Part shown: piece after piece, positions 1-64,000 of the stretch
Position numbering within the stretch: position 1 is the first letter of the stretch
Layout of the letters: each line of letters opens with the position of its first letter
DNA from: Candidatus Poribacteria bacterium
GTDB taxonomy: Bacteria > Poribacteria > WGA-4E > WGA-3G
Direction: 5' to 3'
Assembly: GCA_012267415.1 (NCBI GenBank)
Contig: JAAXGN010000015.1
Location: forward strand, 124,001 to 188,000
DNA: 64,000 nt
Translations under genes and position numbers: made by a program
The notes under the pieces: generated by a model
What the model was told of the DNA's origin: nothing
Database searches by the model: none
What the model saw: the letters and a program-made list of their open reading frames with translations, nothing else

Positions 1-2
1 GA

Positions 3-548
3 CTTGAGAAGGTTGAGAGTCTGTCGGCGTATAGACAGGATCAAACAGAGACAATTTTCACCGCAGAAACCGAGATGTTGACTGGTGAAGGATTGATCCT
101 TAAACTTGACGATGTAATGCAAGCAGCACCTCACAGCGCGAATGAGATTGAACTGGCGTTTCTCACACCGACCAGTATTAAGGTAGATGGAAAGTGGACG
201 CATCATCTAACGTTTGAACATCTCATCCGTAATCTGCTACGACGTATCCGTTTCCTGAGTTATTTTCATTGTGGCGAGGATTTGGATGTGGATGCTCATG
301 GTTTAATTAAGGCTTCTGCTGATGTTAAGCATGTTTCTCGTCTGAATTGGCTCAGAAAGGATCGGTACTCTTACCGTGCGGAGAAGTCCGTTCCGATGGG
401 TGGATTTGTCGGGAAAATCCATTTTTCGGGGGAATTAGAACCGTTCTTGCCGTTCATCTATCTTGGTGAGTATTTGCATATCGGACATCATACGGCATTC
501 GGGTTTGGACAGTATCGTATCATCTCTACATCTATTGACCAACCTTGA
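3..548 (+). CDS. cas6: CRISPR endoribonuclease Cas6, C-terminal part (5' end outside window)
   Basis: Cas6 cuts the pre-crRNA within each repeat and leaves the repeat-derived 5' tag on the crRNA. The reading frame is open to the left edge of the window, so the true start is not visible; the first internal ATG is at 75. The visible 180 or so residues match the second ferredoxin-like half of the Cas6 family. They end with the typical glycine-rich segment HIGHHTAFGFGQYRI, preceded by GFVGKIHFSG. The gene reads toward the cas1 remnant and the CRISPR array on the same strand, and the array repeats end in GAAAC, as Cas6-processed repeats usually do. The last 17 bases overlap a convergent small gene. 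The remaining cas genes, if any, must lie left of the window. Confidence 0.85.
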   Translation, partial: LEKVESLSAYRQDQTETIFTAETEMLTGEGLILKLDDVMQAAPHSANEIELAFLTPTSIKVDGKWTHHLTFEHLIRNLLRRIRFLSYFHCGEDLDVDAHGLIKASADVKHVSRLNWLRKDRYSYRAEKSVPMGGFVGKIHFSGELEPFLPFIYLGEYLHIGHHTAFGFGQYRIISTSIDQP

Positions 549-777
549 AAAGATTTTCAAACCAATTAAATATCTCTGCTTTCGTAACAATTCCGAGACA
601 GAGCAGAATGACAAAGATAATAGAGACCCATAAGAGAAGACGTACTGCACGTTTGGTAATACATAAGATGAGGACTATGGCGAACCTGGCGGTAATTATC
701 AAAAATAGTGGGAGCTGAGTAATTCTGGCATAACGACTTCCGTACAATACGTGACAGGAATCAAACTTAATCAGCAT
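532..777 (-). CDS. Small putative membrane protein
   Basis: I do not recognise this 81-residue protein. It has two hydrophobic stretches, roughly residues 22-40 and 47-65, separated by a Lys/Arg-containing turn, which suggests a two-helix inner membrane hairpin. Its ATG lies inside the last codons of the ankyrin gene upstream once that gene's frameshift is corrected (stop at 767-769), an 11-base overlap that would allow translational coupling. The 3' end overlaps the convergent cas6 by 17 bases. The overlap geometry and hydrophobic pattern favour a real gene, but there is no strong ribosome binding site and no family match I can name. Confidence 0.4.
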   Translation of the reverse strand: MLIKFDSCHVLYGSRYARITQLPLFLIITARFAIVLILCITKRAVRLLLWVSIIFVILLCLGIVTKAEIFNWFENLFKVGQ

Positions 778-1599
778 GACCCCGTAGTATATCGACTATT
801 TGCTTTTCGCGATTATCCTCCGCACTTTGTAAGGCAGTTTTTCCTTCTACATTCTCAATATTGACATCCGCACCCCCATGTAACAATATTGATATGATTG
901 ATATGGTAGTTTTAAGATCTTTCTTCTCGCCAAAAATTGCACGCATCCATTTCTGATCAATATATCTAACATATTCGGTTCACTGTGCAGTACTGCCCTG
1001 TGTAACGGTGTTTTAAAATCGCAGTCCTTTATGTTGACGTGTGCGCCGTGTTGTATCAATTGTTTTACGATAGGATAGGCATCACGGTGGTAAGCTGCAG
1101 AATGTAATGGTGTTAATTTAAAGCGATCTGTAACATTTATCTCAGCTCCATTTTCTATTAATAGTTCGGCAGTCTTCTGTGCATTAGATTCTGTTGCTAT
1201 GTGCAAGGGTGTTTTTTGTGCATACTTACTTTTTATGTTTATCTTTGTGCCATGCTGTATGAGTATTCTTGCTATTTCATGTCCATCGGCATGTTTTGCT
1301 GCATAGTGCAATGGCGTTTCCCCCCAACTATCCTGGGCATTTAAATCCGCTCCGTTTTCTATCAGACGATTTATCACCTCGTGTGCATTTTTATCTATGG
1401 CAACGTGTAATGGAATTCTATTTCCATAAGTTATTAAGTTAACATCTTCTCCGCTTACAATAAGTCTATCAATTTCCTCATGTGCGTTTTCTTCTATGGC
1501 TTGTAGTAAAGGTGATTCGGGTTTCCGAATTCTTCGCTTGCTTCTCCGATTTCTTTGTCTTCTATTTCTGGGATTGGCAACTGCATTTTGATCGTTCAT
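767..1599 (-). pseudogene. Ankyrin-repeat protein with a frameshift
   Basis: The start at 1599 has a good ribosome binding site (AAAGGAGA, about 4 bases before ATG). A basic N-terminal tail rich in Arg, Asn and Gln (residues 5-25) is followed by about six ankyrin repeats, recognisable by recurring TPLH and NGA/HGA motifs, which are protein-protein interaction modules. In this frame the protein runs into non-ankyrin residues near 965 and stops at 847. In the -1 frame the ankyrin pattern resumes (LLHGGADVNIENVEGKTAL) and continues to a stop at 767. One missing base between about 940 and 975 explains this, whether as a mutation or a sequencing error. It is the second gene of a three-gene minus-strand cassette facing cas6. 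No enzymatic domain is visible. Confidence 0.75.
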
Positions 1600-1609
1600 T
1601 GTGTCTCCT

Positions 1610-2023
1610 TTATTCTTCAAGGACAATTATTCTACCCACATCTTCAATATTTGGTGCGTGTCCACGTTTCTGTGCCCACCATCTCTGCGATACGACACTA
1701 AACCTTGTTGCGTTTGAATATTCGTCCACATTTATCAAGAACACTATATAATCGCTTGACCACGCAAATATCGGTGCGCCTTCGGGTGGATCGTATTCAT
1801 TTTCACTGTGACAGAGATAGCAGTTCAAACACGAGACACTTGAGAACCGTCTTAGGAGTCGGAGCGGAATACTGTAACCGATTATATTTTTGTCGAATCT
1901 CTCCGTTTCAGGTGTTATGTGTTCAGCGAACAGTTGGTGAAATCGGTCCGCGAGTGTTGGTAAGCGTTTATCGTGACAGTCGTTTGTTTGTGGATTATTC
2001 TGTTGTTGCACATCAGAATTCAT
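1610..2023 (-). CDS. Hypothetical protein, first gene of ankyrin cassette
   Basis: I do not recognise this 137-residue soluble protein. AAAGGAG lies six bases before the ATG at 2023, so the start is well supported. A hydrophilic N-terminal third (many Gln and Asn) is followed by a compact region with a C-x-x-C-x-x-C cluster (CLNCYLC, near residues 65-71) that could bind a metal. A mixed alpha/beta-looking tail follows. It ends 11 bases before the ankyrin gene start, so the two are almost certainly co-transcribed. The pairing of an unknown protein with an ankyrin protein next to a disrupted cas1 may mark an inserted accessory cassette. Function is unknown. Confidence 0.6.
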   Translation of the reverse strand: MNSDVQQQNNPQTNDCHDKRLPTLADRFHQLFAEHITPETERFDKNIIGYSIPLRLLRRFSSVSCLNCYLCHSENEYDPPEGAPIFAWSSDYIVFLINVDEYSNATRFSVVSQRWWAQKRGHAPNIEDVGRIIVLEE

Positions 2024-2268
2024 ACGCTACTCCTTTGCTTAGAAGTAAAGGTCTCAGTGTTGGATTTATATTATGGGTAAATGAACACTGACCCAAACGC
2101 CATTTTACATAAAAATCCGGAAGCAAGTTATATTCTGTATTTTAGGTAAATCTAATCTGAATTGGAATACAATGGGTGAGTTGCTTTTACGAGTATTCTC
2201 ATAGTATACTCTATATTTATCTCAAAGTCAAATTATTATATATTCGGGTGTAATATAGATTGTATCTG
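2024..2268. other. AT-rich intergenic region without recognisable gene
   Basis: This stretch separates the minus-strand ankyrin cassette from the cas1 remnant. It is very AT-rich, and none of the three plus-strand frames encodes the missing N-terminal part of Cas1. Apart from the palindromic 25-mers that start at 2269, I see nothing coding in it. It probably contains the promoter of the minus-strand cassette, but no clear -35/-10 pair could be assigned. Confidence 0.5.
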
Positions 2269-2293
2269 TAGCACATTCATCCCTGATTGTGCT
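2269..2293. repeat. 25-bp REP-like repeat, copy 1
   Basis: The sequence has 6-bp inverted ends (AGCACA/TGTGCT) around the core TTCATCCCTGATTG. Copies in reverse orientation occur at 2362-2386 and 5077-5101, so this is an interspersed repeat family concentrated around the CRISPR region. Two decayed half-copies (TTCATCCTTAATT and GCATCCTTGATT) lie between copies 1 and 2. Confidence 0.7.
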
Positions 2294-2361
2294 CCTTTAT
2301 ATTACATTCATCCTTAATTATACTTCTCACTACAACATGCATCCTTGATTAGGCGTATTGG

Positions 2362-2386
2362 TAGCACAATCAGGGATGAATGTGCT
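2362..2386. repeat. 25-bp REP-like repeat, copy 2 (inverted)
   Basis: This is the exact reverse complement of the repeat at 2269-2293. With that copy it could form a large inverted repeat across 2269-2386, upstream of the truncated cas1. No gene is associated with it. Confidence 0.7.
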
Positions 2387-2490
2387 ATAAAAAAAATAAG
2401 GTTATTATTCGCTTTGGACTTGAGAAAGGTTGGAAAAAGTGCGATAAACCCTTGTAAATAAGGTATAAGTGTTATAATATTAGTAAGTGA

Positions 2491-3177
2491 ATAGGGGGTT
2501 GTCAACTCCCTATCAAACTCAAAAACGCTGCGCGGTTCGTTCAACGGCAACGCCCCCAGAATGCAGAGGTAAAAACGGCAGTGCGGGCGACGCGTCAAAC
2601 GTTAGATAGACTTGAACGTGCCGATAGTTTGGAATCGCCTTTAGAGTACGCAGGCAGTGGGACAGCCGCGTATTACCGTGCGTATCGGCAATTTCTGACA
2701 CACGATTGGGGGTTTACAAACCGTCAATTCCGTCCACCACCAGACCCAATTAATGCGATGCTTTCACTCGGTTACACACTCTTACATAACCATGTGTATG
2801 CGTTTATTAACGTTGTTGGGTTCGATCCGTACTGCGGTTATTTTCACCAACCGAGGCACGGGCATGCGGCATTAGCCTCGGATCTGATGGAGGAATTTCG
2901 TCAAATTATTGTGGATGGCTATGTTCTCACACTTGTGAACAAGAACACAATACGACCAGAGGACTTTGAGCAGACGAACAAAGGTATCCAGCTCACGAAG
3001 GAAGCGTTAGATCGGTTCCTCATTGGGTATTATGGTCGGATGCAACAGACGTTCCAACATCCTACACGTAACGAGAAAACGACTTACCTTCGTGCTATTG
3101 AGCTTCAGGTTAGACATTTAGCACGTGTGGTAACGGGTGAAGAAGCGAAATATGAACCTTTTCTGGTTCGATCATAG
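2491..3177 (+). pseudogene. cas1: CRISPR integrase Cas1, 5'-truncated
   Basis: Cas1 is the integrase that inserts new spacers. The frame is open from just after a stop at 2488-2490; the first usable start is GTG 2581. That gives about 199 residues from GTG 2581, or about 228 from the open frame, against the usual 320 or so. Counting from GTG 2581, the candidate catalytic triad is present: Glu22 before AGSGTAAYY, His89 in GYFHQ and Asp101 in SDLMEEFR. The Glu-His spacing of 67 and His-Asp spacing of 12 are close to those of known Cas1 proteins. The motif PDPINAMLSLGYTLL is also typical. The N-terminal beta-sheet domain needed for dimerisation is missing, and nothing upstream encodes it. The opposite-strand ankyrin cassette lies between this gene and cas6. 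Most likely non-functional. Confidence 0.8.
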
Positions 3178-3200
3178 GATAATATATCCTAATAGTGCCA

Positions 3201-3237
3201 AAAAGATGGAAGGGTAGGTACCCTTCCATCTTTTTTT
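3201..3237 (+). terminator. Intrinsic terminator after cas1
   Basis: A perfect 11-bp stem (AGATGGAAGGG with CCCTTCCATCT) closes a 6-base loop and runs into seven T. It lies 23 bases after the cas1 stop and isolates the cas transcript from the CRISPR leader. Confidence 0.85.
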
Positions 3238-3254
3238 GCTGATAATGAAAAAAC

Positions 3255-3284
3255 TTGACATTTTCTGCAGATTTAGTGTATACT
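3255..3284 (+). promoter_or_regulatory. Putative CRISPR leader promoter
   Basis: TTGACA at 3255-3260 and TATACT at 3279-3284 are separated by 18 bases, a good sigma-70-type promoter. It reads toward the array, whose first repeat begins at 3522, and the repeat orientation (3' end GAAAC) agrees with transcription on this strand. The 240 bases between promoter and first repeat contain no gene and should be the leader. Confidence 0.6.
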
Positions 3285-3521
3285 TATATTACACACAAAC
3301 ATCGCTTGCTGATCGATCTGTGTGTCAGTTGAAAGTGCCCCAGAACATAGACGGTGCCTTGTTTTAGCGTCTCTTTTACTAAAAAACGGTGTTTGGTGTA
3401 GTGTACATAAGGGTTTAGAGGGGTTTTGGGTAAAATTTGCAGTTGAAAAAACCCTCCGCGCAGTTGATGTTTGGTTTTGGCAATTTTAGCCTTTACTGTG
3501 ACTGGGTTCGCAGGGGGTGCT

Positions 3522-4079
3522 GTTCGGAAAGTATTTCCCGTTTGAAGGGAATGGAAACAGAAGCACCTGTGAACCCACCTCTTTTTTTCTTTGTCGAGTT
3601 CGGAAAGTATTTCCCGTTTGAAGGGAATGGAAACACAATGTCGGGGTTCTCCTGTTTGGGTAAACCATGTTCGGAAAGTATTTCCCGTTTGAAGGGAATG
3701 GAAACTGACGGAATTGACGGAAAAGATGGTTACTAATGCGGTTCGGAAAGTATTTCCCGTTTGAAGGGAATGGAAACGAACGCTGTTGATCTTTTGACTC
3801 GACCGGATGTGCTTGGTTCGGAAAGTATTTCCCGTTTGAAGGGAATGGAAACCGTCCTGTAAAGTGCTCGTCTTCCACGGTTGTACAGAAAAAGTTCGGA
3901 AAGTATTTCCCGTTTGAAGGGAATGGAAACCAAACCGCATCTCGCTCTTTTTAGTTAATACGCCACGTTCGGAAAGTATTTCCCGTTTGAAGGGAATGGA
4001 AACTTAAACCGACTAGAAATCTCATTGGATTCCTCCTTTTTCGTTCGGAAAGTATTTCCCGTTTGAAGGGAATGGAAAC
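3522..4079 (+). CRISPR. CRISPR array, 8 repeats and 7 spacers
   Basis: Eight identical 37-bp repeats start at 3522, 3598, 3669, 3741, 3816, 3894, 3967 and 4043. Spacers are 34-41 bp (39, 34, 35, 38, 41, 36 and 39). The repeat begins GTTCGGAAAG and ends GAATGGAAAC. It contains a short hairpin (TTCCC, loop GTTTGAA, GGGAA), and cleavage at its base would leave the 8-nt tag ATGGAAAC, as expected for Cas6 processing in type I or III systems. The last repeat is not degenerate, so there is no sign of decay at the distal end of the array itself. No effector genes are in view, so the subtype cannot be fixed. Open reading frames inside the array are artefacts. Confidence 0.97.
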
Positions 4080-4576
4080 TCAATTTTTTGCATTATTTAG
4101 ATATGAAACTATCTTTAGTCCCGTAGAGATGGAATGTTTATTGAAGACACGAAGAAAATTGAAACCAAATCTGTGAAAGTAACCCTGATATGTGCCAGAG
4201 CACTTTCCGTGCCTTCCATGTTCTCCGCGTAATCCGAGATTCTGACAAAAAGGGGAGGGTGTGTAGATTTTTAGTAGAAACACATGAGTAAGGTTTTTGT
4301 TAAAGACGAAGCACCAGAGGGGTAAAAGGTGTATAGAATACGTTGATATTACCATAGTAAGCCCCAGAGGGACGAAAGGTATCTCAGGTTACGGAATTAA
4401 ATACACACGTTCTATACACTTTTCGCACCGTTGGTGCTTGGTTTTTTGTTGTTCACACGTTCTCTTCCAACCTTCCATTTGCATTTAGGTTTAGAATAAG
4501 TTATACTTTACATTGTTATTAGATGGTGACATAAAAGACGCGTTGTCTGCTTCTAAACAAAAGAAGCAAAAGTCCT
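4080..4576. other. Gene-free region with interspersed short repeats
   Basis: About 500 bases after the array hold no convincing gene. A TTTAGTCCCGTAGAGATGG-type unit lies at 4114-4140; related copies occur inside the element at 12838-13162. A second family appears three times: 4310-4338 (+), 4359-4388 (+) and about 4410-4440 (-), each of the form AAGC(C/A)CCAGAGG(G) then (C/T)GAAAGGT(G)TAT. Both families are palindromic or partly so and look like decayed non-autonomous repeats. Confidence 0.6.
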
Positions 4577-4972
4577 ATGCAAAAATTACAACATCCTGAG
4601 CGAGTTATCGTACCAATGAGTAAGTTATACGTTATGTCTCCTAAGTTGCGTAAGTATTTAAAAGGAAAAAGAAAGTTGGCATTAGGTGAATTTCAACTAT
4701 TGCGACATGGATTCAAGGATAAGCTAGAGACAGCAGAGACACTCATGTATATTTATGAATCTATAGGTTTTGGTGAGCCTTTAGATTCAGTATGGCAAGA
4801 AATAAAAAAAAGCGGTTACGGGGATGAACACCCATGTTGCGTTTTTGGATCCCGCCTCCTTTTGTCTGCAATAATATTGATGGGGGAACATTGGATTAAA
4901 GACAATTACCTATACCTATGGAATGAAATCGATGAACTTGTTCAGAAATACAATCTGTCTGAAGGGAATTGA
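4577..4972 (+). CDS. Hypothetical protein ending in a CRISPR-like repeat
   Basis: I do not recognise this 131-residue soluble protein. It is basic in the first 50 residues (MSPKLRKYLKGKRKLALG) and helical-looking later (GEHWIKDNYLYLWNEIDELV). The ribosome binding site before ATG 4577 is weak; an alternative start is ATG 4616. The last 11 codons and the stop lie within a degenerate CRISPR-type repeat at 4940-4975, so the stop codon comes from the repeat (GAATTGAAAC). The gene could be an old accessory gene trimmed by the repeat, or a chance frame; composition favours a real or recently real protein. It lies between the array and a second lone repeat. Confidence 0.45.
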   Translation: MQKLQHPERVIVPMSKLYVMSPKLRKYLKGKRKLALGEFQLLRHGFKDKLETAETLMYIYESIGFGEPLDSVWQEIKKSGYGDEHPCCVFGSRLLLSAIILMGEHWIKDNYLYLWNEIDELVQKYNLSEGN

Positions 4973-4975
4973 AAC
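4940..4975 (+). repeat. Degenerate CRISPR-like repeat 1
   Basis: This 36-bp unit begins GTTCAGAAATA and ends GAAGGGAATTGAAAC. It aligns over its whole length with the 37-bp repeat of the array at 3522-4079 in the same orientation, with changes mainly in the middle. It overlaps the 3' end of the preceding small gene. Confidence 0.65.
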
Positions 4976-5076
4976 GGGACGAATGGAAGGATGGAAGAAA
5001 GGAAGAATTCTATCATATCCGTTTGATACGATCATATTCTAAGCACGGAACTTTTCGCTGGTGATGACGTGTTTCG

Positions 5077-5101
5077 TAGCACAATCAAGGATGAATGTGC
5101 T
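5077..5101. repeat. 25-bp REP-like repeat, copy 3
   Basis: Same orientation as the copy at 2362-2386, with one base changed (AATCAAGGATG instead of AATCAGGGATG). It sits between the two degenerate CRISPR-like repeats. Confidence 0.7.
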
Positions 5102-5110
5102 ACAGACATA

Positions 5111-5150
5111 GTTAAACCGATTAAATTTCACGTCTGAAGGAGATTGAAAC
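5111..5150 (+). repeat. Degenerate CRISPR-like repeat 2
   Basis: This unit begins GTTAAACCGATTAAATTTC and ends GAAGGAGATTGAAAC. It has the start and end of a typical type I/III CRISPR repeat but differs from the main array in its centre. It may be the single survivor of a different array. The 135 bases separating it from the first degenerate repeat contain a REP-like repeat instead of recognisable spacers. Confidence 0.5.
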
Positions 5151-5260
5151 CAAACACGATACCTGACGGTTAAATGTTTACAAATACGGACAAGTGCCAA
5201 AAGGATTGTTACAATAACTCGCTAAGCAAGCAGGAAATAAAAATTAGACAGGAACAAAAT

Positions 5261-5764
5261 ATGAATACACTCCCGATAACATTTGGAGAATTCCATGATG
5301 TAAATAAAATAATTAAATACTTTGCTTATGGAGAAGCTATAAAACCATTCTCATTTATCTCTATGTCCCCAGAATGCAAAAAAATCGGTAAATTTACGCT
5401 TAAAGGATATAGACGTTCCTTCCTATACTATAACTTCGGTTACCTTGCAAATATTATACCTGATCCAAATTGTAATGTGGTAGGGGGATTATGGGAAATT
5501 GATGAATATACTGAAAACCCTTTAGAAATTATTGAAGGTGTACCTTTCATGTACAGAGAATGCTATACAGATGAAGGTGTTTTATTTTACAGAATAATCG
5601 ATAAATACACCGAAGGGTTTAGACAAGTGCCAAGACAAGTTATACCGGTAAGCTTTAAGCGACATATTGAAGCATACTGGGAAAATAACATATTTGGTAT
5701 CACAAAAGAAGAAATTTTATCAAGTTTCAATGAAAATAGACTTGACTTTTATCTAAATGAATAG
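5261..5764 (+). CDS. Gamma-glutamylcyclotransferase-like protein
   Basis: Enzymes of this fold cyclise the gamma-glutamyl group of gamma-glutamyl peptides or amines to 5-oxoproline. The hallmark YFAYG is at residues 20-24, the strand GGLWEID at 75-81 and the segment IEGVPFMYRE at 91-100. Glu92 there matches the general base Glu of the family (EG...Y). I chose ATG 5261 because AGGAA lies six bases upstream; an in-frame ATG at 5174 would add 29 polar residues without similarity. Length from 5261 is 167 residues, normal for the family. The usual SNM after YFAYG is replaced by EAI, so the substrate may differ. It converges with the decarboxylase gene, 13 bases away. Confidence 0.65.
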   Translation: MNTLPITFGEFHDVNKIIKYFAYGEAIKPFSFISMSPECKKIGKFTLKGYRRSFLYYNFGYLANIIPDPNCNVVGGLWEIDEYTENPLEIIEGVPFMYRECYTDEGVLFYRIIDKYTEGFRQVPRQVIPVSFKRHIEAYWENNIFGITKEEILSSFNENRLDFYLNE

Positions 5765-5777
5765 TATCAGTTTCGCG

Positions 5778-7424
5778 TTAGTCGGTAGCACTTTCCCCAA
5801 TTGCCTCCCTTGCTTCCAAGACCTTTTCTACTACTGTTTTCACATCTTCCTCATCAACAAACGGGGATAGGATATACGATTTTAAGGCGACGATCGGTTC
5901 GCCATAGACAGTATGACGGTAGCAATCGGTTGTAGAGATGAAAACACCCCGTCCCTCCATTGCTTCAGAATTGACGTATTGAAATATATCTCGGTTATAT
6001 GCGTTGTTGGCAATTAGGCTATCTTTGTTGGCAACATCTTCAAATTCCTGACGTTGTATTTCAAAGGTATCCACCCCAACGGGGTATACGCGAAATAGTG
6101 TCACAGTTCCGAAGTTGCTCCTATTGAGAACAGTTGTCCCTTCTCTCCCATCCAGATGCTCACGTAGAAGTTGTGTCATCTCTACGATATGTCCAAGGAT
6201 AGCACGGAGTCCTTCAACGCCAAACAGCCGGAGATTGGCAAGTGCTGCAAGGGGACCTGTACCAGCACGTGAAGTCTCAAGCGTATACATCCCCGGACGG
6301 TATTGTCCAAAGTGATATAGATACGGCATCTGTTCGGGTGACCGTCTAAGTAGATCAAGGTCTGTCTGATCTTTGACAAGGACGAGACTTGATATATAAG
6401 GGGTAAATCCTGTTTTGTGAAAGTCAATTCCAACTGAATCTGCGAGGTGTAAATGCTGAATCCGACGACCTGCGCCTGCTAAAGCGCGTAGTGTTCTGGG
6501 TCTAAAATCTAACGGGTTCTCCTCAAAATCATAGTCATTAAATACTGACCATGCCCATCCAATGACTGCATCCGCGTGGATATGTGGATGATAATCCAAC
6601 TTATATTCCTCTACAAGCGTGTTCCGCAAGGCGGTAATCTTTAATAGATTATCCAAGCCAAACGCATCGGTTGTGCCTAATGTCGTGATGATACATGCGA
6701 TTTTCTTACCATCTGTGAGTGCTTTACGTAACTCAGTCTCTAATATCTCAAGATCGATTTCGTTCTCCGTAATCGTTGGGATGGTAATCAGGTTAGTGGT
6801 TCCTATTCCGAGCCAACCCGTTATATTAGCAGCACAGTAATGCCCAGTATCTGAGACGAATACGACTGCATTTTCAGGGGTGCCATCAGCGATTGTATCA
6901 GGACAGGCTTTTTCTAAACCTATTTTTACCCCATAGAGCGAAGTGCCTGTTCCACCAAAGGTAAATACACCCCCTGATCTTTGCGGGTCGTAACCGATCA
7001 GTTGTGATGTCATCGCAACAACTTCTACCTCTGCTAACGCAACGAGTTTACTAAATTCATCCCAACTGATGTTAGGATTATGTAAAGAAGCGAGGAGGAC
7101 ACCGATTAGGCTGGGTATTGTCGTAGGAGCAACGACATTTTGTTGTGTTCTCGGATGTCCGAAGATTGTCATGCCTCTGAGGTAACTAACAAGTTCAGAG
7201 GTTACGTCTTCCACAGTGGACATTGTTTCTTGTAAGGTTGAATGTCTTGCATCAGTAAAATCGGCATGGACAATGTCCCCAAGAAATGGCAGATGTGTTT
7301 TGAGTGCATCAACTTGGTCTAACGCTCGCATGATAGAATGCACAAAGTAGGAATCATGAATGGTATCAGATACAGGTTGTGGAAATGCGAGTCTTATTTT
7401 TTCTAAAATGTCGCGATGAGTCAT
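5778..7424 (-). CDS. PLP-dependent group II decarboxylase
   Basis: The protein belongs to the pyridoxal-phosphate decarboxylases acting on glutamate, aromatic amino acids and similar substrates. Lys337 in DFHKTGF is the Schiff-base lysine, Asp285 in HIHADAVIGWAW binds the pyridine nitrogen, and His195 in SDTGHYCAAN should stack on the ring. At 548 residues it is complete. I cannot assign the substrate from the sequence; related cytosolic enzymes use glutamate, tyrosine or 2,4-diaminobutyrate. There is no clear ribosome binding site before ATG 7424. The gene follows the HigBA-like pair on the same strand, 74 bases after the antitoxin stop, and may be read from the same promoter. Confidence 0.85.
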   Translation of the reverse strand: MTHRDILEKIRLAFPQPVSDTIHDSYFVHSIMRALDQVDALKTHLPFLGDIVHADFTDARHSTLQETMSTVEDVTSELVSYLRGMTIFGHPRTQQNVVAPTTIPSLIGVLLASLHNPNISWDEFSKLVALAEVEVVAMTSQLIGYDPQRSGGVFTFGGTGTSLYGVKIGLEKACPDTIADGTPENAVVFVSDTGHYCAANITGWLGIGTTNLITIPTITENEIDLEILETELRKALTDGKKIACIITTLGTTDAFGLDNLLKITALRNTLVEEYKLDYHPHIHADAVIGWAWSVFNDYDFEENPLDFRPRTLRALAGAGRRIQHLHLADSVGIDFHKTGFTPYISSLVLVKDQTDLDLLRRSPEQMPYLYHFGQYRPGMYTLETSRAGTGPLAALANLRLFGVEGLRAILGHIVEMTQLLREHLDGREGTTVLNRSNFGTVTLFRVYPVGVDTFEIQRQEFEDVANKDSLIANNAYNRDIFQYVNSEAMEGRGVFISTTDCYRHTVYGEPIVALKSYILSPFVDEEDVKTVVEKVLEAREAIGESATD

Positions 7425-7498
7425 TTGTTAAATTCAGATGGAAGTTCTTCTTCAGATCAAACAGTTCTACATCTGTCCTTGGACAACAGTATTGCCAA

Positions 7499-7819
7499 TT
7501 AAAGTTCTGCCAGTTTTGGAAAATGCTCATTTTCGTAATTCATAATGAGTGTACCAACAAAATGCATCAAGGGTGCCAAGGGATGATTTTCTTCTCCATC
7601 AACGAGATCCAATAAATCATCTAACCGTGAAGCAAGTTGTTGATATTCGTACTCATTCAATGGAACTGGCAAGAGATTTTCGTTTTTGATCAGGGAGTCG
7701 ATTAAATCACATAATACATTAACGAGCGGTTGTAATTCGTTCTTGTTCCGCACCGGAAATGTGATCGGTGATTCTATTGAAGATATATTAGGCGTAATTT
7801 GTGTTTTAGGAACCATCAT
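7499..7819 (-). CDS. HigA-like antitoxin lacking the HTH domain
   Basis: The start (ATG ATG at 7819) follows directly after the stop of the toxin gene; its ribosome binding site GGAAGGAG lies in the toxin's last codons, so translation is coupled. The 106 residues resemble the acidic N-terminal segment of HigA-type antitoxins that pair with this toxin family: a conserved EYEYQQLASRLDDLLDL region, then a helix ending MNYENEHFPK. In that family an XRE-type helix-turn-helix domain normally follows, but here the protein stops after six more residues. The toxin-neutralising part may therefore be present without the autorepressor part. Alternatively the gene was truncated by a mutation. Confidence 0.6.
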   Translation of the reverse strand: MMVPKTQITPNISSIESPITFPVRNKNELQPLVNVLCDLIDSLIKNENLLPVPLNEYEYQQLASRLDDLLDLVDGEENHPLAPLMHFVGTLIMNYENEHFPKLAEL

Positions 7820-8107
7820 TTACTCCTTCCATCTACCTCTATCATATTCAGCATGTGTTAGCACATCCCTAACGTAGATTCTCTGTTGGTCATAGTAGAT
7901 ATAGGTGATAAGACGTGCATTGTTACCAGCAATATTGAAAACTGTCAAATTTCCTACCCGGTCAGCATGCGGGAATACTGAACCTAACTCTTCAAACGAG
8001 CTATAATCTTTTTCCAGCATTAAACGGTGCCAACGTGTAAGTGATGATCGTGTATTGGGATGTTTCTGTGCAAATTCTATGAGTCGATCTTGTCTAATTA
8101 TTTTCAT
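7820..8107 (-). CDS. higB: HigB-family mRNA interferase toxin
   Basis: The 95-residue protein matches the HigB toxins of the RelE-like superfamily, which cut mRNA on the ribosome. Typical segments are the N-terminal I-x-x-x-x-L-x-x-F with KHP, then SFEELGSVFPHADRVG, TVFNIAGNNARLI and the C-terminal VLTHAEYDRGRW. Length is normal. As usual in HigBA operons the toxin precedes the antitoxin, here with zero spacing. A promoter with TTGCTA and TATAAT lies 30-60 bases upstream. The partner lacks its DNA-binding domain, so regulation is uncertain. Confidence 0.88.
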   Translation of the reverse strand: MKIIRQDRLIEFAQKHPNTRSSLTRWHRLMLEKDYSSFEELGSVFPHADRVGNLTVFNIAGNNARLITYIYYDQQRIYVRDVLTHAEYDRGRWKE

Positions 8108-8137
8108 TGGGAATCTGTAAAGCGTGTCCGATTCTTA

Positions 8138-8166
8138 ATTATACATTGGCTGAGGATTGTTAGCAA
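8138..8166 (-). promoter_or_regulatory. Putative promoter of the HigBA-like pair
   Basis: On the minus strand TTGCTA (8166-8161) and TATAAT (8143-8138) are separated by 17 bases. The predicted start is about 25 bases before the toxin ATG. Palindromic repeats at 8202-8306 lie just upstream. Confidence 0.6.
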
Positions 8167-8201
8167 CCAAAAATGTGTAGAAATCCCAAATAAAGACATG
8201 A

Positions 8202-8306
8202 ATATGTATACTTTTTCGCAATTTCTATACATATAGCAGACAATATGTATACTTTTTATATATATCATAACCGATATGTATAGTTTTTGCGAATTTTTAT
8301 ACATAT
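8202..8306. repeat. Palindromic repeats upstream of the toxin promoter
   Basis: ATATGTATA occurs at 8202-8210, 8243-8251 and 8274-8282. The first and third are matched by TATACATAT at 8226-8234 and 8298-8306, giving two hairpins with 9-bp stems and 15-base loops of similar sequence (TTTTTCGCAATTT and TTTTTGCGAATTTT). The middle copy lacks its second half. They may be operators, or repeats marking the 3' end of the restriction gene. Confidence 0.7.
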
Positions 8307-8329
8307 CAGAAGGGATATGTGATGAAGTT

Positions 8330-10723
8330 TTAGGAGACTTTAGCACGGATAACCTCAAAATCTGTTCCGTTCGGCATGACGAAAAGACACTTGCCGTTAC
8401 TACGCGCCTCCCACAAGTCACCGCTCTCACGTTTTTCTCTTGAATCATCATTTGACCATAGATGCATACCTTTAGACTCAACAACCAAATAGCGACCATC
8501 GGTTAAAAGGCATACAAAATCAGGATAAAATTTGTCGGTTGAAGTCTGTAACCAGAAAGAAAGGGCTGGCTGTCGTTCTATGTTCCGTATCCAATACTTA
8601 ACTTGTGGTAACCTGTCAATAAATTGGGCACATTGAAATTCCTCACCCCTATCTTTTAGATCACCAACGTGAGGATAGTAGTGTTTCTGAAATTGATATA
8701 AACCTTCATAACGCGTGTTATAAGGATAGCGGAGTGGATCGAATGAGAAGCAGTGGTCTGGGGACACAATAACTGGCGTGGCACATTCAGGTAAGAGAAG
8801 ACTATGATATGCACCAAGGTGTACGTTTTGGCGATGGCTTTCAATTTTCGCTTCAGCAGCATCTTTGAGGGCGTACTTGTTACGGATAAGTACCTCTATT
8901 GGCATGCCGCGTTCTTCAATAAGGTACTTAACTAAACGTTGAAGGAAAGGGAGTGACTCTCGTCGTAGAATGTCCAAATGCAAAATTGTTCTATCAAGCC
9001 AATCTGCAAGGCGCGCAGCATCCCAGTTCTTATCTGGAGCAAGGAGAGACATCTGTTGATGCAAAACACCTAAATACTGCATCTCAACTCTTCCTTCTGC
9101 AGAAATACCGATTTCACCACGTTCTCCTGTGTCAAATTCAGACGGAAATTCTTCTTCAGTAAGTTCAGCATCACACTCGGATAACTGCCATACGGTTTCT
9201 AAAAAACGGGATGCCTCAAAATCAAGGAACGTCTGATTCTGTTGGACCATTAACTTCGGCACTTGAAAGGTTTCCCCTTGTTCAGCAGGAGCAGGCTCAG
9301 GATCAGGCGGTGTTAAACCTTCAAAAATGGGAAGAACGGGTTGTTCCTCGTCTATAGGACGAATAAGTTCAGCAGCTGCTTGCTTCTGAAATCCGTTTTG
9401 AACGAGACCATCGGCTAAGGTGGAAGCAGCATCGTAAAAATTTCGTGAGGCAACAAAAGCATAGGCACTGTTTAACGCTTCATGTTTCTTTCGTTGTGCT
9501 TTTGGGAGTCGCATGACCCTACCCAAAATCTGTTCTACAGCAGTTGAAGATCTCATTTCGGCGACAGAACAAAGAACATAGGCGAACGGACAATCCCACC
9601 CCTCCCGCAATGCCTGCACTGTAATAACGTAACGGATTTGGCACTTCGGATCATTGATATCTACGTCGTCAAGTTCCTTGTCTGTACCTGTGGCTCGAGC
9701 AATTTGCTCCTTTGGAATTCTGTGCTCTTCAAGTAGACACTTCTCAACGACTTCAACGGTCAAAGTTTCTTTGTCCTTACGTCTCGGCTGTGCCTGAATC
9801 AGCATAACAGGACGGATATATTCACCTGTTTCTTGTTGTTCTTTTTCTGCTTCTTCTTCAAGTGTGTTGCGTTGTGCTATCGCAGCAGCGAGCAGTTGCT
9901 TCCAGTCCGGCATGGTTTCTAAAAGGATAGGCATTTTGATCATGTCTTCTGCCTGTAGTTCCGCTGCGGAGACTGTATAGAGAACATTGGAAGGGTTTTA
10001 GATTGTATCGGGTGTTGCGGTGAATTCAATGATTGCCGATGGATTGAATCGGGTAAGGGTGTCAAAAGAGAGCTCCGTCCGCGCATTATGTGCCTCATCA
10101 ACAATCACAAGCGGACGTTTAACACATAATAGGTTTGCAAGTGAATAGATAGGCTTGCCGCTTTCGTCTTTATCTATCGCTGAAAGTGCTTCATCTGACA
10201 AGTGTGTGAAATGTCCCATTAATGCACCTGACTGCTCGTAAACTTTGCGACCATCCGTATCTTCAACGCGAAATGCTTGCATCGTGGAAACAATAATTGT
10301 GGTCTTTGTGTTCAAAATATGTAGCGGCAGGGAGAGGGCTCCCCCTATCGTAAAAACTTCTACTTTGCGTCTCGCGGATTCGAAAGCATCTCTGTAAGGA
10401 TGCAACGGATTTTTAAGCGCATTTAATGTCTGATCACGGATAGCATTTGAAGGAGTAAGCCAAAGCACAAGCGGTGTATCAGTTTTCAAAAGTTCAGACG
10501 CAGTAACACTGACAGCATGACACGCAACTAACGTTTTCCCACCACCTGTCGGTAACCTTAGGCAAACATAAGGCATTCCGGACAAGGACTCAATTGGTGA
10601 GTAGGCACGTTTGGTAAGATCGTAGAATGCGGTGTTAGCGTTATTGAAATGAAGGCACTTCTGATAGTATTCTGATAGCGTTTCAAGGGTACGTTCTTGA
10701 TATTCTTTAAGGGGTAGATGCAT
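8330..10723 (-). pseudogene. res: Type III-like restriction subunit (Res) with one in-frame stop
   Basis: Res is the helicase and nuclease subunit of type III restriction enzymes. The first 241 codons carry Walker A (TGGGKT, about residues 59-64), VDEAH and FTATP. An ochre codon at 9998-10000 then interrupts the gene. The same frame continues without a shift (NPSNVLYTVSAAELQAEDM) through 9943 to the end at 8330. The second part carries the helicase motif EQILGRVMRLP and a C-terminal PD-ExK nuclease (YPDFV then VVESKG). A single base change would restore a protein of about 797 residues, so the lesion is recent, or a sequencing error. The start at 10723 has GGAG nine bases upstream. It lies 47 bases after mod. 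Confidence 0.85.
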
Positions 10724-10770
10724 TTTCTTTCTCCGTGTCGCCGCAAGAGTTCTAATCTACGATTTTCTCT

Positions 10771-12396
10771 TTATATAAGGTTGTAAGGCATTTGACGGAA
10801 GGTTATCCCGCGATCCTTTAAAATCCCAATACTAAGCTGCGTGCCACCGCAATGGATAATCCTTCTACCTTCATGACGCGGCAAACGGTCTATGAGTTCA
10901 TCGTTAAGAATATCGTCATTGTTAAGCAGATAGACACCGACACCTTCCACGCTGCCTAAAAAAGCACGTTGATATCTTTCGGGTGTTGTGCAGGTAGCAT
11001 AAGACGGACTATCTCCTTCCATGAGGGCCCGTACTGTGTCTGTTTCTATTGGGCTACCTGTCTCCTTGAAAAAGAGGTACTGTGCCATCTCATGAAATGG
11101 AATTTCCTGTCTTTCCAAGAAGGTTTCTCCGACGTGGTAATAGGCAAAAGTTTCTTTGTCTGAACCGAACAAACGTTGTAAACTTCCCTCCTTTTCAGAC
11201 GCGTAACCTTCAATGACGCGTTGAAGACGGACAGCAGTTATCTCTTGAGCAATTTGCGATTCTAATTCAACTAAAATAAATTGACGATTGCCCCCATCTT
11301 CTCGGTTCTGTGCAAGGACGGCGTGGCCTGTTGTGCCACTGCCGGCGAAGGAGTCAAGGATAATGGCATCTTTACTGCGTAGCAATTCCAGTAAAAATTT
11401 AATAAATTTTACCGGTTTAGGTTGGGGAAAAACACCACCTTCACCAAATATATTACGAAGTTCACTTGTTCCATCTTTATTAAATCCAACTATTTCTGGT
11501 GAAAGGAATACGTCTGGTGGTTGTCCTTCTTGTACCTCAGAGAGATAGCGTTTTGCCCGCGGTTCGTTCCCAGAAAAATCAATGCGACCTTCGCGTTCCA
11601 TGTTACGAAGTGTATCTTGTGAATAACATGGATAACGTCCCGAAGGGGGAGACCATACAACGCCATTTTCAAAGGTGAATGTATAAGGTGTGTAATAGTT
11701 TCGTGCACTGAGTGGATCAAGTTTATACTTACCTCTACCATCATTGTCGTCATGAGGATATTTCATCGATTTATCAGTAATGTAACGAATATACCGACTT
11801 TTGTCTTCACCAAACCAAGATTTCTCTTTGGCATAAACCAAGGTGTAGTCAGCATTGTGATTAAAATCTTTACTGGAGTTGCGCACGGTGTGCATTGCTC
11901 TTCTTGTGAGAATTGCAAAAAAGTTCTTTTCTCCGAAAACTTCATCCATTAGCATTCGTAAATGGTGCACTTCATTATCATCAATTGAGATAAAGATCAC
12001 ACCGTCCTCTCGAAGGAGTTGATGAAGGAGGCAGAGGCGGGGGTACATCATACAGAGCCATTTGTCGTGTCGAGAAAGATCTACTGCCAGCGAACCGACG
12101 GTTTTACCGAGCCATTTTTGAATGGTTGGATTGTTTACATTATCGTTGTAAATCCAACTTTCGTTGCCTGTATTGTAGGGAGGGTCAATGAAGATGCATT
12201 TGACTTTGCCAGCGTAGTAGGGTAGGAGTGCTTTAAGTGCTGTTAGGTTATCACCTTCAACGAGGAGATTACCAGTACCGAGTGGTTCGTTAGCGTATCC
12301 TAAAGATCGGTCACGGTCAAGGGTGAGCGTATGTATCGGCACCTCATCATGGTGGTTGATGACTGCTTCTTTTCCTATCCAATTCAAGGTAGGCAT
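10771..12396 (-). CDS. mod: Type III-like DNA methyltransferase (Mod)
   Basis: Mod methylates the recognition site and provides target specificity for Res. The catalytic motif DPPYNTG is at residues 71-77 and the AdoMet-binding motif DSFAGSGTTGHAV comes late in the chain. This order (motif IV before motif I) is that of beta-class amino-methyltransferases, as in type III Mod, which usually make N6-methyladenine. I place the start at ATG 12396, which has AAGGAAA upstream and begins MPTLNWIG; the longer frame to 12480 adds 28 residues without similarity. The 541-residue protein is intact. The partner res gene downstream is broken, so this may now act as an orphan methyltransferase. Confidence 0.88.
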   Translation of the reverse strand: MPTLNWIGKEAVINHHDEVPIHTLTLDRDRSLGYANEPLGTGNLLVEGDNLTALKALLPYYAGKVKCIFIDPPYNTGNESWIYNDNVNNPTIQKWLGKTVGSLAVDLSRHDKWLCMMYPRLCLLHQLLREDGVIFISIDDNEVHHLRMLMDEVFGEKNFFAILTRRAMHTVRNSSKDFNHNADYTLVYAKEKSWFGEDKSRYIRYITDKSMKYPHDDNDGRGKYKLDPLSARNYYTPYTFTFENGVVWSPPSGRYPCYSQDTLRNMEREGRIDFSGNEPRAKRYLSEVQEGQPPDVFLSPEIVGFNKDGTSELRNIFGEGGVFPQPKPVKFIKFLLELLRSKDAIILDSFAGSGTTGHAVLAQNREDGGNRQFILVELESQIAQEITAVRLQRVIEGYASEKEGSLQRLFGSDKETFAYYHVGETFLERQEIPFHEMAQYLFFKETGSPIETDTVRALMEGDSPSYATCTTPERYQRAFLGSVEGVGVYLLNNDDILNDELIDRLPRHEGRRIIHCGGTQLSIGILKDRGITFRQMPYNLI

Positions 12397-12490
12397 TGTA
12401 TGCGGTTTCCTTGTTATCCTACATAGGTGGGAATCATTCGTCAAATTGATGCAGGGTAATTCACGCGAAAACGTCTTCAAACGATGTCTA

Positions 12491-12727
12491 TTACTGAGAT
12501 GCCTTATCTAAGGTTTTATCATCAGTTGATGTCAAACTTTTCTTCCGTTCCGATGGCGGTACATAATAAGATACAACCTTCATACCTTTCCGTCTACATT
12601 CTTCTTGTACCTCTCTTAGATGTGCAGAGAGTTCTTCAACAGAATTGAAACGAGAAGAAAGCTCTTTTTTTATCCGATAACATTCTTCAAGGATTGGATC
12701 AGTGTAGTTTTTCAAATTTTCTTTCAC
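12491..12727 (-). CDS. Small hypothetical protein in the mod-res operon
   Basis: I do not recognise the function of this 78-residue hydrophilic protein. It starts with GTG preceded by GAGGTG at five bases spacing. The body is predicted helical with many charged residues (LEECYRIKKELSSRF, EELSAHLREVQEECRRKG) and it has a polar, Lys/Ser/Thr-rich tail. It is the first gene before mod and res and is likely co-transcribed with them, starting from the promoter at 12792-12820. Small helical proteins of this kind frequently accompany accessory modules as antitoxins or regulators, but nothing here proves that role. Confidence 0.6.
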   Translation of the reverse strand: MKENLKNYTDPILEECYRIKKELSSRFNSVEELSAHLREVQEECRRKGMKVVSYYVPPSERKKSLTSTDDKTLDKASQ

Positions 12728-12791
12728 CTGACACCTCTCAAATAACTGATAACAGTCGTTTCAAGATAGACTCTTGGTTTGTTTTCTGTAT

Positions 12792-12820
12792 AGTATATCA
12801 TGAAATGTTGTTATTTTGAA
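12792..12820 (-). promoter_or_regulatory. Putative promoter of the mod-res operon
   Basis: On the minus strand TTCAAA and TATACT are 17 bases apart. The -10 is good and the -35 weak. It lies between the small first gene and the inserted element at 12838-13162, so the insertion did not separate the promoter from the operon. Confidence 0.45.
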
Positions 12821-12837
12821 GAATAATAGTACAGAGT

Positions 12838-13162
12838 GGATGTGTAAAGTTTTTGGCACAATGTCTGACATTATGGTGATTAGCAGGACAGGTGTTGTAT
12901 TCTTTAGTCCCGTAGGGACGGAATGTTTATAGAAAACGAGTAGCCTCCAACTCTTTTAGTCCCGTAGGGACGATATGTTTATCTTCTATGTCGTTCCTAC
13001 GGAACTCAAGAGGGTTATCCCCATTTTTTCTATAAACATATCGTCCCTACAGGACTGAAAACATAATGTGAAAGTGATAGTGCATACGAAAGCACCTAAG
13101 TAGGAACAGTAAGACAAGTCGACAATACCAGCACATTCTTTTGCCAAAAACTTTACACACCC
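12838..13162. mobile_element. 325-bp non-autonomous element (MITE) with target duplication
   Basis: The ends are inverted repeats of 21 bp with one mismatch: the left begins GGATGTGTAAAG, the right in reverse complement begins GGGTGTGTAAAG, and both continue TTTTTGGCA. Directly outside, GTACAGAGT is repeated (12829-12837 and 13163-13171), a 9-bp target duplication. There is no transposase gene. Inside are three copies of a palindromic unit containing GTCCCGTAGGGACG (from 12903 and 12956 on the + strand, and about 13023-13061 on the - strand). The 8-9 bp duplication and terminal sequence suggest mobilisation by an IS256-like transposase; that family assignment is inference. It sits between gltX and the mod-res operon. 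Confidence 0.85.
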
Positions 13163-13184
13163 GTACAGAGTCATCAATTGAAGA

Positions 13185-14657
13185 TTATAGGTAGACTATT
13201 GCCTTCTGAATCCGCTTCAGAACTTCATCTTGACCAATCAGTACAATAATATCAAAAAGACTGGGACCGAACGATGTCCCTGTCAATGCTATACGCAACG
13301 TCTGCATGGCTGCAACGCGTTTTATGTCATTCTCATCTGTGTATTTCCAGATGGATTCTTCTATTGTCTCTAAATCGAAATGTTCAATTGCATCCAAAAT
13401 CTGCAAAAGACTTGTCAGCATCTCACGTGATTTCTGCTTCTTCTCATCCGAACTCCCCCACCATTTCTTGACTGCTTTCGGATCATATTCAAAATCATCG
13501 GTAAAGAAATAACGGGTCAGTGACACAATGTCTTGGAGGGTTGTGAGACGTTCACCCACCGCTTCTACGATGCTTTCAAGCCAGTCTCGGTTTGTGTCAG
13601 GCACAGAATCATAATTTACTAACCCCGCCTGCTCCCAAAAGGGAAGCACTGCATCTGTTCGTGTAGGGACATCAAGCTGGTTGATATAATGTGAGTTGAG
13701 CCATTCCAACTTTTTAATGTCAAACACGCTTCCACTCTTGCCGACTCGCGCTAAGTCAAATTTCTCTACGAGTTCTGCAAGGGAGAATATCTCCTGTTTA
13801 TCATCGTAGGACCAACCGAGTCGCGCAACAAAGTTTAAAATAGCTTCAGGGAGATACCCCTGTTCACGATAGCGATTGACAGCGACAAGGTCACCATGAT
13901 GACGTTTGCTGAGTTTTCTACCTGTGTCATCAAGGACCAACGGAATATGAGCAAATAGCGGGAGGCTGAAACCGAGTGCTGTCGCAATCACGATCTGTTT
14001 TGATGTATTGTTCAGATGTTCAGTACCCCGAATAACATGGGTTATCTGCATCTCAGCATCATCAACAATAGATGTAAGATTGTAATTCGGCATGCCGTTG
14101 GAACGGACGATCACCTCATCTTCCAAAGTGGAAGGATCAATGTTGCGTGAACCGAGGATTATATCGTCAACACGGATCGGCGTATCAGGCATCTTTATGC
14201 GGACGTTGGGTTTTCTACCTTCTGCCTTATAACGTTCTATGGCTTCTGATGATAGGTATCTGCCTCTACGGTCATAGGATAGTGGGGATTTTGCTTTGCG
14301 AGATTCAGTGCGTATCTCTTCTAATTCTTCCGGCGTGCAGTAGCAGTGGTATGCATTATCACTATCAAGTAATTGTGAGACGTACCTGTCATAGATATCG
14401 CTTCGTTCCGATTGCACGTACTGTTCATCCCAGTTGATACCCAACCATTTCAGTGCATCAAAAATCTCTTGCATAGACGCGTCAGTGGAACGTGCTGCAT
14501 CTGTATCATCAATTCTTAGGATGAATTTACCGTTGTGTTGTTTAGCGAACAGCCAATTAAAAAGAGCCGTACGCGCCCCACCAACATGCAAGAAACCTGT
14601 TGGCGATGGTGCCATACGCACCCTTACGTGGCCATCTGTTTTTTGAGATTCGTTCAT
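13185..14657 (-). CDS. gltX: Glutamyl-tRNA synthetase
   Basis: A class I synthetase that charges tRNA-Glu. The HIGH-type motif is in [12 protein letters not shown] and the KMSKS-type motif is KLSKRH. Length from ATG 14657 is 490 residues, normal for bacterial GluRS. I chose ATG 14657 because it overlaps the TGA of glnS by four bases (ATGA) and has AGAAAGGA upstream; the longer frame to 14684 would add nine residues inside glnS. The downstream end is close to the inserted element at 12838-13162. Being next to and coupled with glnS, its expression is tied to the other Glu/Gln charging enzyme. Confidence 0.96.
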
Positions 14658-16381
14658 TTCTGTCCTTTCTGTATCCTTGCCCAACTATCCCGTAGGGGTA
14701 CTGTGCGGTTAAAGACCAATCTATCTGGTGTTGTATCTGGGTCAACACAGAAATACCCTATACGAAGGAACTGAAATCTACTGCCAGCAGCTGCATCAAC
14801 GAGACTCGGTTCAACTTTACAGGTGTTTAAGACTTCTAAGGAGTTGGGGTTAATGAATTGTATCCAATCTGCACCATCAGCTGCGTTTTCTGGTTCTCTT
14901 TCTGTAAAGAGTGAATCGTATAATCGCACTTCGGCATCAACTGCATGTTCTGCCGACACCCAGTGCAGTGTCCCTTGAACGCGCCGTCCATCATCGGACC
15001 AACCGCCGCGCGTTTCTGGATCATAAGAGCAGTGGATTTCGGTGATTTCACCTGTGTTCTCATCTTTTATAACACTTTCGCATGTGATATAGTATGCGTG
15101 TTTTAGTCGTACCTCTCGTCCGGGTGCCAGTCTATAAAACTTTCGGGGCGGGTCTTCCATAAAATCATCCCGTTCAATATAGATTTCTCGTGAGAATGGG
15201 ATTTCTCTTGGGCCGGCGTTCGCATCCTCCGGATTATTGTCAGCCTCAAGCATTTCAACCTGTGCTTCAGGATAGTTATCAATAACGACCTTTACGGGAT
15301 TTAGCACTGCCATGACCCGCGGAGCCTGGAGATTTAGATCGCTGCGAATAGAGTATTCAAGCTGCGCTATTTCAATAAGATTGTCTGCTTTTGACACACC
15401 TATCCGGTTGCAGAAATCGCGAATGGCTTCAGGTGTATACCCACGGCGACGTAAACCAGCAAGCGTTGGGAGTCTTGGATCATCCCAGTCATTGACATGT
15501 CCTTCTTGAACAAGGACTCTGAGTTTTCGTTTGCCGAGGACGGTATATGTTAGGTTCAGACGGGCAAATTCTATCTGACGAGGTTGGTATATCTCTAACG
15601 TTTCCAAGAACCAATCATATAAGGGTCTATGATCTTCAAACTGCACATCACATAATGAGTGCGTAATTCCTTCAATGGAGTCGGACTGACCGTGTGTGAA
15701 ATCATAAGTTGGATAGATACACCAATTTTCGTCAATTCTGGAGTGAGGTGCGTGGAGAACACGATACATGACGGGGTCACGCATATTCAGATTCGGACTT
15801 GTCATATCAATTTTTGCTCGGAGTGTGCGGGAACCGTCCGGAAATTCTCCGTTACGCATACCTTGAAATAACGTCAGGTTCTCTTCAACAGAACGGTCTC
15901 GGTACGGACTATTTTTTCCGGGAGTTGTTAGTGTACCACGATAGGTTCTTGTTTTCTCTGGCGTCAGATCGCAGACGTAAGCCTTCTCTTTCCGAATCAG
16001 TTTTATTGCATATTCGTACAGTGTTTCAAAATAGTCGGAGGCATAGAATTCCCTGTCTTCCCAATCGAATCCTAACCACTGCACATCGCGTTTTATCGCT
16101 TCAACGTATTCACTCTCTTCTGTGATGGGATTGCTATCATCAAACCGAAGGTTGTAAAGACCATTATAATCTTCAGCAATACCGAAACTGATACAGATGG
16201 CTTTTGCATGACCAATATGAAGGTACCCACTCGGCTCTGGTGGGAAACGGGTATGTACTCTACCGTCAAATCTGTTTGAAGCAATATCTTCATCAATTGC
16301 TTGTCGTATAAAATTTGTGTCAGATGTGTTATTCGTGCTCGCTTGGATATTGCTTTTTGATTTTGAATGTGGTTGATTCAT
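14654..16381 (-). CDS. glnS: Glutaminyl-tRNA synthetase
   Basis: A class I synthetase that charges tRNA-Gln directly, implying that this organism does not depend wholly on the amidotransferase route. The motif [15 protein letters not shown] lies near residues 47-61. The KMSKS position reads VLGKRKL, so the usual Ser is Gly. Arg/Tyr-rich C-terminal anticodon-binding beta-barrels are present and the total of 575 residues is normal. The ribosome binding site AAGGAGGT lies just before ATG 16381, and a strong promoter lies at 16405-16433. It overlaps gltX by four bases. GlnRS is patchy in bacteria and usually attributed to transfer from eukaryotes. Confidence 0.96.
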
Positions 16382-16404
16382 GAATACCTCCTTAAGAATA
16401 ATAA

Positions 16405-16433
16405 ATTATACTTTCAAAACGCGTTAAAGTCAA
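16405..16433 (-). promoter_or_regulatory. Promoter of glnS-gltX
   Basis: On the minus strand TTGACT (16433-16428) and a perfect TATAAT (16410-16405) are 17 bases apart. The expected start is about 16398, giving a short leader that contains the strong AAGGAGGT site. Confidence 0.8.
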
Positions 16434-16554
16434 AAATATTGGGTGACTGGCAGGTGCTTTTGCCTTTTCGTATCCTAAAGATGTAACTTCTTTTTAGGGG
16501 TGACGTTAAAAAAGATATGAAGGAAACCTAACTTGACTCTTAGGGGGACCTAAA

Positions 16555-16767
16555 ATGAAAAAAGAAACTAAACACAATACCACTGAACATCGATCTTTAT
16601 TAGATGATAAAAAAACGGGCTATTACGAATTAGCACTATATTTTGCAGCAACAAAGGCTCAAGAGGAAGGATTTCAGTGGGAAAATTTTATTGATAATCT
16701 ATCTTATATCTGCGATAAATATGCTTATCACATTCAGGTGAACCAGACTTCTCACTTAAGATCATGA
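16555..16767 (+). CDS. Small hypothetical protein
   Basis: I do not recognise this 70-residue protein. AGGGGGA lies about six bases before ATG 16555, which supports translation. It is polar at the start (KKETKHNTTEHRS) and has an amphipathic middle with several aromatic residues (YYELALYFAATKA, WENFIDNLSYI), without membrane segments or Cys pairs. It is divergent from glnS and followed by the hairpin-rich region at 16797-16970. Its size and isolation leave open that it is a small regulator or simply a non-conserved frame. Confidence 0.45.
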   Translation: MKKETKHNTTEHRSLLDDKKTGYYELALYFAATKAQEEGFQWENFIDNLSYICDKYAYHIQVNQTSHLRS

Positions 16768-16796
16768 TGTTATACCATTTCTAATTGAAAACGTCT

Positions 16797-16970
16797 TTTT
16801 TCGGTAATATATCTACTACGATAAATTGCCTTACTACGAACTGGTTGTTTTTAGTAGGGCAATTTATTGCTCGTTGGTTACCGAGCTCAACCGCCAGCGA
16901 GAAATAAACTTTTAGCCCTGCTGCGGGGCTTCGTGGAGAGCGGTGGGTTGCCACCCTCTGTGAAGCGAGA
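16797..16970 (+). other. Cluster of four consecutive hairpins, possible IS605-type right-end remnant
   Basis: Four stems follow each other: AAATTGCC-TTACTA (16823-16836) pairs with 16852-16865 as a long, nearly perfect stem; GCTCG (16869-16873) pairs with CGAGC (16882-16886); AGCCC (16914-16918) pairs with GGGCT (16926-16930). A composite stem follows, in which CTTC, GAG and GGTGG pair in order with CCACC, CTC and GAAG (16929-16965). No protein is encoded. The last part resembles the structured 3' ends of tnpB-type elements. It lies just beyond the yvcK stop codon. Structure is seen directly; origin is inference. Confidence 0.5.
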
Positions 16971-17000
16971 AACAAGAACGAAGTACAAGGCTTAGGTTTA

Positions 17001-18275
17001 TCACAAGCCAAGGTCTTTAGGCTTGGGTAGTTGACTAAGTTTTGGGTGATTTTTGAAGATATTCACCAAGTTGGTAACCAATTTTTCAGGATCATGCCTA
17101 ATAACGTTCATCTGTTCGCCTCCCATCCATGTTCCAACTTCAGTTACAACCATATCTCTTATGAGGTCAGCTTCAACGACGGTAATACCATCGTCTTCCA
17201 ATCGCTCTAATTCTCGGTTATACGATACTTGGACTTTTGAGGCATCTGCAACCTGAACGGTTTCTGCGGAGAGTGTTGAAATATCCTTTGCGAGGTTTAG
17301 AACTTTCATCAGATGCTCTGTATCCTCAGCAAGCATAGAGAGTCCGTCTTCAGACAGTGTTTTGATACGAGTAAGTTGTGATACTAATTCATTCCGAACA
17401 TACCCTTGCATTATCTCTTTTGGTGCTGGTTGATTATTTGCTAAAACATAATCAATCGGTATTTTTGCATGATCAAGGATCGCATTCACATGATCTGTGA
17501 CAGCGTATCCATCTGTTTCGCCGGGTTGTGTCATCACATTACACACATATATCTTGACAGCATTAGAACGTTGGATGGTTTCAACGATTCCTTTAATCAC
17601 GAGATTTGGCATGATGCTGGTGTAAAGGCTACCTGGTCCGATGATAATTGCATCGGCATTAACAAGTGCATCTATTGCGCTCTGATGTGCTTGACAGTTA
17701 TAGTCTTCCTCATTTGAATGATGTGCCAATTCATTTTCACGGCCATTCTCTCTTTGTTCAAAAAAGACGCGTTTAATAGGTTCTCTATTTTCCCGCATTG
17801 GAATGGTAGATTCACCTCGGACGATTTCACCATTTGCGAGTTCAGCACAAAGGACAGTGGAATCCAATGTGACAGGAATAATCTGTCCGCGCACGGAAAG
17901 CAGCCGGGATGCAGCTTGGATAGCTTTTGGGAAGTTTCCTTGAATTTTCGTCAATGCAGTTAACAGAAGATTCCCGATCGTATGTCCGCCGAGGTCCCCG
18001 TTACTGGAGAATCGGTATTCAAAGAGACCGGAGATCTCATCCGCATCGGATAGTGTATACAGAAGTCTCCGTATATCCCCCGGTGGTAGTACACCAAACT
18101 CTTCTACGAGTCGTCCAGAACTTCCCCCATCATCAGATACGGTGACAATGGCAGCTAAACTGTCAAGATCGATGATTTGTCTCTCTGCTGTTTCTAAATC
18201 GGCATACTGTTTTAACCCGCTGAGGAGGGCGGATAAACCGCTACCACCACCAATACAGGCAATTTTCAAAGACAT
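17001..18275 (-). CDS. yvcK: YvcK/CofD-like gluconeogenesis factor
   Basis: Members bind UDP-sugars such as UDP-GlcNAc and link carbon metabolism to cell-wall growth. The N-terminus IACIGGGSGLSALLSGLK is the phosphate-binding loop. It is followed by AIVTVSDDGGSSGRL and PPGDIRRLL, diagnostic of the YvcK branch, and later GPGSLYTSIMPNL. I chose ATG 18275, preceded by GGAG at seven bases; the frame extends to 18302 without a better site. Length is 424 residues, somewhat longer than typical because of an acidic linker around residues 185-200. It is the last gene of an operon behind the glmM-type mutase, which makes GlcNAc precursors, a sensible functional link. Confidence 0.9.
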   Translation of the reverse strand: MSLKIACIGGGSGLSALLSGLKQYADLETAERQIIDLDSLAAIVTVSDDGGSSGRLVEEFGVLPPGDIRRLLYTLSDADEISGLFEYRFSSNGDLGGHTIGNLLLTALTKIQGNFPKAIQAASRLLSVRGQIIPVTLDSTVLCAELANGEIVRGESTIPMRENREPIKRVFFEQRENGRENELAHHSNEEDYNCQAHQSAIDALVNADAIIIGPGSLYTSIMPNLVIKGIVETIQRSNAVKIYVCNVMTQPGETDGYAVTDHVNAILDHAKIPIDYVLANNQPAPKEIMQGYVRNELVSQLTRIKTLSEDGLSMLAEDTEHLMKVLNLAKDISTLSAETVQVADASKVQVSYNRELERLEDDGITVVEADLIRDMVVTEVGTWMGGEQMNVIRHDPEKLVTNLVNIFKNHPKLSQLPKPKDLGL

Positions 18276-18355
18276 AATTTCTCCAACCATAAAAAGATAC
18301 AATCTGTCTCATTTATGTTCAACGTTAAGGAAAAGGTTTATGATACATAACGGAG

Positions 18356-19750
18356 TTAACGTTTTATCTGTTTCATTAACAACTCTAAACTCTCAAGAGT
18401 CTGATTACATAATAATTCCGCTTCCGATGCTGTTGGTGCTTCACTAAATATACGGATTACCGGCTCAGTTCCTGATTTTCTGATATTCACCCAACGATCA
18501 TCCCAGACCCGTTTAATTCCATCTGTTAATTCAAGCGATGACGTATCACTGTTCGTTGATGTAATTTCATCCTTGTATTGAGCCAATAGTTGTGACGCAA
18601 CGGCCTGTGATGGTATCTCCATTTTTTTGCGGCACATTTCATAATGAGGCATCGCATCAACAAGTACTGAGACGGTGGTATCGGATTCGACAAGGTGTTG
18701 AAGAATCGCTGCGATGGAAGTGATACCGTCCGTTGTATGATTGATCCCAGGATAGATAACACCACCTGTCCCTTCGCCTCCGATAACTGCGTTGACTTCA
18801 TGCATCTTTTCTACGACATATCCAACCCCGACCTTCGTTCTGTGTAGTTTTACGTCGTGTTTTGTGGCGATATCGTCAAGCATTCTACTCGTGGAGACAG
18901 TGGCGACAATATCACCTTTCGTTTTGCTGATGATAAAATCTGTTACGAATGCAAATGTCCATTCACCGTTCAGTGCAACCCCACTGTCCGTCACGACCAC
19001 GACACGATCTGCATCGCCATCGTGTGCAAATCCGATATCAGCACCTGTATTGACCACTGTCTCAACGAGTTCAGTTATGGCATCGGGATTAGGTTCCGCA
19101 GGACGATTAAAGTTCCCATCCGGTATACAGTTCACTTCAATGACTTCACAACCGAGTTCCTTGAGCAGTGTTGGACTAATCACACAACCCGCTCCATTAC
19201 CACAATCAAGTGCTACTTTCAGTTTTGCGTTTCGGATTGAATCTATATCAAACCAAGATGAATTGAGAATCCTTTCAAGGTGAAGTGCCGTTGATTCCGT
19301 ATAAACCTGATGTGCGCCAAGTTTGTCCCACGGCATCAGTTCAAAGTTCTCTGTATCATAGATGTGCAGCAATTCATCGCGTTCTGTCTGTGTTAGTAAC
19401 TTTCCTGAATCTGATGCAAATTCTATGCCATTCCACGCAACAGGATTATGACTTGCAGTGATCGTGATACTTCCTTGTGCATTCAGAACTTTTGCAGTCA
19501 AAAGGACGGTTGGCGTTGGACACAAACCGACATCCATCACTTGACAACCTGTCGCAATCAGTCCGGCAAGCACTGCATGACGTAGCATAGGACTTGAGGT
19601 GCGGGAATCTATACCTAAGACGACAGTCCCTCCACCAACAAGCGTACCGAATGCCAATGCGAATCTTGTGATGGTTTGCATATCAAGTGATGCACCTACT
19701 TCTCCACGAACACCTGATACACTTACAATTGGGTCTTTTAATTTTTTCAT
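18356..19750 (-). CDS. glmM: Phosphoglucosamine mutase-type phosphohexomutase
   Basis: The enzyme interconverts hexose 6- and 1-phosphates; the GlmM reaction supplies glucosamine-1-phosphate for UDP-GlcNAc. The phosphoserine loop TASHNP has its Ser at residue 100. Other family marks are the metal loop DGDADR, the sugar-binding loop GEGTGG and the C-terminal phosphate site RKSGTEPVIR, so all four domains are complete in 464 residues. I use ATG 19750; a TTG four codons upstream is less likely. It starts eight bases after the stop of the membrane protein upstream and is followed by yvcK. Phosphomannomutase is the main alternative reading; the yvcK neighbour favours GlmM. Confidence 0.85.
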   Translation of the reverse strand: MKKLKDPIVSVSGVRGEVGASLDMQTITRFALAFGTLVGGGTVVLGIDSRTSSPMLRHAVLAGLIATGCQVMDVGLCPTPTVLLTAKVLNAQGSITITASHNPVAWNGIEFASDSGKLLTQTERDELLHIYDTENFELMPWDKLGAHQVYTESTALHLERILNSSWFDIDSIRNAKLKVALDCGNGAGCVISPTLLKELGCEVIEVNCIPDGNFNRPAEPNPDAITELVETVVNTGADIGFAHDGDADRVVVVTDSGVALNGEWTFAFVTDFIISKTKGDIVATVSTSRMLDDIATKHDVKLHRTKVGVGYVVEKMHEVNAVIGGEGTGGVIYPGINHTTDGITSIAAILQHLVESDTTVSVLVDAMPHYEMCRKKMEIPSQAVASQLLAQYKDEITSTNSDTSSLELTDGIKRVWDDRWVNIRKSGTEPVIRIFSEAPTASEAELLCNQTLESLELLMKQIKR

Positions 19751-19758
19751 AAATGTTC

Positions 19759-20559
19759 TCAACAGAATTTCAACATCGCTCTATCTGAAACGGATTTTGT
19801 GGGTCTACACATCCACCATGTCCACAAAAAACTACATGCACCGATAACAAGTTGCCAGAATACGTTCATATACCAAGCAGGATACGTGTAATCTTGATCA
19901 GTAATGGGGGTTAATTTATAGAACAGAGGGTTTCTAAGCACATCCAATCCATCAAAAATGGTACAGACTGCAATCACTGGATTCAGATGAAGTATCGGTT
20001 CAAAAACAGGTTGTAGGTCATTGATGTATCGTTCTAACGGTTTGATTAAAAATGCGCTGCTAATTAGAATGCCTAATAGCAGATAGGTAAACAGTGATCC
20101 AAAAAGAGTGTCACGAAAAGCACGCGCTCCAAACATGCCAACAGCTCCTGCCGCAAGACTGAAAAGTGTCAACACAACAATCATATTCAATGCTTTCACG
20201 ATTGGCATACCGATGACAACTGCAGCAAATATCGATGAAAGCAGTATCCAACCCATAATAGGTATTAGACTGATGCTCAGAATTCTCAGAATACTCTTAC
20301 CCATAGCAGTAGAAGACTGAACCAATATTATACCAGAATCAACATGTTGGGACTCTTGTCTGAAACTGATTGCGGTTAAATAGGGTGCTGATAGAAGGAC
20401 AACGAATATTTGAGCAAATGCAAAACATTCCGCATTCAAACCGATTTTTACTGACAAAAGCAATTGGTATAACAACCATTGCAGAAAAGTTGCGACAACA
20501 ATGACTGTGAATAGAGATTTTGGATTGTTCTGTCTCAAAAATCCATTCCGATCTGACAT
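19759..20559 (-). CDS. ABC-2-like integral membrane protein
   Basis: The 266-residue protein is hydrophobic through most of its length, with about six membrane helices (for example FTVIVVATFLQWLLYQLLL near residue 16 and MIVVLTLFSLAAGAVGM in the middle). It has short polar loops and a Trp-rich last helix. The pattern is that of ABC-2-type permease subunits, but no ATPase gene is adjacent. I chose ATG 20559 because GGAAGGG lies just upstream; the longer frame to 20670 reads through a palindromic repeat and is not credible. It begins the operon that continues with glmM and yvcK, which suggests an envelope role, unproven. Confidence 0.6.
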   Translation of the reverse strand: MSDRNGFLRQNNPKSLFTVIVVATFLQWLLYQLLLSVKIGLNAECFAFAQIFVVLLSAPYLTAISFRQESQHVDSGIILVQSSTAMGKSILRILSISLIPIMGWILLSSIFAAVVIGMPIVKALNMIVVLTLFSLAAGAVGMFGARAFRDTLFGSLFTYLLLGILISSAFLIKPLERYINDLQPVFEPILHLNPVIAVCTIFDGLDVLRNPLFYKLTPITDQDYTYPAWYMNVFWQLVIGACSFLWTWWMCRPTKSVSDRAMLKFC

Positions 20560-20636
20560 GATTCCCTTCCACCGCCTATTATCGTGAAACCTAAAAGCAT
20601 CCTGACACTTCATGGCATAACTGGAAATGAATTGCT

Positions 20637-20661
20637 GCGGGCAGGGAAACCCAGCCCCTAC
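20637..20661. repeat. GC-rich palindromic core repeat (degenerate copy)
   Basis: GCGGGCAGGGAAACCCAGCC followed by CCTAC is a slightly decayed copy of the family whose good copies read GGGCGGGG...CCCCGCCC with CCTAC at one end. Other copies are at 21904, 23431, 23526, 53433, 56760, 58746 and 60415. Confidence 0.6.
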
Positions 20662-20810
20662 AAACGGCAATTTGCTAACGGATAGCAGTTTACATAATAC
20701 TAAGTCTTACTATGTATCAATAGATTATAGCACACCTAATAACTGAAATACAATTCAAAAGAATGTAATCATTAACCTATCACTTGTCAAAAATCCATTT
20801 TTCAACTACA

Positions 20811-21839
20811 ATGTTTGATGTGTATGCCTTAGAACCTGTTTCACCTCAACGTAATAGTGATTGGGATGCTGTTATCCGGCGATGTTCGAACAGTAATGTA
20901 TTTCAGAGTTCTGTATGGCGGGATGCACTGACACATGCCTTCAAACAGCTTAATCCCATATATCTACTGATAAAGAAGGACGAATCCGTAATCGGAGGTA
21001 TGCCTGCTTTCGTATTTCAACCGATACCCGGTATACGACTATGGTATTCAATGCCGTGGAACCTGTTTGGTGGACCGCTGTTAATCAATTCAACGGATGT
21101 CAATACAGATGAACTTATCTCAAGCATTGAAACCTATCTGCAATCAATTGCATCAGAAAAAAGGTGGTGTGAAATGTGTTGGACATTATCTCCCGATGAC
21201 AGTGTGAAATACGGCGATGCACTAACAGCTGCTGGGTATGAGAAAAGTGATCACTTTACACACCTCCTAAAAACAGACTGCGATATTGATACCCTCTGGC
21301 AAGCCTACAACAAACGCGTAAGAGGTGCTGTAAGAAAGGCTCAGAAATCGGGTGTAAAGGTGACAGATACGAACAGTGATAAGGATATAGCAATATTCTA
21401 CAACATGTATCTGGCGACGGTAAAACGTTTAGGTGGAACACCGAAACCGCGCAAACTCATGACATATCTTCTTCAACACGGTATCGCAAAACTTGCTATA
21501 GCGACCTATCAAGATACAATCATTGCAGGTTTGCTTTATCTGCATTTTAATCGGACAGTAACGTTGTGGTGTGAAGCGTCCTTGCCTGAGTTTTTGCAGT
21601 ATCGTCCCAACAATGCAATTTTTCATCATATTATCACGTTGGCATGTGATGAAGGATATGAATGCGTGGATTTCGGAGCATCTCCACCTGAGAGCACAGG
21701 TTTGATCGCACATAAGGAACAGTATCGTGCAAAAAGAACCGATTTTTGCAGTTTTACGAAAACTATTTTGCCGATGCGAAGAGCGTTATGGACAAGCAGC
21801 GAGAGTTTGTTAAGGAAAATCTATACACGGTTGCAGTAA
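20811..21839 (+). CDS. FemAB-like GNAT-fold acyl/aminoacyl transferase
   Basis: The protein has the double GNAT architecture of FemAB-related enzymes, which transfer amino acids or acyl groups to cell-wall or exopolysaccharide precursors. Typical marks are FQSSVWRDAL near the start and a central basic helix VRGAVRKAQKSGVKV. A C-terminal DFGASPPESTGLIAHKEQY corresponds to the conserved DFG-x-S...KEQ signature. Length is 343 residues from ATG 20811; a TTG start at 20784 would add nine residues. Neither start has a good ribosome binding site. It stands alone between two palindromic repeat elements. The substrate cannot be told from the sequence. Confidence 0.75.
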   Translation: MFDVYALEPVSPQRNSDWDAVIRRCSNSNVFQSSVWRDALTHAFKQLNPIYLLIKKDESVIGGMPAFVFQPIPGIRLWYSMPWNLFGGPLLINSTDVNTDELISSIETYLQSIASEKRWCEMCWTLSPDDSVKYGDALTAAGYEKSDHFTHLLKTDCDIDTLWQAYNKRVRGAVRKAQKSGVKVTDTNSDKDIAIFYNMYLATVKRLGGTPKPRKLMTYLLQHGIAKLAIATYQDTIIAGLLYLHFNRTVTLWCEASLPEFLQYRPNNAIFHHIITLACDEGYECVDFGASPPESTGLIAHKEQYRAKRTDFCSFTKTILPMRRALWTSSESLLRKIYTRLQ

Positions 21840-21861
21840 AAAGAGAATAATAATCTTACAA

Positions 21862-21998
21862 GTAACGTGAGTTTGATAAAGCGTGTTGTTGGATTCGCTG
21901 TAGGGGCGAGGTCACCTCGCCCGTAGGGATTAGGAAACTTAACCCCTACGATAATTTGTTTGATGTTTGGAATTTGCTATATATCAAACTCACGTTAC
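21862..21998. mobile_element. 137-bp nested palindromic element
   Basis: A perfect 17-bp inverted repeat (GTAACGTGAGTTTGATA at 21862-21878, reverse complement at 21982-21998) encloses the palindromic core GGGCGAGGT-C-ACCTCGCCC (21904-21922), flanked by GTAGG on both sides. It has no coding capacity. It lies between the GNAT gene and the sulfatase and looks like a non-autonomous insertion built around the same GC-rich core as the elements at 23380, 23494 and 56728. Confidence 0.75.
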
Positions 21999-22022
21999 AG
22001 GTAGTCCGAATGAGGAGAAAAC

Positions 22023-23375
22023 ATGCCGCGTAAACCTAACTTAATCTTTGTATTTGGAGACCAACACCGGCAATGTGATGTCGGTTGTGCGGGGAATCCA
22101 CAAGTTCAAACACCATCAATGGATAAACTTGCAGAACAGGGAATGTTCTTTCCAAATACATTTACAAATGTCCCGATATGTGTTCCCGCACGCGGATCAC
22201 TTATGACAGGAAAACACCCTCTCAGCCACAAAGCCGTTTCTAACGACCTACCACTTCCATTATCTGAAACTGGCATCGCACAGGTATTCAAAGATGACGG
22301 ATATGCTACGGGTTATATCGGTAAATGGCATCTCGGTGGGGTGCCGAGGGATAAGTTCATCACACCTGAAATGCGGTTCGGATTTGATCATTGGATTGGA
22401 TGGAACTGTCATCACAACTATTTCAACGCACCGTATCACGACTCTGATGGTAATAGAAAACAGATTGAAGGATACGAACCCGATTTTCAGACAGATAAGG
22501 CGATAAAATACTGCCGAGACCATGCTGATAAACCTTTCTGTCTGTATTTAAGTTGGGGACCCCCACACAATCCGTATCAGCATGTGCCTGAAAGATATAA
22601 AGAGATGTATCCACCAGAGGACATTCAACTTCGTCCGAATGCAGTAGATACACCACAAACACGGAACGATATTTCCGGTTATTACGCACATATTACGGCT
22701 TTGGATGAAAACCTGGGTCGTCTGATGGATGCACTGGACGAAATCGGTATTGCAGATGACACCATCCTTGTCTATACATCAGACCACGGGGATATGCTGG
22801 GTAGCCAAGGGCACGTCAGAAAAGAACGACCCTGGGATGAATCCAGTAGAATTCCTTTCATCATCCGATGGAACAACAGAATCCCTGCTGGTGTCACCCG
22901 TGGAACCTTGCTGAGTCTTGTTGACTTTATGCCGTCAATGCTATCTCTATGCGATTTACCTATTCCTGATGGTGTAGAAGGGATCGACCTTGCTGATGCT
23001 ATGTTGGGTAAAACGATTGATGAACCGCAATCTGTGTTGCTTCAAATTCCGCTACATGGTGGCGAGGGGTATCCTGCGGGTTTAACCGAATGGCGTGGTG
23101 TCCGAACACATCGTCATACTTACGCACGACACTACGACGGCATAGGTTGGTTACTCTACGATAACGTAAACGACCCGTATCAGATGAATAATCTTATAGA
23201 TGATGCAGACTCACAACCGGTACGTGAAGAATTAGAGGCAGACCTTCAACAGTGGCTTGAACGGATAAATGATCCGTGTATCGCGGGTTTAGACCACATC
23301 CGTCAACTCGGTTTAGCGGAGTTGTGGAACCTTAGCGAACAACGTTTAGGTGGAAGAAAACCGCGTTGGGCATAA
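22023..23375 (+). CDS. Sulfatase (Cys-type, formylglycine-dependent)
   Basis: Sulfatases hydrolyse sulfate esters using a formylglycine made from Cys in C-x-P-x-R, here CVPAR at residues 53-57 followed by GSLMTGKH. Asp13 and Gln14 (FGDQH) and the segment SDHGDMLG provide calcium ligands. The total of 450 residues is typical. GAGGAGA lies before ATG 22023. There is no signal peptide, so the enzyme appears cytoplasmic or the substrate enters first; exported sulfatases normally have one. The maturation enzyme is not in this window. The likely substrates are sulfated glycans or small esters; specificity is not visible. Both flanks carry palindromic elements. Confidence 0.92.
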   Translation: MPRKPNLIFVFGDQHRQCDVGCAGNPQVQTPSMDKLAEQGMFFPNTFTNVPICVPARGSLMTGKHPLSHKAVSNDLPLPLSETGIAQVFKDDGYATGYIGKWHLGGVPRDKFITPEMRFGFDHWIGWNCHHNYFNAPYHDSDGNRKQIEGYEPDFQTDKAIKYCRDHADKPFCLYLSWGPPHNPYQHVPERYKEMYPPEDIQLRPNAVDTPQTRNDISGYYAHITALDENLGRLMDALDEIGIADDTILVYTSDHGDMLGSQGHVRKERPWDESSRIPFIIRWNNRIPAGVTRGTLLSLVDFMPSMLSLCDLPIPDGVEGIDLADAMLGKTIDEPQSVLLQIPLHGGEGYPAGLTEWRGVRTHRHTYARHYDGIGWLLYDNVNDPYQMNNLIDDADSQPVREELEADLQQWLERINDPCIAGLDHIRQLGLAELWNLSEQRLGGRKPRWA

Positions 23376-23379
23376 ATAA

Positions 23380-23482
23380 ATGAAGATTGAATAAATATCT
23401 TGGTAATCCTATCCAGAAAAACAATTGTAGGGGCGGGGGTTTCCCCGCCCGCATATTACCGAATTTATATCCCAATCTTCAT
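23380..23482. mobile_element. 103-bp nested palindromic element A
   Basis: Outer inverted repeat ATGAAGATTG / CAATCTTCAT (23380-23389 and 23473-23482), inner pair GGTAAT / ATTACC, and GC-rich core GGGCGGGG...CCCCGCCC (23431-23450). It begins five bases after the sulfatase stop and may also serve as its terminator. A second copy with the same outer ends is at 56728-56845. Confidence 0.8.
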
Positions 23483-23493
23483 AGGCAAGTTTG

Positions 23494-23601
23494 AATATTA
23501 AATATGCAGGTGGCACGTTAATGACGGGCGGGGAGACCCCGCCCCTACGGGTTCGGCACCTGCAGGATTATCGGAAAATTGATAATTCATTATTTAATAT
23601 T
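23494..23601. mobile_element. 108-bp nested palindromic element B
   Basis: Outer repeat AATATTAAATA / TATTTAATATT (23494-23504 and 23591-23601), inner GCAGGTG / CACCTGC, core GGGCGGGG...CCCCGCCCC (23526-23545). The core matches element A but the outer ends differ. It ends 17 bases from the stop of the P1 peptidase gene. Confidence 0.8.
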
Positions 23602-23618
23602 GCTTAAGGAAACCGAAT

Positions 23619-24542
23619 TTAGGCTCTGTTTGAAACAGACACAGCATTGATAATTGATTCCGAAACAACCTCTGCAGCAAGGATGCCGATGGTATTGACA
23701 TTACTGCTACTGTGTTTTCCCGTCGCAAGCGTAAAAAGGGTGTCACCATCAAACATTGTATGTGATGGACGTATAGCACGTGCCATACCATCGTGTGCCA
23801 TCTCAGCAACCCGTGTCGCTTCTGCGACTGTTAACGTTGCATTTGTTGCTATAACGCCTATAGTTGTGTTCGTTCCTGGCACTATATCGGCATCTAAGAG
23901 TCTTTCCGTGATGTCTACGTAGGTGTCGTTTATTTTTCCACCTGCAACTATCTCACCAGTTGCAGGATTGACGACATTGCCTAAGGCATTTACGACTGTG
24001 ATTGCAGCAACATTCAGTCCTGATTTGAGGGACTTACATGCTGAACCGAGACCGCCAGGAGAGGGTATGACATTAGGGGCTTTTCCGAGGGTTGCGCCTG
24101 TTCCTGCACCGATAGTTCCCATTGCAACAGGTTCCGTTGATGCGTTTTCGCACGCCTGATACCCCATTGCTTTATCAGGACGTACCTTTGCGTCTCCGAC
24201 GTGTAGGTCAAAAATGACTGCAGCAGGGACAATCGGTACACGAACAGGTCCTACGGGGAGACCTATACTGTTTTCTTCCAAGTACTGAACAACCCCACTT
24301 GCAGCATCCAAACCGAAAGCACTTCCACCTGTGAGTAAGATTGCATGTGCTTTTTGGATTAATCGTCCGGGACGGATTGCTTCTGTTTCTCGCGTTCCTG
24401 GTGCCGCACCGCGCACATCAACACCTGCTGTCGCACCCTCTGGAGAGAGTATCACTGTACAACCGGTTTTAGCGGTCAAATCAGTCGCATGCCCGACCTG
24501 TATACCCTCAATTGCTGTAAGCGTTTCATTTGTCAATTGCAT
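23619..24542 (-). CDS. P1-family (S58, DmpA-like) peptidase
   Basis: Members of this family are aminopeptidases that mature by self-cleavage into two chains. The N-terminal half has the characteristic GIQVGHATD, GCTVIL, GGAxAGVDVRG-like and LTGGSAFGLDAA motifs, then GTIGAGTGATLGK, and AITVVNALGNV preceding the expected cleavage region. Length is 307 residues, typical of the short bacterial branch. There is no ribosome binding site before ATG 24542; instead TATAGT ends seven bases before it, so the transcript could be leaderless. The gene is alone on this strand between element B and an IS end. The natural substrate is unknown. Confidence 0.85.
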   Translation of the reverse strand: MQLTNETLTAIEGIQVGHATDLTAKTGCTVILSPEGATAGVDVRGAAPGTRETEAIRPGRLIQKAHAILLTGGSAFGLDAASGVVQYLEENSIGLPVGPVRVPIVPAAVIFDLHVGDAKVRPDKAMGYQACENASTEPVAMGTIGAGTGATLGKAPNVIPSPGGLGSACKSLKSGLNVAAITVVNALGNVVNPATGEIVAGGKINDTYVDITERLLDADIVPGTNTTIGVIATNATLTVAEATRVAEMAHDGMARAIRPSHTMFDGDTLFTLATGKHSSSNVNTIGILAAEVVSESIINAVSVSNRA

Positions 24543-24548
24543 ATTGTG

Positions 24549-24577
24549 ACTATAACACGTTTATACTTATTCTGCAA
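24549..24577 (-). promoter_or_regulatory. Promoter giving a possibly leaderless transcript
   Basis: On the minus strand TTGCAG and TATAGT are 17 bases apart, and only six bases separate the -10 from the peptidase ATG. Transcription would begin at or beside the start codon. The same geometry is seen before dcd. Confidence 0.55.
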
Positions 24578-24596
24578 GGGAGCTGGGGTATAGCAT

Positions 24597-24617
24597 GGGT
24601 GTGTAAAGTTTTTGGCA
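24597..24617 (+). repeat. Solo terminal inverted repeat of the 12838-type element
   Basis: GGGTGTGTAAAGTTTTTGGC plus A is identical to the right end of the element at 12838-13162. No second end is found in the following 700 bases, so this is a solo end or a remnant. Confidence 0.7.
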
Positions 24618-24667
24618 TGATCGTATCTCATAGCATGAAATTCAGTAATAAACACCTTTGACACCTT

Positions 24668-24764
24668 CCGTCAAATTCCCCCGCTTAGCTTGCGGGATGT
24701 AGACGGAAACCAAGCGGTTTATTTATCAAAAAAACTTGACATTTTCTAACATTTTTGATATGCT
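24668..24764 (+). mobile_element. IS200/IS605-type left-end remnant with promoter
   Basis: CCGTCAA (24668) and GGGATGTAGACGG (24694-24706) frame a small hairpin (CCCGC/GCGGG), just as CCGTCAA and GGGATGTAGACGG frame a hairpin before tnpB at 34681-34718. About 30 bases on, TTGACA (24736) and TATGCT (24759) with 17-base spacing form a promoter at the position equivalent to the tnpB promoter. There is no tnpB here. The deleted ankyrin copy begins 20 bases after the promoter. Confidence 0.6.
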
Positions 24765-24783
24765 CCCTTTAGCAGTCGGCAGT

Positions 24784-25084
24784 TGAAGTTTCCGGTGGGC
24801 ATGTTTACGCTTATCAGATTGGACCGACGATGCCGCTGCTTGAAATAGCACTGCAATCTAAACAGACAGAAATCGTTAATCTGCTTATAGATTTAGGGTA
24901 TGAAATCAATTTGCGTGATTGGCATTCACTGATCGGTCAGGGGCAGCTATTGCTCGAACATGGTTATAATCAATTATACATTTATCTATCGTTAGTTTTC
25001 AAGCAATTTATGATTGATATTGTAAAACCTAAGAATATTAGGGCACATCTTGGCAAGGTAGACAACGAATTGTCCTACGACTAA
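24784..25084 (+). pseudogene. Internally deleted copy of the ankyrin gene at 28360
   Basis: From 24784 to about 24942 the DNA is nearly identical to 28803-28961 in the ankyrin gene, including MPLLEIALQSKQTEIV and the LIDLGYEINLRDW segment. It then jumps to sequence equivalent to about 29198-29219 (QLLLEHG), so roughly 235 bases have been lost. After that similarity ends and the frame runs through unrelated AT-rich sequence to a stop at 25084. The first ATG (24830) is in the middle of a repeat. It is a gene fragment created by duplication and deletion, unlikely to be functional. It lies downstream of an IS605-type end that carries a promoter. Confidence 0.8.
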
Positions 25085-25281
25085 CGGATAAGTGTCTACA
25101 TAATCCTATAAAAAGGAAACATTATTTATTTTTAATCGTTAATTAAGATGACATGATTGTGCTTCTTCATGAAGCAATTATCCTTTTCCACACTTCAAGA
25201 TTCTTGCCGAATTGTGTACGGTATTTACATGAACTCTTCTAAGAAAAAGAATAATCCCCTCGCGAGTGGAGCTGTTTCTGA

Positions 25282-26517
25282 ATGAAACCGAATCGAAAAA
25301 TAGAAAAACTGAACCTGCTTCTCAAGAAACATCATCAATATCGCGAAACTTGCTTGAATCTGATTGCTTCAGAGAATACACCGTCCCCATTAGTAGAAGC
25401 GTTATTTGACGAGAGATTGTCTCGGCGGTATGGCAATTATACCGGAATTGACCTTTTCCAACGAAATTACAAAGGCAATAGACATATCGCTGAAATTGAG
25501 GCATATACGCACTCCTTAGCAAAGGATCTGTTTTCAGCATCCTTCGTTGATATCCGTCCACTCTCTGGTAACATTGCAGGAATTGCGGCGACATTTGCTC
25601 TGGCAGAACCGGGTGATACTGTATTAGAGGTACATGATGGTCATAGTTATGCACATAAACTTGCATCATCGCCGCTAAGGGTAGACTTAGAGTCCATCCC
25701 TATTCCGTGGGATGAGCAGCGGTCAAATATCAATCTTCCTGAGACTCTAAAGCTGATTGAGGCACACAAACCGCAGATCGTAAATATCGGTTCAGGTGTG
25801 TTTTTATTTCCGCAACCTGTATCAGAACTAAAAAGTGTTATGCGGGATGTTAACCCTGGGTCCTACTTGATTTACGATGCTGCACATGTCATCGGTCTCA
25901 TCGCTGGTGGTAGGTTTCAATCACCATTGAAAGAGGGGGCGGATGTTATTATTTCCAGTACACACAAAACGTTGGCAGGTCCACAAGGTGGAATGGTATT
26001 AACGAATGATAAATCAATTGCGGAACGTATTGCAGATACGTTGTATCCGTTGTTGATGAGTAATCATCATCTGAGTCGGTTACCTGCATTAGCGATGACT
26101 TTTATAGAGTGGAAGGTATTTGGTGAAGAACATGCGGATGCCATTGTTTCCAACGCGAAGGCATTAGGACAGACTTTAGAGGAACGTGGTGTGCCAGTGT
26201 ATTGTGCCGAGTTTGATTTTACGGAGTCCCATACTATCATACCGATAGTATCTGAATTTGGAGATGGTGATGAGATAGCAGATCAATTGGAAGCATGTAA
26301 TATTATTGCTGGGGCCGTGAGCGTATCTCCCGATGGTGATGTATGTGGGTTACGTCTTGGTGTGCAAGAGGTAACGCGATGGGGAATGACTCCTGAGGAT
26401 GCTCCAGAAATCGCTGATTGTATTGTTGATGCGCTTAATGGGAAATCTGCAGATGAAGTTAAACCTGAAGTGGCACGATTAGCACGACGATTTGATACTG
26501 TGCAGTTTACTTTTTGA
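25282..26517 (+). CDS. Serine hydroxymethyltransferase-like PLP enzyme
   Basis: SHMT interconverts serine and glycine with tetrahydrofolate. This 411-residue protein keeps LNLIASEN near the start, RRYGNYTG, and the PLP lysine in SSTHKTLAGPQGGM. Asp in YDAAHVIGLIAGG pairs with the cofactor nitrogen. It is a divergent member: the usual DVHVNVQ- and YAEGYPG-type segments are altered (the latter to RRYGNYTGID). A beta-hydroxy-amino-acid aldolase or other serine-family substrate is therefore possible. A weak GGAG is 11 bases before ATG 25282. It is the first full gene of a long + strand run that continues with the Rieske cassette. Confidence 0.75.
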   Translation: MKPNRKIEKLNLLLKKHHQYRETCLNLIASENTPSPLVEALFDERLSRRYGNYTGIDLFQRNYKGNRHIAEIEAYTHSLAKDLFSASFVDIRPLSGNIAGIAATFALAEPGDTVLEVHDGHSYAHKLASSPLRVDLESIPIPWDEQRSNINLPETLKLIEAHKPQIVNIGSGVFLFPQPVSELKSVMRDVNPGSYLIYDAAHVIGLIAGGRFQSPLKEGADVIISSTHKTLAGPQGGMVLTNDKSIAERIADTLYPLLMSNHHLSRLPALAMTFIEWKVFGEEHADAIVSNAKALGQTLEERGVPVYCAEFDFTESHTIIPIVSEFGDGDEIADQLEACNIIAGAVSVSPDGDVCGLRLGVQEVTRWGMTPEDAPEIADCIVDALNGKSADEVKPEVARLARRFDTVQFTF

Positions 26518-26553
26518 TATTCTATATGATAGTTGTATCATAGCAACATGTAA

Positions 26554-26580
26554 GTTGGGTTTCGCCACGCTCTACCCAAC
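26554..26580. repeat. GTTGGGT palindromic repeat
   Basis: GTTGGGT (26554-26560) and ACCCAAC (26574-26580) form a 7-bp stem around TTCGCCACGCTCT. It lies between the SHMT-like and first Rieske gene and may act as a weak terminator. Short repeats of this kind are commonly interspersed in bacterial genomes. Confidence 0.5.
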
Positions 26581-26616
26581 GTTCGAATTGACAATGATGT
26601 AAAAAGGAATAAGACT

Positions 26617-28353
26617 ATGCAAAACAATACACCCGGATGGGTGAAGGTTGCTGAGTTAAGTGATGTGCCTGAAGGACAACCGAAGGCAGTAAAGATGGGA
26701 GAAGGACGGAGCATTGCTCTCTTTAACGTTGAAGGGAAGATATATGCTACCGACAATCAATGTCCTCATATGGGATATCCCTTAACACGCGGTACGATTC
26801 GGAACGGAATTCTGACTTGTGATTGGCATCGTCGGAGTTTTGATTTAGAAGGTGGCGGATGTTTCCATGTGGAGTGTGATGATCTGAAGGTTTTCCCGGT
26901 TGATATTCGTGGAGACGAGATATGGATTGAACCCGGTGATCTAACATACCGCCGCGCAGAAGAACATAAAAAGTTGCTACGAGAAGGACTTTTGAGTGAA
27001 GACCGTTGGACAATGTCCAAAGCAATTGCGTTATTGCTTAAGGGCGGCGTCCCAGAAGAAGAGGTGATGGGTTCGATTCTGGAACACGTTGCGCGCCATA
27101 TCCCATCAGCTCATGGGTCAGAAGGTGGTGCGGATGTTTCTAAACTTATCAACGGTCTCCGAGTTGGGAGTAGATATGAGGGTGAAGATAGACTCATCGC
27201 TGTAACAACTGCTGCCTGTTCCGCTGCTGGAGAAGCACGTGAACGACTTGAAGTTGTGCCACTTCCCGAACCTGTTTCATGGGAAAAGATTGAGCGATGG
27301 GTTCGTATTTTCTCTTATGAAGGTCAGGCAGGACGGATTGAAAGATGTTTGTTCACTGCTTATGAAAAGGGTGATGAAGACAGATTGCGACCACTTCTTT
27401 TTGAGTGTTCTGTTGAACCCAAATTTATTGATGAACCGCAGATTCCGCTTTATGTAAGTTATCTTTCTGAAGTGGTTGACGAATTTGGATGGGATAGGAC
27501 GAAAGACCTGTTTTTTTATCTCGGGGCAGACCTTGTAGGACATCATCCTGCGGATCCTGAACGATATCGTAGAGATGCAATTAACATCCTGCAGGAGATG
27601 AAGTCCACGATCGAAAGTGCAACATTAGAGCGGACGAATAAATTCGATGAAGATGCGTTTGTTGAAGCACTTACCAGTGTAGATCTTCAACGTTCATTTG
27701 AAGAGGTGCAAGCAGTTATCGTTGATGGTGTTAGGTTAGACAAAGTTATAACCACACTTGTTCTGCTTGCGGCGGACCGTATGGCGAACACACCTGTGAA
27801 CGTAGATGCAGGGTGGTGGAACTTAACGATGGAGCTCAACTTGGCATCGTCCTTACGTAGTGCCAAGCAGGTCGGTGGAGAGCTTGTCGCAGCGAAAGGA
27901 CTTTTCCACGTTGCATGGCAAATCTTTGCAGATCGCTGGATCAACATCCCCACGCGTCTTCTGAGCGAACCTTTAAGTGATAAGAAACTCGCTGTTGCGA
28001 ATGAAGAGGCGGGTATTGACCTTGTTATTAACACTATTGAGTCACTCAATGTGCAAGATGTAGGACCGCAGGTGCTCAGATATTTGAATGCAGGTTATTC
28101 TGCTGAGAATCTACTGATGGCGATTGGACATTCCGTACTATGGGATGATACTGGTAGTGAAGTATTGCCGACATTACGTACCATTTTTGATGAATGGAAA
28201 CACGCTGAAGGACATCCTGCACAACCACAGTTACTGGTAGGATTAGCACGTTATGTCACAGATATCCGTTCTAATACGGATAACAAATCTGCGGCTACGA
28301 CAGCGATGAATTTCGCCGAAGGTAGAACAACAATTGAGGTATTTGAGGCGTAA
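26617..28353 (+). CDS. Rieske [2Fe-2S] protein with large C-terminal helical domain, copy 1
   Basis: Residues 1-110 form a Rieske ferredoxin-like domain with all four ligands: Cys49 and His51 (CPHMG), Cys68 and His71 (CDWH). About 460 residues follow that I do not recognise. They appear all-helical, with conserved marks EDRLIAVTTAA, a central AADRMANTPVN then GWWNL, and FADRWINIP, which are shared with the second copy at 29327. No signal peptide or membrane segment is visible, so it is probably a cytoplasmic electron-transfer protein or oxygenase-like enzyme. AAGGA lies before ATG 26617. It is followed seven bases later by the ankyrin gene and then copy 2, clearly one transcription unit. Confidence 0.8.
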   Translation: MQNNTPGWVKVAELSDVPEGQPKAVKMGEGRSIALFNVEGKIYATDNQCPHMGYPLTRGTIRNGILTCDWHRRSFDLEGGGCFHVECDDLKVFPVDIRGDEIWIEPGDLTYRRAEEHKKLLREGLLSEDRWTMSKAIALLLKGGVPEEEVMGSILEHVARHIPSAHGSEGGADVSKLINGLRVGSRYEGEDRLIAVTTAACSAAGEARERLEVVPLPEPVSWEKIERWVRIFSYEGQAGRIERCLFTAYEKGDEDRLRPLLFECSVEPKFIDEPQIPLYVSYLSEVVDEFGWDRTKDLFFYLGADLVGHHPADPERYRRDAINILQEMKSTIESATLERTNKFDEDAFVEALTSVDLQRSFEEVQAVIVDGVRLDKVITTLVLLAADRMANTPVNVDAGWWNLTMELNLASSLRSAKQVGGELVAAKGLFHVAWQIFADRWINIPTRLLSEPLSDKKLAVANEEAGIDLVINTIESLNVQDVGPQVLRYLNAGYSAENLLMAIGHSVLWDDTGSEVLPTLRTIFDEWKHAEGHPAQPQLLVGLARYVTDIRSNTDNKSAATTAMNFAEGRTTIEVFEA

Positions 28354-28359
28354 TTCCTG

Positions 28360-29325
28360 ATGAAACAGACCGATTGGCACTTGCAGCGTGGTGCATTTAT
28401 TGATGCTGTGAATAACGGTGATGCACAATACGTCAAAACGTTGTTGGCAGAAAACAGTGAGCTTGTAAACACTCTTGATTGTGACGGTATGTCGCCATTA
28501 CATTTCGCAGCAACGCCGCGTATAGCAGAAATTTTGCTCAATCACGGTGCTGATATCAATCTACGTGATCGTGACCATAACGGAACACCAGCACAATGGA
28601 CGATACGCAAAAGACCTGAGGTCTGTCGTTACCTCCTTGAACAGGGTGCTAAGGCGGATGTCATCCTCTACTGTGTGATGGGTGATGTTGAACGGGCAAG
28701 GAGAGAATTTGAAAAGAGCCCTGAACTCCTGACGTTGCGGATTAATGTAAAATCACCTAAAGGATACACTGTTCCATCCAAGTCAGATGGCGAGGAATTG
28801 GCTGAAGTTCCCGGTGGACATGTTTACGCTTATCAGATTGGACCGACGATGCCGCTGCTTGAAATAGCACTGCAATCTAAGCAGACAGAAATCGTTGATC
28901 TGCTTATAGATTTAGGATATGAAATCAATTTACGTGATTGGTATTCACTGGTCGGTCAAGGTCCGAAGCGGTTTGATGCATTACTCAAAGGTTTTATTGC
29001 CAAAGGTCGTGACATCAATGCGCTGCAAAAGCATCGCAAAGGTATGTGGTCACCACTGCATTGGGTTGCACAACGCGGTTTAACTGTAGGGATTGAAACG
29101 TTGTTAGAGAACGGTGCTGATCCGAATGTGACAGATGATAAGGGACAGACACCTTTACACTTTATCGCGCAGAAGGGGATCGGCAAAAATCAGGTGCAGC
29201 TATTGCTTGAACATGGTGCTGATCTCAGCATTCGTGACGATGCTGGACAAACTCCGCTTGATTACGCTAAGAAGACTAAACGTAAATCCTTTGTGGATTT
29301 CTTAACGAAGTTAGGAGAAATATAA
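28360..29325 (+). CDS. Ankyrin-repeat protein between two Rieske genes
   Basis: The 321-residue protein carries about six ankyrin repeats. Clear ones are SPLHFAATPRIAEILLNHGA, then TPAQWTIRKRPEV with LLEQGAK, SPLHWVAQRG with LLENGADPN, and TPLHFIAQKG with LLEHGADL. The ending is the capping TPLDYAKKTKRKSF. The region around residues 140-205 is divergent and longer than a standard repeat (GGHVYAYQIGPTMPLLEIAL). It starts seven bases after Rieske copy 1 and ends one base before the ATG of copy 2, so it is likely a scaffold for these proteins. A partial, deleted copy of this gene lies at 24784. No catalytic motif is visible. Confidence 0.88.
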   Translation: MKQTDWHLQRGAFIDAVNNGDAQYVKTLLAENSELVNTLDCDGMSPLHFAATPRIAEILLNHGADINLRDRDHNGTPAQWTIRKRPEVCRYLLEQGAKADVILYCVMGDVERARREFEKSPELLTLRINVKSPKGYTVPSKSDGEELAEVPGGHVYAYQIGPTMPLLEIALQSKQTEIVDLLIDLGYEINLRDWYSLVGQGPKRFDALLKGFIAKGRDINALQKHRKGMWSPLHWVAQRGLTVGIETLLENGADPNVTDDKGQTPLHFIAQKGIGKNQVQLLLEHGADLSIRDDAGQTPLDYAKKTKRKSFVDFLTKLGEI

Positions 29326-29326
29326 A

Positions 29327-31075
29327 ATGTTATCAGAAAATGGAAATTTTGTAAAAGTCGCTGCCCGCGATGATATAGCAGAAGGGAAACCGAGGGCAGT
29401 GAGAGTTGAAGGACACAGTATTGCCTTATTTGAACATGAGGGTAATGTCTATGCAACAGATAACCAATGTCCACACATGGGATATCCGCTTATCAGAGGA
29501 CACGTCAAACGTGGTGTATTAGCCTGTGATTGGCACGGTTGGAGTTATGATATGGAAGGTGGTGGGTGCTTCACTGGTGGATGTGATGACCTTGCTACAT
29601 TTCCCGTTGATGTTCGAAATGGTGATATCTATGTAGATGTTGGTAGTGGTGGAAAGAAACGTGATGATGCACACTTTCTGTTGTTAAAAGAAGGTTTGTT
29701 CTCTCACGACAGTTGGACGCTTTCCAAAGCGATTGCTATTATGTTAGCAAAAGGTGTCTCAGAAGAAGAGACTTTAGAGATCATGGTTAAGCACATGGTG
29801 CGTCATATTACGACAGCGGAAGACTTCCGAAGCGGTGGTGGTCGTGTCGCGACATATATGCATGGGATTAAGGTTGCGAACATGTATGAAACCGATGACC
29901 GTCTAATTCCGCTGATGATTGCGGCGACGCATGCTGCAGGTGGACATAATGACTGTCCTGCCCGTCAACCGCTTCCGCCTCCGGTGAACTGGGAAAAACT
30001 TGAAAACTGGATAAGAGTATTCACAGCGGATAAAGAATGGGAAGGGATCGAGAAATGCCTTATCACAGCACGACACTTAGGTGGACACGAGGATAAATTC
30101 ATTCCGTTGTTCTTAGATTGTGCATCGCAATGGTTCTTTCTTGCCGCTTCCAGAAACCTTATTGATCTGTGTCATTTGGCTGAATTACTTGAAAAATGGG
30201 GTTGGGAATTAACGGGTGAGTTGGTTTGCAACCTTAGTGCCAAGATACTTGGTCAGGGACGTGGTCGTCCAGGAGAACGTCTCCGCGAAGCTATCCAAAA
30301 GGTGGAAGAGCTTGAGCATATATTTGATGAACTTCCACAAGAAAAGTCACCTGACGCGGATGTTGAATTTGACGAGGATGAACTATCTGCGGATCTCGTC
30401 AGTGGGGATATAGACACGATTTTTGATGCTATTGCCAAAGTTCTCACTGCGGGTGTTTCCATTGATGCAATAGCAACTACTATGGTCATGACTGCTGCTG
30501 ACAGGATGGCAAGGACACCAGTCAACATGAGTCCAGGGTGGTGGGATCTACAAGAGGAGATGGAATTAGCTGCTAATGTCAGGAAGGTACTACGTTTCGG
30601 TGGCACAAAAGTTGCTGCAAGAGCACTCTTCCATTGTGGATGGCGTTTCTACGCTAACCGCTGGCTAAACATCCGTCATCAACCGATCTCAGAAGCAAAA
30701 ACGACCACAACCACTAAAGTTCTTGATGAAGACATTGCACTTGACGCAATTATTGATGGGATAGAATCTGTCCGCATTCAGGAAATTGGAAGACGTACCC
30801 GTGAGTATCTGAATTCTGGATGTTCAGCTGAGAAACTGGTCTATGAAATGGGACAATGTATCCTCAAGGATGACAATGGTGAAGACCTGCTGAGTACTAT
30901 TCACATTGTGGATAGAGAGTGGCATTACTGTGATACGCATCCTGCCAGAAACCAACTGATCGTTGGTTTGGCACGATGGGCAACTGATGTACGTAGACGT
31001 ACCGGTAACGATTCCGCTGTGCAAACTGCACACCGTTTCGCCAAAGGTGAAACTGCTACGGAATTGTATGAGTAG
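29327..31075 (+). CDS. Rieske [2Fe-2S] protein with large C-terminal helical domain, copy 2
   Basis: This is a full-length paralog of the gene at 26617, in the same order and with similar length (582 residues). Rieske ligands are Cys48, His50, Cys67 and His70. The C-terminal part repeats the shared marks DDRLIPLMIAATHAAG, AADRMARTPVNMSPGWWDL and FYANRWLNI; in the first 200 residues HMVRHITTAED parallels HVARHIPSAHG of copy 1. The ribosome binding site AGGAGA overlaps the end of the ankyrin gene. After its stop a short hairpin at 31096-31121 may end the transcript. The divergence between copies suggests an old duplication with kept function, perhaps a heterodimer. Confidence 0.8.
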   Translation: MLSENGNFVKVAARDDIAEGKPRAVRVEGHSIALFEHEGNVYATDNQCPHMGYPLIRGHVKRGVLACDWHGWSYDMEGGGCFTGGCDDLATFPVDVRNGDIYVDVGSGGKKRDDAHFLLLKEGLFSHDSWTLSKAIAIMLAKGVSEEETLEIMVKHMVRHITTAEDFRSGGGRVATYMHGIKVANMYETDDRLIPLMIAATHAAGGHNDCPARQPLPPPVNWEKLENWIRVFTADKEWEGIEKCLITARHLGGHEDKFIPLFLDCASQWFFLAASRNLIDLCHLAELLEKWGWELTGELVCNLSAKILGQGRGRPGERLREAIQKVEELEHIFDELPQEKSPDADVEFDEDELSADLVSGDIDTIFDAIAKVLTAGVSIDAIATTMVMTAADRMARTPVNMSPGWWDLQEEMELAANVRKVLRFGGTKVAARALFHCGWRFYANRWLNIRHQPISEAKTTTTTKVLDEDIALDAIIDGIESVRIQEIGRRTREYLNSGCSAEKLVYEMGQCILKDDNGEDLLSTIHIVDREWHYCDTHPARNQLIVGLARWATDVRRRTGNDSAVQTAHRFAKGETATELYE

Positions 31076-31095
31076 AACATACTAACACTGATGTG

Positions 31096-31121
31096 GGGTA
31101 AGGTATAAATGCCTTACCCTT
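31096..31121 (+). terminator. Possible terminator after the Rieske cassette
   Basis: GGGTAAGG and CCTTACCC form an 8-bp stem with an 8-base loop, but only two T follow directly, so termination may be partial. It lies 20 bases after the stop of Rieske copy 2. Confidence 0.5.
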
Positions 31122-31158
31122 CATACTTATAGTGAACTTCAGAATTAACGGATGTGCT

Positions 31159-31665
31159 ATGAACAATAATAACGAATCTTATACCGATGAAAAGGGACGC
31201 ACCCGTTGGCGCGTCAACGATGAAATCTCAAATAGATTACTGGAGTTACATACGTTCCTTATAATTGCAGGCTATCCCGAAGACCACGCATCACGATACC
31301 CTCGTTTAGCACATTCTATATCCCGTTTTCCTGAATCTGTCGCAGATCTTGTTGATCAGGGACGACTAATAGAAGAAATCGGAGGCGTTGGTCAAATCGT
31401 TGAGACTATCATCATACAATACTTGGAAACAGGAACCTGTTCAAAGATACAGGAATATGCAGGAGATATTCCACAGTCAATCGCAGAACTTGTACCTATA
31501 CCTGGTCTTGGGGCTAAGACCATAAAACGACTCTATGAGGATGTTGACGTGGTCAGTCTTGCTTCACTTAGAACTGCAATTGATGATGGTAAACTTAAAG
31601 GATTTAGAGGTATTGGCAAGAAGACTTTGGATAAAATTGAGGAATACCTTGATGCAAACCTATAA
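31159..31665 (+). CDS. PolX-type helix-hairpin-helix protein without polymerase domain, copy 1
   Basis: The protein corresponds to the N-terminal 150 residues of bacterial PolX/DNA polymerase beta enzymes: an 8-kDa-like helical region (LLELHTFLIIAGYPEDHASRYPRL cut short here), a first HhH (IGGVGQIVETIIIQYLETG) and a second HhH (VPIPGLGAKTIKRLYED), then FRGIGKKTLDKIEEYL. HhH motifs bind DNA backbone without sequence preference. The palm, fingers and PHP parts of PolX are absent. ATG 31159 is chosen; GTG 31132 would add nine residues. It is followed 27 bases later by the MORN protein, and this pair recurs at 33641-34592 around a WD40 lipoprotein. Confidence 0.8.
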   Translation: MNNNNESYTDEKGRTRWRVNDEISNRLLELHTFLIIAGYPEDHASRYPRLAHSISRFPESVADLVDQGRLIEEIGGVGQIVETIIIQYLETGTCSKIQEYAGDIPQSIAELVPIPGLGAKTIKRLYEDVDVVSLASLRTAIDDGKLKGFRGIGKKTLDKIEEYLDANL

Positions 31666-31692
31666 CACGGTTTATCCGACTGGACAACACTT

Positions 31693-32163
31693 ATGGCTAA
31701 TTCACGAACAACTGGCGAAATGATTGACGATAAAAAACATGGGAAGTGGATTACCTATTACCAAAATGGCATGAAACGCAGCGAAGGAAATTATGCACAG
31801 GGTAAGAAGGAAGGTCTATGGGTCCATTACCACAAGAATGGCAACGTTGAAAGTAAAGCCTCCTTCAGTGATGGAAAGTATGAAGGTGAATGTATTACTT
31901 ATCATCCAAACGGGAATCTGAGATCTTGTGGGGTTTATCCTAAACACATAGGGAAATCCTACGATGGTAAGAAGGAGGGTGCTTGGTACAATTACGAAGA
32001 AGATGGTGAAACTGTATGGTTAATCGTCACTTACAAGAAGGGAGGCAGTCGTGCGAAACCTGATGAGTATCCGCTTGGTGTTTGTCATGTCTGCGGTGAA
32101 GGGAGACGATTAAGTTGGGAAGGTAGATGTCCAAAATGTGGTGAAGCAATTGATGCGATGTAG
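31693..32163 (+). CDS. MORN/YwqK-type repeat protein with C-terminal zinc ribbon, copy 1
   Basis: The 156-residue protein has about four MORN-like repeats of the form G-x-W-x-x-Y/H-x-x-N-G (GKWITYYQNG, GLWVHYHKNG, GECITYHPNG, GAWYNYEEDG). It ends in a zinc ribbon with Cys131, Cys134, Cys146 and Cys149 (CHVCG...CPKCG). MORN-type beta-hairpin repeats of the YwqK group occur in antitoxin-like proteins and effectors. No signal peptide is present. It follows the HhH gene with a short gap and a weak ribosome binding site. The partner copy at 34128 keeps all four Cys at the same positions. Confidence 0.82.
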   Translation: MANSRTTGEMIDDKKHGKWITYYQNGMKRSEGNYAQGKKEGLWVHYHKNGNVESKASFSDGKYEGECITYHPNGNLRSCGVYPKHIGKSYDGKKEGAWYNYEEDGETVWLIVTYKKGGSRAKPDEYPLGVCHVCGEGRRLSWEGRCPKCGEAIDAM

Positions 32164-32314
32164 GTTGATTTAGGTTGGTAAGCGTTTCTATATGGTGTTG
32201 TCTGTAGGAGCGATCTCCGAATCGCGAATTATATTGTTTGAGAATCGGATATGTTGTGCTACAGTATAGTTCAAGTAATTATATGGTTCACTCAAAACAT
32301 ATCAGGAGAAACAG

Positions 32315-33598
32315 ATGAAAATTGCATTTCGTTTTTTAATATTGGTTAGTACCTGCTTTATCACTTTTTCCCTGGCGGGTTGTGTGCTTATAATGGATGG
32401 CATTGTAAAACCACCCAATAATCAACCTACTGTTGAAGAATTTACTGTTCCAAACGTGTTTGAGTCTGGAGAAACACTGGAATTTCGTATTGCTGCAAGT
32501 GACCAAGATGGTGATACATTGACCTTTACATGGCAAGCAGATGCCGGACAACTGAATACAACGTCAGGGACAACGGTAAAATGGACTGCTCCGAAGGATG
32601 TTGCGGCTGTTAACATCATTGTCTCTGTGAATGATGGGGTCGGTAAACCCACAAGGGCAGAGAAAATGATACTAAGTTCTCACCCCAAAACTTTTAGAGA
32701 ATATAAAACTCGATTGCTTACTGGACATACTGATAAGGTATACAGCGTAACGTTCAGTCCGGATGGCAAAATAATCGCGAGTGGGAGTGGAGACAAGACT
32801 GTTCGTCTGTGGGATGCTGCGACAGGAAAACATCTTCGTACACTGACAGGACGGCAGTGTACATTCACCAGTGTTTCATTCAGTCCGGATGGGAAAACAA
32901 TCGCTGCTGTGGGAGGCATAGATATTTATTTTTGGGATGTTGCGACAGGACTTCAGCTGCATACTATCACAGGGGATGCAAATGTCATTGATGAAGTATC
33001 TGATTTCCTGTGTGTCTCATTTAGTCCGGATGGAAAAACAATTGCAAGTGGCGGAGCAGTTAGGGACACGTCTGTCTATATTTGGGATGCACGTACTGGG
33101 ACGGAGATCCATAACCTTACAGGTCATGACTCTACTATATGGGGTGTCGCATTCAGTCCGGATGGAAAATTACTGGCAAGTGTAAGCGATGATGGCACTC
33201 TCCGTCTTTGGAATACTGCAACAGGAGAACATTTGCAGACGTTTACAGATAAACCTAATAGGTTTCGTTGTGTTTCATTCAGTCCTGATGGTAAGATCAT
33301 CGCGAGTGGCAATGGGGTGGAACTGACTCTTTGGGATACTGCAACTGGCAGACGACTTAGAACAGTTAGTTTCGCACCAGGAGGAGTCAGCTCTGTCTCG
33401 TTCAGTCCAAATGGAAAGACAATCGCTACTGGAGATTCACACGACAAAGTGCGTCTTTGGGATGCTGATACATTGACAGAAATCCAAGTATTCACAGGAC
33501 ATACGGCATGGGTCCCAAGTGTCGCTTTCAGTCCAGATGGAAACAGGCTCCTTAGTGGCTGCGGGAGTGAGGACGGAACTATTCGGATTTATGAATAA
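32315..33598 (+). CDS. WD40-repeat lipoprotein
   Basis: A signal peptide ends in the lipobox LAGC (about residues 20-23), so the mature protein should be a membrane-anchored lipoprotein. Residues 35-120 look like an Ig/cadherin-type domain ([18 protein letters not shown]). Residues 130-427 form seven WD40 blades marked by repeated FSPDGK and LWD, enough for one complete propeller. AGGAGAAAC precedes ATG 32315. It lies between the two HhH-MORN pairs and is on the same strand. Being outside the cytoplasm, it would not meet those proteins directly unless they function at the membrane. A degenerate palindromic repeat sits upstream at 32203-32226. Confidence 0.9.
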
Positions 33599-33640
33599 TA
33601 CGAGTGAACTCTCTATAAAAGATGAGGATGGACACAATCT

Positions 33641-34099
33641 ATGACAAACGCAGAAATCGCACAGAAACTATTGGAACTACACACAATACTGTTAGTTGCC
33701 GACTATCCAGAAGACCATGCATCGCGCTATCCCCGCTTAGCCTATACGATTTCTCGTATGGAGGAATCTGTTGCTGAACTGGTCGCTGAAGGAAAGTTAC
33801 AAGAGGCAATTCCGGGTGTGGGTGATATAGTTGCAACGATCATAACGGAATATGTTCAAACTGGAACATGCTCAAAGTTGGAAGAGTATGCAGCAGATGT
33901 ACCTGAGACAATAGTTGAACTCATCCCTGTTCCCGGACTTGGCGCGAAAACGATAAAACGGTTCTATCAGGAACTCGGTATTGATAGTTTAGCATCTCTC
34001 AAACAAGCAATTGATGAGGATAAATTTAAGGACTTTCGGGGTGTTGGCAAAAAGACATTGGAGAATCTCAAGGCATATATTGAAGAGAATATGGAGTAG
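33641..34099 (+). CDS. PolX-type helix-hairpin-helix protein, copy 2
   Basis: Paralog of the gene at 31159: the same YPEDHASRYPRLA segment, then IPGVGDIVATIITEYVQTG and VPGLGAKTIKRFYQELG, ending FRGVGKKTLENLKAYI. At 152 residues it lacks the 17-residue N-terminal extension of copy 1. Only the DNA-binding front part of PolX is present; no polymerase residues exist. GAGGATGG lies upstream of ATG 33641. It starts 42 bases after the WD40 gene and is followed by the second MORN gene, repeating the order of copy 1. Confidence 0.8.
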   Translation: MTNAEIAQKLLELHTILLVADYPEDHASRYPRLAYTISRMEESVAELVAEGKLQEAIPGVGDIVATIITEYVQTGTCSKLEEYAADVPETIVELIPVPGLGAKTIKRFYQELGIDSLASLKQAIDEDKFKDFRGVGKKTLENLKAYIEENME

Positions 34100-34127
34100 T
34101 CATAGTTAAAAAGGTGGAGGAAATATA

Positions 34128-34592
34128 ATGGCAAGTACACGAGATTCTGGGGAAATGGTTGATGGTAAGAAGCATGGGTATTGGATTACATATTTTGCGA
34201 GCGGGTTGAAGCGAAGCGAGGGAAACTACATTCACGGTAAGAAGGACGGTCCTTGGATCCAATATCATAAGAATGGCAACATAGCAAGTAGAGGCTTCTT
34301 CCGTGATGATAAGTTTGAAGGTGATTATATCTGCTATCATGAAAATGGAAATCGTAAATGGGGTGGTCCCTACAAAACACATGATGGCACTTCATCTGAT
34401 GGAAGAAAAATGGGAGTCTGGCACTGTTGGGAAGAAGATGGAGAGACTGTCTGGCGAATCATCACATATAAGAAAGGTGGTGCGCGTGCGAAACCCGACG
34501 AACATCCTTTCGGGGAATGTGCTGGTTGCGGTGAGGGAAGACGTTCAACATGGGGAGACAATTGTCCACGATGTGGTGAGGTGCTTGATTGA
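34128..34592 (+). CDS. MORN/YwqK-type repeat protein with zinc ribbon, copy 2
   Basis: Paralog of the gene at 31693, 154 residues, with MORN-like repeats GYWITYFASG, GPWIQYHKNG, GDYICYHENG and GVWHCWEEDG. The C-terminal zinc ribbon Cys131, Cys134, Cys146, Cys149 (CAGCG...CPRCG) is at the same positions. The whole alignment is without gaps until the last residues, so the duplication took place as a unit with the HhH gene. GGTGGAGG lies before ATG 34128. The IS605-type element begins about 90 bases downstream. Confidence 0.82.
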   Translation: MASTRDSGEMVDGKKHGYWITYFASGLKRSEGNYIHGKKDGPWIQYHKNGNIASRGFFRDDKFEGDYICYHENGNRKWGGPYKTHDGTSSDGRKMGVWHCWEEDGETVWRIITYKKGGARAKPDEHPFGECAGCGEGRRSTWGDNCPRCGEVLD

Positions 34593-34745
34593 TATTGATT
34601 TTTCACTTTCTGTCTGATGTGATACAAGACTTAAAACTGTATTGCTGTTAATAAAAGTCAAACTGATTTTTATCAAGAATCCGTCAAGACCTCTGCCTTT
34701 AGGTAGGGGATGTAGACGGCAGTTGACTTCATAAGTGAAAAACAT

Positions 34746-34774
34746 TTGACTTTATCAATAAAATGTGGTATACT
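34746..34774 (+). promoter_or_regulatory. Promoter of tnpB
   Basis: TTGACT (34746-34751) and TATACT (34769-34774) are 17 bases apart. The element's left hairpin is just upstream and the tnpB ATG is 84 bases downstream of the -10. Confidence 0.65.
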
Positions 34775-34858
34775 ATTTAGACTACATCAGTGGTAGATGC
34801 TGTAACGTCTACCACACCTTTACAGAGGGATGTAGAAGCTTCACCGATGTAGAATGCC

Positions 34859-35971
34859 ATGAGAAAGTCGTATAAGTATAAACTACAGAATCAGTCTAAC
34901 GTTATCAAGATTGGCAACATGCTTGATGACATGCATGCGATACACGTGCATTTTATGCTATTGCAACGTAGATATTATCGCATGTTTGGTAAGAACATCA
35001 GTTATACTCGCATGTCCTCTCACTTGACGAAACTGAAAAGGACAACTAAACCGCATTGGAATGAGTTGCCGAGTCAAGTTTCACAGAATGTTGTGAAGCG
35101 TATTGGTGATGCTTACAATAGTTTTCTGACTAATATAAAAGAACGTAAGGAAGGGATAACGACACGTAAGGTTGGCAGACCGCATATTAAGCCACAACAT
35201 AAATATAACTCAATGACGTTCACGCAAGCAGGCTACGAGATTGAAGATAATCGTATCAAGATAAACTGTATTGAGACGTGGTATGCCTTTCATAAACATC
35301 GTGAAATGAAAGGTGAAATCAAAACGATCACGATCAAGCGTGATAGATGCGGAGACTATTGGATATGCTTTTCCTGTGATAATGTTGACGATTCAGAACC
35401 CTTTGCTAAGACAGGTAAGAGAGCAGGCTTTGATTTTGGATTGAAGACATTTCTAACAAGCAGTGATGGCAATAAAATAAACTCTCCACAGTTTCTTAAG
35501 AAGTCCTTGAATAAGTTGAGATCACTTAATAAAGCATTTTCACGCAAAGTTAGGGGTTCAGGTAACTGGTATCGTGTGTTGCGTGCGGTATGTAGGCACT
35601 ATCGCGACATCTCTAACCGGCGTCTTGACTGGCACTGGAAACTTGCCACACATCTTTGTCGTGAATACGATGCCCTTGTCTTTGAGAACCTAAATATAGA
35701 TGGTATGAAAAGGCTCTGGGGACGCAAAGTATCTGACTTGTCTTTTGCAAAGTTCTTGCTGATAATGGAACAGAAATGTGCAAAACATGGCAAGACGTTC
35801 AAACAAGTAGGCAAGTGGACTGCTACAACTCAACCTTGTAGCGACTGCGGATATAAGAACAAGGACTTGTCTCTCTTAGATAGACAGTGGATATGTTCTG
35901 AATGCAAAACACATCACGATAGAGACATAAACGCTGCTATGAATATCAAACAGGCTGGCTTAGCAGCCTAA
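34859..35971 (+). CDS. tnpB: TnpB RNA-guided nuclease of IS605-type element
   Basis: TnpB is a RuvC-type nuclease guided by an RNA (omega RNA) made from the element's 3' end. All catalytic and zinc residues are present: Asp192 (GFDFG), Glu276 (LVFENL), Asp354/Asp356 (HHDRDINAA) and the zinc finger Cys327, Cys330, Cys346, Cys349. At 370 residues the protein is full length and probably active. There is no tnpA. No clear ribosome binding site precedes ATG 34859. The omega RNA would come from the last part of the gene and the region up to the right-end hairpin at about 36044. Confidence 0.93.
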   Translation: MRKSYKYKLQNQSNVIKIGNMLDDMHAIHVHFMLLQRRYYRMFGKNISYTRMSSHLTKLKRTTKPHWNELPSQVSQNVVKRIGDAYNSFLTNIKERKEGITTRKVGRPHIKPQHKYNSMTFTQAGYEIEDNRIKINCIETWYAFHKHREMKGEIKTITIKRDRCGDYWICFSCDNVDDSEPFAKTGKRAGFDFGLKTFLTSSDGNKINSPQFLKKSLNKLRSLNKAFSRKVRGSGNWYRVLRAVCRHYRDISNRRLDWHWKLATHLCREYDALVFENLNIDGMKRLWGRKVSDLSFAKFLLIMEQKCAKHGKTFKQVGKWTATTQPCSDCGYKNKDLSLLDRQWICSECKTHHDRDINAAMNIKQAGLAA

Positions 35972-36054
35972 AGTGGAGCGGACATAAGACGTAGCTCAGA
36001 TCGGCTGTCCGCAAGGAAACACAAGCTCCTACCTTTAGGTAGTGGGTACTATGA

Positions 36055-36082
36055 CTGACATTTTGCTTTTAAATGGTATACT
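36055..36082 (+). promoter_or_regulatory. Putative promoter of the 1379-aa secreted protein
   Basis: CTGACA (36055-36060) and TATACT (36077-36082) are 16 bases apart, immediately after the IS605-type right end. The ATG is at 36155 with GAAGGACAAA upstream. The element may thus supply or border the promoter. Confidence 0.5.
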
Positions 36083-36154
36083 CTTGACTACTGAAGAATA
36101 GTCTGGTAACTGCTTCTCATCATAAAAAACAAATCTATTTGTGAAGGACAAAAC

Positions 36155-39100
36155 ATGCCAAACGCATATCACCGAATCAGTGCCGATTCCCAACCTATAA
36201 AGAAACTATCAATTTGCTTGCTGTGTATTATTCTTACGTCTGTAGCTTTATTAACCAATAGTCAGGCCCAGCCCCACATCGTCTTTGTTGTTGGTGAAGG
36301 GGAGTACCGTTCAGAAGTGACGATGCCTGCACTGGCAAAGGTGTTGTCTGAAAACTACGATTTTCGCACCACGGTTCTGATTGATGAAGAACTGCATGGG
36401 GGTGAAGAGAACAATATTGAGGGGCTTGATGCACTTGAAACGGCTGACCTACTTGTTCTGTATTTACGTTTCCGTCAACTTCCTGATGCACAACTTGCGT
36501 TATTACAGAAATACATTGACCGTGGTGGTCCTATCATCGCCTTCCGAACAACGACACATGCCTTTGCCTATGATGAGGAGGATAGTCGGGCAGAAAAATG
36601 GAACAATTTCGGTGCCCGCGAGCTCGGTGCACCGTGGATATACCACTATGGACACGGTGCAAGCACTGATGCTACACTCGTCGGTGAGCATCCTATCCTT
36701 ACGGGTGTGAGTCCTGAGTTTCATGTGCGTTCCTGGACCTATCATGTGCGTCCGAACTATCCACCCAAAGATGCACAAATTTTAGTCAATGGACGTCCCG
36801 TCTTTCCCGATGGAGAACGCGGTGATGAAGAGACGGTCAATGCAATCGCCTGGACACACACGCACTCTGGTGGCGGACGTGTGTTCACTACCACGATGGG
36901 ACATCCTGAGGATTTCAGATCGAGCGACTTTCGTAGACTCATCGTTAACGGGGTTTATTGGTGTCTTGAAAGTGAAGCACCGCGCCGATATACACCCGGT
37001 TCCCATTTTAAAAACAACTTGGCAAAAACTGGACAGCGATGGCGGGATATGGACTACGGTCCCTTCCTTTCAACTGCTGTAAAAGCAACTTCAGATAACT
37101 TGACCTACAAAGGTATTATTATTCCACTAACACCGGATCTCACTGGGGGTTCCGTTGTTTTTGACACTGACCTATTGCGTTATTCCGCGGGTTGGATAGA
37201 TGGATTGATTGACTTCGCTGATGTGGAATTTAACGGCTGGCATCAGAGTTATCCGTCTATTGAGGGAAAACTGCTATGGGAAAATCCTGTGGCACCAGGG
37301 TGGGCAAAAAATGATAGTTTTGAGGACACACGTACCGTTCCCTTTGGACCACTTCCCAGAGATTGGGCACATTGGAAAGGATTGTATCTTCACGAAAGGC
37401 GCGTTGTCATGTCTTATACGGTTGGAACACAATCGGTATTGGAAACACCGTCGCTTGAGAGTGATGATAAAGGGTTGGCTTTTGTGCGTACTTTCCATCT
37501 GGGTCCTTCAGAAACCGGTTCACTCGTGCGAATCGCGAAAATGAAAGGTGGCGAAGTCTCTGCATTACCCGATCTATCGCGTGGCACTGCTGTTGCCTTA
37601 TATTCGCAAGGAACAGAAGCTGGCGCACCAAACAGTTTACTTGCTGCTTTGATTGACGCACCAGAAGGAACACAATGGGAGACGTTACAGGATGAGATCC
37701 GTGTTCGGTTCCCCGCATCTGAACAACCAATCATTGCTAAAATTATGATAACACCGACGATCCATGATAAACTTGATCTGAATGTCTGGAGAGAGTTCAT
37801 TGAATCATCGTCCACTGTATCAGATTTACCCGCATTGATTCAAGGTGGACCCAAACGGTGGTCTGAAAAACTCACCACCACTGGACAAACAGACATAGAG
37901 CAACGACTTAGCGTAGAAAGAGAGATAATGGGTGCTGGTAAAACGACAATACATCTTGAATTGGAAGGATATCAACCGAAAGTGCTTTCTATGAAGGACC
38001 TATCACCTGCCCCGAAAGGTGTTGGTGATGCTGATCAGTATATGGCAGTTTTGTTTCCTGATCCAAAAACATCAGAAGCATCTGCTACCCATGTGCAGAA
38101 AAACGATTCATCCTTGATAGGGTACTGGCGTTTTGATGAGGGTTCCGGTTTACACGCTACAAGTATAACGCAGAACATGTCAACGATCTCACTTAATGAT
38201 GTTCATTGGGATGTTGGTAAAGAAGGGAGTAGTCTTGTATTCAAAGATGAATCTGAGGCAGTTTTTGACGAGAGCATTGATCTCGATTTTGACACTTCTG
38301 ACTTAACTTTCTCGGCATGGATTGCTACTGAGGAGGACGGTTCAATTTTCTCTGAAGCACTTGAGGATCCTGAGTGGGTTCCCGATGGCAAAACATTCTT
38401 TATCCGAAATGGAAATCTGGCATTTGATGTTGGATGGGTTGGTGTCATTGTAGGTAACGGTGGAGATGGAAACTCAGTCACTGATGGTGATTGGCACCAT
38501 GTCGGATTTACATGGAAACATAAGAATGGTGAAGTAAAACTGTTCTTGGATGGCGAGATTGTCGGCGAGGGTAGGCTCAGTCCAAATGAAACTTTGGAAA
38601 ACGACGTATTACGACTCGGATTCACTTCAGAGAATTTTCCAGAATCACCTTGGTTTGAAGGAAAGATTGATGAAATGCATCTGTACAGTCGTGCACTATC
38701 CCTTGACGAAATGCAGAAACTCTACACAGCAGAACAGGAACCCCCCTTGATAGCTGCTGCAATTATTGGTGCGGATAAGGGCGCGAAATGGCGTGTTGAC
38801 TCAGACCGTGTTGAGCTCCGTTTCTCAACTGACACAACAGATGGAACAGCATCGTTTCTTAAATGGGATGGCAGTGAAGAACAACTCTCAGAATTCGCCC
38901 GAATCGCGGCAAATGATGGTGTTGATCCCGGACAACCGTTCGCGATAGATAAGATAGTTTGGCCTGCAGATAATCCATGGGATTCGTGGATACGGTTCGG
39001 AGGATTCGACTTCTTCTCAGACGGCAAACGCGCTGCACTTTCCACATGGAACGGTGATGTGTGGATAGTCACCGGACTCAACGATACCCTAAAAGAACTC

Positions 39101-40294
39101 GTTTGGCAGCGTATTGCAACAGGACTAAACCAACCCCTTGGGCTTAAAATTGTCAAGGATGAGATATATGTACTTGGACGCGATCAAATTACACGTCTTG
39201 TTGATCTCAACGCAGATGGAGAGACGGACTTCTACCAGAATTTTAACAACGATGTTTATAACAGTGAACATTTCCACGAACAGGCGATGGATCTACAGAC
39301 GGATGCAGCAGGGAATTTCTATTACATGAAATCTGCACGGCACGCGCTGCGTGCATCACATCCGCACCACGGAACGCTTATCAAAGTCACACCAGATGGG
39401 GAAAAATCTACCGTGATCGCTTACGGATTTCGTGCTTCTAATGGACTCGGAATCAGTCCTGGACCTATATTCTATGGTACGGATCAGGAAGGTTTCTGGA
39501 TGCCGGCGAACCGTCTAAACCGTATCACTGCCGGAGGAAAGTTCTACGGAAATCTATGGGGTTGGCCCCCGCCGGGTGAAACACCAACAAGTTATGAACC
39601 ACCTCTCTGTTGGCTTGCCCCTTTTGTGGATCGTTCCCCAGCAACGGTTGTCTGGATTCCTGAAGGGACATGGGGAGAAATGGAAGATTCACTTCTCTCA
39701 GTGAGTTATGGAACAGGCAAAGTCTATGCTGTTCTTCAACACAAGACTGGAGAAACAGTTCAAGGGGGAGTTACTGAAATGGATCTGGACTTTCCAACAG
39801 GCGTGATGCGTGGCAGATTCCATCCGATTAGTAAGGACCTCTATCTTGCGGGTCTATTTGGCTGGTCATCCAACAAACACGGAGAGACAGGTTTTTATCG
39901 TGTCCGCATGACCGGTGCGCCCCTTCGAACTGCAAAATCGTTCCGTGCTGTCAACGACGGTTTAATCATCAGTTTCTACGCACCGTTAGCTCCCGATTCC
40001 GCGACAAAACTGGACAACTGGCGTGTACAAAGTTGGGAATACCGATGGACACAAAATTACGGTTCACCACAGTTGAAACAGAACGGTGCTGAGGGTAGAG
40101 ATGAACATCCCGTCCAATCCGTTACGCTTTCTGAGGATGGTAAAACCGTTTTCCTGAGTATTCCAAGTCTGACACCTACGATGCAATTCCATGTTAATTT
40201 CACGGGTAATTTTGCAGATGGAATCCCGTTGGATGGGTATCTACATGGCACAATACACGCGCTTGAAGATAGAGACAGCGGCGTAGTGCAGTAG
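36155..40294 (+). CDS. Large secreted multidomain protein (ThuA, DUF6797-like, LamG, beta-propeller)
   Basis: A signal peptide (hydrophobic core about residues 18-34, cleavage near SQA) leads to four parts. Residues 40-280 form a ThuA-like glutamine-amidotransferase fold (FVVGEGEYRSEVTMPAL, GGPIIAFRTTTHAF, HPILTGV). Residues 290-620 resemble the DUF6797-type domain of planctomycete-like secreted proteins (WRDMDYGPFLS). Residues 645-870 are a LamG/concanavalin-like domain (LIGYWRFDEGSGLHA, DGDWHHVGFTW). Residues 930-1250 are a sorbosone-dehydrogenase-like beta-propeller (GLNQPLGLKIV, YGFRASNGLGIS), and a beta-domain ends the chain. It is likely periplasmic or extracellular and involved with carbohydrates; the reaction is unknown. 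It converges with the ABC permease gene, seven bases away. Confidence 0.8.
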   Translation: MPNAYHRISADSQPIKKLSICLLCIILTSVALLTNSQAQPHIVFVVGEGEYRSEVTMPALAKVLSENYDFRTTVLIDEELHGGEENNIEGLDALETADLLVLYLRFRQLPDAQLALLQKYIDRGGPIIAFRTTTHAFAYDEEDSRAEKWNNFGARELGAPWIYHYGHGASTDATLVGEHPILTGVSPEFHVRSWTYHVRPNYPPKDAQILVNGRPVFPDGERGDEETVNAIAWTHTHSGGGRVFTTTMGHPEDFRSSDFRRLIVNGVYWCLESEAPRRYTPGSHFKNNLAKTGQRWRDMDYGPFLSTAVKATSDNLTYKGIIIPLTPDLTGGSVVFDTDLLRYSAGWIDGLIDFADVEFNGWHQSYPSIEGKLLWENPVAPGWAKNDSFEDTRTVPFGPLPRDWAHWKGLYLHERRVVMSYTVGTQSVLETPSLESDDKGLAFVRTFHLGPSETGSLVRIAKMKGGEVSALPDLSRGTAVALYSQGTEAGAPNSLLAALIDAPEGTQWETLQDEIRVRFPASEQPIIAKIMITPTIHDKLDLNVWREFIESSSTVSDLPALIQGGPKRWSEKLTTTGQTDIEQRLSVEREIMGAGKTTIHLELEGYQPKVLSMKDLSPAPKGVGDADQYMAVLFPDPKTSEASATHVQKNDSSLIGYWRFDEGSGLHATSITQNMSTISLNDVHWDVGKEGSSLVFKDESEAVFDESIDLDFDTSDLTFSAWIATEEDGSIFSEALEDPEWVPDGKTFFIRNGNLAFDVGWVGVIVGNGGDGNSVTDGDWHHVGFTWKHKNGEVKLFLDGEIVGEGRLSPNETLENDVLRLGFTSENFPESPWFEGKIDEMHLYSRALSLDEMQKLYTAEQEPPLIAAAIIGADKGAKWRVDSDRVELRFSTDTTDGTASFLKWDGSEEQLSEFARIAANDGVDPGQPFAIDKIVWPADNPWDSWIRFGGFDFFSDGKRAALSTWNGDVWIVTGLNDTLKELVWQRIATGLNQPLGLKIVKDEIYVLGRDQITRLVDLNADGETDFYQNFNNDVYNSEHFHEQAMDLQTDAAGNFYYMKSARHALRASHPHHGTLIKVTPDGEKSTVIAYGFRASNGLGISPGPIFYGTDQEGFWMPANRLNRITAGGKFYGNLWGWPPPGETPTSYEPPLCWLAPFVDRSPATVVWIPEGTWGEMEDSLLSVSYGTGKVYAVLQHKTGETVQGGVTEMDLDFPTGVMRGRFHPISKDLYLAGLFGWSSNKHGETGFYRVRMTGAPLRTAKSFRAVNDGLIISFYAPLAPDSATKLDNWRVQSWEYRWTQNYGSPQLKQNGAEGRDEHPVQSVTLSEDGKTVFLSIPSLTPTMQFHVNFTGNFADGIPLDGYLHGTIHALEDRDSGVVQ

Positions 40295-40301
40295 TCATGC
40301 A

Positions 40302-41705
40302 TTAAATTTCAACGTGCAAAAACGCAAGACAAGCTCCATACAAAAGTACAACGAAAAACAGCGTCAATAAGAACATATCTACCACCACAGTTTTGAAATC
40401 ACGACTGAGACTGAGCGAATCTTCAAATGTTGGAATCGCCTCAGGACTGATAGGCTTTTTCGACATACCTTCACCAACTCCAATGATGTGGAGACTGTCA
40501 GGATCTGCTCTGTCCATATCAATGACAAATTCTCGGTATTCACGAGCATAGTCCTGCACATTTTCCACAAATTGTTGATGCCGTTTAAAACCTGTTCCGG
40601 CAAAGGCTTCAAGAAGATGTTGGACAATTGATACCGGCGAGATGCGTGTGACTGAGCGTGCTTGTTGTATTTGGGTGTGCTGTTGGTCTAAGTATTCGTG
40701 GCTCAAGCGTTCTCGTGCTGCCGCCTCTTTGATAACATACTCGCCTGCCAACTGCATTCTTTTGTTAGGGAACCCGTCTGTGCCTTCTAAGCGAGATAGA
40801 TATTCATCCCTGAATTCACTTTGAATATGTGTATGTCGTTCTAAGAATTCGTCATAAGTCATCGGATTAGAAAACCCACTTGCAATGGAGGCAAGTGTAC
40901 TTGGCATAAAGACGACAAAGGTAACCCATATCAATAGGAGAGTCACGAGACTCGCAGCATTGCGCTGTACAAACGATGATATCAACAAACCTAATGCGAT
41001 AAACAGACATAGGTATAAGATTGCGATAAAGAATATAATACCTAATCGGCTCCACGCATCGGTTCCAAGTTGGACATCACTGGAAGTGGAAATCACAAAA
41101 AGGTTTATTAACGTCGCAAGCGCAAATGGGATACTGATACATAGCAATGCTCCCAAGAATTTACCAATTAGCACAGTATGTCGTGCCACAGCGTATGCCA
41201 ACGTTAAACGTAGTGTGCCGCGTTCTCGTTCACCAGAAATAGAATCAAAGGTGAACAGGATCGCAATTAGGCTTAAGACGTACCCGATCACAAATCCCCA
41301 ATCTACCTTAATAGAGTCCGGACGAATATTTCTTGAGTTTAATCTTGTAGGACGGTAATCTAACTGCCAGAATCCAACTAAATCATGGGTGATTACACTG
41401 ATAAGTATGTGGACAGTATTCGGTATAGCAGTATCCCCTCCTTCAGCACAGAAATGAAGTGGAGACGGTTTTTTGTGAAGCAGACCGGGTCCATATTGTG
41501 CAATACGATATAAGTCTGTCTGAGACTTAAGCTGATTCAGAGACTCTGTGACACCATCGTGGTATTTCTGCATCCGTTCAGGGTGTTCGCGAAGATGTAC
41601 AAATGCGTTGGTCAACATCAACCCGAGAAGTAATACTGTTGCCAGTGCAAACCGGAGGCTATTGAGGTTGTCATATATTTCGCGTTTTGTTATATGCCAA
41701 ATCAT
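40302..41705 (-). CDS. ABC-2-type transporter permease, second gene
   Basis: The 467-residue membrane protein has one helix at residues 18-36 and a long periplasmic loop to about residue 135. A cluster of five helices follows from 137, then a second extracytoplasmic domain (about 270-430) and a last helix at the C-terminus. SGERERGTLRLTLAYAVAR after the second helix is the ABC-2 permease signature. Large loops of this kind are found in permeases with DUF3526-like regions. It follows the paralogous permease at 41853 on the same strand after 147 bases. The ATPase and accessory proteins are not in the window. The cargo is unknown. Confidence 0.8.
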   Translation of the reverse strand: MIWHITKREIYDNLNSLRFALATVLLLGLMLTNAFVHLREHPERMQKYHDGVTESLNQLKSQTDLYRIAQYGPGLLHKKPSPLHFCAEGGDTAIPNTVHILISVITHDLVGFWQLDYRPTRLNSRNIRPDSIKVDWGFVIGYVLSLIAILFTFDSISGERERGTLRLTLAYAVARHTVLIGKFLGALLCISIPFALATLINLFVISTSSDVQLGTDAWSRLGIIFFIAILYLCLFIALGLLISSFVQRNAASLVTLLLIWVTFVVFMPSTLASIASGFSNPMTYDEFLERHTHIQSEFRDEYLSRLEGTDGFPNKRMQLAGEYVIKEAAARERLSHEYLDQQHTQIQQARSVTRISPVSIVQHLLEAFAGTGFKRHQQFVENVQDYAREYREFVIDMDRADPDSLHIIGVGEGMSKKPISPEAIPTFEDSLSLSRDFKTVVVDMFLLTLFFVVLLYGACLAFLHVEI

Positions 41706-41852
41706 GTATCGGTTCTCGGTTGTCGGTTGAATAGCAGTCAGCAGTCAGTGAAGAGATCTTCTTTAAGAAATTACCCCCATAAAACACTCAAGAGGCAGAA
41801 AATTGTCTTGGAACTATTTCTTGACTGACAACTATTATAGTTGATAGCAATC

Positions 41853-43388
41853 CTACACTTCGCTTCTGATGAAAACAATGAATATTACCGTAAAAAGAAG
41901 TAGGTTCATTGTAAGTAGCAGGAGTAAATCTGGTAATGCGCGCTTAGCATTTATATGAATTTCACTTTTCTGAAATGTGAATTGAGGTAAACTATCCCAA
42001 TCAACAACACTTCCGTCCCCAGTAAACCATTGTTTAGACCCGAATATATCTGAATCATAGAAATAGTCAATCAATGTGCGTCGATACTTTCGCGTCGCTT
42101 CAAAAAAGTCTCTGAGTCCATACAAGTCTGTTCCTGCCCAAGCTTGTGTTGCAGCGTCGTACATCCCTACTGGCGAGAATCTTAAAAGTATGCGTTCAAG
42201 TATCGCTGGCTTAACGAAGATACTATCAAATGCTTGTTTTCGAACAAGCCATGCTCGTTCCGCTGTTTCAATAGTTTGTTGTCCAAGAAATCGATTATAG
42301 TTCTGTGCGAAAGGGACATTAGGTTTGGATTCTTCCTTAAGCCTTCCGATATTGGAATGAGATTGGTAATAATACTTGAGTATTGATGGACTTTGATAAA
42401 AGTAAGCGGCGTTGTATCCTGATCCGCCTCTCAGACCAAAATTCGGACCTTCACCTACCAAGCCAAAATACGGGTCTTCCCCTGGAACAGGGTCAGTAGC
42501 GAGGAAGTGTTTTCGTTCTCTGTCGAATTCCTCCCAAATCTGTTTTAGTTGGTCATAAGCGGATGTCATCTGTGCTTGGGAAGTTTGCGGAGGGGCAATC
42601 ATTGCAAGAATCACGTTTGGGTATACAAATAACCAAAACCCCCAGACTACCATGGCCAACATTAGTGCCGTGCCTGTTCGACGGGTTGCTGCTGAAATGA
42701 GCATACCGATGAGGTAAAATACCGACAGATATACAATTGAACTAATCACAATTCCACCGATACGCAGAAAATCATCAACGTTTAGCGAAATAGCTGCGGA
42801 TGTCATCAGTAAAATTACTGCGAGGATCAAACTCATTAGGAGCGGCACCAGCAGAGATATCATCGCACTAAAGTATTTGGCTAATAGGATATAACCACGA
42901 CCAACTGGATGTGTCAGGACAAGTCGTAATGTGCCTTGCTCGTGTTCACCAGCAAGGGTATCGTAAGCAAAAATAAGTGCCATTAGACTCAGAACGACCT
43001 CAAAGATAAAGACAATATCAATTGAAGAAAAGAGATTTAGAAGTGAATTTGATGTTCTATACGTGCTTGCATCCCACAGAGTCGGCACTTGAGCGTGAGT
43101 TATAAAAATTTCGTTCCCTAATCGTTTATCTAATCCTACATTAAAAATACTGAACGGGTTAGGTGGACGGGCAATGCGATAGTGTCCCGCAGAATAGGTT
43201 CTTATTTCACGTAAATTCTGTTGTTGGTTTTTAACATTGGTGTGATAATCTTCCAATCGTCGGTCATAATCATTGATAAGTACATAAGTATTAACAACCA
43301 CAAGTAACAGCATGATTAAAACTGCTGCAGCGAAGCGGAACGTCATCAAAATCTCAAGGAGTTCTCTACGTATCAGTGTTTTAAGCAC
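41853..43388 (-). CDS. ABC-2-type transporter permease, first gene
   Basis: Same architecture as the next gene: helix at 17-36, periplasmic loop, helix near 125-145, the signature AGEHEQGTLRLVLTHPVGRG, four more helices, a long extracytoplasmic insert (about 270-480) and a terminal helix. It has 511 residues and starts with GTG at 43388, with AAGGTG five bases upstream. Together the two could form a heterodimeric channel. The 147-base gap between the genes contains direct and inverted short repeats and no gene. Their ATPase must be encoded elsewhere. Confidence 0.8.
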   Translation of the reverse strand: MLKTLIRRELLEILMTFRFAAAVLIMLLLVVVNTYVLINDYDRRLEDYHTNVKNQQQNLREIRTYSAGHYRIARPPNPFSIFNVGLDKRLGNEIFITHAQVPTLWDASTYRTSNSLLNLFSSIDIVFIFEVVLSLMALIFAYDTLAGEHEQGTLRLVLTHPVGRGYILLAKYFSAMISLLVPLLMSLILAVILLMTSAAISLNVDDFLRIGGIVISSIVYLSVFYLIGMLISAATRRTGTALMLAMVVWGFWLFVYPNVILAMIAPPQTSQAQMTSAYDQLKQIWEEFDRERKHFLATDPVPGEDPYFGLVGEGPNFGLRGGSGYNAAYFYQSPSILKYYYQSHSNIGRLKEESKPNVPFAQNYNRFLGQQTIETAERAWLVRKQAFDSIFVKPAILERILLRFSPVGMYDAATQAWAGTDLYGLRDFFEATRKYRRTLIDYFYDSDIFGSKQWFTGDGSVVDWDSLPQFTFQKSEIHINAKRALPDLLLLLTMNLLLFTVIFIVFIRSEV

Positions 43389-43693
43389 TTTACACCTTTA
43401 ATAACTAATAGCAGATTACGTAATACCCAACCCGAACTACGTCCAAGATAATTGGCGTAGGTATTGTAATACCACCCAATCTTAAAAACAATTAACTTTT
43501 ATATAAACATGTGTGATACTACCTTTTAAGGTGTTGGAAGTAAATAGTTAAATTTACGTAGTAATCTTCAATGTTTCAGGATTTTCGTCCCACTCATTAA
43601 TTTTAATGAATTCTACCATGAAAAAAGCGGCAATGCCAATCCTAATTGATTCTTTAGTGACAAAAACTATATGCACCCGAAACATGAAAAACC
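43389..43693. other. Intergenic region without recognisable gene
   Basis: This AT-rich stretch separates the divergent permease and CDP-alcohol transferase genes. I see no coding frame and no conserved repeat of the families found elsewhere. It should contain the promoter of the permease pair, but no clear motif stands out. Confidence 0.4.
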
Positions 43694-43722
43694 TTGATAT
43701 GAAAGTCAGATTCTGCTACAAT
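43694..43722 (+). promoter_or_regulatory. Promoter of the CDP-alcohol transferase, with structured leader
   Basis: TTGATA (43694-43699) and TACAAT (43717-43722) are 17 bases apart. The leader of about 115 bases contains an inverted pair GGTGCTTACTG (43749-43759) and CAGTAGCACC (43793-43802) that can form a 10-bp stem with one bulge ahead of the ATG at 43845. Confidence 0.6.
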
Positions 43723-43844
43723 AATTGCGTATAGGCAACCATTAAGAGGGTGCTTACTGTTTTATGAATGCATATCGGTTAGTGAAAGTGATCAGTAGCA
43801 CCTTGTAAATCCTATGCCTAAACAGAATGTGGAGATGCGTAGGC

Positions 43845-44450
43845 ATGGCAGCAAACGCAATAACGCTTTTTCGTCTTTTTCTAACTTTTATTGTTATCGG
43901 TCTTTTTAGACGTAATGTTTACATAGATATTGCGTGCATCGTAACAATCCTTATTATTTTTATACTTGATTCCGTTGACGGTATAGTTGCGCGTAAACAG
44001 AACCAGACGTCTACGTTCGGTGCCGTTTTTGATATTGCTGCTGACAGAATCGTAGAAAACGTTTTTTGGATTTACTTTGCAGTGATTGATGATAGAATTT
44101 CGTTCTGGCTTCCTATCGCTGTAGCAGCACGCGGTTTCCTTACAGATGGTGTCCGAAGCATTGCACTCACAGAAGGCAAAACAGCTTTCGAAATGAGTTC
44201 TGCTGCATGGTCACGTGCATTGACCAGTTCCCGATTTTCACGCGGACTCTACGGTTTAACCAAAATGCTGACGTTTATTTTTCTTCCTGCCACACTTGTA
44301 CTTAAAGATATCTATCCAAATGTTCAGATCGTTAATACTTTTTCGTTGGTTTCTGTGATAATTGCTTATATCGCTGTCGCCATGTGTATCATCCGCGGAA
44401 TTCCTGTGCTTGTTGATGGATGGAGATACATCAAGCCAGAACCTGAGTAA
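43845..44450 (+). CDS. CDP-alcohol phosphatidyltransferase
   Basis: Enzymes of this family replace CMP on CDP-diacylglycerol or similar with an alcohol to make phospholipids. The catalytic motif D-x-x-DG-x-x-AR...G-x-x-x-D-x-x-x-D is fully present: DSVDGIVARKQ, then FGAVFDIAADR. About six membrane helices span the 201 residues. Start ATG 43845 begins MAANAITLFR, typical of this family; ATG 43827 would add six residues. Phosphatidylglycerophosphate synthase is the likeliest activity, but inositol- or archaetidyl-type acceptors cannot be excluded. The gene stands alone, with a hairpin at 44451-44494 right after its stop. Confidence 0.88.
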   Translation: MAANAITLFRLFLTFIVIGLFRRNVYIDIACIVTILIIFILDSVDGIVARKQNQTSTFGAVFDIAADRIVENVFWIYFAVIDDRISFWLPIAVAARGFLTDGVRSIALTEGKTAFEMSSAAWSRALTSSRFSRGLYGLTKMLTFIFLPATLVLKDIYPNVQIVNTFSLVSVIIAYIAVAMCIIRGIPVLVDGWRYIKPEPE

Positions 44451-44494
44451 ACAAGATTGCGTTCATAAGAAAAACCCATAACTGTCAATCTTGT
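44451..44494 (+). other. Inverted repeat after the transferase gene
   Basis: ACAAGATTG and CAATCTTGT are perfectly complementary and separated by 26 bases. It begins immediately after the stop codon. The loop is long and no T run follows, so it may be a weak terminator, a decay-protecting structure or a repeat remnant. Confidence 0.45.
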
Positions 44495-44539
44495 GTGCCT
44501 TAAATGTACTTAAACTAATGTATTCAAACTAAGGTAAAC

Positions 44540-45565
44540 ATGAAAGCAGCACAATTTTACGGTGGCAAAGACATTAGGATTGAAACAGTTCCTGACCCGA
44601 TTCCTGAAACAGGACAGGTGTTAGTCAAGGTGGAAGCCGCTGGCATCTGTGGCAGTGATCTTCACGGATACCACCGTCAACCGGATAGACCTCTTCCACC
44701 CCGTATCGGTGGGCATGAATTAGCAGGAGAGATTATAGATATAGGTAAAGATGTTCTCAATCATAGATCAGGCGAACGGGTTGCGATTGAACCTATTAGT
44801 CCGTGCAACGACTGTCCGGAATGTTACAACGGATACTACAACATCTGTAGTAATTTACGGCACGCTGGAGGCGGTTTTGCTGAGTATATGGTCACCCGGG
44901 CAACGAATGCATATAAGATTCCGAATAGTGTATCGCATGAAGGTGGCGCGTTAGCAGAGGTATATGCAGTAGCGGTGCATGCTGTTAACAGAGCAATGGT
45001 CTCTCCTGGAGATCGCGTTGCAATTATTGGAAGTGGTCCGGTCGGTTTAACAATTGCACAAGTCGCAGATATTGCAGGAGCAACATCTATTGCTGTTTTA
45101 GGTAAACCAGATAATCCACTACAGATTGCTGAAAAGGCAGTCGGTGCTGTACCAATCAATGTTGATAAGACAGATGCTGTAGAGGCAGTTATGGATTGGA
45201 GCAAGGAACGCGGAGCAGATGTGGTGTTTGAGGCGGTCGGTGGCAAGGCAAATACTTTGGAACTGGCAACACAGGTAGCCGCTAAACGCGGACGAGTCTG
45301 CATGGTAGGAGGACATGGGGCACCACTCTCCTTCTCAGAACGATTCGCACGAAGCAAAGAACTGACTATCATTTGGTCATTCTGTTACGGTAGACGTGGA
45401 GGTAAAACCGAATTCCAGATAGCTATTGACCTTCTCGCTGCGGGTAAACTTGATCCAACCCTTCTTGTAACACATAGATTCAGTTTAGACGAAATAACGT
45501 GTGCTTTTGCTGTAGCATCCGGACGCGATGAACACGGTTCTGTCAAAGTTCTTGTGATGCCATAA
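44540..45565 (+). CDS. Zinc-dependent alcohol/polyol dehydrogenase (MDR family)
   Basis: The enzyme oxidises an alcohol or polyol with NAD(P). Catalytic-zinc ligands are visible in GICGSDLHGY (Cys37) and GGHELAGE (His61). The structural-zinc lobe is C-x-x-C-x-x-C...C (CNDCPECYNGYYNIC), and the nucleotide loop is IIGSGPVGLTIAQ. Length of 341 residues is normal. It resembles sorbitol and threonine dehydrogenases more than ethanol dehydrogenases. There is no strong ribosome binding site. It is followed 16 bases later by a ThuA-domain gene, a pairing common in sugar-degradation loci, so a sugar or polyol substrate is a reasonable inference. Confidence 0.9.
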   Translation: MKAAQFYGGKDIRIETVPDPIPETGQVLVKVEAAGICGSDLHGYHRQPDRPLPPRIGGHELAGEIIDIGKDVLNHRSGERVAIEPISPCNDCPECYNGYYNICSNLRHAGGGFAEYMVTRATNAYKIPNSVSHEGGALAEVYAVAVHAVNRAMVSPGDRVAIIGSGPVGLTIAQVADIAGATSIAVLGKPDNPLQIAEKAVGAVPINVDKTDAVEAVMDWSKERGADVVFEAVGGKANTLELATQVAAKRGRVCMVGGHGAPLSFSERFARSKELTIIWSFCYGRRGGKTEFQIAIDLLAAGKLDPTLLVTHRFSLDEITCAFAVASGRDEHGSVKVLVMP

Positions 45566-45581
45566 GATTAGGAGAGAAGAT

Positions 45582-46217
45582 ATGGAGAAACTTAATTCAC
45601 TTGTATTTGTTGGCACAGAAGGTAAATATCATGACCATGAGGGAAATGGAAAGTTCATTACTGCAATTCTAAATGACGCAGATGGTATCGCTGCTGATTT
45701 TTCACAGGATTATGAGGTGCTTGCAGATGGTCTTGATACATATCACGTTGTCCTCTTCTATACAGATGTAGGAGAACTTACAGAGCCACAAGAGACGGGT
45801 CTGCTAAACTATATACGAGCTGGTGGCGGATTCTTTGGACTGCACACCGCTGCAGCTTCCTTCAGAGAATCAGAACCGTATCATGAAATGCTGAACGGCT
45901 TCTTCAATGGTCATAGTCCTTATATGATCTTTACCGTCAATATAGATGACACTGAACATCCGATTACACAAGGTCTGGAAGATTTTGAGGTGGAAGATGA
46001 ACTCTACTATCTGAAGCACAATCCAGAAACTTCACATCATCTGATGGCAGCGTATGATCACACTAAAGACGAAACACACGTCATGGCATTCCACCATAAT
46101 TACGGAGCGGGCCGGATTTTCTATTTTGCATTGGGACACGATTTGGCAGTACTTGAAAATCCGAGTTTCCAGAAAATAATTCGTCGTGGCGTTATGTGGG
46201 TTGGAAAACGACTTTGA
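45582..46217 (+). CDS. ThuA-domain protein
   Basis: ThuA-like proteins have a glutamine-amidotransferase-like fold and occur in carbohydrate utilisation operons; trehalose utilisation gave the name. Here FVGTEGKYHDHEGNG, YIRAGGGFFGLHTAA and HPITQGL are typical, ending with GAGRIFYFALGHD. The 211-residue protein is a complete single domain without signal peptide. TTAGGAGAG precedes ATG 45582. It is co-directional with the zinc dehydrogenase and converges with ribF. A related domain forms the front of the secreted protein at 36155. Confidence 0.88.
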   Translation: MEKLNSLVFVGTEGKYHDHEGNGKFITAILNDADGIAADFSQDYEVLADGLDTYHVVLFYTDVGELTEPQETGLLNYIRAGGGFFGLHTAAASFRESEPYHEMLNGFFNGHSPYMIFTVNIDDTEHPITQGLEDFEVEDELYYLKHNPETSHHLMAAYDHTKDETHVMAFHHNYGAGRIFYFALGHDLAVLENPSFQKIIRRGVMWVGKRL

Positions 46218-46252
46218 TGTGTGGATGTATTGTCAAACCGATACAGTTGTCC

Positions 46253-47194
46253 CTATAGTTGCGTTTTCGGCTGCTGTGTAAGTATCTTATTTGCCGCGGC
46301 GATATCTCTATTTATCTGTTTGACAAGTGCATCCATATTAGAGAATTTCCGTTCACTTCGGATTTTCTGTATAAAGAACACTTCAATAGTTTCACCATAA
46401 ATCATCTCATCAAAATTGAAGAGGTGGCTTTCAACCTGAAATTTGGTTCCATTAAAGGTAGGTCGGATTCCGATATTCAACACACCATTTAACCACCGTT
46501 CACCCAATCTTGCGCGAATAGCATAGACACCATTCGGTGGACAGAGTTGTTCACCTGTCTCAATATTAGCAGTTGGGAAACCTAATTGCGTTCCTCTACC
46601 GTCACCGTGAACAATAGTACCACTCAATGAGTAGATTCTACCCAATAACTGTGATGCTAAACCGAGGTCGCCCCTTGCGATTGCCTCCCGAATGCGTGTG
46701 CTATGAACCGGTAAACCGTTCAACTCCGTGGGTGGAACAACCGTAACACCAAACTGGGATTGTTCTCCTATTGATTCTAACAGTTGTGCATTGCCTTCCC
46801 TATCTTTGCCAAATTGACATGCATAGCCAACAACTACATGTTTTGCGCGACACACATCCAATAATATCGTATCCACAAAAGCCTGGGGTGACATTGATGC
46901 AATGCGTTCATTAAAGTTCACAAATATTGCCATGTCTATCCCTATCTGTTCAAGGATTTCCACGCGTTTTGGTAAGCACATTAATACAGGCGGACATTTG
47001 TCGGGGGCAAGAAATGCAAGAGGATGGGGATAGAACCCGAATAGAACAGATGTAAGATTCTCAGTTTTCGCACATGTACGAACAGTTTCAAGAACTTGTT
47101 TGTGACCAATATGTATTCCATCAAACACACCAAACGTAACCACGGATTCTTGGTTTAATTTGGGTATGGACTCCAATTTATAATAAGTCTCCAC
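46253..47194 (-). CDS. ribF: Bifunctional riboflavin kinase / FAD synthetase
   Basis: RibF converts riboflavin to FMN and then FAD. The N-terminal nucleotidyltransferase half has VTFGVFDGIHIGHK. The C-terminal kinase half has GDGRGTQLGFPTAN, with the PTAN metal site. Length is 313 residues, complete. The start is GTG 47194 with GGAG eight bases upstream. It ends the cluster rimP-nusA-ylxR-infB-ylxP-rbfA-nrnA-ribF. In many bacteria truB lies between rbfA and ribF; here nrnA takes that position, and rpsO and pnp do not follow. Confidence 0.95.
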   Translation of the reverse strand: METYYKLESIPKLNQESVVTFGVFDGIHIGHKQVLETVRTCAKTENLTSVLFGFYPHPLAFLAPDKCPPVLMCLPKRVEILEQIGIDMAIFVNFNERIASMSPQAFVDTILLDVCRAKHVVVGYACQFGKDREGNAQLLESIGEQSQFGVTVVPPTELNGLPVHSTRIREAIARGDLGLASQLLGRIYSLSGTIVHGDGRGTQLGFPTANIETGEQLCPPNGVYAIRARLGERWLNGVLNIGIRPTFNGTKFQVESHLFNFDEMIYGETIEVFFIQKIRSERKFSNMDALVKQINRDIAAANKILTQQPKTQL

Positions 47195-47236
47195 AATTCT
47201 TCTCCAGGAGCAATTATTCCTTATCTTTTATATACC

Positions 47237-48211
47237 CTAATCTTTTATATAATGTTTCGCGCATTCAACAAGCATCCGAATGGAGTCGTCATAAGGATGG
47301 TTGATTCGGCATCCTGAAGCACGTTCATGACCACCGCCATTGAATTCCGATGCAAGAGCGGCAACATCAACCTTACCTTGGCTACGGAGACTCACTTTTG
47401 AATTACCGTCGGGTAGTTCACAAACACAAATCGCCACATCAACACTCTCTATTGCTTGAATCTGATTGACAAATCCTTCTACATCGTCCAATGTCGTTTT
47501 CGTCTTACCTAACATGGATTGTGTAATGAATATTGTAGCAACTTTACCATCAGCCGTGAGTTCTAAGGTGCGTAACGTTTCGTTCAATAAATGAATTTTC
47601 CCAAGTGGAATATGCTCAAATACATTGTTGTATACTTCATCTGGGGCAAAGTCACCTATCTCTATTAAATCTGCGGCAATGCGATGTGTTTCAGGTGTCG
47701 CATTGCTATATCGAAAACAACCGGTATCAAACATCAAACCGGTGTATAAACATATAGCAATCTCCTCATCAATTGCAATATTAGTCGTTTTGATAAAGTT
47801 GTAAATGATTTCAGATGTAGATGACACAGATGGTAAAACAATATTGTAGTCTCCAAAAGTTTCTGCCGTAATGTGGTGGTCAATATTTACGACAGCGTGT
47901 TTTGCTACCAATCTACTATTCAGGAATGGTCCTATACGTTCTCGTGAACTCGCGTCTAAGATTACAAATACATCCGGACGAAAGTTTACAGATGCTTGCG
48001 CATTTTCTATGTTTTCCCAGTATGGTAGAAACTGATACTTTTTTGGGACCGGATCAGTATTAAATAACCTTACAGTTTTACCTAACTTTCTGAGAAATAA
48101 TGATAACGCTAATTCCGACCCGATAGCATCTCCATCTGGATTGACGTGTGTAGAAAGGGAAAACCTTTCGTGTCGATGAAAAAGCGTAAGGAGTGCTCGA
48201 AAACTATCCAT
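47237..48211 (-). CDS. nrnA: Oligoribonuclease / pAp phosphatase NrnA
   Basis: NrnA degrades 2-5-nt RNA and dephosphorylates pAp. The DHH domain shows STHVNPDGDAIGSE and VNIDHHITAE, and the DHHA1 domain ends FNGGGHERASGC. The 324-residue length is normal. ATG 48211 follows immediately after the rbfA stop (TAGATG), so translation is coupled. Its place between rbfA and ribF is common in Gram-positives and in several deep-branching phyla. Confidence 0.94.
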   Translation of the reverse strand: MDSFRALLTLFHRHERFSLSTHVNPDGDAIGSELALSLFLRKLGKTVRLFNTDPVPKKYQFLPYWENIENAQASVNFRPDVFVILDASSRERIGPFLNSRLVAKHAVVNIDHHITAETFGDYNIVLPSVSSTSEIIYNFIKTTNIAIDEEIAICLYTGLMFDTGCFRYSNATPETHRIAADLIEIGDFAPDEVYNNVFEHIPLGKIHLLNETLRTLELTADGKVATIFITQSMLGKTKTTLDDVEGFVNQIQAIESVDVAICVCELPDGNSKVSLRSQGKVDVAALASEFNGGGHERASGCRINHPYDDSIRMLVECAKHYIKD

Positions 48212-48592
48212 CTAACTTATTTCTTGACCGGTAGTGTTCGACACATCTTCATCCTCAATCTGTTTGAGGAGTCCATCAATCTTCATGAGATGATCCACGG
48301 AATCGTCTAAATTAAAACGGAGTTCTGGCGAATATCTCAGTGCTAACCGACGGCTGATTTCACGTCTGATGAAGCCTGAAGCACTCTTCAATCCAACGAG
48401 TGTGTCTTCTTTGTCTTCAATATTACCAATGACGCTTACGTTCACATCAACATATTTTAGGTCTGAGGACACGTCAACATGTGTGATGGTACAAAAGGCG
48501 ATACGCGGATCTTTTACAACACGATGAATGATCTCACTCAATTCTCTTTGAATAAGTGCCCCGACTCTATCCTGTCTTCTATTCTCTAACAT
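48212..48592 (-). CDS. rbfA: Ribosome-binding factor A
   Basis: RbfA assists late maturation of the 30S subunit by binding 16S rRNA. The KH-like fold shows RVGALIQRELSEII, DPRIAFCTITHVDVS and the C-terminal LRFNLDDSVDH. I use ATG 48592 with GGAAGG ten bases upstream; the frame continues to a TTG at 48610. At 126 residues the length is typical. It follows ylxP after 143 bases and is directly joined to nrnA. Confidence 0.94.
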   Translation of the reverse strand: MLENRRQDRVGALIQRELSEIIHRVVKDPRIAFCTITHVDVSSDLKYVDVNVSVIGNIEDKEDTLVGLKSASGFIRREISRRLALRYSPELRFNLDDSVDHLMKIDGLLKQIEDEDVSNTTGQEIS

Positions 48593-48735
48593 GCTCGTTG
48601 ATCCTTCCAATTTCGGTTGAAATTACAGACCTTTAGAACTGTTACCTGTAATGTTCCAATCTTATGTCCTGCCATTTTTGTATACGATATATTGACAGTT
48701 TTGTAAATGTTTCGTACACTATGGTGCCGTTCTTG

Positions 48736-49020
48736 TTAGAAAAAAAACTCTGTCTCATAATCAAGCAATACTACCGATGTATTCTCTTCAATAAATCTAA
48801 CGCTTTTTGCGATGATTTGACTTACAAACTTCTGTTCATTTGCGACAGAAACCGCTGCTAAAATAGCAGATTGATGCATATCCTGTGCCTCAATTTCGGC
48901 AATTGCAATATTAAATTTATTTCTGAGCCGCGTGATAATACTCTTGATAACCCGTCGTTTATCCTTTAAGGATCGACTCTCTGGTAGATATAATTTAACT
49001 CTGCAAACACCAATATGCAT
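48736..49020 (-). CDS. ylxP: YlxP-like protein (DUF503)
   Basis: YlxP is a small protein conserved between infB and rbfA in many bacteria and implicated in ribosome function. The 94 residues begin MHIGVCRVKLYLPESRSLKDKR as usual (only the first 20 or so residues are characteristic) with the SLKDKR mark, and continue with VAIAE-type strand residues (FNIAIAEIEAQD). The gene lies 128 bases after infB and 143 before rbfA, in the expected place. Confidence 0.9.
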   Translation of the reverse strand: MHIGVCRVKLYLPESRSLKDKRRVIKSIITRLRNKFNIAIAEIEAQDMHQSAILAAVSVANEQKFVSQIIAKSVRFIEENTSVVLLDYETEFFF

Positions 49021-49148
49021 TTCTATCTTGCAATTCTATTGTTGACATAATTGTTGACATAAAGGATTTATTTTAACAACGCCAGAAATTAACTTTAAGA
49101 TACGATAAAAGGGAGATTTTAGAAGTAAATACGTATGACTTAGAAGTT

Positions 49149-51266
49149 CTATTGAAGTGTTCTCGCTACGTGTTCATGCACGAAACATTCCAATACATCC
49201 CCAACTTTAATGTCATCAAATTCGTCGATACCGATTCCGCATTCATAATTCGCTTGTACTTCATTCACGTTATCTTTAAAACGTCTGAGTGAGTCGACCT
49301 TTCCTTCGTAAATCATGCGGTTATCTCGTAGAACCCGTAAGGGTTGGTTGAATGTAATTCTTCCCCAGTTGACATAACTGCCAGCAACGGATCCGATACG
49401 TGGTGCCTTGAATATCTCTCTGACTTCTGCACGTCCAATGATTACTTCCTTGACTTCTGGTTCTAATAAACCTTCCATCGCTGAACGTATATCGGAGAGG
49501 ATATCGTAAATCACAGTATAGGTGCGGACATCAATCCCTTCAGCTTCTGTGGCTTGTACAGCTTCTGTTGTTGGATGCACGTTGAATCCGATGACGATAG
49601 CATCAGAGGCGGATGCGAGTAGAATGTCAGTCTCCGTAATACCGCCTGTTGCTTCGTGAATAATGTTTATTTTAACTTCTGTTGTACTCAGTTTTAGTAA
49701 TGATTCAGATATGGCTTGTACAGAGCCTTGAACATCACCTTTTATGATAACATTTAGTTCTTTTATTTCTCCTTCCTGAATCTGTTGGAACAGGTCGTCC
49801 AGACTAACGTGACTATGTGCACCGAGTTTTGAAATTCTGTATTGGTCTTGTCGTTCCTCACTGATAGCACGTGCATCTTTTTCAGATTCCAGAGCATAGA
49901 AGATGTCGCCTGCTTCCGGTACACCTGTAAAACCGAGGATGACGACAGGTGTTGATGGTCCGGCTTCCTTAATCCGCTTCCCATCATCACTCATCATGGC
50001 TCTAACTCTTCCTGAGTAACGGCCAGAAACGAAGGAATCCCCGACTCTAAGCGTCCCGCTTTGTACCAAAACGGTTGCGACGGGTCCGCGTTCTTTGTCC
50101 ACTTGTGCCTCAATAACGACCCCGCGTGCAAGTTTATATGGATTTGCCTTTAATTCCAATAATGCTGCTTCTAATAGGAGCATTTCCAGCAATAGGTCGA
50201 TTCCTGTTCCTTCTACAGCGGATATCTCAACACAGATCGTTTGACCACCCCAATCTTCTGGAACAAGGTCGTTCTCAACCAGCTGCTGTTTGACATAGTC
50301 TGGACGTGCACCGGGAACATCCATTTTATTAATTGCGACAACGATAGGCACTTTTGCAGCCTTTGCATGACTTATTGCCTCTATAGTTTGTGGCATTACC
50401 CCATCATCAGCAGCGACGATTAAGACAACGATGTCAGTAGCCTCTGCCCCACGGGCCCGCATTGCTGTGAATGCTGCGTGCCCTGGTGTATCCAGAAACA
50501 CGATGTTTCCATTTTCTAATTCAACGTGATACGCACCGATGTGCTGTGTAATGTTACCCTCTTCGGATTCACTCACGTTTGATTCTCGGATAGAGTCCAA
50601 AAGCGATGTCTTCCCGTGGTCAACGTGCCCCATAATCGTGATAACGGGAGAACGCGGCACCAATAATTCTGGTGGATCCTCCTCATCTAACAAGAGTTCC
50701 TCTTCAAGTGTTTTTTCTTTTACAACATTAAAGTCAAACTGTTCACCTAAGACTAACAATGTTTGGTAATCCAAACTCTGATTAATGGATGCCATTATCT
50801 TCAGTTTCATCAGTTGCATAATCAGCTGTGTAGGCTGCAGTCCGAGCAAGGAGGCGAGCTCTCCGACGGTTGTTCCTTCTTGAATTTTCAAGGTGCCATC
50901 ATCAGATGTTTCTTCAACGTGTATTGTATTATCATCCGGGACGAGATCTTCTTGTGAAATTGTTTCGTCTCTTGCCTTGATTTTATCTTTGGATTTCTGT
51001 TCTTGGGCCGGTTTCTGTTCTTGAGTTCTTCTTTCTGTGGTTCCTTTTTCCTGTTCTCTAATAATATCTTCCTCTGGATTCAGTTCGGATTCGACCAGCA
51101 TAATAGTTTCTGGATCCAACGTGCTCATATGGTTTGAAATTGCAACCCCCAAGTCGTTGAGAAAGGATATTAGTTCCTTGCTACTCATACCGTGTCGCTT
51201 GGCTAATTCGTAGACTCTTACATTTTGACTTGGCGTTGTTTTAGTTTGCTGTTTCTTTTTTCTCAT
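49149..51266 (-). CDS. infB: Translation initiation factor IF-2
   Basis: IF-2 is the GTPase that places initiator tRNA on the 30S subunit and joins the subunits. An N-terminal IF2_N domain ([16 protein letters not shown], residues 18-33) is followed by a charged linker and a second N-type region. The G domain has GHVDHGKT at 213-220, DTPGHA and NKMD. The C-terminal beta-barrel domains are complete, for 705 residues in all. It overlaps ylxR by four bases (ATGA). The linker (70-115) is short, and the protein is thus compact for IF-2. Confidence 0.97.
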
Positions 51267-51544
51267 CGGTGATTCTCCTTTTCAATAAGTGTCTGTTGAA
51301 ATTCGGAGATGGCCGATTTCGACAGTTGCACTTGTAGCAGTGCGTTTATCCGCTTAGGTGTCTTAAAGGCGTTCTCAATACAAGACTTTGAATGACAGAG
51401 ATATGCACTCCTTCCAGGGAGCTTCTTTGATCCTTCAATTTCAAGTATTTGACCTGCGTTACACACAAAACGAATTAGTGTTTTCTGTGGAAATTTACTT
51501 CTACACCCAATACATGTGCGAATGGGTGTTTTGGTTTTTTGCAT
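51263..51544 (-). CDS. ylxR: YlxR-family RNA-binding protein
   Basis: YlxR (also RnpM) is a small nucleic-acid-binding protein found between nusA and infB. The marks IRTCIGCRSKFPQ and GRSAYLCHSKSCIENA are present, with four Cys. At 93 residues it is normal. Its stop overlaps the infB start by four bases, so the two are translationally coupled. It follows nusA after 89 bases. Confidence 0.93.
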   Translation of the reverse strand: MQKTKTPIRTCIGCRSKFPQKTLIRFVCNAGQILEIEGSKKLPGRSAYLCHSKSCIENAFKTPKRINALLQVQLSKSAISEFQQTLIEKENHR

Positions 51545-51633
51545 TGGTAGATTGACACCCTTATTTGCCGTTATGGTCTGTAGAATTGTTCGTTTAATTA
51601 ATCAATTACATTATACAGCGTGTGATTACAACC

Positions 51634-52872
51634 TTAACTATCTTCAGTTTCATCAGACGGGTCCGAATTAACTTGTACGTTTGTTTCGCTTTCAGTCTGA
51701 ACTTCTTCCTCTATATGATTTGTAGTTTCGTCTGGCGAATCTTCTTCGTTGTCATCCTGTGTATCATCGGAATCGTTTTTAAAGATGTTATCCAATGTTA
51801 CGGGTGCTTCAGTTTCGCTTTTTATGTCTATGTTCCATCCGGTCAATTTTGCGACAAGTCTTGCATTCTGTCCTCTTCTTCCAATAGCAAGTGATAATTC
51901 CTCGTCAGCGACGACAACGATCGCGCTCATATTTTCTTCGTTGAGTTCCACTCTGCGTATCTGTTTTGCTGGTTTTAGAGAATTGGTTATATAGATTGTC
52001 GGGTCTTCGCTCCAATCCACGAAATCAATTTTTTCATTTTTTAGTTCCTGTACCATGGCCCGTACACGATTTCCTCTGACCCCGACGCATGTGCCGACTG
52101 CATCTATACCTTCCTCGGTTGCTACGACAGCGACTTTTGCACGGTATCCGGGTTCACGTGCGACAGCCATAACTCTTACCTGTCCTTCGTATACCTCTGG
52201 TATTTCCTGCTCACATAACATCGTGATAAGGTCAGGGTGTGTTCTTGAGACAACGATCTGTTCGCCTGTGACTTCGTTCTTTACCTCTAAAATGAGACAA
52301 CGTATTGCTTCCCCTCTATTGTAACGGTGTGTCTGGGGTATCTGACTTGCTGGTAAAAGAGCTTCTGCACGTAAGACATCTGTCCTTTCTAAATCAACGA
52401 TTGCATTGGGTCCATCGTATCTTTGTAAGTAGCCGACAACTATGTCCCCTTCGCGTCCTTCAAATTCATTGTATACCTGTTCGCGTTCAGCTTCCCTCAG
52501 TTTTCCGAGTAGTATCTGTCGTCCCAATTGTGCTTGGATTCGTCCGAATTCTTCAGGATTGATTTCTACTTCAACCGTATCCCCGATTTGTGCTTCTGGA
52601 TCAAGCTTCTGTGCTTCCTCAATAGGAATCTCAGTAGAGAAATCCCGCATAATGTTTACAACTCTCTTCGGAACGGTACATTTTATCTTTTCTTCTTCAA
52701 GTTGAATATCGATTGATACTTTCGCCTCTGGCCCGTAATGTCTTAGAGCAATTACGCGTAAAGCATCTTCTATTGCTTTGACAAAAACATCCTCAGGTAG
52801 ATCGGTATGTCCCATCATCTGTCGAATAGAGTTTTGTAGACTTTCTCTTTTCTTTTCTGTTTTTTGTTTCAT
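51634..52872 (-). CDS. nusA: Transcription elongation/antitermination factor NusA
   Basis: NusA modulates RNA polymerase pausing, termination and antitermination. The N-terminal polymerase-binding domain (1-125) is followed by the S1 domain (VVGYLQRYDGPNAIVDL) and two KH domains (VGVRGNRVRAMVQEL and LAIGRRGQNARLVAKLTGW). A short acidic tail of about 65 residues rich in Asp, Glu and Ser ends the chain. It has 412 residues. GGAGAAAT lies before ATG 52872. It follows rimP, 45 bases away. Confidence 0.97.
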   Translation of the reverse strand: MKQKTEKKRESLQNSIRQMMGHTDLPEDVFVKAIEDALRVIALRHYGPEAKVSIDIQLEEEKIKCTVPKRVVNIMRDFSTEIPIEEAQKLDPEAQIGDTVEVEINPEEFGRIQAQLGRQILLGKLREAEREQVYNEFEGREGDIVVGYLQRYDGPNAIVDLERTDVLRAEALLPASQIPQTHRYNRGEAIRCLILEVKNEVTGEQIVVSRTHPDLITMLCEQEIPEVYEGQVRVMAVAREPGYRAKVAVVATEEGIDAVGTCVGVRGNRVRAMVQELKNEKIDFVDWSEDPTIYITNSLKPAKQIRRVELNEENMSAIVVVADEELSLAIGRRGQNARLVAKLTGWNIDIKSETEAPVTLDNIFKNDSDDTQDDNEEDSPDETTNHIEEEVQTESETNVQVNSDPSDETEDS

Positions 52873-52917
52873 ATTTCTCCTATTCCTGACACATCTTAAT
52901 ATTTGTGTGTCTTCTGA

Positions 52918-53379
52918 TCACCAGATCAGTTGAATGTGCCCTTTATAAATATCTGAGATTTTAATTTGCACAGTTTGACCGGTTATTTCTTCCAAAACAA
53001 CATGGCTATCAACGACCTCTGCTATATTTCCTTCTACTTCATTCATCTGACCATCTTTTGAAGTGGTCTGAATCTGAACGTTTCTACCAAGATTTCTCTT
53101 GAAGTCTGCTTCTGTTCTCAAGGGACGGTCAAGACCGGGTGAAGCAATTTCTAACTGTTTATATTCGGTTAATAGTTGATGCACCTCCAATATTGGACGG
53201 ACTGCTTGATCAAGATACTTACAGTCGGAAACTGCTAAGCCGCCATCTTTATGTATCAACAGTCTGAGTGTTCTGTTTCTGTTTCCTCCTGCTGTTTCTA
53301 CGTCCACTAATTCATATCCTTCTGTTTGAAGAAAGGTTTCTAACAATTCTGTAACTTTAGTTTCTATGCCTTCAATCAT
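52918..53379 (-). CDS. rimP: Ribosome maturation factor RimP
   Basis: RimP acts in 30S maturation. The 153-residue protein has the usual N-terminal domain (GYELVDVETAGG, RTLRLLIHKDGG, VSDCKYL) with SPGLDRPLR at the domain boundary, and a C-terminal Sm-like domain. It is the first gene of the rimP-nusA-infB cluster. The likely promoter is about 410 bases upstream at 53788-53816, leaving a long leader that contains a palindromic repeat. Confidence 0.95.
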   Translation of the reverse strand: MIEGIETKVTELLETFLQTEGYELVDVETAGGNRNRTLRLLIHKDGGLAVSDCKYLDQAVRPILEVHQLLTEYKQLEIASPGLDRPLRTEADFKRNLGRNVQIQTTSKDGQMNEVEGNIAEVVDSHVVLEEITGQTVQIKISDIYKGHIQLIW

Positions 53380-53787
53380 TATTCTGCCCTATATATAGTG
53401 AACTCAAAATAATAAATCACGTTTTGATAGACGGGCGAGGTGACCTCGCCCCCACGAACAACCCTTTGTTAAAGGAAAAGTGTGTACTTAATTGTTAGTT
53501 TCACCATAAATAAAAAACGCGATTGTTCTCGGTTGTAGCGAGTCCTCGCGGTTCTTCAATAGCAGTTTGCCAATTCCCTTAAGTGGAAATAGACCACTGC
53601 TTTTACTACTGTATCAGCAGCATTCTAACTTTGACTATCAAACCTTTATATTTGCATGTTACTGCTTTCCTTGTTGGGAATCAAGTCAAATTCAAGATCC
53701 ACACTTATGTGTTTAGCAAAACTTAATAACATCACCGCATAGGTCCTAATGAAAAAGGTTGTCATTTAAGACGTAAGATATTAATAT
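53380..53787. other. Long untranslated region before rimP
   Basis: About 400 bases without a gene separate rimP from its best promoter. A palindromic core repeat, GGGCGAGGT-G-ACCTCGCCC, lies at 53433-53451. The rest is AT-rich with no frame that looks coding. It would be the 5' leader of the rimP operon transcript if the promoter at 53788-53816 is used. Confidence 0.45.
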
Positions 53788-53816
53788 AGTTTAATCTATC
53801 TAAAGGATTTTGTCAA
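53788..53816 (-). promoter_or_regulatory. Putative promoter of the rimP-nusA-infB operon
   Basis: On the minus strand a perfect TTGACA (53816-53811) is followed after 17 bases by TAAACT (53793-53788). It is the best promoter in the 520-base gap and points to rimP. Confidence 0.55.
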
Positions 53817-53835
53817 GGTTAATTTTTTATCTTTT

Positions 53836-53873
53836 GAAAAAAGTAAGGACAAGTATGATTACCTGTCCTTACT
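53836..53873 (-). terminator. Intrinsic terminator after glnB
   Basis: Read on the minus strand, AGTAAGGACA and TGTCCTTACT form a perfect 10-bp stem with a 12-base loop, followed by six T. It lies 30 bases after the glnB stop and ends the glnA-glnB transcript. Confidence 0.85.
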
Positions 53874-53903
53874 AAATTAACGCTATGTTTTACAGCAATA
53901 TAC

Positions 53904-54260
<357 letters not shown>

Positions 54261-54339
54261 CTACGCAAATTGGATAGGGTTGTCTTGGCGGATACAGAGA
54301 TTCGCCGTAAGGTTTCATAAAAGATATTGTGAGCAGCTT

Positions 54340-55761
54340 CTATATATCGTGATAGAGGAAGAACTCATACGGATGTGGACGCATATTAATTGCATCTACC
54401 TCGTTTTCGCGTTTGTATTCAAGCCAGACATCAATCACATCTTCAGTAAACACATCACCCTTGAGAAGATATTCATGGTCATCTTCAAGTGCATCAAGTG
54501 CATCTCCAAGGGAAGCTGGTGTGGATTCGATCTCATCCAGTTCTTCCGGTTCAAGGTCGTAAAGGTCTTTATCCAAGGGGTCTCCTGGATGGATTCGGTT
54601 CTGAATGCCGTCAAGACCAGCCATGAGCAACGCACTGAACGCAAGATATGGGTTACATGAAGGATCCGGTGTGCGGAACTCAACGCGTTTCGCCTTTTCA
54701 CTCTTAGAATAGACCGGAATTCTGACACACGCACTTCTATTTCTTTGAGAATAAGCAATGTTTACAGGTGCTTCATAACCCGGTACAAGTCGCTTGTAAG
54801 AATTCGTGGTAGGTGCGATTATGGCACAAAGTGAACGGGCATGTTTGAGCAATCCACCGATATAATAGAGTGCTGTTTCACTCAAGAGTGAGTATCCTTG
54901 CGAATCAAAGAAGATATTCTTTCCATCTTTCCACAAACTGGTGTGAACATGCATACCTGACCCGTTATCTTGGAATAGGGGTTTGGGCATAAAAGTCGCT
55001 ACCAAATTGTGTGAACGGGCAACATTCTTTACGATATACTTATATAGAGCGATCTTGTCCCCAACAGTGGTAAGTGTATCAAAACGGATATCAATTTCAC
55101 CTTGTCCGGCAGTTCCAACTTCATGGTGATGAACTTCTACATCAACACCAGATTCAATTAACTTCAAACATATCTCGGAACGAATGTCTTGAAGTGTATC
55201 TGAGGGTGGAACAGGGAAATAGCCTTCTTTATATCGGGGTTTATATCCAAGATTTGGGTTTTCTTCCTTACCGGAATTCCAACTACCTTCAACGGAGTCA
55301 ACAAAATAGAAGCCGGAATGTTGATTCTGTGCATATCGGATGTCGTTCAGGAGATAGAATTCTGCTTCGGGTCCCCAATAACTGATGTCAGCGATTCCTG
55401 TTGATTGTAGATAAGCCTCTGCTTTCTGTGCAATGTGTCGGACATCGCGTGTGTAATTCTCCAATGTAATCGGGTCTTTAATATTACATGTAATACTTAA
55501 TGTTGGCACCTTGCAGACAGGATCAACTAGGGCTGTTGCTGGATCAGGGAAGAGTAGCATATCACTCTCATTGATGGCTTGAAAACCTCGTATGCTTGAT
55601 CCATCAAAACCAATTCCTTCAGTAAACAAGTCTTCGCTCAATTCATCAACCATAATAGAGAAGTGTTGCCACATCCCCGGTAGGTCCATGAATTTGAGGT
55701 CAACTATTTTAACATTTTGTTCTTTTGCAAGTGCAACCACCTCACTTGGTGTCATTCGCAT
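54340..55761 (-). CDS. glnA: Glutamine synthetase type I
   Basis: GlnA makes glutamine from glutamate, ammonia and ATP. The beta-Grasp domain with IGFDGSSIRGF is followed by the catalytic domain with GPEAEFYLL, VEVHHHEVGTAGQGEID, NGSGMHVH-like DNGSGMHVHTS and APTTNSYKRLVPGYEAPV. The adenylylation loop LDKDLYDLEPEE keeps the target Tyr, so the enzyme is of the regulated beta type. It has 473 residues. AGGAGG precedes ATG 55761. The upstream region has a sigma-54-like promoter at 55861-55877. Next gene is glnB. Confidence 0.97.
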   Translation of the reverse strand: MRMTPSEVVALAKEQNVKIVDLKFMDLPGMWQHFSIMVDELSEDLFTEGIGFDGSSIRGFQAINESDMLLFPDPATALVDPVCKVPTLSITCNIKDPITLENYTRDVRHIAQKAEAYLQSTGIADISYWGPEAEFYLLNDIRYAQNQHSGFYFVDSVEGSWNSGKEENPNLGYKPRYKEGYFPVPPSDTLQDIRSEICLKLIESGVDVEVHHHEVGTAGQGEIDIRFDTLTTVGDKIALYKYIVKNVARSHNLVATFMPKPLFQDNGSGMHVHTSLWKDGKNIFFDSQGYSLLSETALYYIGGLLKHARSLCAIIAPTTNSYKRLVPGYEAPVNIAYSQRNRSACVRIPVYSKSEKAKRVEFRTPDPSCNPYLAFSALLMAGLDGIQNRIHPGDPLDKDLYDLEPEELDEIESTPASLGDALDALEDDHEYLLKGDVFTEDVIDVWLEYKRENEVDAINMRPHPYEFFLYHDI

Positions 55762-55860
55762 TTCCTCCTAATGAAACATAAGTCATAATTTTAAGTCGTG
55801 ATGTCTCGTCAGATCGAATGTGTAATTTATTGCATTTGACAAGAATCACGTAATAGACTA

Positions 55861-55877
55861 TGCAAAGTTTATGCCAA
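55861..55877 (-). promoter_or_regulatory. Sigma-54-like promoter of glnA-glnB
   Basis: The minus strand reads TTGGCATAAACTTTGCA, which has GG and GC ten bases apart as in the -24/-12 consensus TTGGCACN(5)TTGCA. Transcription would start about 55850, roughly 90 bases before the glnA ATG. No activator gene is in the window. Confidence 0.6.
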
Positions 55878-56065
55878 TTTTTGGGTTGATGATTGACAAC
55901 GTTTTACAAACCAGACCCTTGACAAAATAGTAAAAGTAAACACTGATATTCTGTGTAATGACAACGATTCTAATCTACAAGTCGTTCATAGAAAACACAC
56001 AAATCTTATATATTCTGCTAAATTATTAGGCATAGAATTGCCCAATATTTCAGCAGAATTAGCGA
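55878..56065. other. Upstream region of glnA without gene
   Basis: This AT-rich region between dcd and glnA has no coding frame. If the sigma-54-like element is real, activator sites should lie here; I see TTGACA-type hexamers near 55891 and 55918 in the + orientation, but no obvious tandem operator. Confidence 0.35.
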
Positions 56066-56665
56066 TTATGTAGTTCCTTCATCTTCGTCTTGAAATTCCA
56101 CGTCTTCGGCAAATCTGCTTGTTTCAGGACCGTCTTGTCCTGCGTATTTGTTCGCAGGTTTTTCTCGGTAAGGTAAAGTTGATGGCGAAGAGAGTGGTTC
56201 AAATGTAAAAGCGCAAATCCGCATCCCCGGATATAGTTTTACAGGCATGCGTCCGAGGTTTCCGAGTTCTAAGGTTGCGTTACCAACCCATCCTGGGTCA
56301 AATAGTCCTGCAGTGCTGTGAACGATGATTCCAAGCCTACCGAGACTGCTTCTGCCTTCCAGTCTTGCCATGACATCGTCTGCTAATTCCAGTTTTTCCT
56401 GTGTTGCTGCGAGGACGAATTCTCCCGGTTGCATCGTAAATGCTTCACCGTTAGGGACGTCGACTTTCCGCATCAAATCATCAAGCCCTACCTTTGTCTT
56501 CAGATCAACATAAGGATATTTGCTATGTTCAAAAACTTGAAATGTGTTCCCTAATCGGAAATCAATTGAGCAACTCCCTAATTGGGTTTCTAAATCAGGT
56601 TCTGGTGTTATTCTTATTTTCTCTTCATTAATATATCGTAGTATGTCTACATTTGATAAAACCAT
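56066..56665 (-). CDS. dcd: dCTP deaminase
   Basis: The enzyme deaminates dCTP toward dUTP (or directly to dUMP in bifunctional types) for thymidylate synthesis. The trimeric dUTPase-like fold shows SIDFRLGN, EGRSSLGRLG, and HSTAGLFDPGWVGNATLEL with the catalytic Glu. Length of 199 residues is typical. No ribosome binding site precedes ATG 56665. TAATAT lies six bases from the ATG, so the transcript may be leaderless. Whether it is mono- or bifunctional cannot be decided here. It stands alone. Confidence 0.93.
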   Translation of the reverse strand: MVLSNVDILRYINEEKIRITPEPDLETQLGSCSIDFRLGNTFQVFEHSKYPYVDLKTKVGLDDLMRKVDVPNGEAFTMQPGEFVLAATQEKLELADDVMARLEGRSSLGRLGIIVHSTAGLFDPGWVGNATLELGNLGRMPVKLYPGMRICAFTFEPLSSPSTLPYREKPANKYAGQDGPETSRFAEDVEFQDEDEGTT

Positions 56666-56671
56666 TTTTTA

Positions 56672-56700
56672 ATATTACCATTAATTTGCAAAGTTGTCAC
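56672..56700 (-). promoter_or_regulatory. Promoter of dcd, possibly leaderless
   Basis: On the minus strand GTGACA and TAATAT are 17 bases apart. Six bases separate the -10 from the dcd ATG, so transcription would begin on the start codon, as at the P1 peptidase gene. Confidence 0.5.
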
Positions 56701-56727
56701 GTTTTTTGTGGTTATAACGGCCCACGG

Positions 56728-56845
56728 ATGAAGATTAAGATATTAATTGGGTAACACGCGGGCGGGGAAACCCCGCCCCTACGAAGCCTTACTCCGACGA
56801 TGAGTCTTATTAGTAGAATTACCTGATTATTTATTTAATCTTCAT
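56728..56845. mobile_element. 118-bp nested palindromic element, same family as 23380
   Basis: Outer repeat ATGAAGATTAA / TTAATCTTCAT (56728-56738 and 56835-56845), inner GGTAA / TTACC, core GGGCGGGGAAACCCCGCCCC (56760-56779). Outer ends match those of 23380-23482 in ten positions. It lies between dcd and glcF and encodes nothing. Confidence 0.8.
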
Positions 56846-56902
56846 GAGTGTGCCTACTACTTTTAAGCACATATTTGAGATTGAATTCTTTTTGCACACC
56901 CT

Positions 56903-58240
56903 TTAGTCATTTTCAACCCATTCGTTTGGAGGGATATTACGATAAGCGTAGTCAAGGAGCGTAACGGGATGCATCGCTTTCATGTCTAAACCGTGTTTCT
57001 GAATTCCGAGTTGTATTTGGAGTAAACAACCAGGATTTCCAGATGCGACAATATCAGCATCAGTATCTGCGATATGTGTCATTTTGCGTTCAAGTATCTC
57101 CTGTGAAAGTTCGGGTTGTGTGATATTGTAAATACCCGCGCTCCCACAACACCATTCTGATTCTGACAATTCGATCAACTCAAGTTCCGGTATTGCTTGC
57201 AAGACTTTTCGGGGTTGTGATTTCACCCGTTGTCCGTGTAAGAGATGACACGGTTCATCGTAAGTTACTCTTTTCGGTATTTCTCCTTTAGGTGGTATCA
57301 TCTCAATTTCGGCTAAGAATTCACTTATGTCTTGCATTTTGTTGCTAAAGTTCTCTGCCTTCTCTGCGTATTCAGCATCACTTTTGAGGAGTGCTTTATA
57401 CTCTTTCAGTGTTGCGCCACACCCTGCTGAGTTGATGATGATGGCATCTAAGTTTTCTTTCTCAAATGCGTCAATATTCTGTTTTGCGAGTTCTGCAGCA
57501 ATATCGCGTACACCGTTATGCAGATGCAGCGCACCACAACATGTCTGATCTCGTGGCGTAACAACTTCGCAACCGTTTGCAGTCAGAACACGTATCGTAG
57601 CCAAGTTGGTTTCAGTGAAGACCTGGTTCATGATACACCCAGGGATAAACCCTACTCGGTAGCGGATTTCACCTGTAGCAGGTGTGACATCACGTATTGT
57701 ATATTTCTGTTTTGGATGGGGTATTGTTGGCAGTAAGGATTCTATTTTTCCAATATTTCCCATCAGTCTTAGGAGTCCGGTTTTTTGCACAAACCATCGA
57801 ATTCCGAGTTTTTGATAGAGCCACATCAACTCAAAGATCCAGTCTAACTTTTCCTTGCTGGTGAGTATCCGTTTGAAAACAAGATTTGTCCAGAAACGGT
57901 AAGATAGGGGTCGGTGTACGTTGCGTTCATAGATAGCGCGTGCCTCTTCAAGGAGTTCACCGAAGTGGACACCTGATGGACATGCGGTCTCACATGCTCT
58001 GCAGTCCAAACACCTGTAGATGTATTCTTTCCACTCCTCGGTGAGTGGCGTTGGATCTTGTTGTTTGAAGGCACTCCCCATCAGATATAATCGTCCTCTT
58101 GGAGAGTCGGTTTCTAATCCTAATTCGCGATAGGTCGGACAGGTAGGAAGACAAAGACCGCAGTGTGTGCAAGCATCCCATTTCTTCCAGCTGAATGTCT
58201 CTATACCTTTTAGGGGCTGCTTCTGTTGTTGGGTGGACAT
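56903..58240 (-). CDS. glcF: (Fe-S)-binding protein, GlcF/LutA-like subunit
   Basis: Two [4Fe-4S] motifs (CTHCGLCLPTCPT, CLDCRACETACPS) lie in the first 90 residues. Two CCG domains follow, with CCGALHLHNG and CCGSAGIYN, each also with an upstream conserved Cys (GCIMNQVF, DEPCHLL). This is the architecture of the iron-sulfur subunit of glycolate oxidase and of related lactate oxidation proteins. The 445 residues are complete. The FAD subunit (GlcD) is not adjacent; a small membrane protein precedes it by one base. Substrate is therefore uncertain between glycolate and D-lactate. Confidence 0.88.
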   Translation of the reverse strand: MSTQQQKQPLKGIETFSWKKWDACTHCGLCLPTCPTYRELGLETDSPRGRLYLMGSAFKQQDPTPLTEEWKEYIYRCLDCRACETACPSGVHFGELLEEARAIYERNVHRPLSYRFWTNLVFKRILTSKEKLDWIFELMWLYQKLGIRWFVQKTGLLRLMGNIGKIESLLPTIPHPKQKYTIRDVTPATGEIRYRVGFIPGCIMNQVFTETNLATIRVLTANGCEVVTPRDQTCCGALHLHNGVRDIAAELAKQNIDAFEKENLDAIIINSAGCGATLKEYKALLKSDAEYAEKAENFSNKMQDISEFLAEIEMIPPKGEIPKRVTYDEPCHLLHGQRVKSQPRKVLQAIPELELIELSESEWCCGSAGIYNITQPELSQEILERKMTHIADTDADIVASGNPGCLLQIQLGIQKHGLDMKAMHPVTLLDYAYRNIPPNEWVEND

Positions 58241-58241
58241 A

Positions 58242-58676
58242 TTAGACTTTTTTACGTTTCCAGTAGATCATAAAATACTTGTAGACTTTCATCAGTATTA
58301 CACCGACTATAAACAGTAGTATGAGTGTAAGAAAGTACTTTTGAAACTGTGCCTTAATGAGACCGAACATAAATAGGAGCGAAAGCCCTATCAAGATGAT
58401 TGTTGCGAAAATCATAAGATTGTTTTTTTCATCAATTTCTGCATGTCTCTTGCGATAACTCCATCTGTTCTCATTTATTTTTTTAACCAAACGTCGTTTT
58501 TCGTCTTGTGTAAGAGCTGTCTTTTTAGCAGTAGATTCAGATGAAACGGAAATGTGCTTAGGTCGTCTTTTACGTTTGGGAATAACCAATTTAAGCAGTA
58601 AGAGGCATCCTAAGAAAGTTACTATATGGACAGGATATGCTGCAATGAGTGATAAAACGCCAGATAAGTCTGCCAT
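58242..58676 (-). CDS. Small membrane protein before glcF
   Basis: I do not recognise this 144-residue protein. It has a helix at about residues 5-28, a Lys/Arg-rich cytoplasmic region (about 30-88) and two more helices (about 88-108 and 114-136). It ends with a Trp/Lys-rich tail. I start it at ATG 58676 with GAGGGTCG upstream, because the longer frame to 58787 runs over a palindromic repeat and would encode that repeat. Its stop is one base before the glcF ATG, so it is co-transcribed with it and may anchor the iron-sulfur protein to the membrane. That function is inference. Confidence 0.65.
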   Translation of the reverse strand: MADLSGVLSLIAAYPVHIVTFLGCLLLLKLVIPKRKRRPKHISVSSESTAKKTALTQDEKRRLVKKINENRWSYRKRHAEIDEKNNLMIFATIILIGLSLLFMFGLIKAQFQKYFLTLILLFIVGVILMKVYKYFMIYWKRKKV

Positions 58677-58745
58677 CCTACGACCCTCATGTTTATGTTG
58701 AACTTTAGAATTAATGTTAGCTAAAATATAGACTGGTCTCACAAC

Positions 58746-58764
58746 GGGCGAGGTGACCTCGCCC
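58746..58764. repeat. GC-rich palindromic core repeat
   Basis: GGGCGAGGT-G-ACCTCGCCC is a perfect palindrome with one central base, followed by CCTACG. The core is identical to the copy at 53433-53451. Confidence 0.8.
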
Positions 58765-58833
58765 CTACGCTGGGTGTTCATCGTCATCGGTGTATGGAGT
58801 GAAATATCTCACTAATTATTCACTCTACTATAC

Positions 58834-59667
58834 TTACGAACCTGTGATGATTTTTGTTATTCCTTCGTTAAGACTACCGGAACGATACCCTTGCAAATCA
58901 AGCGTGACGTGTTCATATCCGAGTTGTTTAAAATGTAGGTTGACTCGGTTTCGTGTTTCTTGCTGACGTAGTAGATTTATTTCTTCTGCATCCAATTCAA
59001 TACGAGCGAGTTCACCGTGGTGTCTGACGCGGAATTGTCGTATTCCTAAATCGTATAGAAACTGCTCTGCTGCATCAACCTGTCGGAGCAGTTCCCTCGT
59101 GATACGCATTCCGTAAGGAAACCGGGACGATAGACAAGCAAACGCGGGTTTATCCCAGGTGGGTAGTTGCCATTCTTTTGAGATTTCGCGTATCTCTGCT
59201 TTCGTTAAGTCGACATCTATTAGTGGAGCCTGAATCCCCATCTTTTTAGCTGCTTCCATTCCCGGACGGTGGTCACCGACATCATCAGGGATAGCACCAT
59301 AGATAATGGTTCCCACATCATATTTTTCAGCGATGGGTCGCAATCTATCAAATAATTCTGTTTTACAGAAAAAACATCTATTCGTTGGATTGCTTGCGTA
59401 TCCTTCTAAATCTAATTCTTTTGTATGAACAGTCTCAAGCCGTATGCCGATCTGTTTTGCGATATCTTGTGCAGCACGCATTTCTCTTACAGGATATGAA
59501 TCAGAGATTGCGGTTACAGCAAGTGCGTTTTCTCCTAAAGCATTTTGTGCAGCATCCGCGAGGAAGGTGCTATCAACGCCACCAGAAAAAGCAACGATAA
59601 CCTTTTCATAATCCTGCAATTGATCGTAGAGTCTATCTACCTTTGTTTGTAGCGGTTGGGGTAACAT
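58834..59667 (-). CDS. larE: LarE-type sulfur-transfer protein for nickel-pincer cofactor
   Basis: LarE adds sulfur to the pyridinium precursor of the nickel-pincer nucleotide of lactate racemase-type enzymes. The PP-loop SGGVDS is at residues 28-33. Cys178 in ACLSSRFPYG is at the position of the sacrificial cysteine of known LarE proteins. NRCFFCKTELF (98-101) gives two further Cys, which in some relatives bind a cluster. Length is 277 residues. Neither larB nor larC nor larA is in the window. It follows def, 20 bases apart, and shares its transcript. Confidence 0.9.
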   Translation of the reverse strand: MLPQPLQTKVDRLYDQLQDYEKVIVAFSGGVDSTFLADAAQNALGENALAVTAISDSYPVREMRAAQDIAKQIGIRLETVHTKELDLEGYASNPTNRCFFCKTELFDRLRPIAEKYDVGTIIYGAIPDDVGDHRPGMEAAKKMGIQAPLIDVDLTKAEIREISKEWQLPTWDKPAFACLSSRFPYGMRITRELLRQVDAAEQFLYDLGIRQFRVRHHGELARIELDAEEINLLRQQETRNRVNLHFKQLGYEHVTLDLQGYRSGSLNEGITKIITGS

Positions 59668-59687
59668 CTGTTTACATCCTAAAGGTG

Positions 59688-60236
59688 TTAATCGGGTCGT
59701 TCCGCTTGTTGTATTATCTTCAACTGGTCCCTTAATAGTTGTCTTTTTATGCCACTAATTCTGTCAATAAAAAGGACTCCGTTGAGATGGTCTATTTCAT
59801 GTTGAATTACGCGTGCAAGGAGGCCGTCTGCTTCAATCTGAACATCTTCGCCGTCTATGTTCATTGCGTTGACGACAATCTGCTCAGGTCTTTTCACCTC
59901 TGCTCGTAAATCGGGAATACTTAGGCATCCCTCTTCAAGGACACACTCCCCTTCAACACTGATTATTTCAGGGTTGAATAGTTTTAGAGGTTCAAATTCT
60001 TCTTCGTCATCCACTACGCCTATATCAGCAATGATAAATCGTTTTAGAATACCGACCTGTGTTGCAGCGAGACCTATTCCGAATGAAGTGTAGAGCGTTT
60101 CTAACATATCATCTGCAAGTAGCCGTTCTACGTCTGTAATTTCCTGTACAGGTTCAGCTCTTTTTCGCAAGACAGGGTCGCCGTAGTAGCGCAATTGTAA
60201 TGGTTCTGTTTTTGGTAATCGTGGTATTTCTTCCAT
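59688..60236 (-). CDS. def: Peptide deformylase
   Basis: Def removes the formyl group from new proteins. All three motifs are present: GIGLAATQVGI, EGCLSIP with the metal Cys, and HEIDHLNG with the two metal His and the catalytic Glu. At 182 residues the length is usual, with a somewhat acidic C-terminal extension. No clear ribosome binding site precedes ATG 60236. Two promoters lie upstream (60334-60362 and 60578-60606). larE follows on the same transcript. Confidence 0.95.
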   Translation of the reverse strand: MEEIPRLPKTEPLQLRYYGDPVLRKRAEPVQEITDVERLLADDMLETLYTSFGIGLAATQVGILKRFIIADIGVVDDEEEFEPLKLFNPEIISVEGECVLEEGCLSIPDLRAEVKRPEQIVVNAMNIDGEDVQIEADGLLARVIQHEIDHLNGVLFIDRISGIKRQLLRDQLKIIQQAERPD

Positions 60237-60333
60237 ACTTTGTTCTGAAGGTTGCTTTTGCTTTTCCTTTTCTATAATGTTATAAACTGAGAAAATTCCA
60301 ATTCTCTGTAGGGCAGTATAAAGATTTCAAAAT

Positions 60334-60362
60334 ATCTTAACATCAATAACGGACTATGTCAA
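60334..60362 (-). promoter_or_regulatory. Proximal promoter of def-larE
   Basis: On the minus strand TTGACA (60362-60357) and TAAGAT (60339-60334) are 17 bases apart. The leader to the def ATG would be about 95 bases. Confidence 0.6.
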
Positions 60363-60414
60363 GGAAAATATGGAAAAAAATGATGTTTCTTTATTCTTTT
60401 GTTAAGATTTAAAG

Positions 60415-60434
60415 CGGACGAGGGAACCTCGCCC
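60415..60434. repeat. GC-rich palindromic core repeat (variant)
   Basis: GGACGAGGGAACCTCGCCC with CTACG after it is a shortened copy of the core repeat family. It lies between the two def promoters. Confidence 0.65.
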
Positions 60435-60473
60435 TACGCGGTGTGGTCTGTACAGAAACTGAAATGTCTCTTA

Positions 60474-60556
60474 TTCCAAATTGGTGCGATTAAAGCGGAG
60501 AATGTATTGTTTATTTGGTAAACAATACATATTTCCGTTCCAAATTGGTGCGATTA
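60474..60556. repeat. Palindrome framed by 19-bp direct repeats
   Basis: TTCCAAATTGGTGCGATTA occurs at 60474-60492 and again, identical, at 60538-60556. Between them ATGTATTGTTTA (60502-60513) and TAAACAATACAT (60519-60530) form a perfect 12-bp stem with a 5-base loop. It lies directly downstream of the distal def promoter. Confidence 0.8.
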
Positions 60557-60577
60557 GAATACTAAAGTCCTACTCTT

Positions 60578-60606
60578 ATTGTAAGACGTCTGATTCTCTT
60601 TGTCAA
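60578..60606 (-). promoter_or_regulatory. Distal promoter toward def
   Basis: On the minus strand TTGACA (60606-60601) and TACAAT (60583-60578) are 17 bases apart, a near-consensus promoter. The transcript would run through the palindrome at 60502-60530 before def. Confidence 0.6.
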
Positions 60607-60618
60607 GAAGTAAAAAGC

Positions 60619-60897
60619 CTATGTTTTTGGATTTGCTTTTAGATAAGCTATACCTGCTTCTGTTATTTTCCAATATCCTGGGCGTTCTATATCAGGACTG
60701 ACCTGATAATTTTCTACACAACCAAATCTATCACGCCATTCTTTTAAGAGGGCTGAACACCCCTGATATACCCGTTCCCCTGGCCCACAGTCCTGTTCTG
60801 GTTCACCTCTTAGTCTGCCAACTTCAAGTGCTATATCACCAAGACGACGTACGTTTCCTTCTCTTAGAGAGTAAAGTGTCGCATATTTTAGAGTCAT
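60619..60897 (-). CDS. Small winged-helix-like protein
   Basis: The 92-residue protein ends in PGYWKITEAGIAYLKAN. This WKITEAG...YL pattern is typical of the wing and last helix of Mrr-N-type winged-helix domains found in restriction and regulatory proteins. The N-terminal part (REGNVRRLGDIALEVGRL) would be the first helices. There are two Cys without an evident metal site. GAAGGAT lies before ATG 60897. It is read toward def. It is probably a stand-alone DNA-binding or degenerate domain; I cannot name a function. Confidence 0.55.
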   Translation of the reverse strand: MTLKYATLYSLREGNVRRLGDIALEVGRLRGEPEQDCGPGERVYQGCSALLKEWRDRFGCVENYQVSPDIERPGYWKITEAGIAYLKANPKT

Positions 60898-60928
60898 AAT
60901 ATAAATCCTTCGCAGCAGTATTTACATC

Positions 60929-61057
60929 AGGACTTACGCAGTTTTTTTAAAGTCCCCCTGATAAGGGGGATTTAGGGGGTTAAATCGCTAATATATCATT
61001 GAAATAACGACTTTTTAACCCCTAACCCCCCTTATCAGAGGGGAATGCGTAAGTCCT
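60929..61057. mobile_element. 129-bp palindromic element with AGGACTTACGCA ends
   Basis: The ends AGGACTTACGCA (60929-60940) and TGCGTAAGTCCT (61046-61057) are perfect inverted repeats. Inside, CCCCCTGATAAGGGGGATTT and AGGGGGTTAAA are matched in reverse (TTTTTAACCCCTAACCCCCC, TTATCAGAGGGG), so almost the entire element folds on itself. No gene is encoded. It lies between the small winged-helix gene and the remnant frame at 61071. Confidence 0.8.
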
Positions 61058-61070
61058 ATACATGATTCGC

Positions 61071-61208
61071 CTAAATTTTATAACTTCTCCGATGTCTTGC
61101 ATTTACTTGTTCATCACTAAGATCAAATTGAGCAGCTAAAGCATCCGCAATATCCTTAATCCTAATACCTCTGGAAGGATACTCAAAGTTGCTCGGTGCC
61201 TCTTTCAC
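61071..61208 (-). CDS. Short frame resembling part of an Mrr-N-like domain
   Basis: A GTG-initiated frame of 45 codons encodes a peptide with PSRGIRIKDIADALAAQFD followed by LSDEQVNAR, like the first helices of an Mrr-N winged helix. It stops 14 bases before the palindromic element. It may be the front part of a gene broken by the insertion, or a decayed duplicate of a relative. I regard it as a remnant, not a working protein. Confidence 0.4.
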   Translation of the reverse strand: MKEAPSNFEYPSRGIRIKDIADALAAQFDLSDEQVNARHRRSYKI

Positions 61209-61356
61209 GACACTCGTTTTACACAAGTGAATAAAGATGCACAAAAACACACATTTGAATCAATTAAGACATAACTTTTCGTTGAATTATATCATTAATT
61301 TTTGAAAATGTCAAATCCAATTTAGGCAGAATTTGGCTAATTATAGCGTGGTAAAG

Positions 61357-62940
61357 TTAAGGTAATTGAAGCATGTAAAGATGAAATCCTTCATTGCCTA
61401 TGGTTGAACCGGTGAATTGTGTTAATAAAGTCAGTTGATACTGTTCGACCAATTCCTCTTCCAAAGCACGATTCAGGATGATGAGTATATCCTGCATATA
61501 CTTCGTGCTTAATACAATCGCTTCTCTGATGATTTCTTCGTTGGAAACACCGTGTGTTCTGGCTTTGTCCCATCTGACAAAAGATCCGAATCGGCTACCT
61601 TTTGAATAGAATACCTCCTTCTTTTTTAAATATCCAACGACGGTACTGACAGCAAAATCTGTGTCCCCGACCATCATCATATCCTCTATACCTTGTGCTT
61701 TTATGTATTCAGCAGTTCTCTTTCCGTGTGAAAATACATACTGAACATCTGAAGTAAGAGCGGTTATACCTCCGAGGAAGTGAAATACAAGGAGAATGAT
61801 GAAGACAGGACCGAAGAACGACTGTGCTACTGTGCTCACCTTATCAAAAGGAAATCTAAACTCAGGACATGTATTGCATATCCAACTTGTCAAAACAAAA
61901 GTAATAAATAAGAATCCGTGATGACGCATACTGCCACCATACTTGATATAGAAGAATGACAGCAGTCCCACTGTCGCTATCAAATAGATGATTAAAGCTG
62001 TCGGACGTTTTAGGAAACGGAGGATACACCAGAATATGAGAAGATAACAGAGGGGTAATCGGATAAACTGAAAGAACGCAGAACTATGTAGTTGGTGACT
62101 ATTCCAAAAACCCATCGCGGCTCTTGGAAGCGGTAAGAACGCATTTGTGAGGATTTTGACGATGTTGTTAACGCGTTGAAAATTAAACTTAAAATTCCAA
62201 GCAGTCGCGAATCCACTATCTGCTGGTGGATTGAGTTGAATGATAGCCGTAAGAATACCGAATCCTATTAGGACAAATCCGAACCACACACGTTGCCTAC
62301 TATCAATAGATATTTCCTTTTTGTAGTAGTGAAAGTAAAGAAATTCACATAAGAGTGCAATACCGATTGCAATTGTAACAATTAAGGCGTGAACGCTGGT
62401 ATGTGCAAGCAGAATTAGGGTGAAACCGATCCATACAAAATGCTTATAGCGATCTTTATATAGCACACAGAAGATGGTGATAAGCAATACACCGATGGCA
62501 TAATTTCTTGCTACAATTGCATACTCATACAGGGAAAAGTAGCCGAATGCAAAGAGAAACTTAATGAGCAAATGAAAAGGCGCATACCGTGTAAATAGGA
62601 ATACAGTTGTCGCAGCGATCAGCAGATGGAATATCTGCATCATCACGGGGGAAGCAGACAGACGACTGAGCGGCATTAAGCAGAGGTGCCATAGTGCTGG
62701 ATGCCCTTCATATTTCATATTCGCGAATAGATTGAGGATGGATGTACTATCTCTTGCTAATAACCAAGCTTGAATTTCATCTCGCCACATTTCATGGTGA
62801 ATTGCCCCATAGCTGCACACGATTAGGAAAACGAGGGTTAACCAGAAAGCATGGAGAGAGTGCTTTTTATCAAGTGGATCCGATCTATCAGATGCTTTGG
62901 ATTCTTGTTGTAGAGATTGAAGAAATTCTTGAAAAAACAT
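61357..62940 (-). CDS. Multi-spanning membrane protein, GT-C glycosyltransferase-like
   Basis: The 527-residue protein has about 10-11 membrane helices. After the first helix the loop IHHEMWRDEIQAWLLARDS contains the acidic DE typical of GT-C enzymes that use polyprenyl-phosphate sugars (PMT/ArnT-like). Further loops include NMKYEGHPALWHL, in which EGHPALW matches a common pattern in this group. A soluble C-terminal region of about 130 residues follows the last helix. The ATG at 62940 is ten bases after the VWA gene's stop, so it belongs to that operon. Substrate and acceptor are unknown. Confidence 0.7.
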   Translation of the reverse strand: MFFQEFLQSLQQESKASDRSDPLDKKHSLHAFWLTLVFLIVCSYGAIHHEMWRDEIQAWLLARDSTSILNLFANMKYEGHPALWHLCLMPLSRLSASPVMMQIFHLLIAATTVFLFTRYAPFHLLIKFLFAFGYFSLYEYAIVARNYAIGVLLITIFCVLYKDRYKHFVWIGFTLILLAHTSVHALIVTIAIGIALLCEFLYFHYYKKEISIDSRQRVWFGFVLIGFGILTAIIQLNPPADSGFATAWNFKFNFQRVNNIVKILTNAFLPLPRAAMGFWNSHQLHSSAFFQFIRLPLCYLLIFWCILRFLKRPTALIIYLIATVGLLSFFYIKYGGSMRHHGFLFITFVLTSWICNTCPEFRFPFDKVSTVAQSFFGPVFIILLVFHFLGGITALTSDVQYVFSHGKRTAEYIKAQGIEDMMMVGDTDFAVSTVVGYLKKKEVFYSKGSRFGSFVRWDKARTHGVSNEEIIREAIVLSTKYMQDILIILNRALEEELVEQYQLTLLTQFTGSTIGNEGFHLYMLQLP

Positions 62941-62949
62941 TCAAAGTTG

Positions 62950-64000
62950 CTAATGTATGCCTAAACTTGCGATGGGAAGCCATATCCCTCCAGTTGTGCG
63001 TGTAATGAATTTCTGGAAAGGTTCATCAAGACCAACAACATCCACCTTAATGTTGCAGTCCTTCATCTTCTGTAGTACATCACTGGCAGAATAGCCTCCG
63101 CTAACGTATTCATCCGTAACGAGAATGAAGTGAACATCAGCGTTTTTTCTGTATTGAACTTCATCCGCAGCGCGTATTAGTGCATCTACAGCTTTTTCTC
63201 CACCGCGACACTTCACTTGTGAGAGTGCTCTTCGTATCTTAGGAACAGAACGGGTTTGTGGAATAACTTCAAAATCCCATCCCAACATACTATATGCGGT
63301 ACTGTTTCTGAAGATAACAATTCCGATGGTAAAATCAAGTTGTGCAACATCAAATAGGTCTGTCATTCGATTGAGATGGTTTCTGGCAGCATTGATGTTA
63401 TCTTTCATACTGCCGCTGCCGTCTATGATGAAAACGATGTCAACGAGATCTTTTGTTCGGTTTGTTACGATGTGCTGTCCTATTCTTGCTAAAATGACGT
63501 TGGGTAGCGGTAGGTCTCCAATACTTGCCAGTGTATCATCCATAAGTGGCATGAAAGATTTTCGTGTTACGTTCCGAACTACGGTCTGTGGTTTGAATCG
63601 ACCGTATCCATATCCACTTGCAATACCTTCACTGACTGATGGCACTCGTGCGTTTATACCTGCGTTGTTCATGCCTAAAGTGCGTGGTTTCGGCAGAGAA
63701 AATCCACGTAAAGGTGTTGATGGGTTTTGGTGTATAATTTGTGTGTTTTTTGAAAAGGAAGTAATAGGGGTACTTACGACATTTTCAATCTGTTCTTGCT
63801 TGACGGGTGTAAATGTGGGTGGGGATATATTTTTTCGCTTTAAGGTACGTATGGCACGTTGTTTAGGTATCTCTGATATTTCAAGGAATGTTAAGTCTTC
63901 AATCAGAATCGGTTTGGTCTTGTTCAACCCTATCATGAGGGAAATCAGTAGGATATGTACCCCGATAGAAATGATAAGTGCATGGGTGATGGTTTTTGTA
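62950..64000 (-). CDS. Membrane-anchored VWA-domain protein (5' end outside window)
   Basis: The frame is open to the right window edge. Upstream of the internal ATG at 63936 it encodes a hydrophobic helix (ITHALIISIGVHILLISLMI), so the real start lies beyond 64000 and the protein is membrane-anchored. A Pro/Thr-rich linker (about 150 residues) leads to a VWA domain with the metal-ion site DGSGS (in VFIIDGSGSMKD), a distal Thr position and TDEYVSGG. VWA domains bind proteins in a metal-dependent way and often work with energy-transducing or secretion systems. It is followed by the GT-C-like gene. Partners lie outside the window. Confidence 0.85.
   Translation of the reverse strand, partial: TKTITHALIISIGVHILLISLMIGLNKTKPILIEDLTFLEISEIPKQRAIRTLKRKNISPPTFTPVKQEQIENVVSTPITSFSKNTQIIHQNPSTPLRGFSLPKPRTLGMNNAGINARVPSVSEGIASGYGYGRFKPQTVVRNVTRKSFMPLMDDTLASIGDLPLPNVILARIGQHIVTNRTKDLVDIVFIIDGSGSMKDNINAARNHLNRMTDLFDVAQLDFTIGIVIFRNSTAYSMLGWDFEVIPQTRSVPKIRRALSQVKCRGGEKAVDALIRAADEVQYRKNADVHFILVTDEYVSGGYSASDVLQKMKDCNIKVDVVGLDEPFQKFITRTTGGIWLPIASLGIH

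What the first reader, a model, noticed from the sequence alone, without database searches (positions are those of the whole stretch)
31159..34592. Duplicated two-gene module: PolX-type HhH protein plus MORN/zinc-ribbon protein around a WD40 lipoprotein
The order is HhH1-MORN1-WD40-HhH2-MORN2, all on one strand. Both HhH proteins are only the DNA-binding front part of PolX, without any polymerase residues. Both MORN proteins end with a zinc ribbon whose four Cys are at identical positions (131, 134, 146, 149). That the pair was duplicated together and both copies stayed intact suggests that the two proteins work as a unit. MORN/YwqK proteins are known as antitoxin-like or effector proteins, and HhH proteins bind DNA, so a DNA-directed accessory or defence module is conceivable. 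I know of no described system with this composition.
Basis: partly seen in the sequence, partly recalled or inferred. Interest (0 to 1): 0.72.

Follow-up and report, generated by a model that had tools for sequence, protein, structure and literature searches.

The report
Polymerase-less PolX head in Poribacteria
A sponge-associated bacterial lineage carries, at one conserved chromosomal place, stand-alone copies of the DNA-gripping front end of a repair polymerase next to repeat-type proteins (ankyrin, WD40, MORN); the genes are real and maintained, but the proposed two-protein unit is only a family-level neighbourhood and its job is untested.

Summary
In detail: HhH_a, MORN_a, a WD40 lipoprotein, HhH_b and MORN_b lie on one strand (31159-34592); the HhH pair is 62% and the MORN pair 60% identical, and both HhH proteins are the N-terminal PolX module only. 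The genome is a Candidatus Poribacteria. In its family 57 of 58 genomes have the stand-alone HhH protein and 54 of 58 also an intact MORN protein. Rooted trees put both duplications at the base of the family, so joint duplication is plausible; HhH_b and MORN_b are under purifying selection. But HhH and MORN are not a fixed unit: in a second family HhH occurs without MORN in 6 of 6 genomes of one genus, beside a WD40 gene (6 of 6) and an ankyrin gene (3 of 6); three other genomes have a tail-less MORN without stand-alone HhH; losses are not coupled. The steadiest HhH_a neighbour is WD40 (49 of 54 loci), and the fusions seen join ankyrin to HhH (5 genomes). No defence, phage or plasmid link was found. 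Most likely HhH is a non-enzymatic, probably DNA-binding adaptor with repeat-protein partners; MORN joined later. Mechanism inferred, not shown.

The parts
31159..31665 (+). HhH_a: stand-alone PolX-type N-terminal module (168 aa) with a short N-terminal extension (KGRTRW); the mechanical ORF starts at GTG 31132, the first ATG is 31159
   Evidence: extension in 51 of 54 HhH_a and 0 of 27 HhH_b loci
31693..32163 (+). MORN_a: MORN_2 repeats plus C-terminal four-Cys zinc-ribbon-like tail (156 aa)
32315..33598 (+). WD40 protein with lipoprotein-like signal (by eye; 427 aa); not the WD40 normally upstream of HhH_a
33641..34099 (+). HhH_b: second stand-alone PolX-type N-terminal module (152 aa)
34128..34592 (+). 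MORN_b: MORN_2 repeats plus four-Cys tail (154 aa)
31095..31120 (+). strong hairpin (11 pairs) between the Rieske2 gene and HhH_a; possibly a terminator, so HhH_a may start a new transcription unit (inference)
   Evidence: the consensus scan did not list it
26617..28353 (+). Rieske1 (context): Rieske domain plus about 470 aa without Pfam match
28360..29325 (+). ankyrin-repeat protein between the Rieske genes (context; a different ankyrin from the one fused to HhH elsewhere)
29327..31075 (+). Rieske2 (context), 42% identical to Rieske1
34859..35971 (+). IS200/IS605 TnpB-like gene downstream (context)

Best explanation
The HhH proteins are non-enzymatic adaptors made from the N-terminal (8 kDa plus thumb) part of a family X DNA polymerase. 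They keep the fold and the helix-hairpin-helix hairpins, have lost the lyase lysine and the whole polymerase and PHP parts, and are encoded (or fused) with repeat-type proteins. SHOWN here: homology and predicted fold, absence of the catalytic parts, purifying selection on HhH_b and MORN_b, WD40-HhH (with ankyrin in half of the cases) as the neighbourhood shared by two families, ankyrin-HhH fusions, and MORN genes with a four-Cys tail next to HhH in one family with both duplications at its base. INFERRED: the HhH module holds DNA (perhaps nicks, gaps or ends) without processing it, and ankyrin and MORN proteins give it protein contacts, so that the locus makes a DNA-bound scaffold or regulator. 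The MORN protein is a later, partly exchangeable accessory.
For: AlphaFold model of HhH (pLDDT 89.9) best matches PolX of Thermus thermophilus (3au2, TM 0.78 on the query); profile search finds PolX chains first (E 2.5e-21). The position of pol beta Lys72 (numbering recalled) is Ile in 85 and Met in 1 of 86 sequences; no Lys at the Lys68 position. PG[LM]G[AP]KTIK is present in 75 of 81 and the third hairpin in 80 of 81 family sequences. dN/dS: HhH_b 0.063 and 0.068, MORN_b 0.069 and 0.035 against G005 and G015. WD40 directly upstream of HhH_a in 49 of 54 loci (47 near full length, 2 partial) and upstream of HhH in 6 of 6 genomes of genus g8. Ankyrin fused to HhH_b in 4 genomes and to HhH_a in 1; the G014 fused ankyrin is 48-51% identical over 205 aa to the ankyrin next to WD40-HhH in three g8 genomes, whereas the other ankyrins listed match at 27-34% over 96-206 aa. 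MORN downstream of HhH_b in 25 of 27 loci.
Against: No DNA binding was tested. HhH is acidic (median pI 4.7-4.8), unlike what one expects of a DNA binder, although four PolX-length proteins of the phylum that my script extracted have acidic heads too (4.8-5.3; 4 of 10 loci tried). In g8 the third hairpin GxG is degenerate in the four sequences printed to that point, and one of the six g8 HhH frames (G079) has an in-frame stop. The WD40 upstream of HhH has a signal-peptide-like N terminus (by eye), so it may sit outside the cytoplasm and could then not bind HhH. Rieske, LamG, DUF5916 and downstream genes are also syntenic, so conserved order alone proves little. G000 itself lacks the WD40 and ankyrin partners at this place.
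Confidence: 0.4

Rival explanations
1. Positional neighbours only: a slowly rearranging chromosomal region in which HhH, MORN, Rieske, LamG and other genes are kept in order by descent, with unrelated functions.
For: Much of the stretch from Rieske to DUF5916 and on to the rhodanese-PTPS-FolE-SDR genes is syntenic in many family genomes; in G080 the Rieske pair lies about 360 kb from HhH, so some neighbours differ between families; losses of HhH and MORN are not coupled.
Against: Ankyrin-HhH fusions (5 genomes) and WD40-HhH adjacency in two families; gaps of 27-28 nt between HhH and MORN in the window.
Confidence: 0.3
2. HhH no longer binds DNA and is now a protein-protein module in a metabolic or envelope-linked cluster (Rieske, DUF3419/haem-oxygenase-like/acetyltransferase, LamG, DUF5916).
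For: Acidic pI, lost lyase lysine, metabolic-type neighbours incl. a DUF3419/Haem_oxygenas_2/acetyltransferase cassette in 21 loci.
Against: Hairpins 2 and 3 with their Gly and Lys/Thr are highly conserved in the family; PolX heads of this phylum are acidic as well (4 of 10).
Confidence: 0.18
3. Defence or toxin-antitoxin module, with MORN/YwqK as antitoxin or effector.
For: Both MORN proteins match the MORN_2 repeat, which is the repeat of YwqK-named proteins (recalled); ywqJ-ywqK is described as a putative polymorphic toxin-antitoxin pair (PMC8321402, passages seen). The neighbours match some PADLOC models: TnpB those of Cas12f, the Rieske-flanked ankyrin PDC-M72A and Ankyrin, the WD40 HEAT-ARM_XIII, all explicable by shared fold or repeat type.
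Against: No PADLOC match for HhH or MORN at E<=0.01; no toxin gene next to MORN in the window; near-universal in the family (54-57 of 58), unlike patchy defence genes; MORN not found in phages or confirmed in viral contigs, and in plasmids only 3 records with partial matches.
Confidence: 0.05
4. Secreted or host-directed eukaryote-like proteins of a sponge symbiont; HhH would act on host DNA.
For: Involvement of eukaryote-like repeat proteins in host-microbe contact has been postulated for sponge symbionts (PMC3909097, passages seen).
Against: HhH, MORN and the fused ankyrin show no signal peptide by eye; HhH is nearly universal in the family.
Confidence: 0.05
5. Decayed copies of a full PolX.
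For: Clear homology to the PolX N terminus.
Against: Purifying selection on HhH_b, own clades in the family with relatives in a second family, and a separate PolX: the PolX model matches beyond position 278, into the PHP part, in 55 of the 57 HhH-bearing family genomes (not in G020 and G028), 14 of 58 genomes reaching the curated cut-off; the G000 copy is a 587-aa protein.
Confidence: 0.02

Closest known systems
Bacterial PolX (family X DNA polymerase/3'-5' exonuclease), e.g. Thermus thermophilus PolX 3au2
   Same: 8 kDa plus thumb HhH module, 31% identity and TM 0.78 over 145 columns
   Different: No palm, fingers or PHP domain; lyase lysine replaced by Ile; stands alone or fused to ankyrin repeats. 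A survey of prokaryotic PolX describes catalytically altered PolX that keep the PHP domain and mostly the 8 kDa domain (PMC9226535, passages seen); that is a different reduction
YwqK-type MORN_2 proteins / MORN1
   Same: MORN_2 repeats; model resembles the MORN repeats of SET7/9 and MORN1
   Different: Short, with a C-terminal four-Cys tail; no toxin neighbour in the window. Work on MORN1 found dimerisation and no evidence for membrane binding (PMC7725318, passages seen)
Eukaryote-like repeat proteins of Poribacteria
   Same: Ankyrin and WD40 repeats in the same phylum (PMC3909097, passages seen)
   Different: Here next to, or fused with, a PolX-type head; the main text of that paper has 0 occurrences of 'helix-hairpin' and of 'polymerase'

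Membership tests
PolX (family X DNA polymerase) | N-terminal 8 kDa + thumb HhH module | tested here: met
PolX (family X DNA polymerase) | Palm with catalytic acidic triad | tested here: not met
   Protein ends after about position 145 of 571 of the PolX model; 152-168 aa in all
PolX (family X DNA polymerase) | PHP exonuclease domain | tested here: not met
PolX (family X DNA polymerase) | dRP-lyase lysine (pol beta Lys72, numbering recalled) | tested here: not met
   Ile in 85, Met in 1 of 86 sequences
PolX (family X DNA polymerase) | DNA binding | not testable with these tools
   only hairpin conservation seen
YwqK/MORN antitoxin | MORN_2 repeats | tested here: met
   PF07661 above cut-off in both
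YwqK/MORN antitoxin | Cognate toxin gene next to it | tested here: not met
   window neighbours by Pfam/NCBIfam/PADLOC are HhH, WD40, Rieske, ankyrin, TnpB
Known anti-phage defence system | Match of HhH or MORN to a PADLOC model | tested here: not met
   0 families at E<=0.01 for the four proteins
   HhH without MORN in 6 of 6 g8 genomes; tail-less MORN without stand-alone HhH in G072, G074, G083
   both splits at the family base, but support for HhH_b is 0.80, MORN_b 0.75, MORN_a 0.85, and histories within the family differ

The most novel reading that the evidence does not exclude
Poribacteria have uncoupled the DNA gap/end-recognition head of PolX from catalysis and turned it into an interchangeable platform: the same head is wired, by fusion or operon neighbourhood, to ankyrin, WD40 and MORN proteins with a zinc-ribbon-like tail, and it controls access of repair enzymes (including the separate PolX of the same cell) to DNA gaps.
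Probability: 0.13. Interest if true: 0.65.

Novelty: new variant of a known kind. Interest (0 to 1): 0.42.

Why it matters
If the adaptor reading holds, it would be a polymerase-free use of the PolX head in bacteria, joined to repeat-type proteins that are otherwise discussed as host-contact proteins of sponge symbionts. It also gives nearly every sampled member of an uncultured family a conserved, testable locus. For the finding itself the value is a correction: WD40-HhH, with ankyrin, is the part shared by two families; HhH-MORN is a family-level extension.

Tried and rejected
Defence/toxin-antitoxin: PADLOC gave nothing for HhH or MORN (its hits for TnpB, ankyrin and WD40 are named under the rival). 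PHROGs gave only weak matches (HhH_b to an NAD-ligase family, E 0.0012; MORN_b to a family of unknown function, E 0.0043). Viral contigs: candidates but no confirmed relative. Phages: 7 unannotated records match 57-63% of HhH_b at 32-37% identity, none match MORN. Plasmids: 27 records match HhH_b; of the 15 listed, 7 are annotated PolX, 1 PHP domain protein, 1 helix-hairpin-helix protein, 6 without annotation under the match; MORN 3 records, partial.

Decayed PolX: rejected. The first translation of L003 used the wrong strand and is not used.

Charge complementarity (acidic HhH, basic MORN) as sign of a complex: dropped, because PolX heads of the phylum are acidic too (4 of 10 loci gave a protein, the other 6 gave none by my script).

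Co-evolution by distance correlation: no significance test; HhH_b-MORN_a r 0.88 (18 genomes; 0.84 in 16 without G000/G005/G015), HhH_b-MORN_b 0.31 (23), HhH_a-MORN_a 0.65 (35), HhH_a-MORN_b 0.81 (44). Genomes with two copies of a type were left out. Read as evidence against fixed pairs only.

dN/dS: two species pairs only; HhH_a and MORN_a were not tested. The Rieske2 row G000 vs L064 compared two frames out of register (43% identity) and was dropped. Paralogue dS (2.0 and 2.8) is near saturation and was not used for dating.

Papers: no paper holds 'family X DNA polymerase' + 'helix-hairpin-helix' + 'ankyrin' or 'Poribacteria' + 'helix-hairpin-helix'; 'MORN repeat' + 'zinc ribbon' + 'bacteria' gave three papers, of which the one opened (passages) concerns separate fusions to heliorhodopsin. 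Only the open-licence library was searched.

No search for the g8-type ankyrin or WD40 as queries of their own outside the fetched stretches, except WD40 in G000.
Full report
Observation. All five genes are present as described. HhH_a starts at ATG 31159 inside a longer mechanical ORF. The HhH copies are 62% identical, the MORN copies 60%. Pfam finds HHH_8/HHH_5 in the HhH proteins and MORN_2 in the MORN proteins; NCBIfam matches HhH to about the first 145 of 571 positions of PolX only. The four Cys are invariant in the 21-row alignment and the spacing C-2-C-11-C-2-C occurs in 108 of 108 family pieces of 125 aa or more.

Organism and spread. In the window's family the HhH protein gives a match in 57 of 58 genomes; G004 has none. 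MORN gives a match in 57 of 58 by the tool's threshold (none in G021), but that of G004 is weak and that of G001 a fragment; in the stretches that I fetched, 54 of 58 genomes hold at least one MORN_a or MORN_b piece of 125 aa or more, all 54 also with HhH (without: G001, G004, G007, G021). Contig ends and fragments affect these counts.

Neighbourhood in the family. Mapping 26 reference proteins on 73 fetched stretches plus the window gives the usual order SHMT, Rieske1, ankyrin, Rieske2 (their relative order varies and some are missing), WD40, HhH_a, an optional DUF3419/Haem_oxygenas_2/acetyltransferase cassette (names), MORN_a, LamG, HhH_b where present, MORN_b, a DUF5916 protein and further genes. 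In genus g1 the order around HhH_b is often HhH_b, MORN_a, MORN_b. The gene directly upstream of HhH_a is WD40 in 49 of 54 loci (2 of them partial), Rieske2 in 4 (this window among them), ankyrin in 1; downstream it is MORN_a in 26, the cassette's first gene in 13, and other or nothing in 15. The 54 loci come from 53 genomes; G029 contributes two. HhH_b is followed by a MORN in 25 of 27 loci (16 MORN_b, 9 MORN_a). In G000 the usual WD40 is missing (best genome match 60 bits), and the WD40 lipoprotein between the pairs is a different protein that is also at this place in G005 and G018.

History. Rooted with outgroups from other families, HhH_a (54; support 0.994) and HhH_b (27; 0.797) are separate clades, as are MORN_b (56; 0.745) and MORN_a (52; 0.854), all split at the base of the family (FastTree; an IQ-TREE run timed out). 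This fits one joint duplication. It did not stay a unit. HhH_b is present in 27 of 58 genomes and MORN_b (125 aa or more) in 52 of 58, with 26 genomes having MORN_b without HhH_b. Presence is not coupled (Fisher p 0.31 for HhH_a/MORN_a, 0.20 for HhH_b/MORN_b). HhH_b is as similar between genera g1 and g3 (median 86%) as within g1 (84%), whereas MORN_b drops from 90% to 74-76% and HhH_a from 86% to 70-72%: HhH_b and MORN_b differ in history, perhaps by transfer of HhH_b. The short KGRTRW extension is in 51 of 54 HhH_a and 0 of 27 HhH_b loci and in the g8 HhH sequences printed, so HhH_b has lost it. Partial MORN remnants are found in several genomes.

Outside the family. Among 84 genomes of the phylum the stand-alone HhH protein is found in one more genus, g8 of another family of the order, in 6 of 6 genomes (in G079 with an in-frame stop), with no MORN match there. 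Its upstream neighbour is WD40 in 6 of 6 and an SDR gene follows in 6 of 6; ankyrin was found upstream in 3 of 6. Conversely, MORN relatives of 128-137 aa without the four-Cys tail occur in G072, G074 and G083, which have only a PolX-length HhH match; G065 and G066 have weaker MORN matches that I did not study. In G080 the Rieske pair lies about 360 kb from HhH, so the Rieske neighbourhood is not shared with that family either.

Fusions. Ankyrin repeats are fused in frame to HhH_b in G006, G007, G014 and G019, and to HhH_a in G022 (open frames, proteins of 367-396 aa). The G014 fused ankyrin is 48-51% identical over 205 aa to the ankyrin next to WD40-HhH in three g8 genomes; the other ankyrins listed match at 27-34% over 96-206 aa. 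So neighbourhood and fusion both tie HhH to this ankyrin.

The HhH protein. Its model (mean pLDDT 89.9) matches T. thermophilus PolX best (TM 0.78 of the query, rmsd 2.8). The lyase lysine position is Ile in 85 and Met in 1 of 86, and the Lys68 position is never Lys (pol beta numbering recalled). Hairpins 2 and 3 are kept in 75 and 80 of 81 family sequences. Against simple DNA binding stands the acidic pI, weakened by acidic heads of four PolX-length proteins of the phylum (4 of 10 tried). Selection: dN/dS of HhH_b 0.063 (vs G005) and 0.068 (vs G015), MORN_b 0.069 and 0.035. A separate PolX of 587 aa is encoded elsewhere in G000. With the NCBIfam PolX model, 55 of the 57 HhH-bearing family genomes have a match that reaches the PHP part; 14 of 58 reach the curated cut-off.

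The MORN protein. The model (pLDDT 83.3, tail region partly lower) resembles MORN repeats of SET7/9 and MORN1. PDB sequence search finds only two MORN1 sequences, weakly. The toxin-antitoxin idea for MORN_2 proteins goes back to YwqK (PMC8321402, passages seen); no toxin lies beside these genes in the window.

Transcription. A strong hairpin lies between Rieske2 and HhH_a (z -3.3; the only match of its pattern in the window); the consensus scan did not list it as a terminator. The short gaps HhH>MORN (27, 28 nt) suit cotranscription; neither is shown.

Verdict. The genes are real, old and maintained. The two-gene unit is partly supported within one family and contradicted outside it. The best reading is a PolX-derived, non-enzymatic adaptor with WD40/ankyrin as the older and MORN as the younger neighbours; DNA binding and partner binding are inferred.

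Noticed in passing
window 26617-31075: Two Rieske proteins (42% identical) flank an ankyrin protein with gaps of 6 and 1 nt; each has about 470 aa after the Rieske domain without a Pfam match. In genus g8 relatives exist elsewhere in the genome, as an adjacent pair in G080.
   Followed up: partly
L072:8756-11337 and 20 further loci: Cassette of a DUF3419 protein, a Haem_oxygenas_2 (iron-containing redox enzyme) protein and an acetyltransferase-like protein (last below cut-off), at different points of the locus; the next mapped gene is a MORN in 19 of 22 cases with a near-full acetyltransferase.
   Followed up: partly
G3-genus PolX, e.g. G051:C119, G053:C1, G043:C24: In many g3 genomes the PolX model matches in two pieces, about positions 2-207 and 296-565, with the middle part unmatched within one open frame: the separate PolX itself may have an altered palm/fingers region, as described for noncanonical PolX (PMC9226535, passages).
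   Followed up: no
L063, L065, L067, L079, L087, L089, L093, L119: Partial MORN remnants beside other copies, pointing to repeated loss or recombination between MORN paralogues; L089 lies near a contig end.
   Followed up: partly
window 34859-35971; L070, L072, L073, L074, L075, L078, L083, L119: TnpB-like IS200/IS605 genes or pieces recur in or near this locus in several genomes.
   Followed up: no
G004: The one family genome without HhH also lacks close Rieske relatives (best 24% identity) and has no PolX match beyond E 3.6e-6: genes lost or missing from the assembly (90% complete).
   Followed up: partly
G000 (whole genome): 249 WD40-type matches to one WD40 query in this genome: a WD40 neighbour by itself carries little weight.
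   Followed up: no
L104 and L134 (G029:C17 and C61): The same assembly holds two copies of the locus on two contigs with identical match scores; assembly duplicate or true duplication not resolved.
   Followed up: no
L235:2438-3526 (Bradyrhizobium plasmid NZ_CP126014.1): A 362-aa 'helix-hairpin-helix domain-containing protein' matching HhH_b, near a ligD gene: perhaps another shortened PolX.
   Followed up: no
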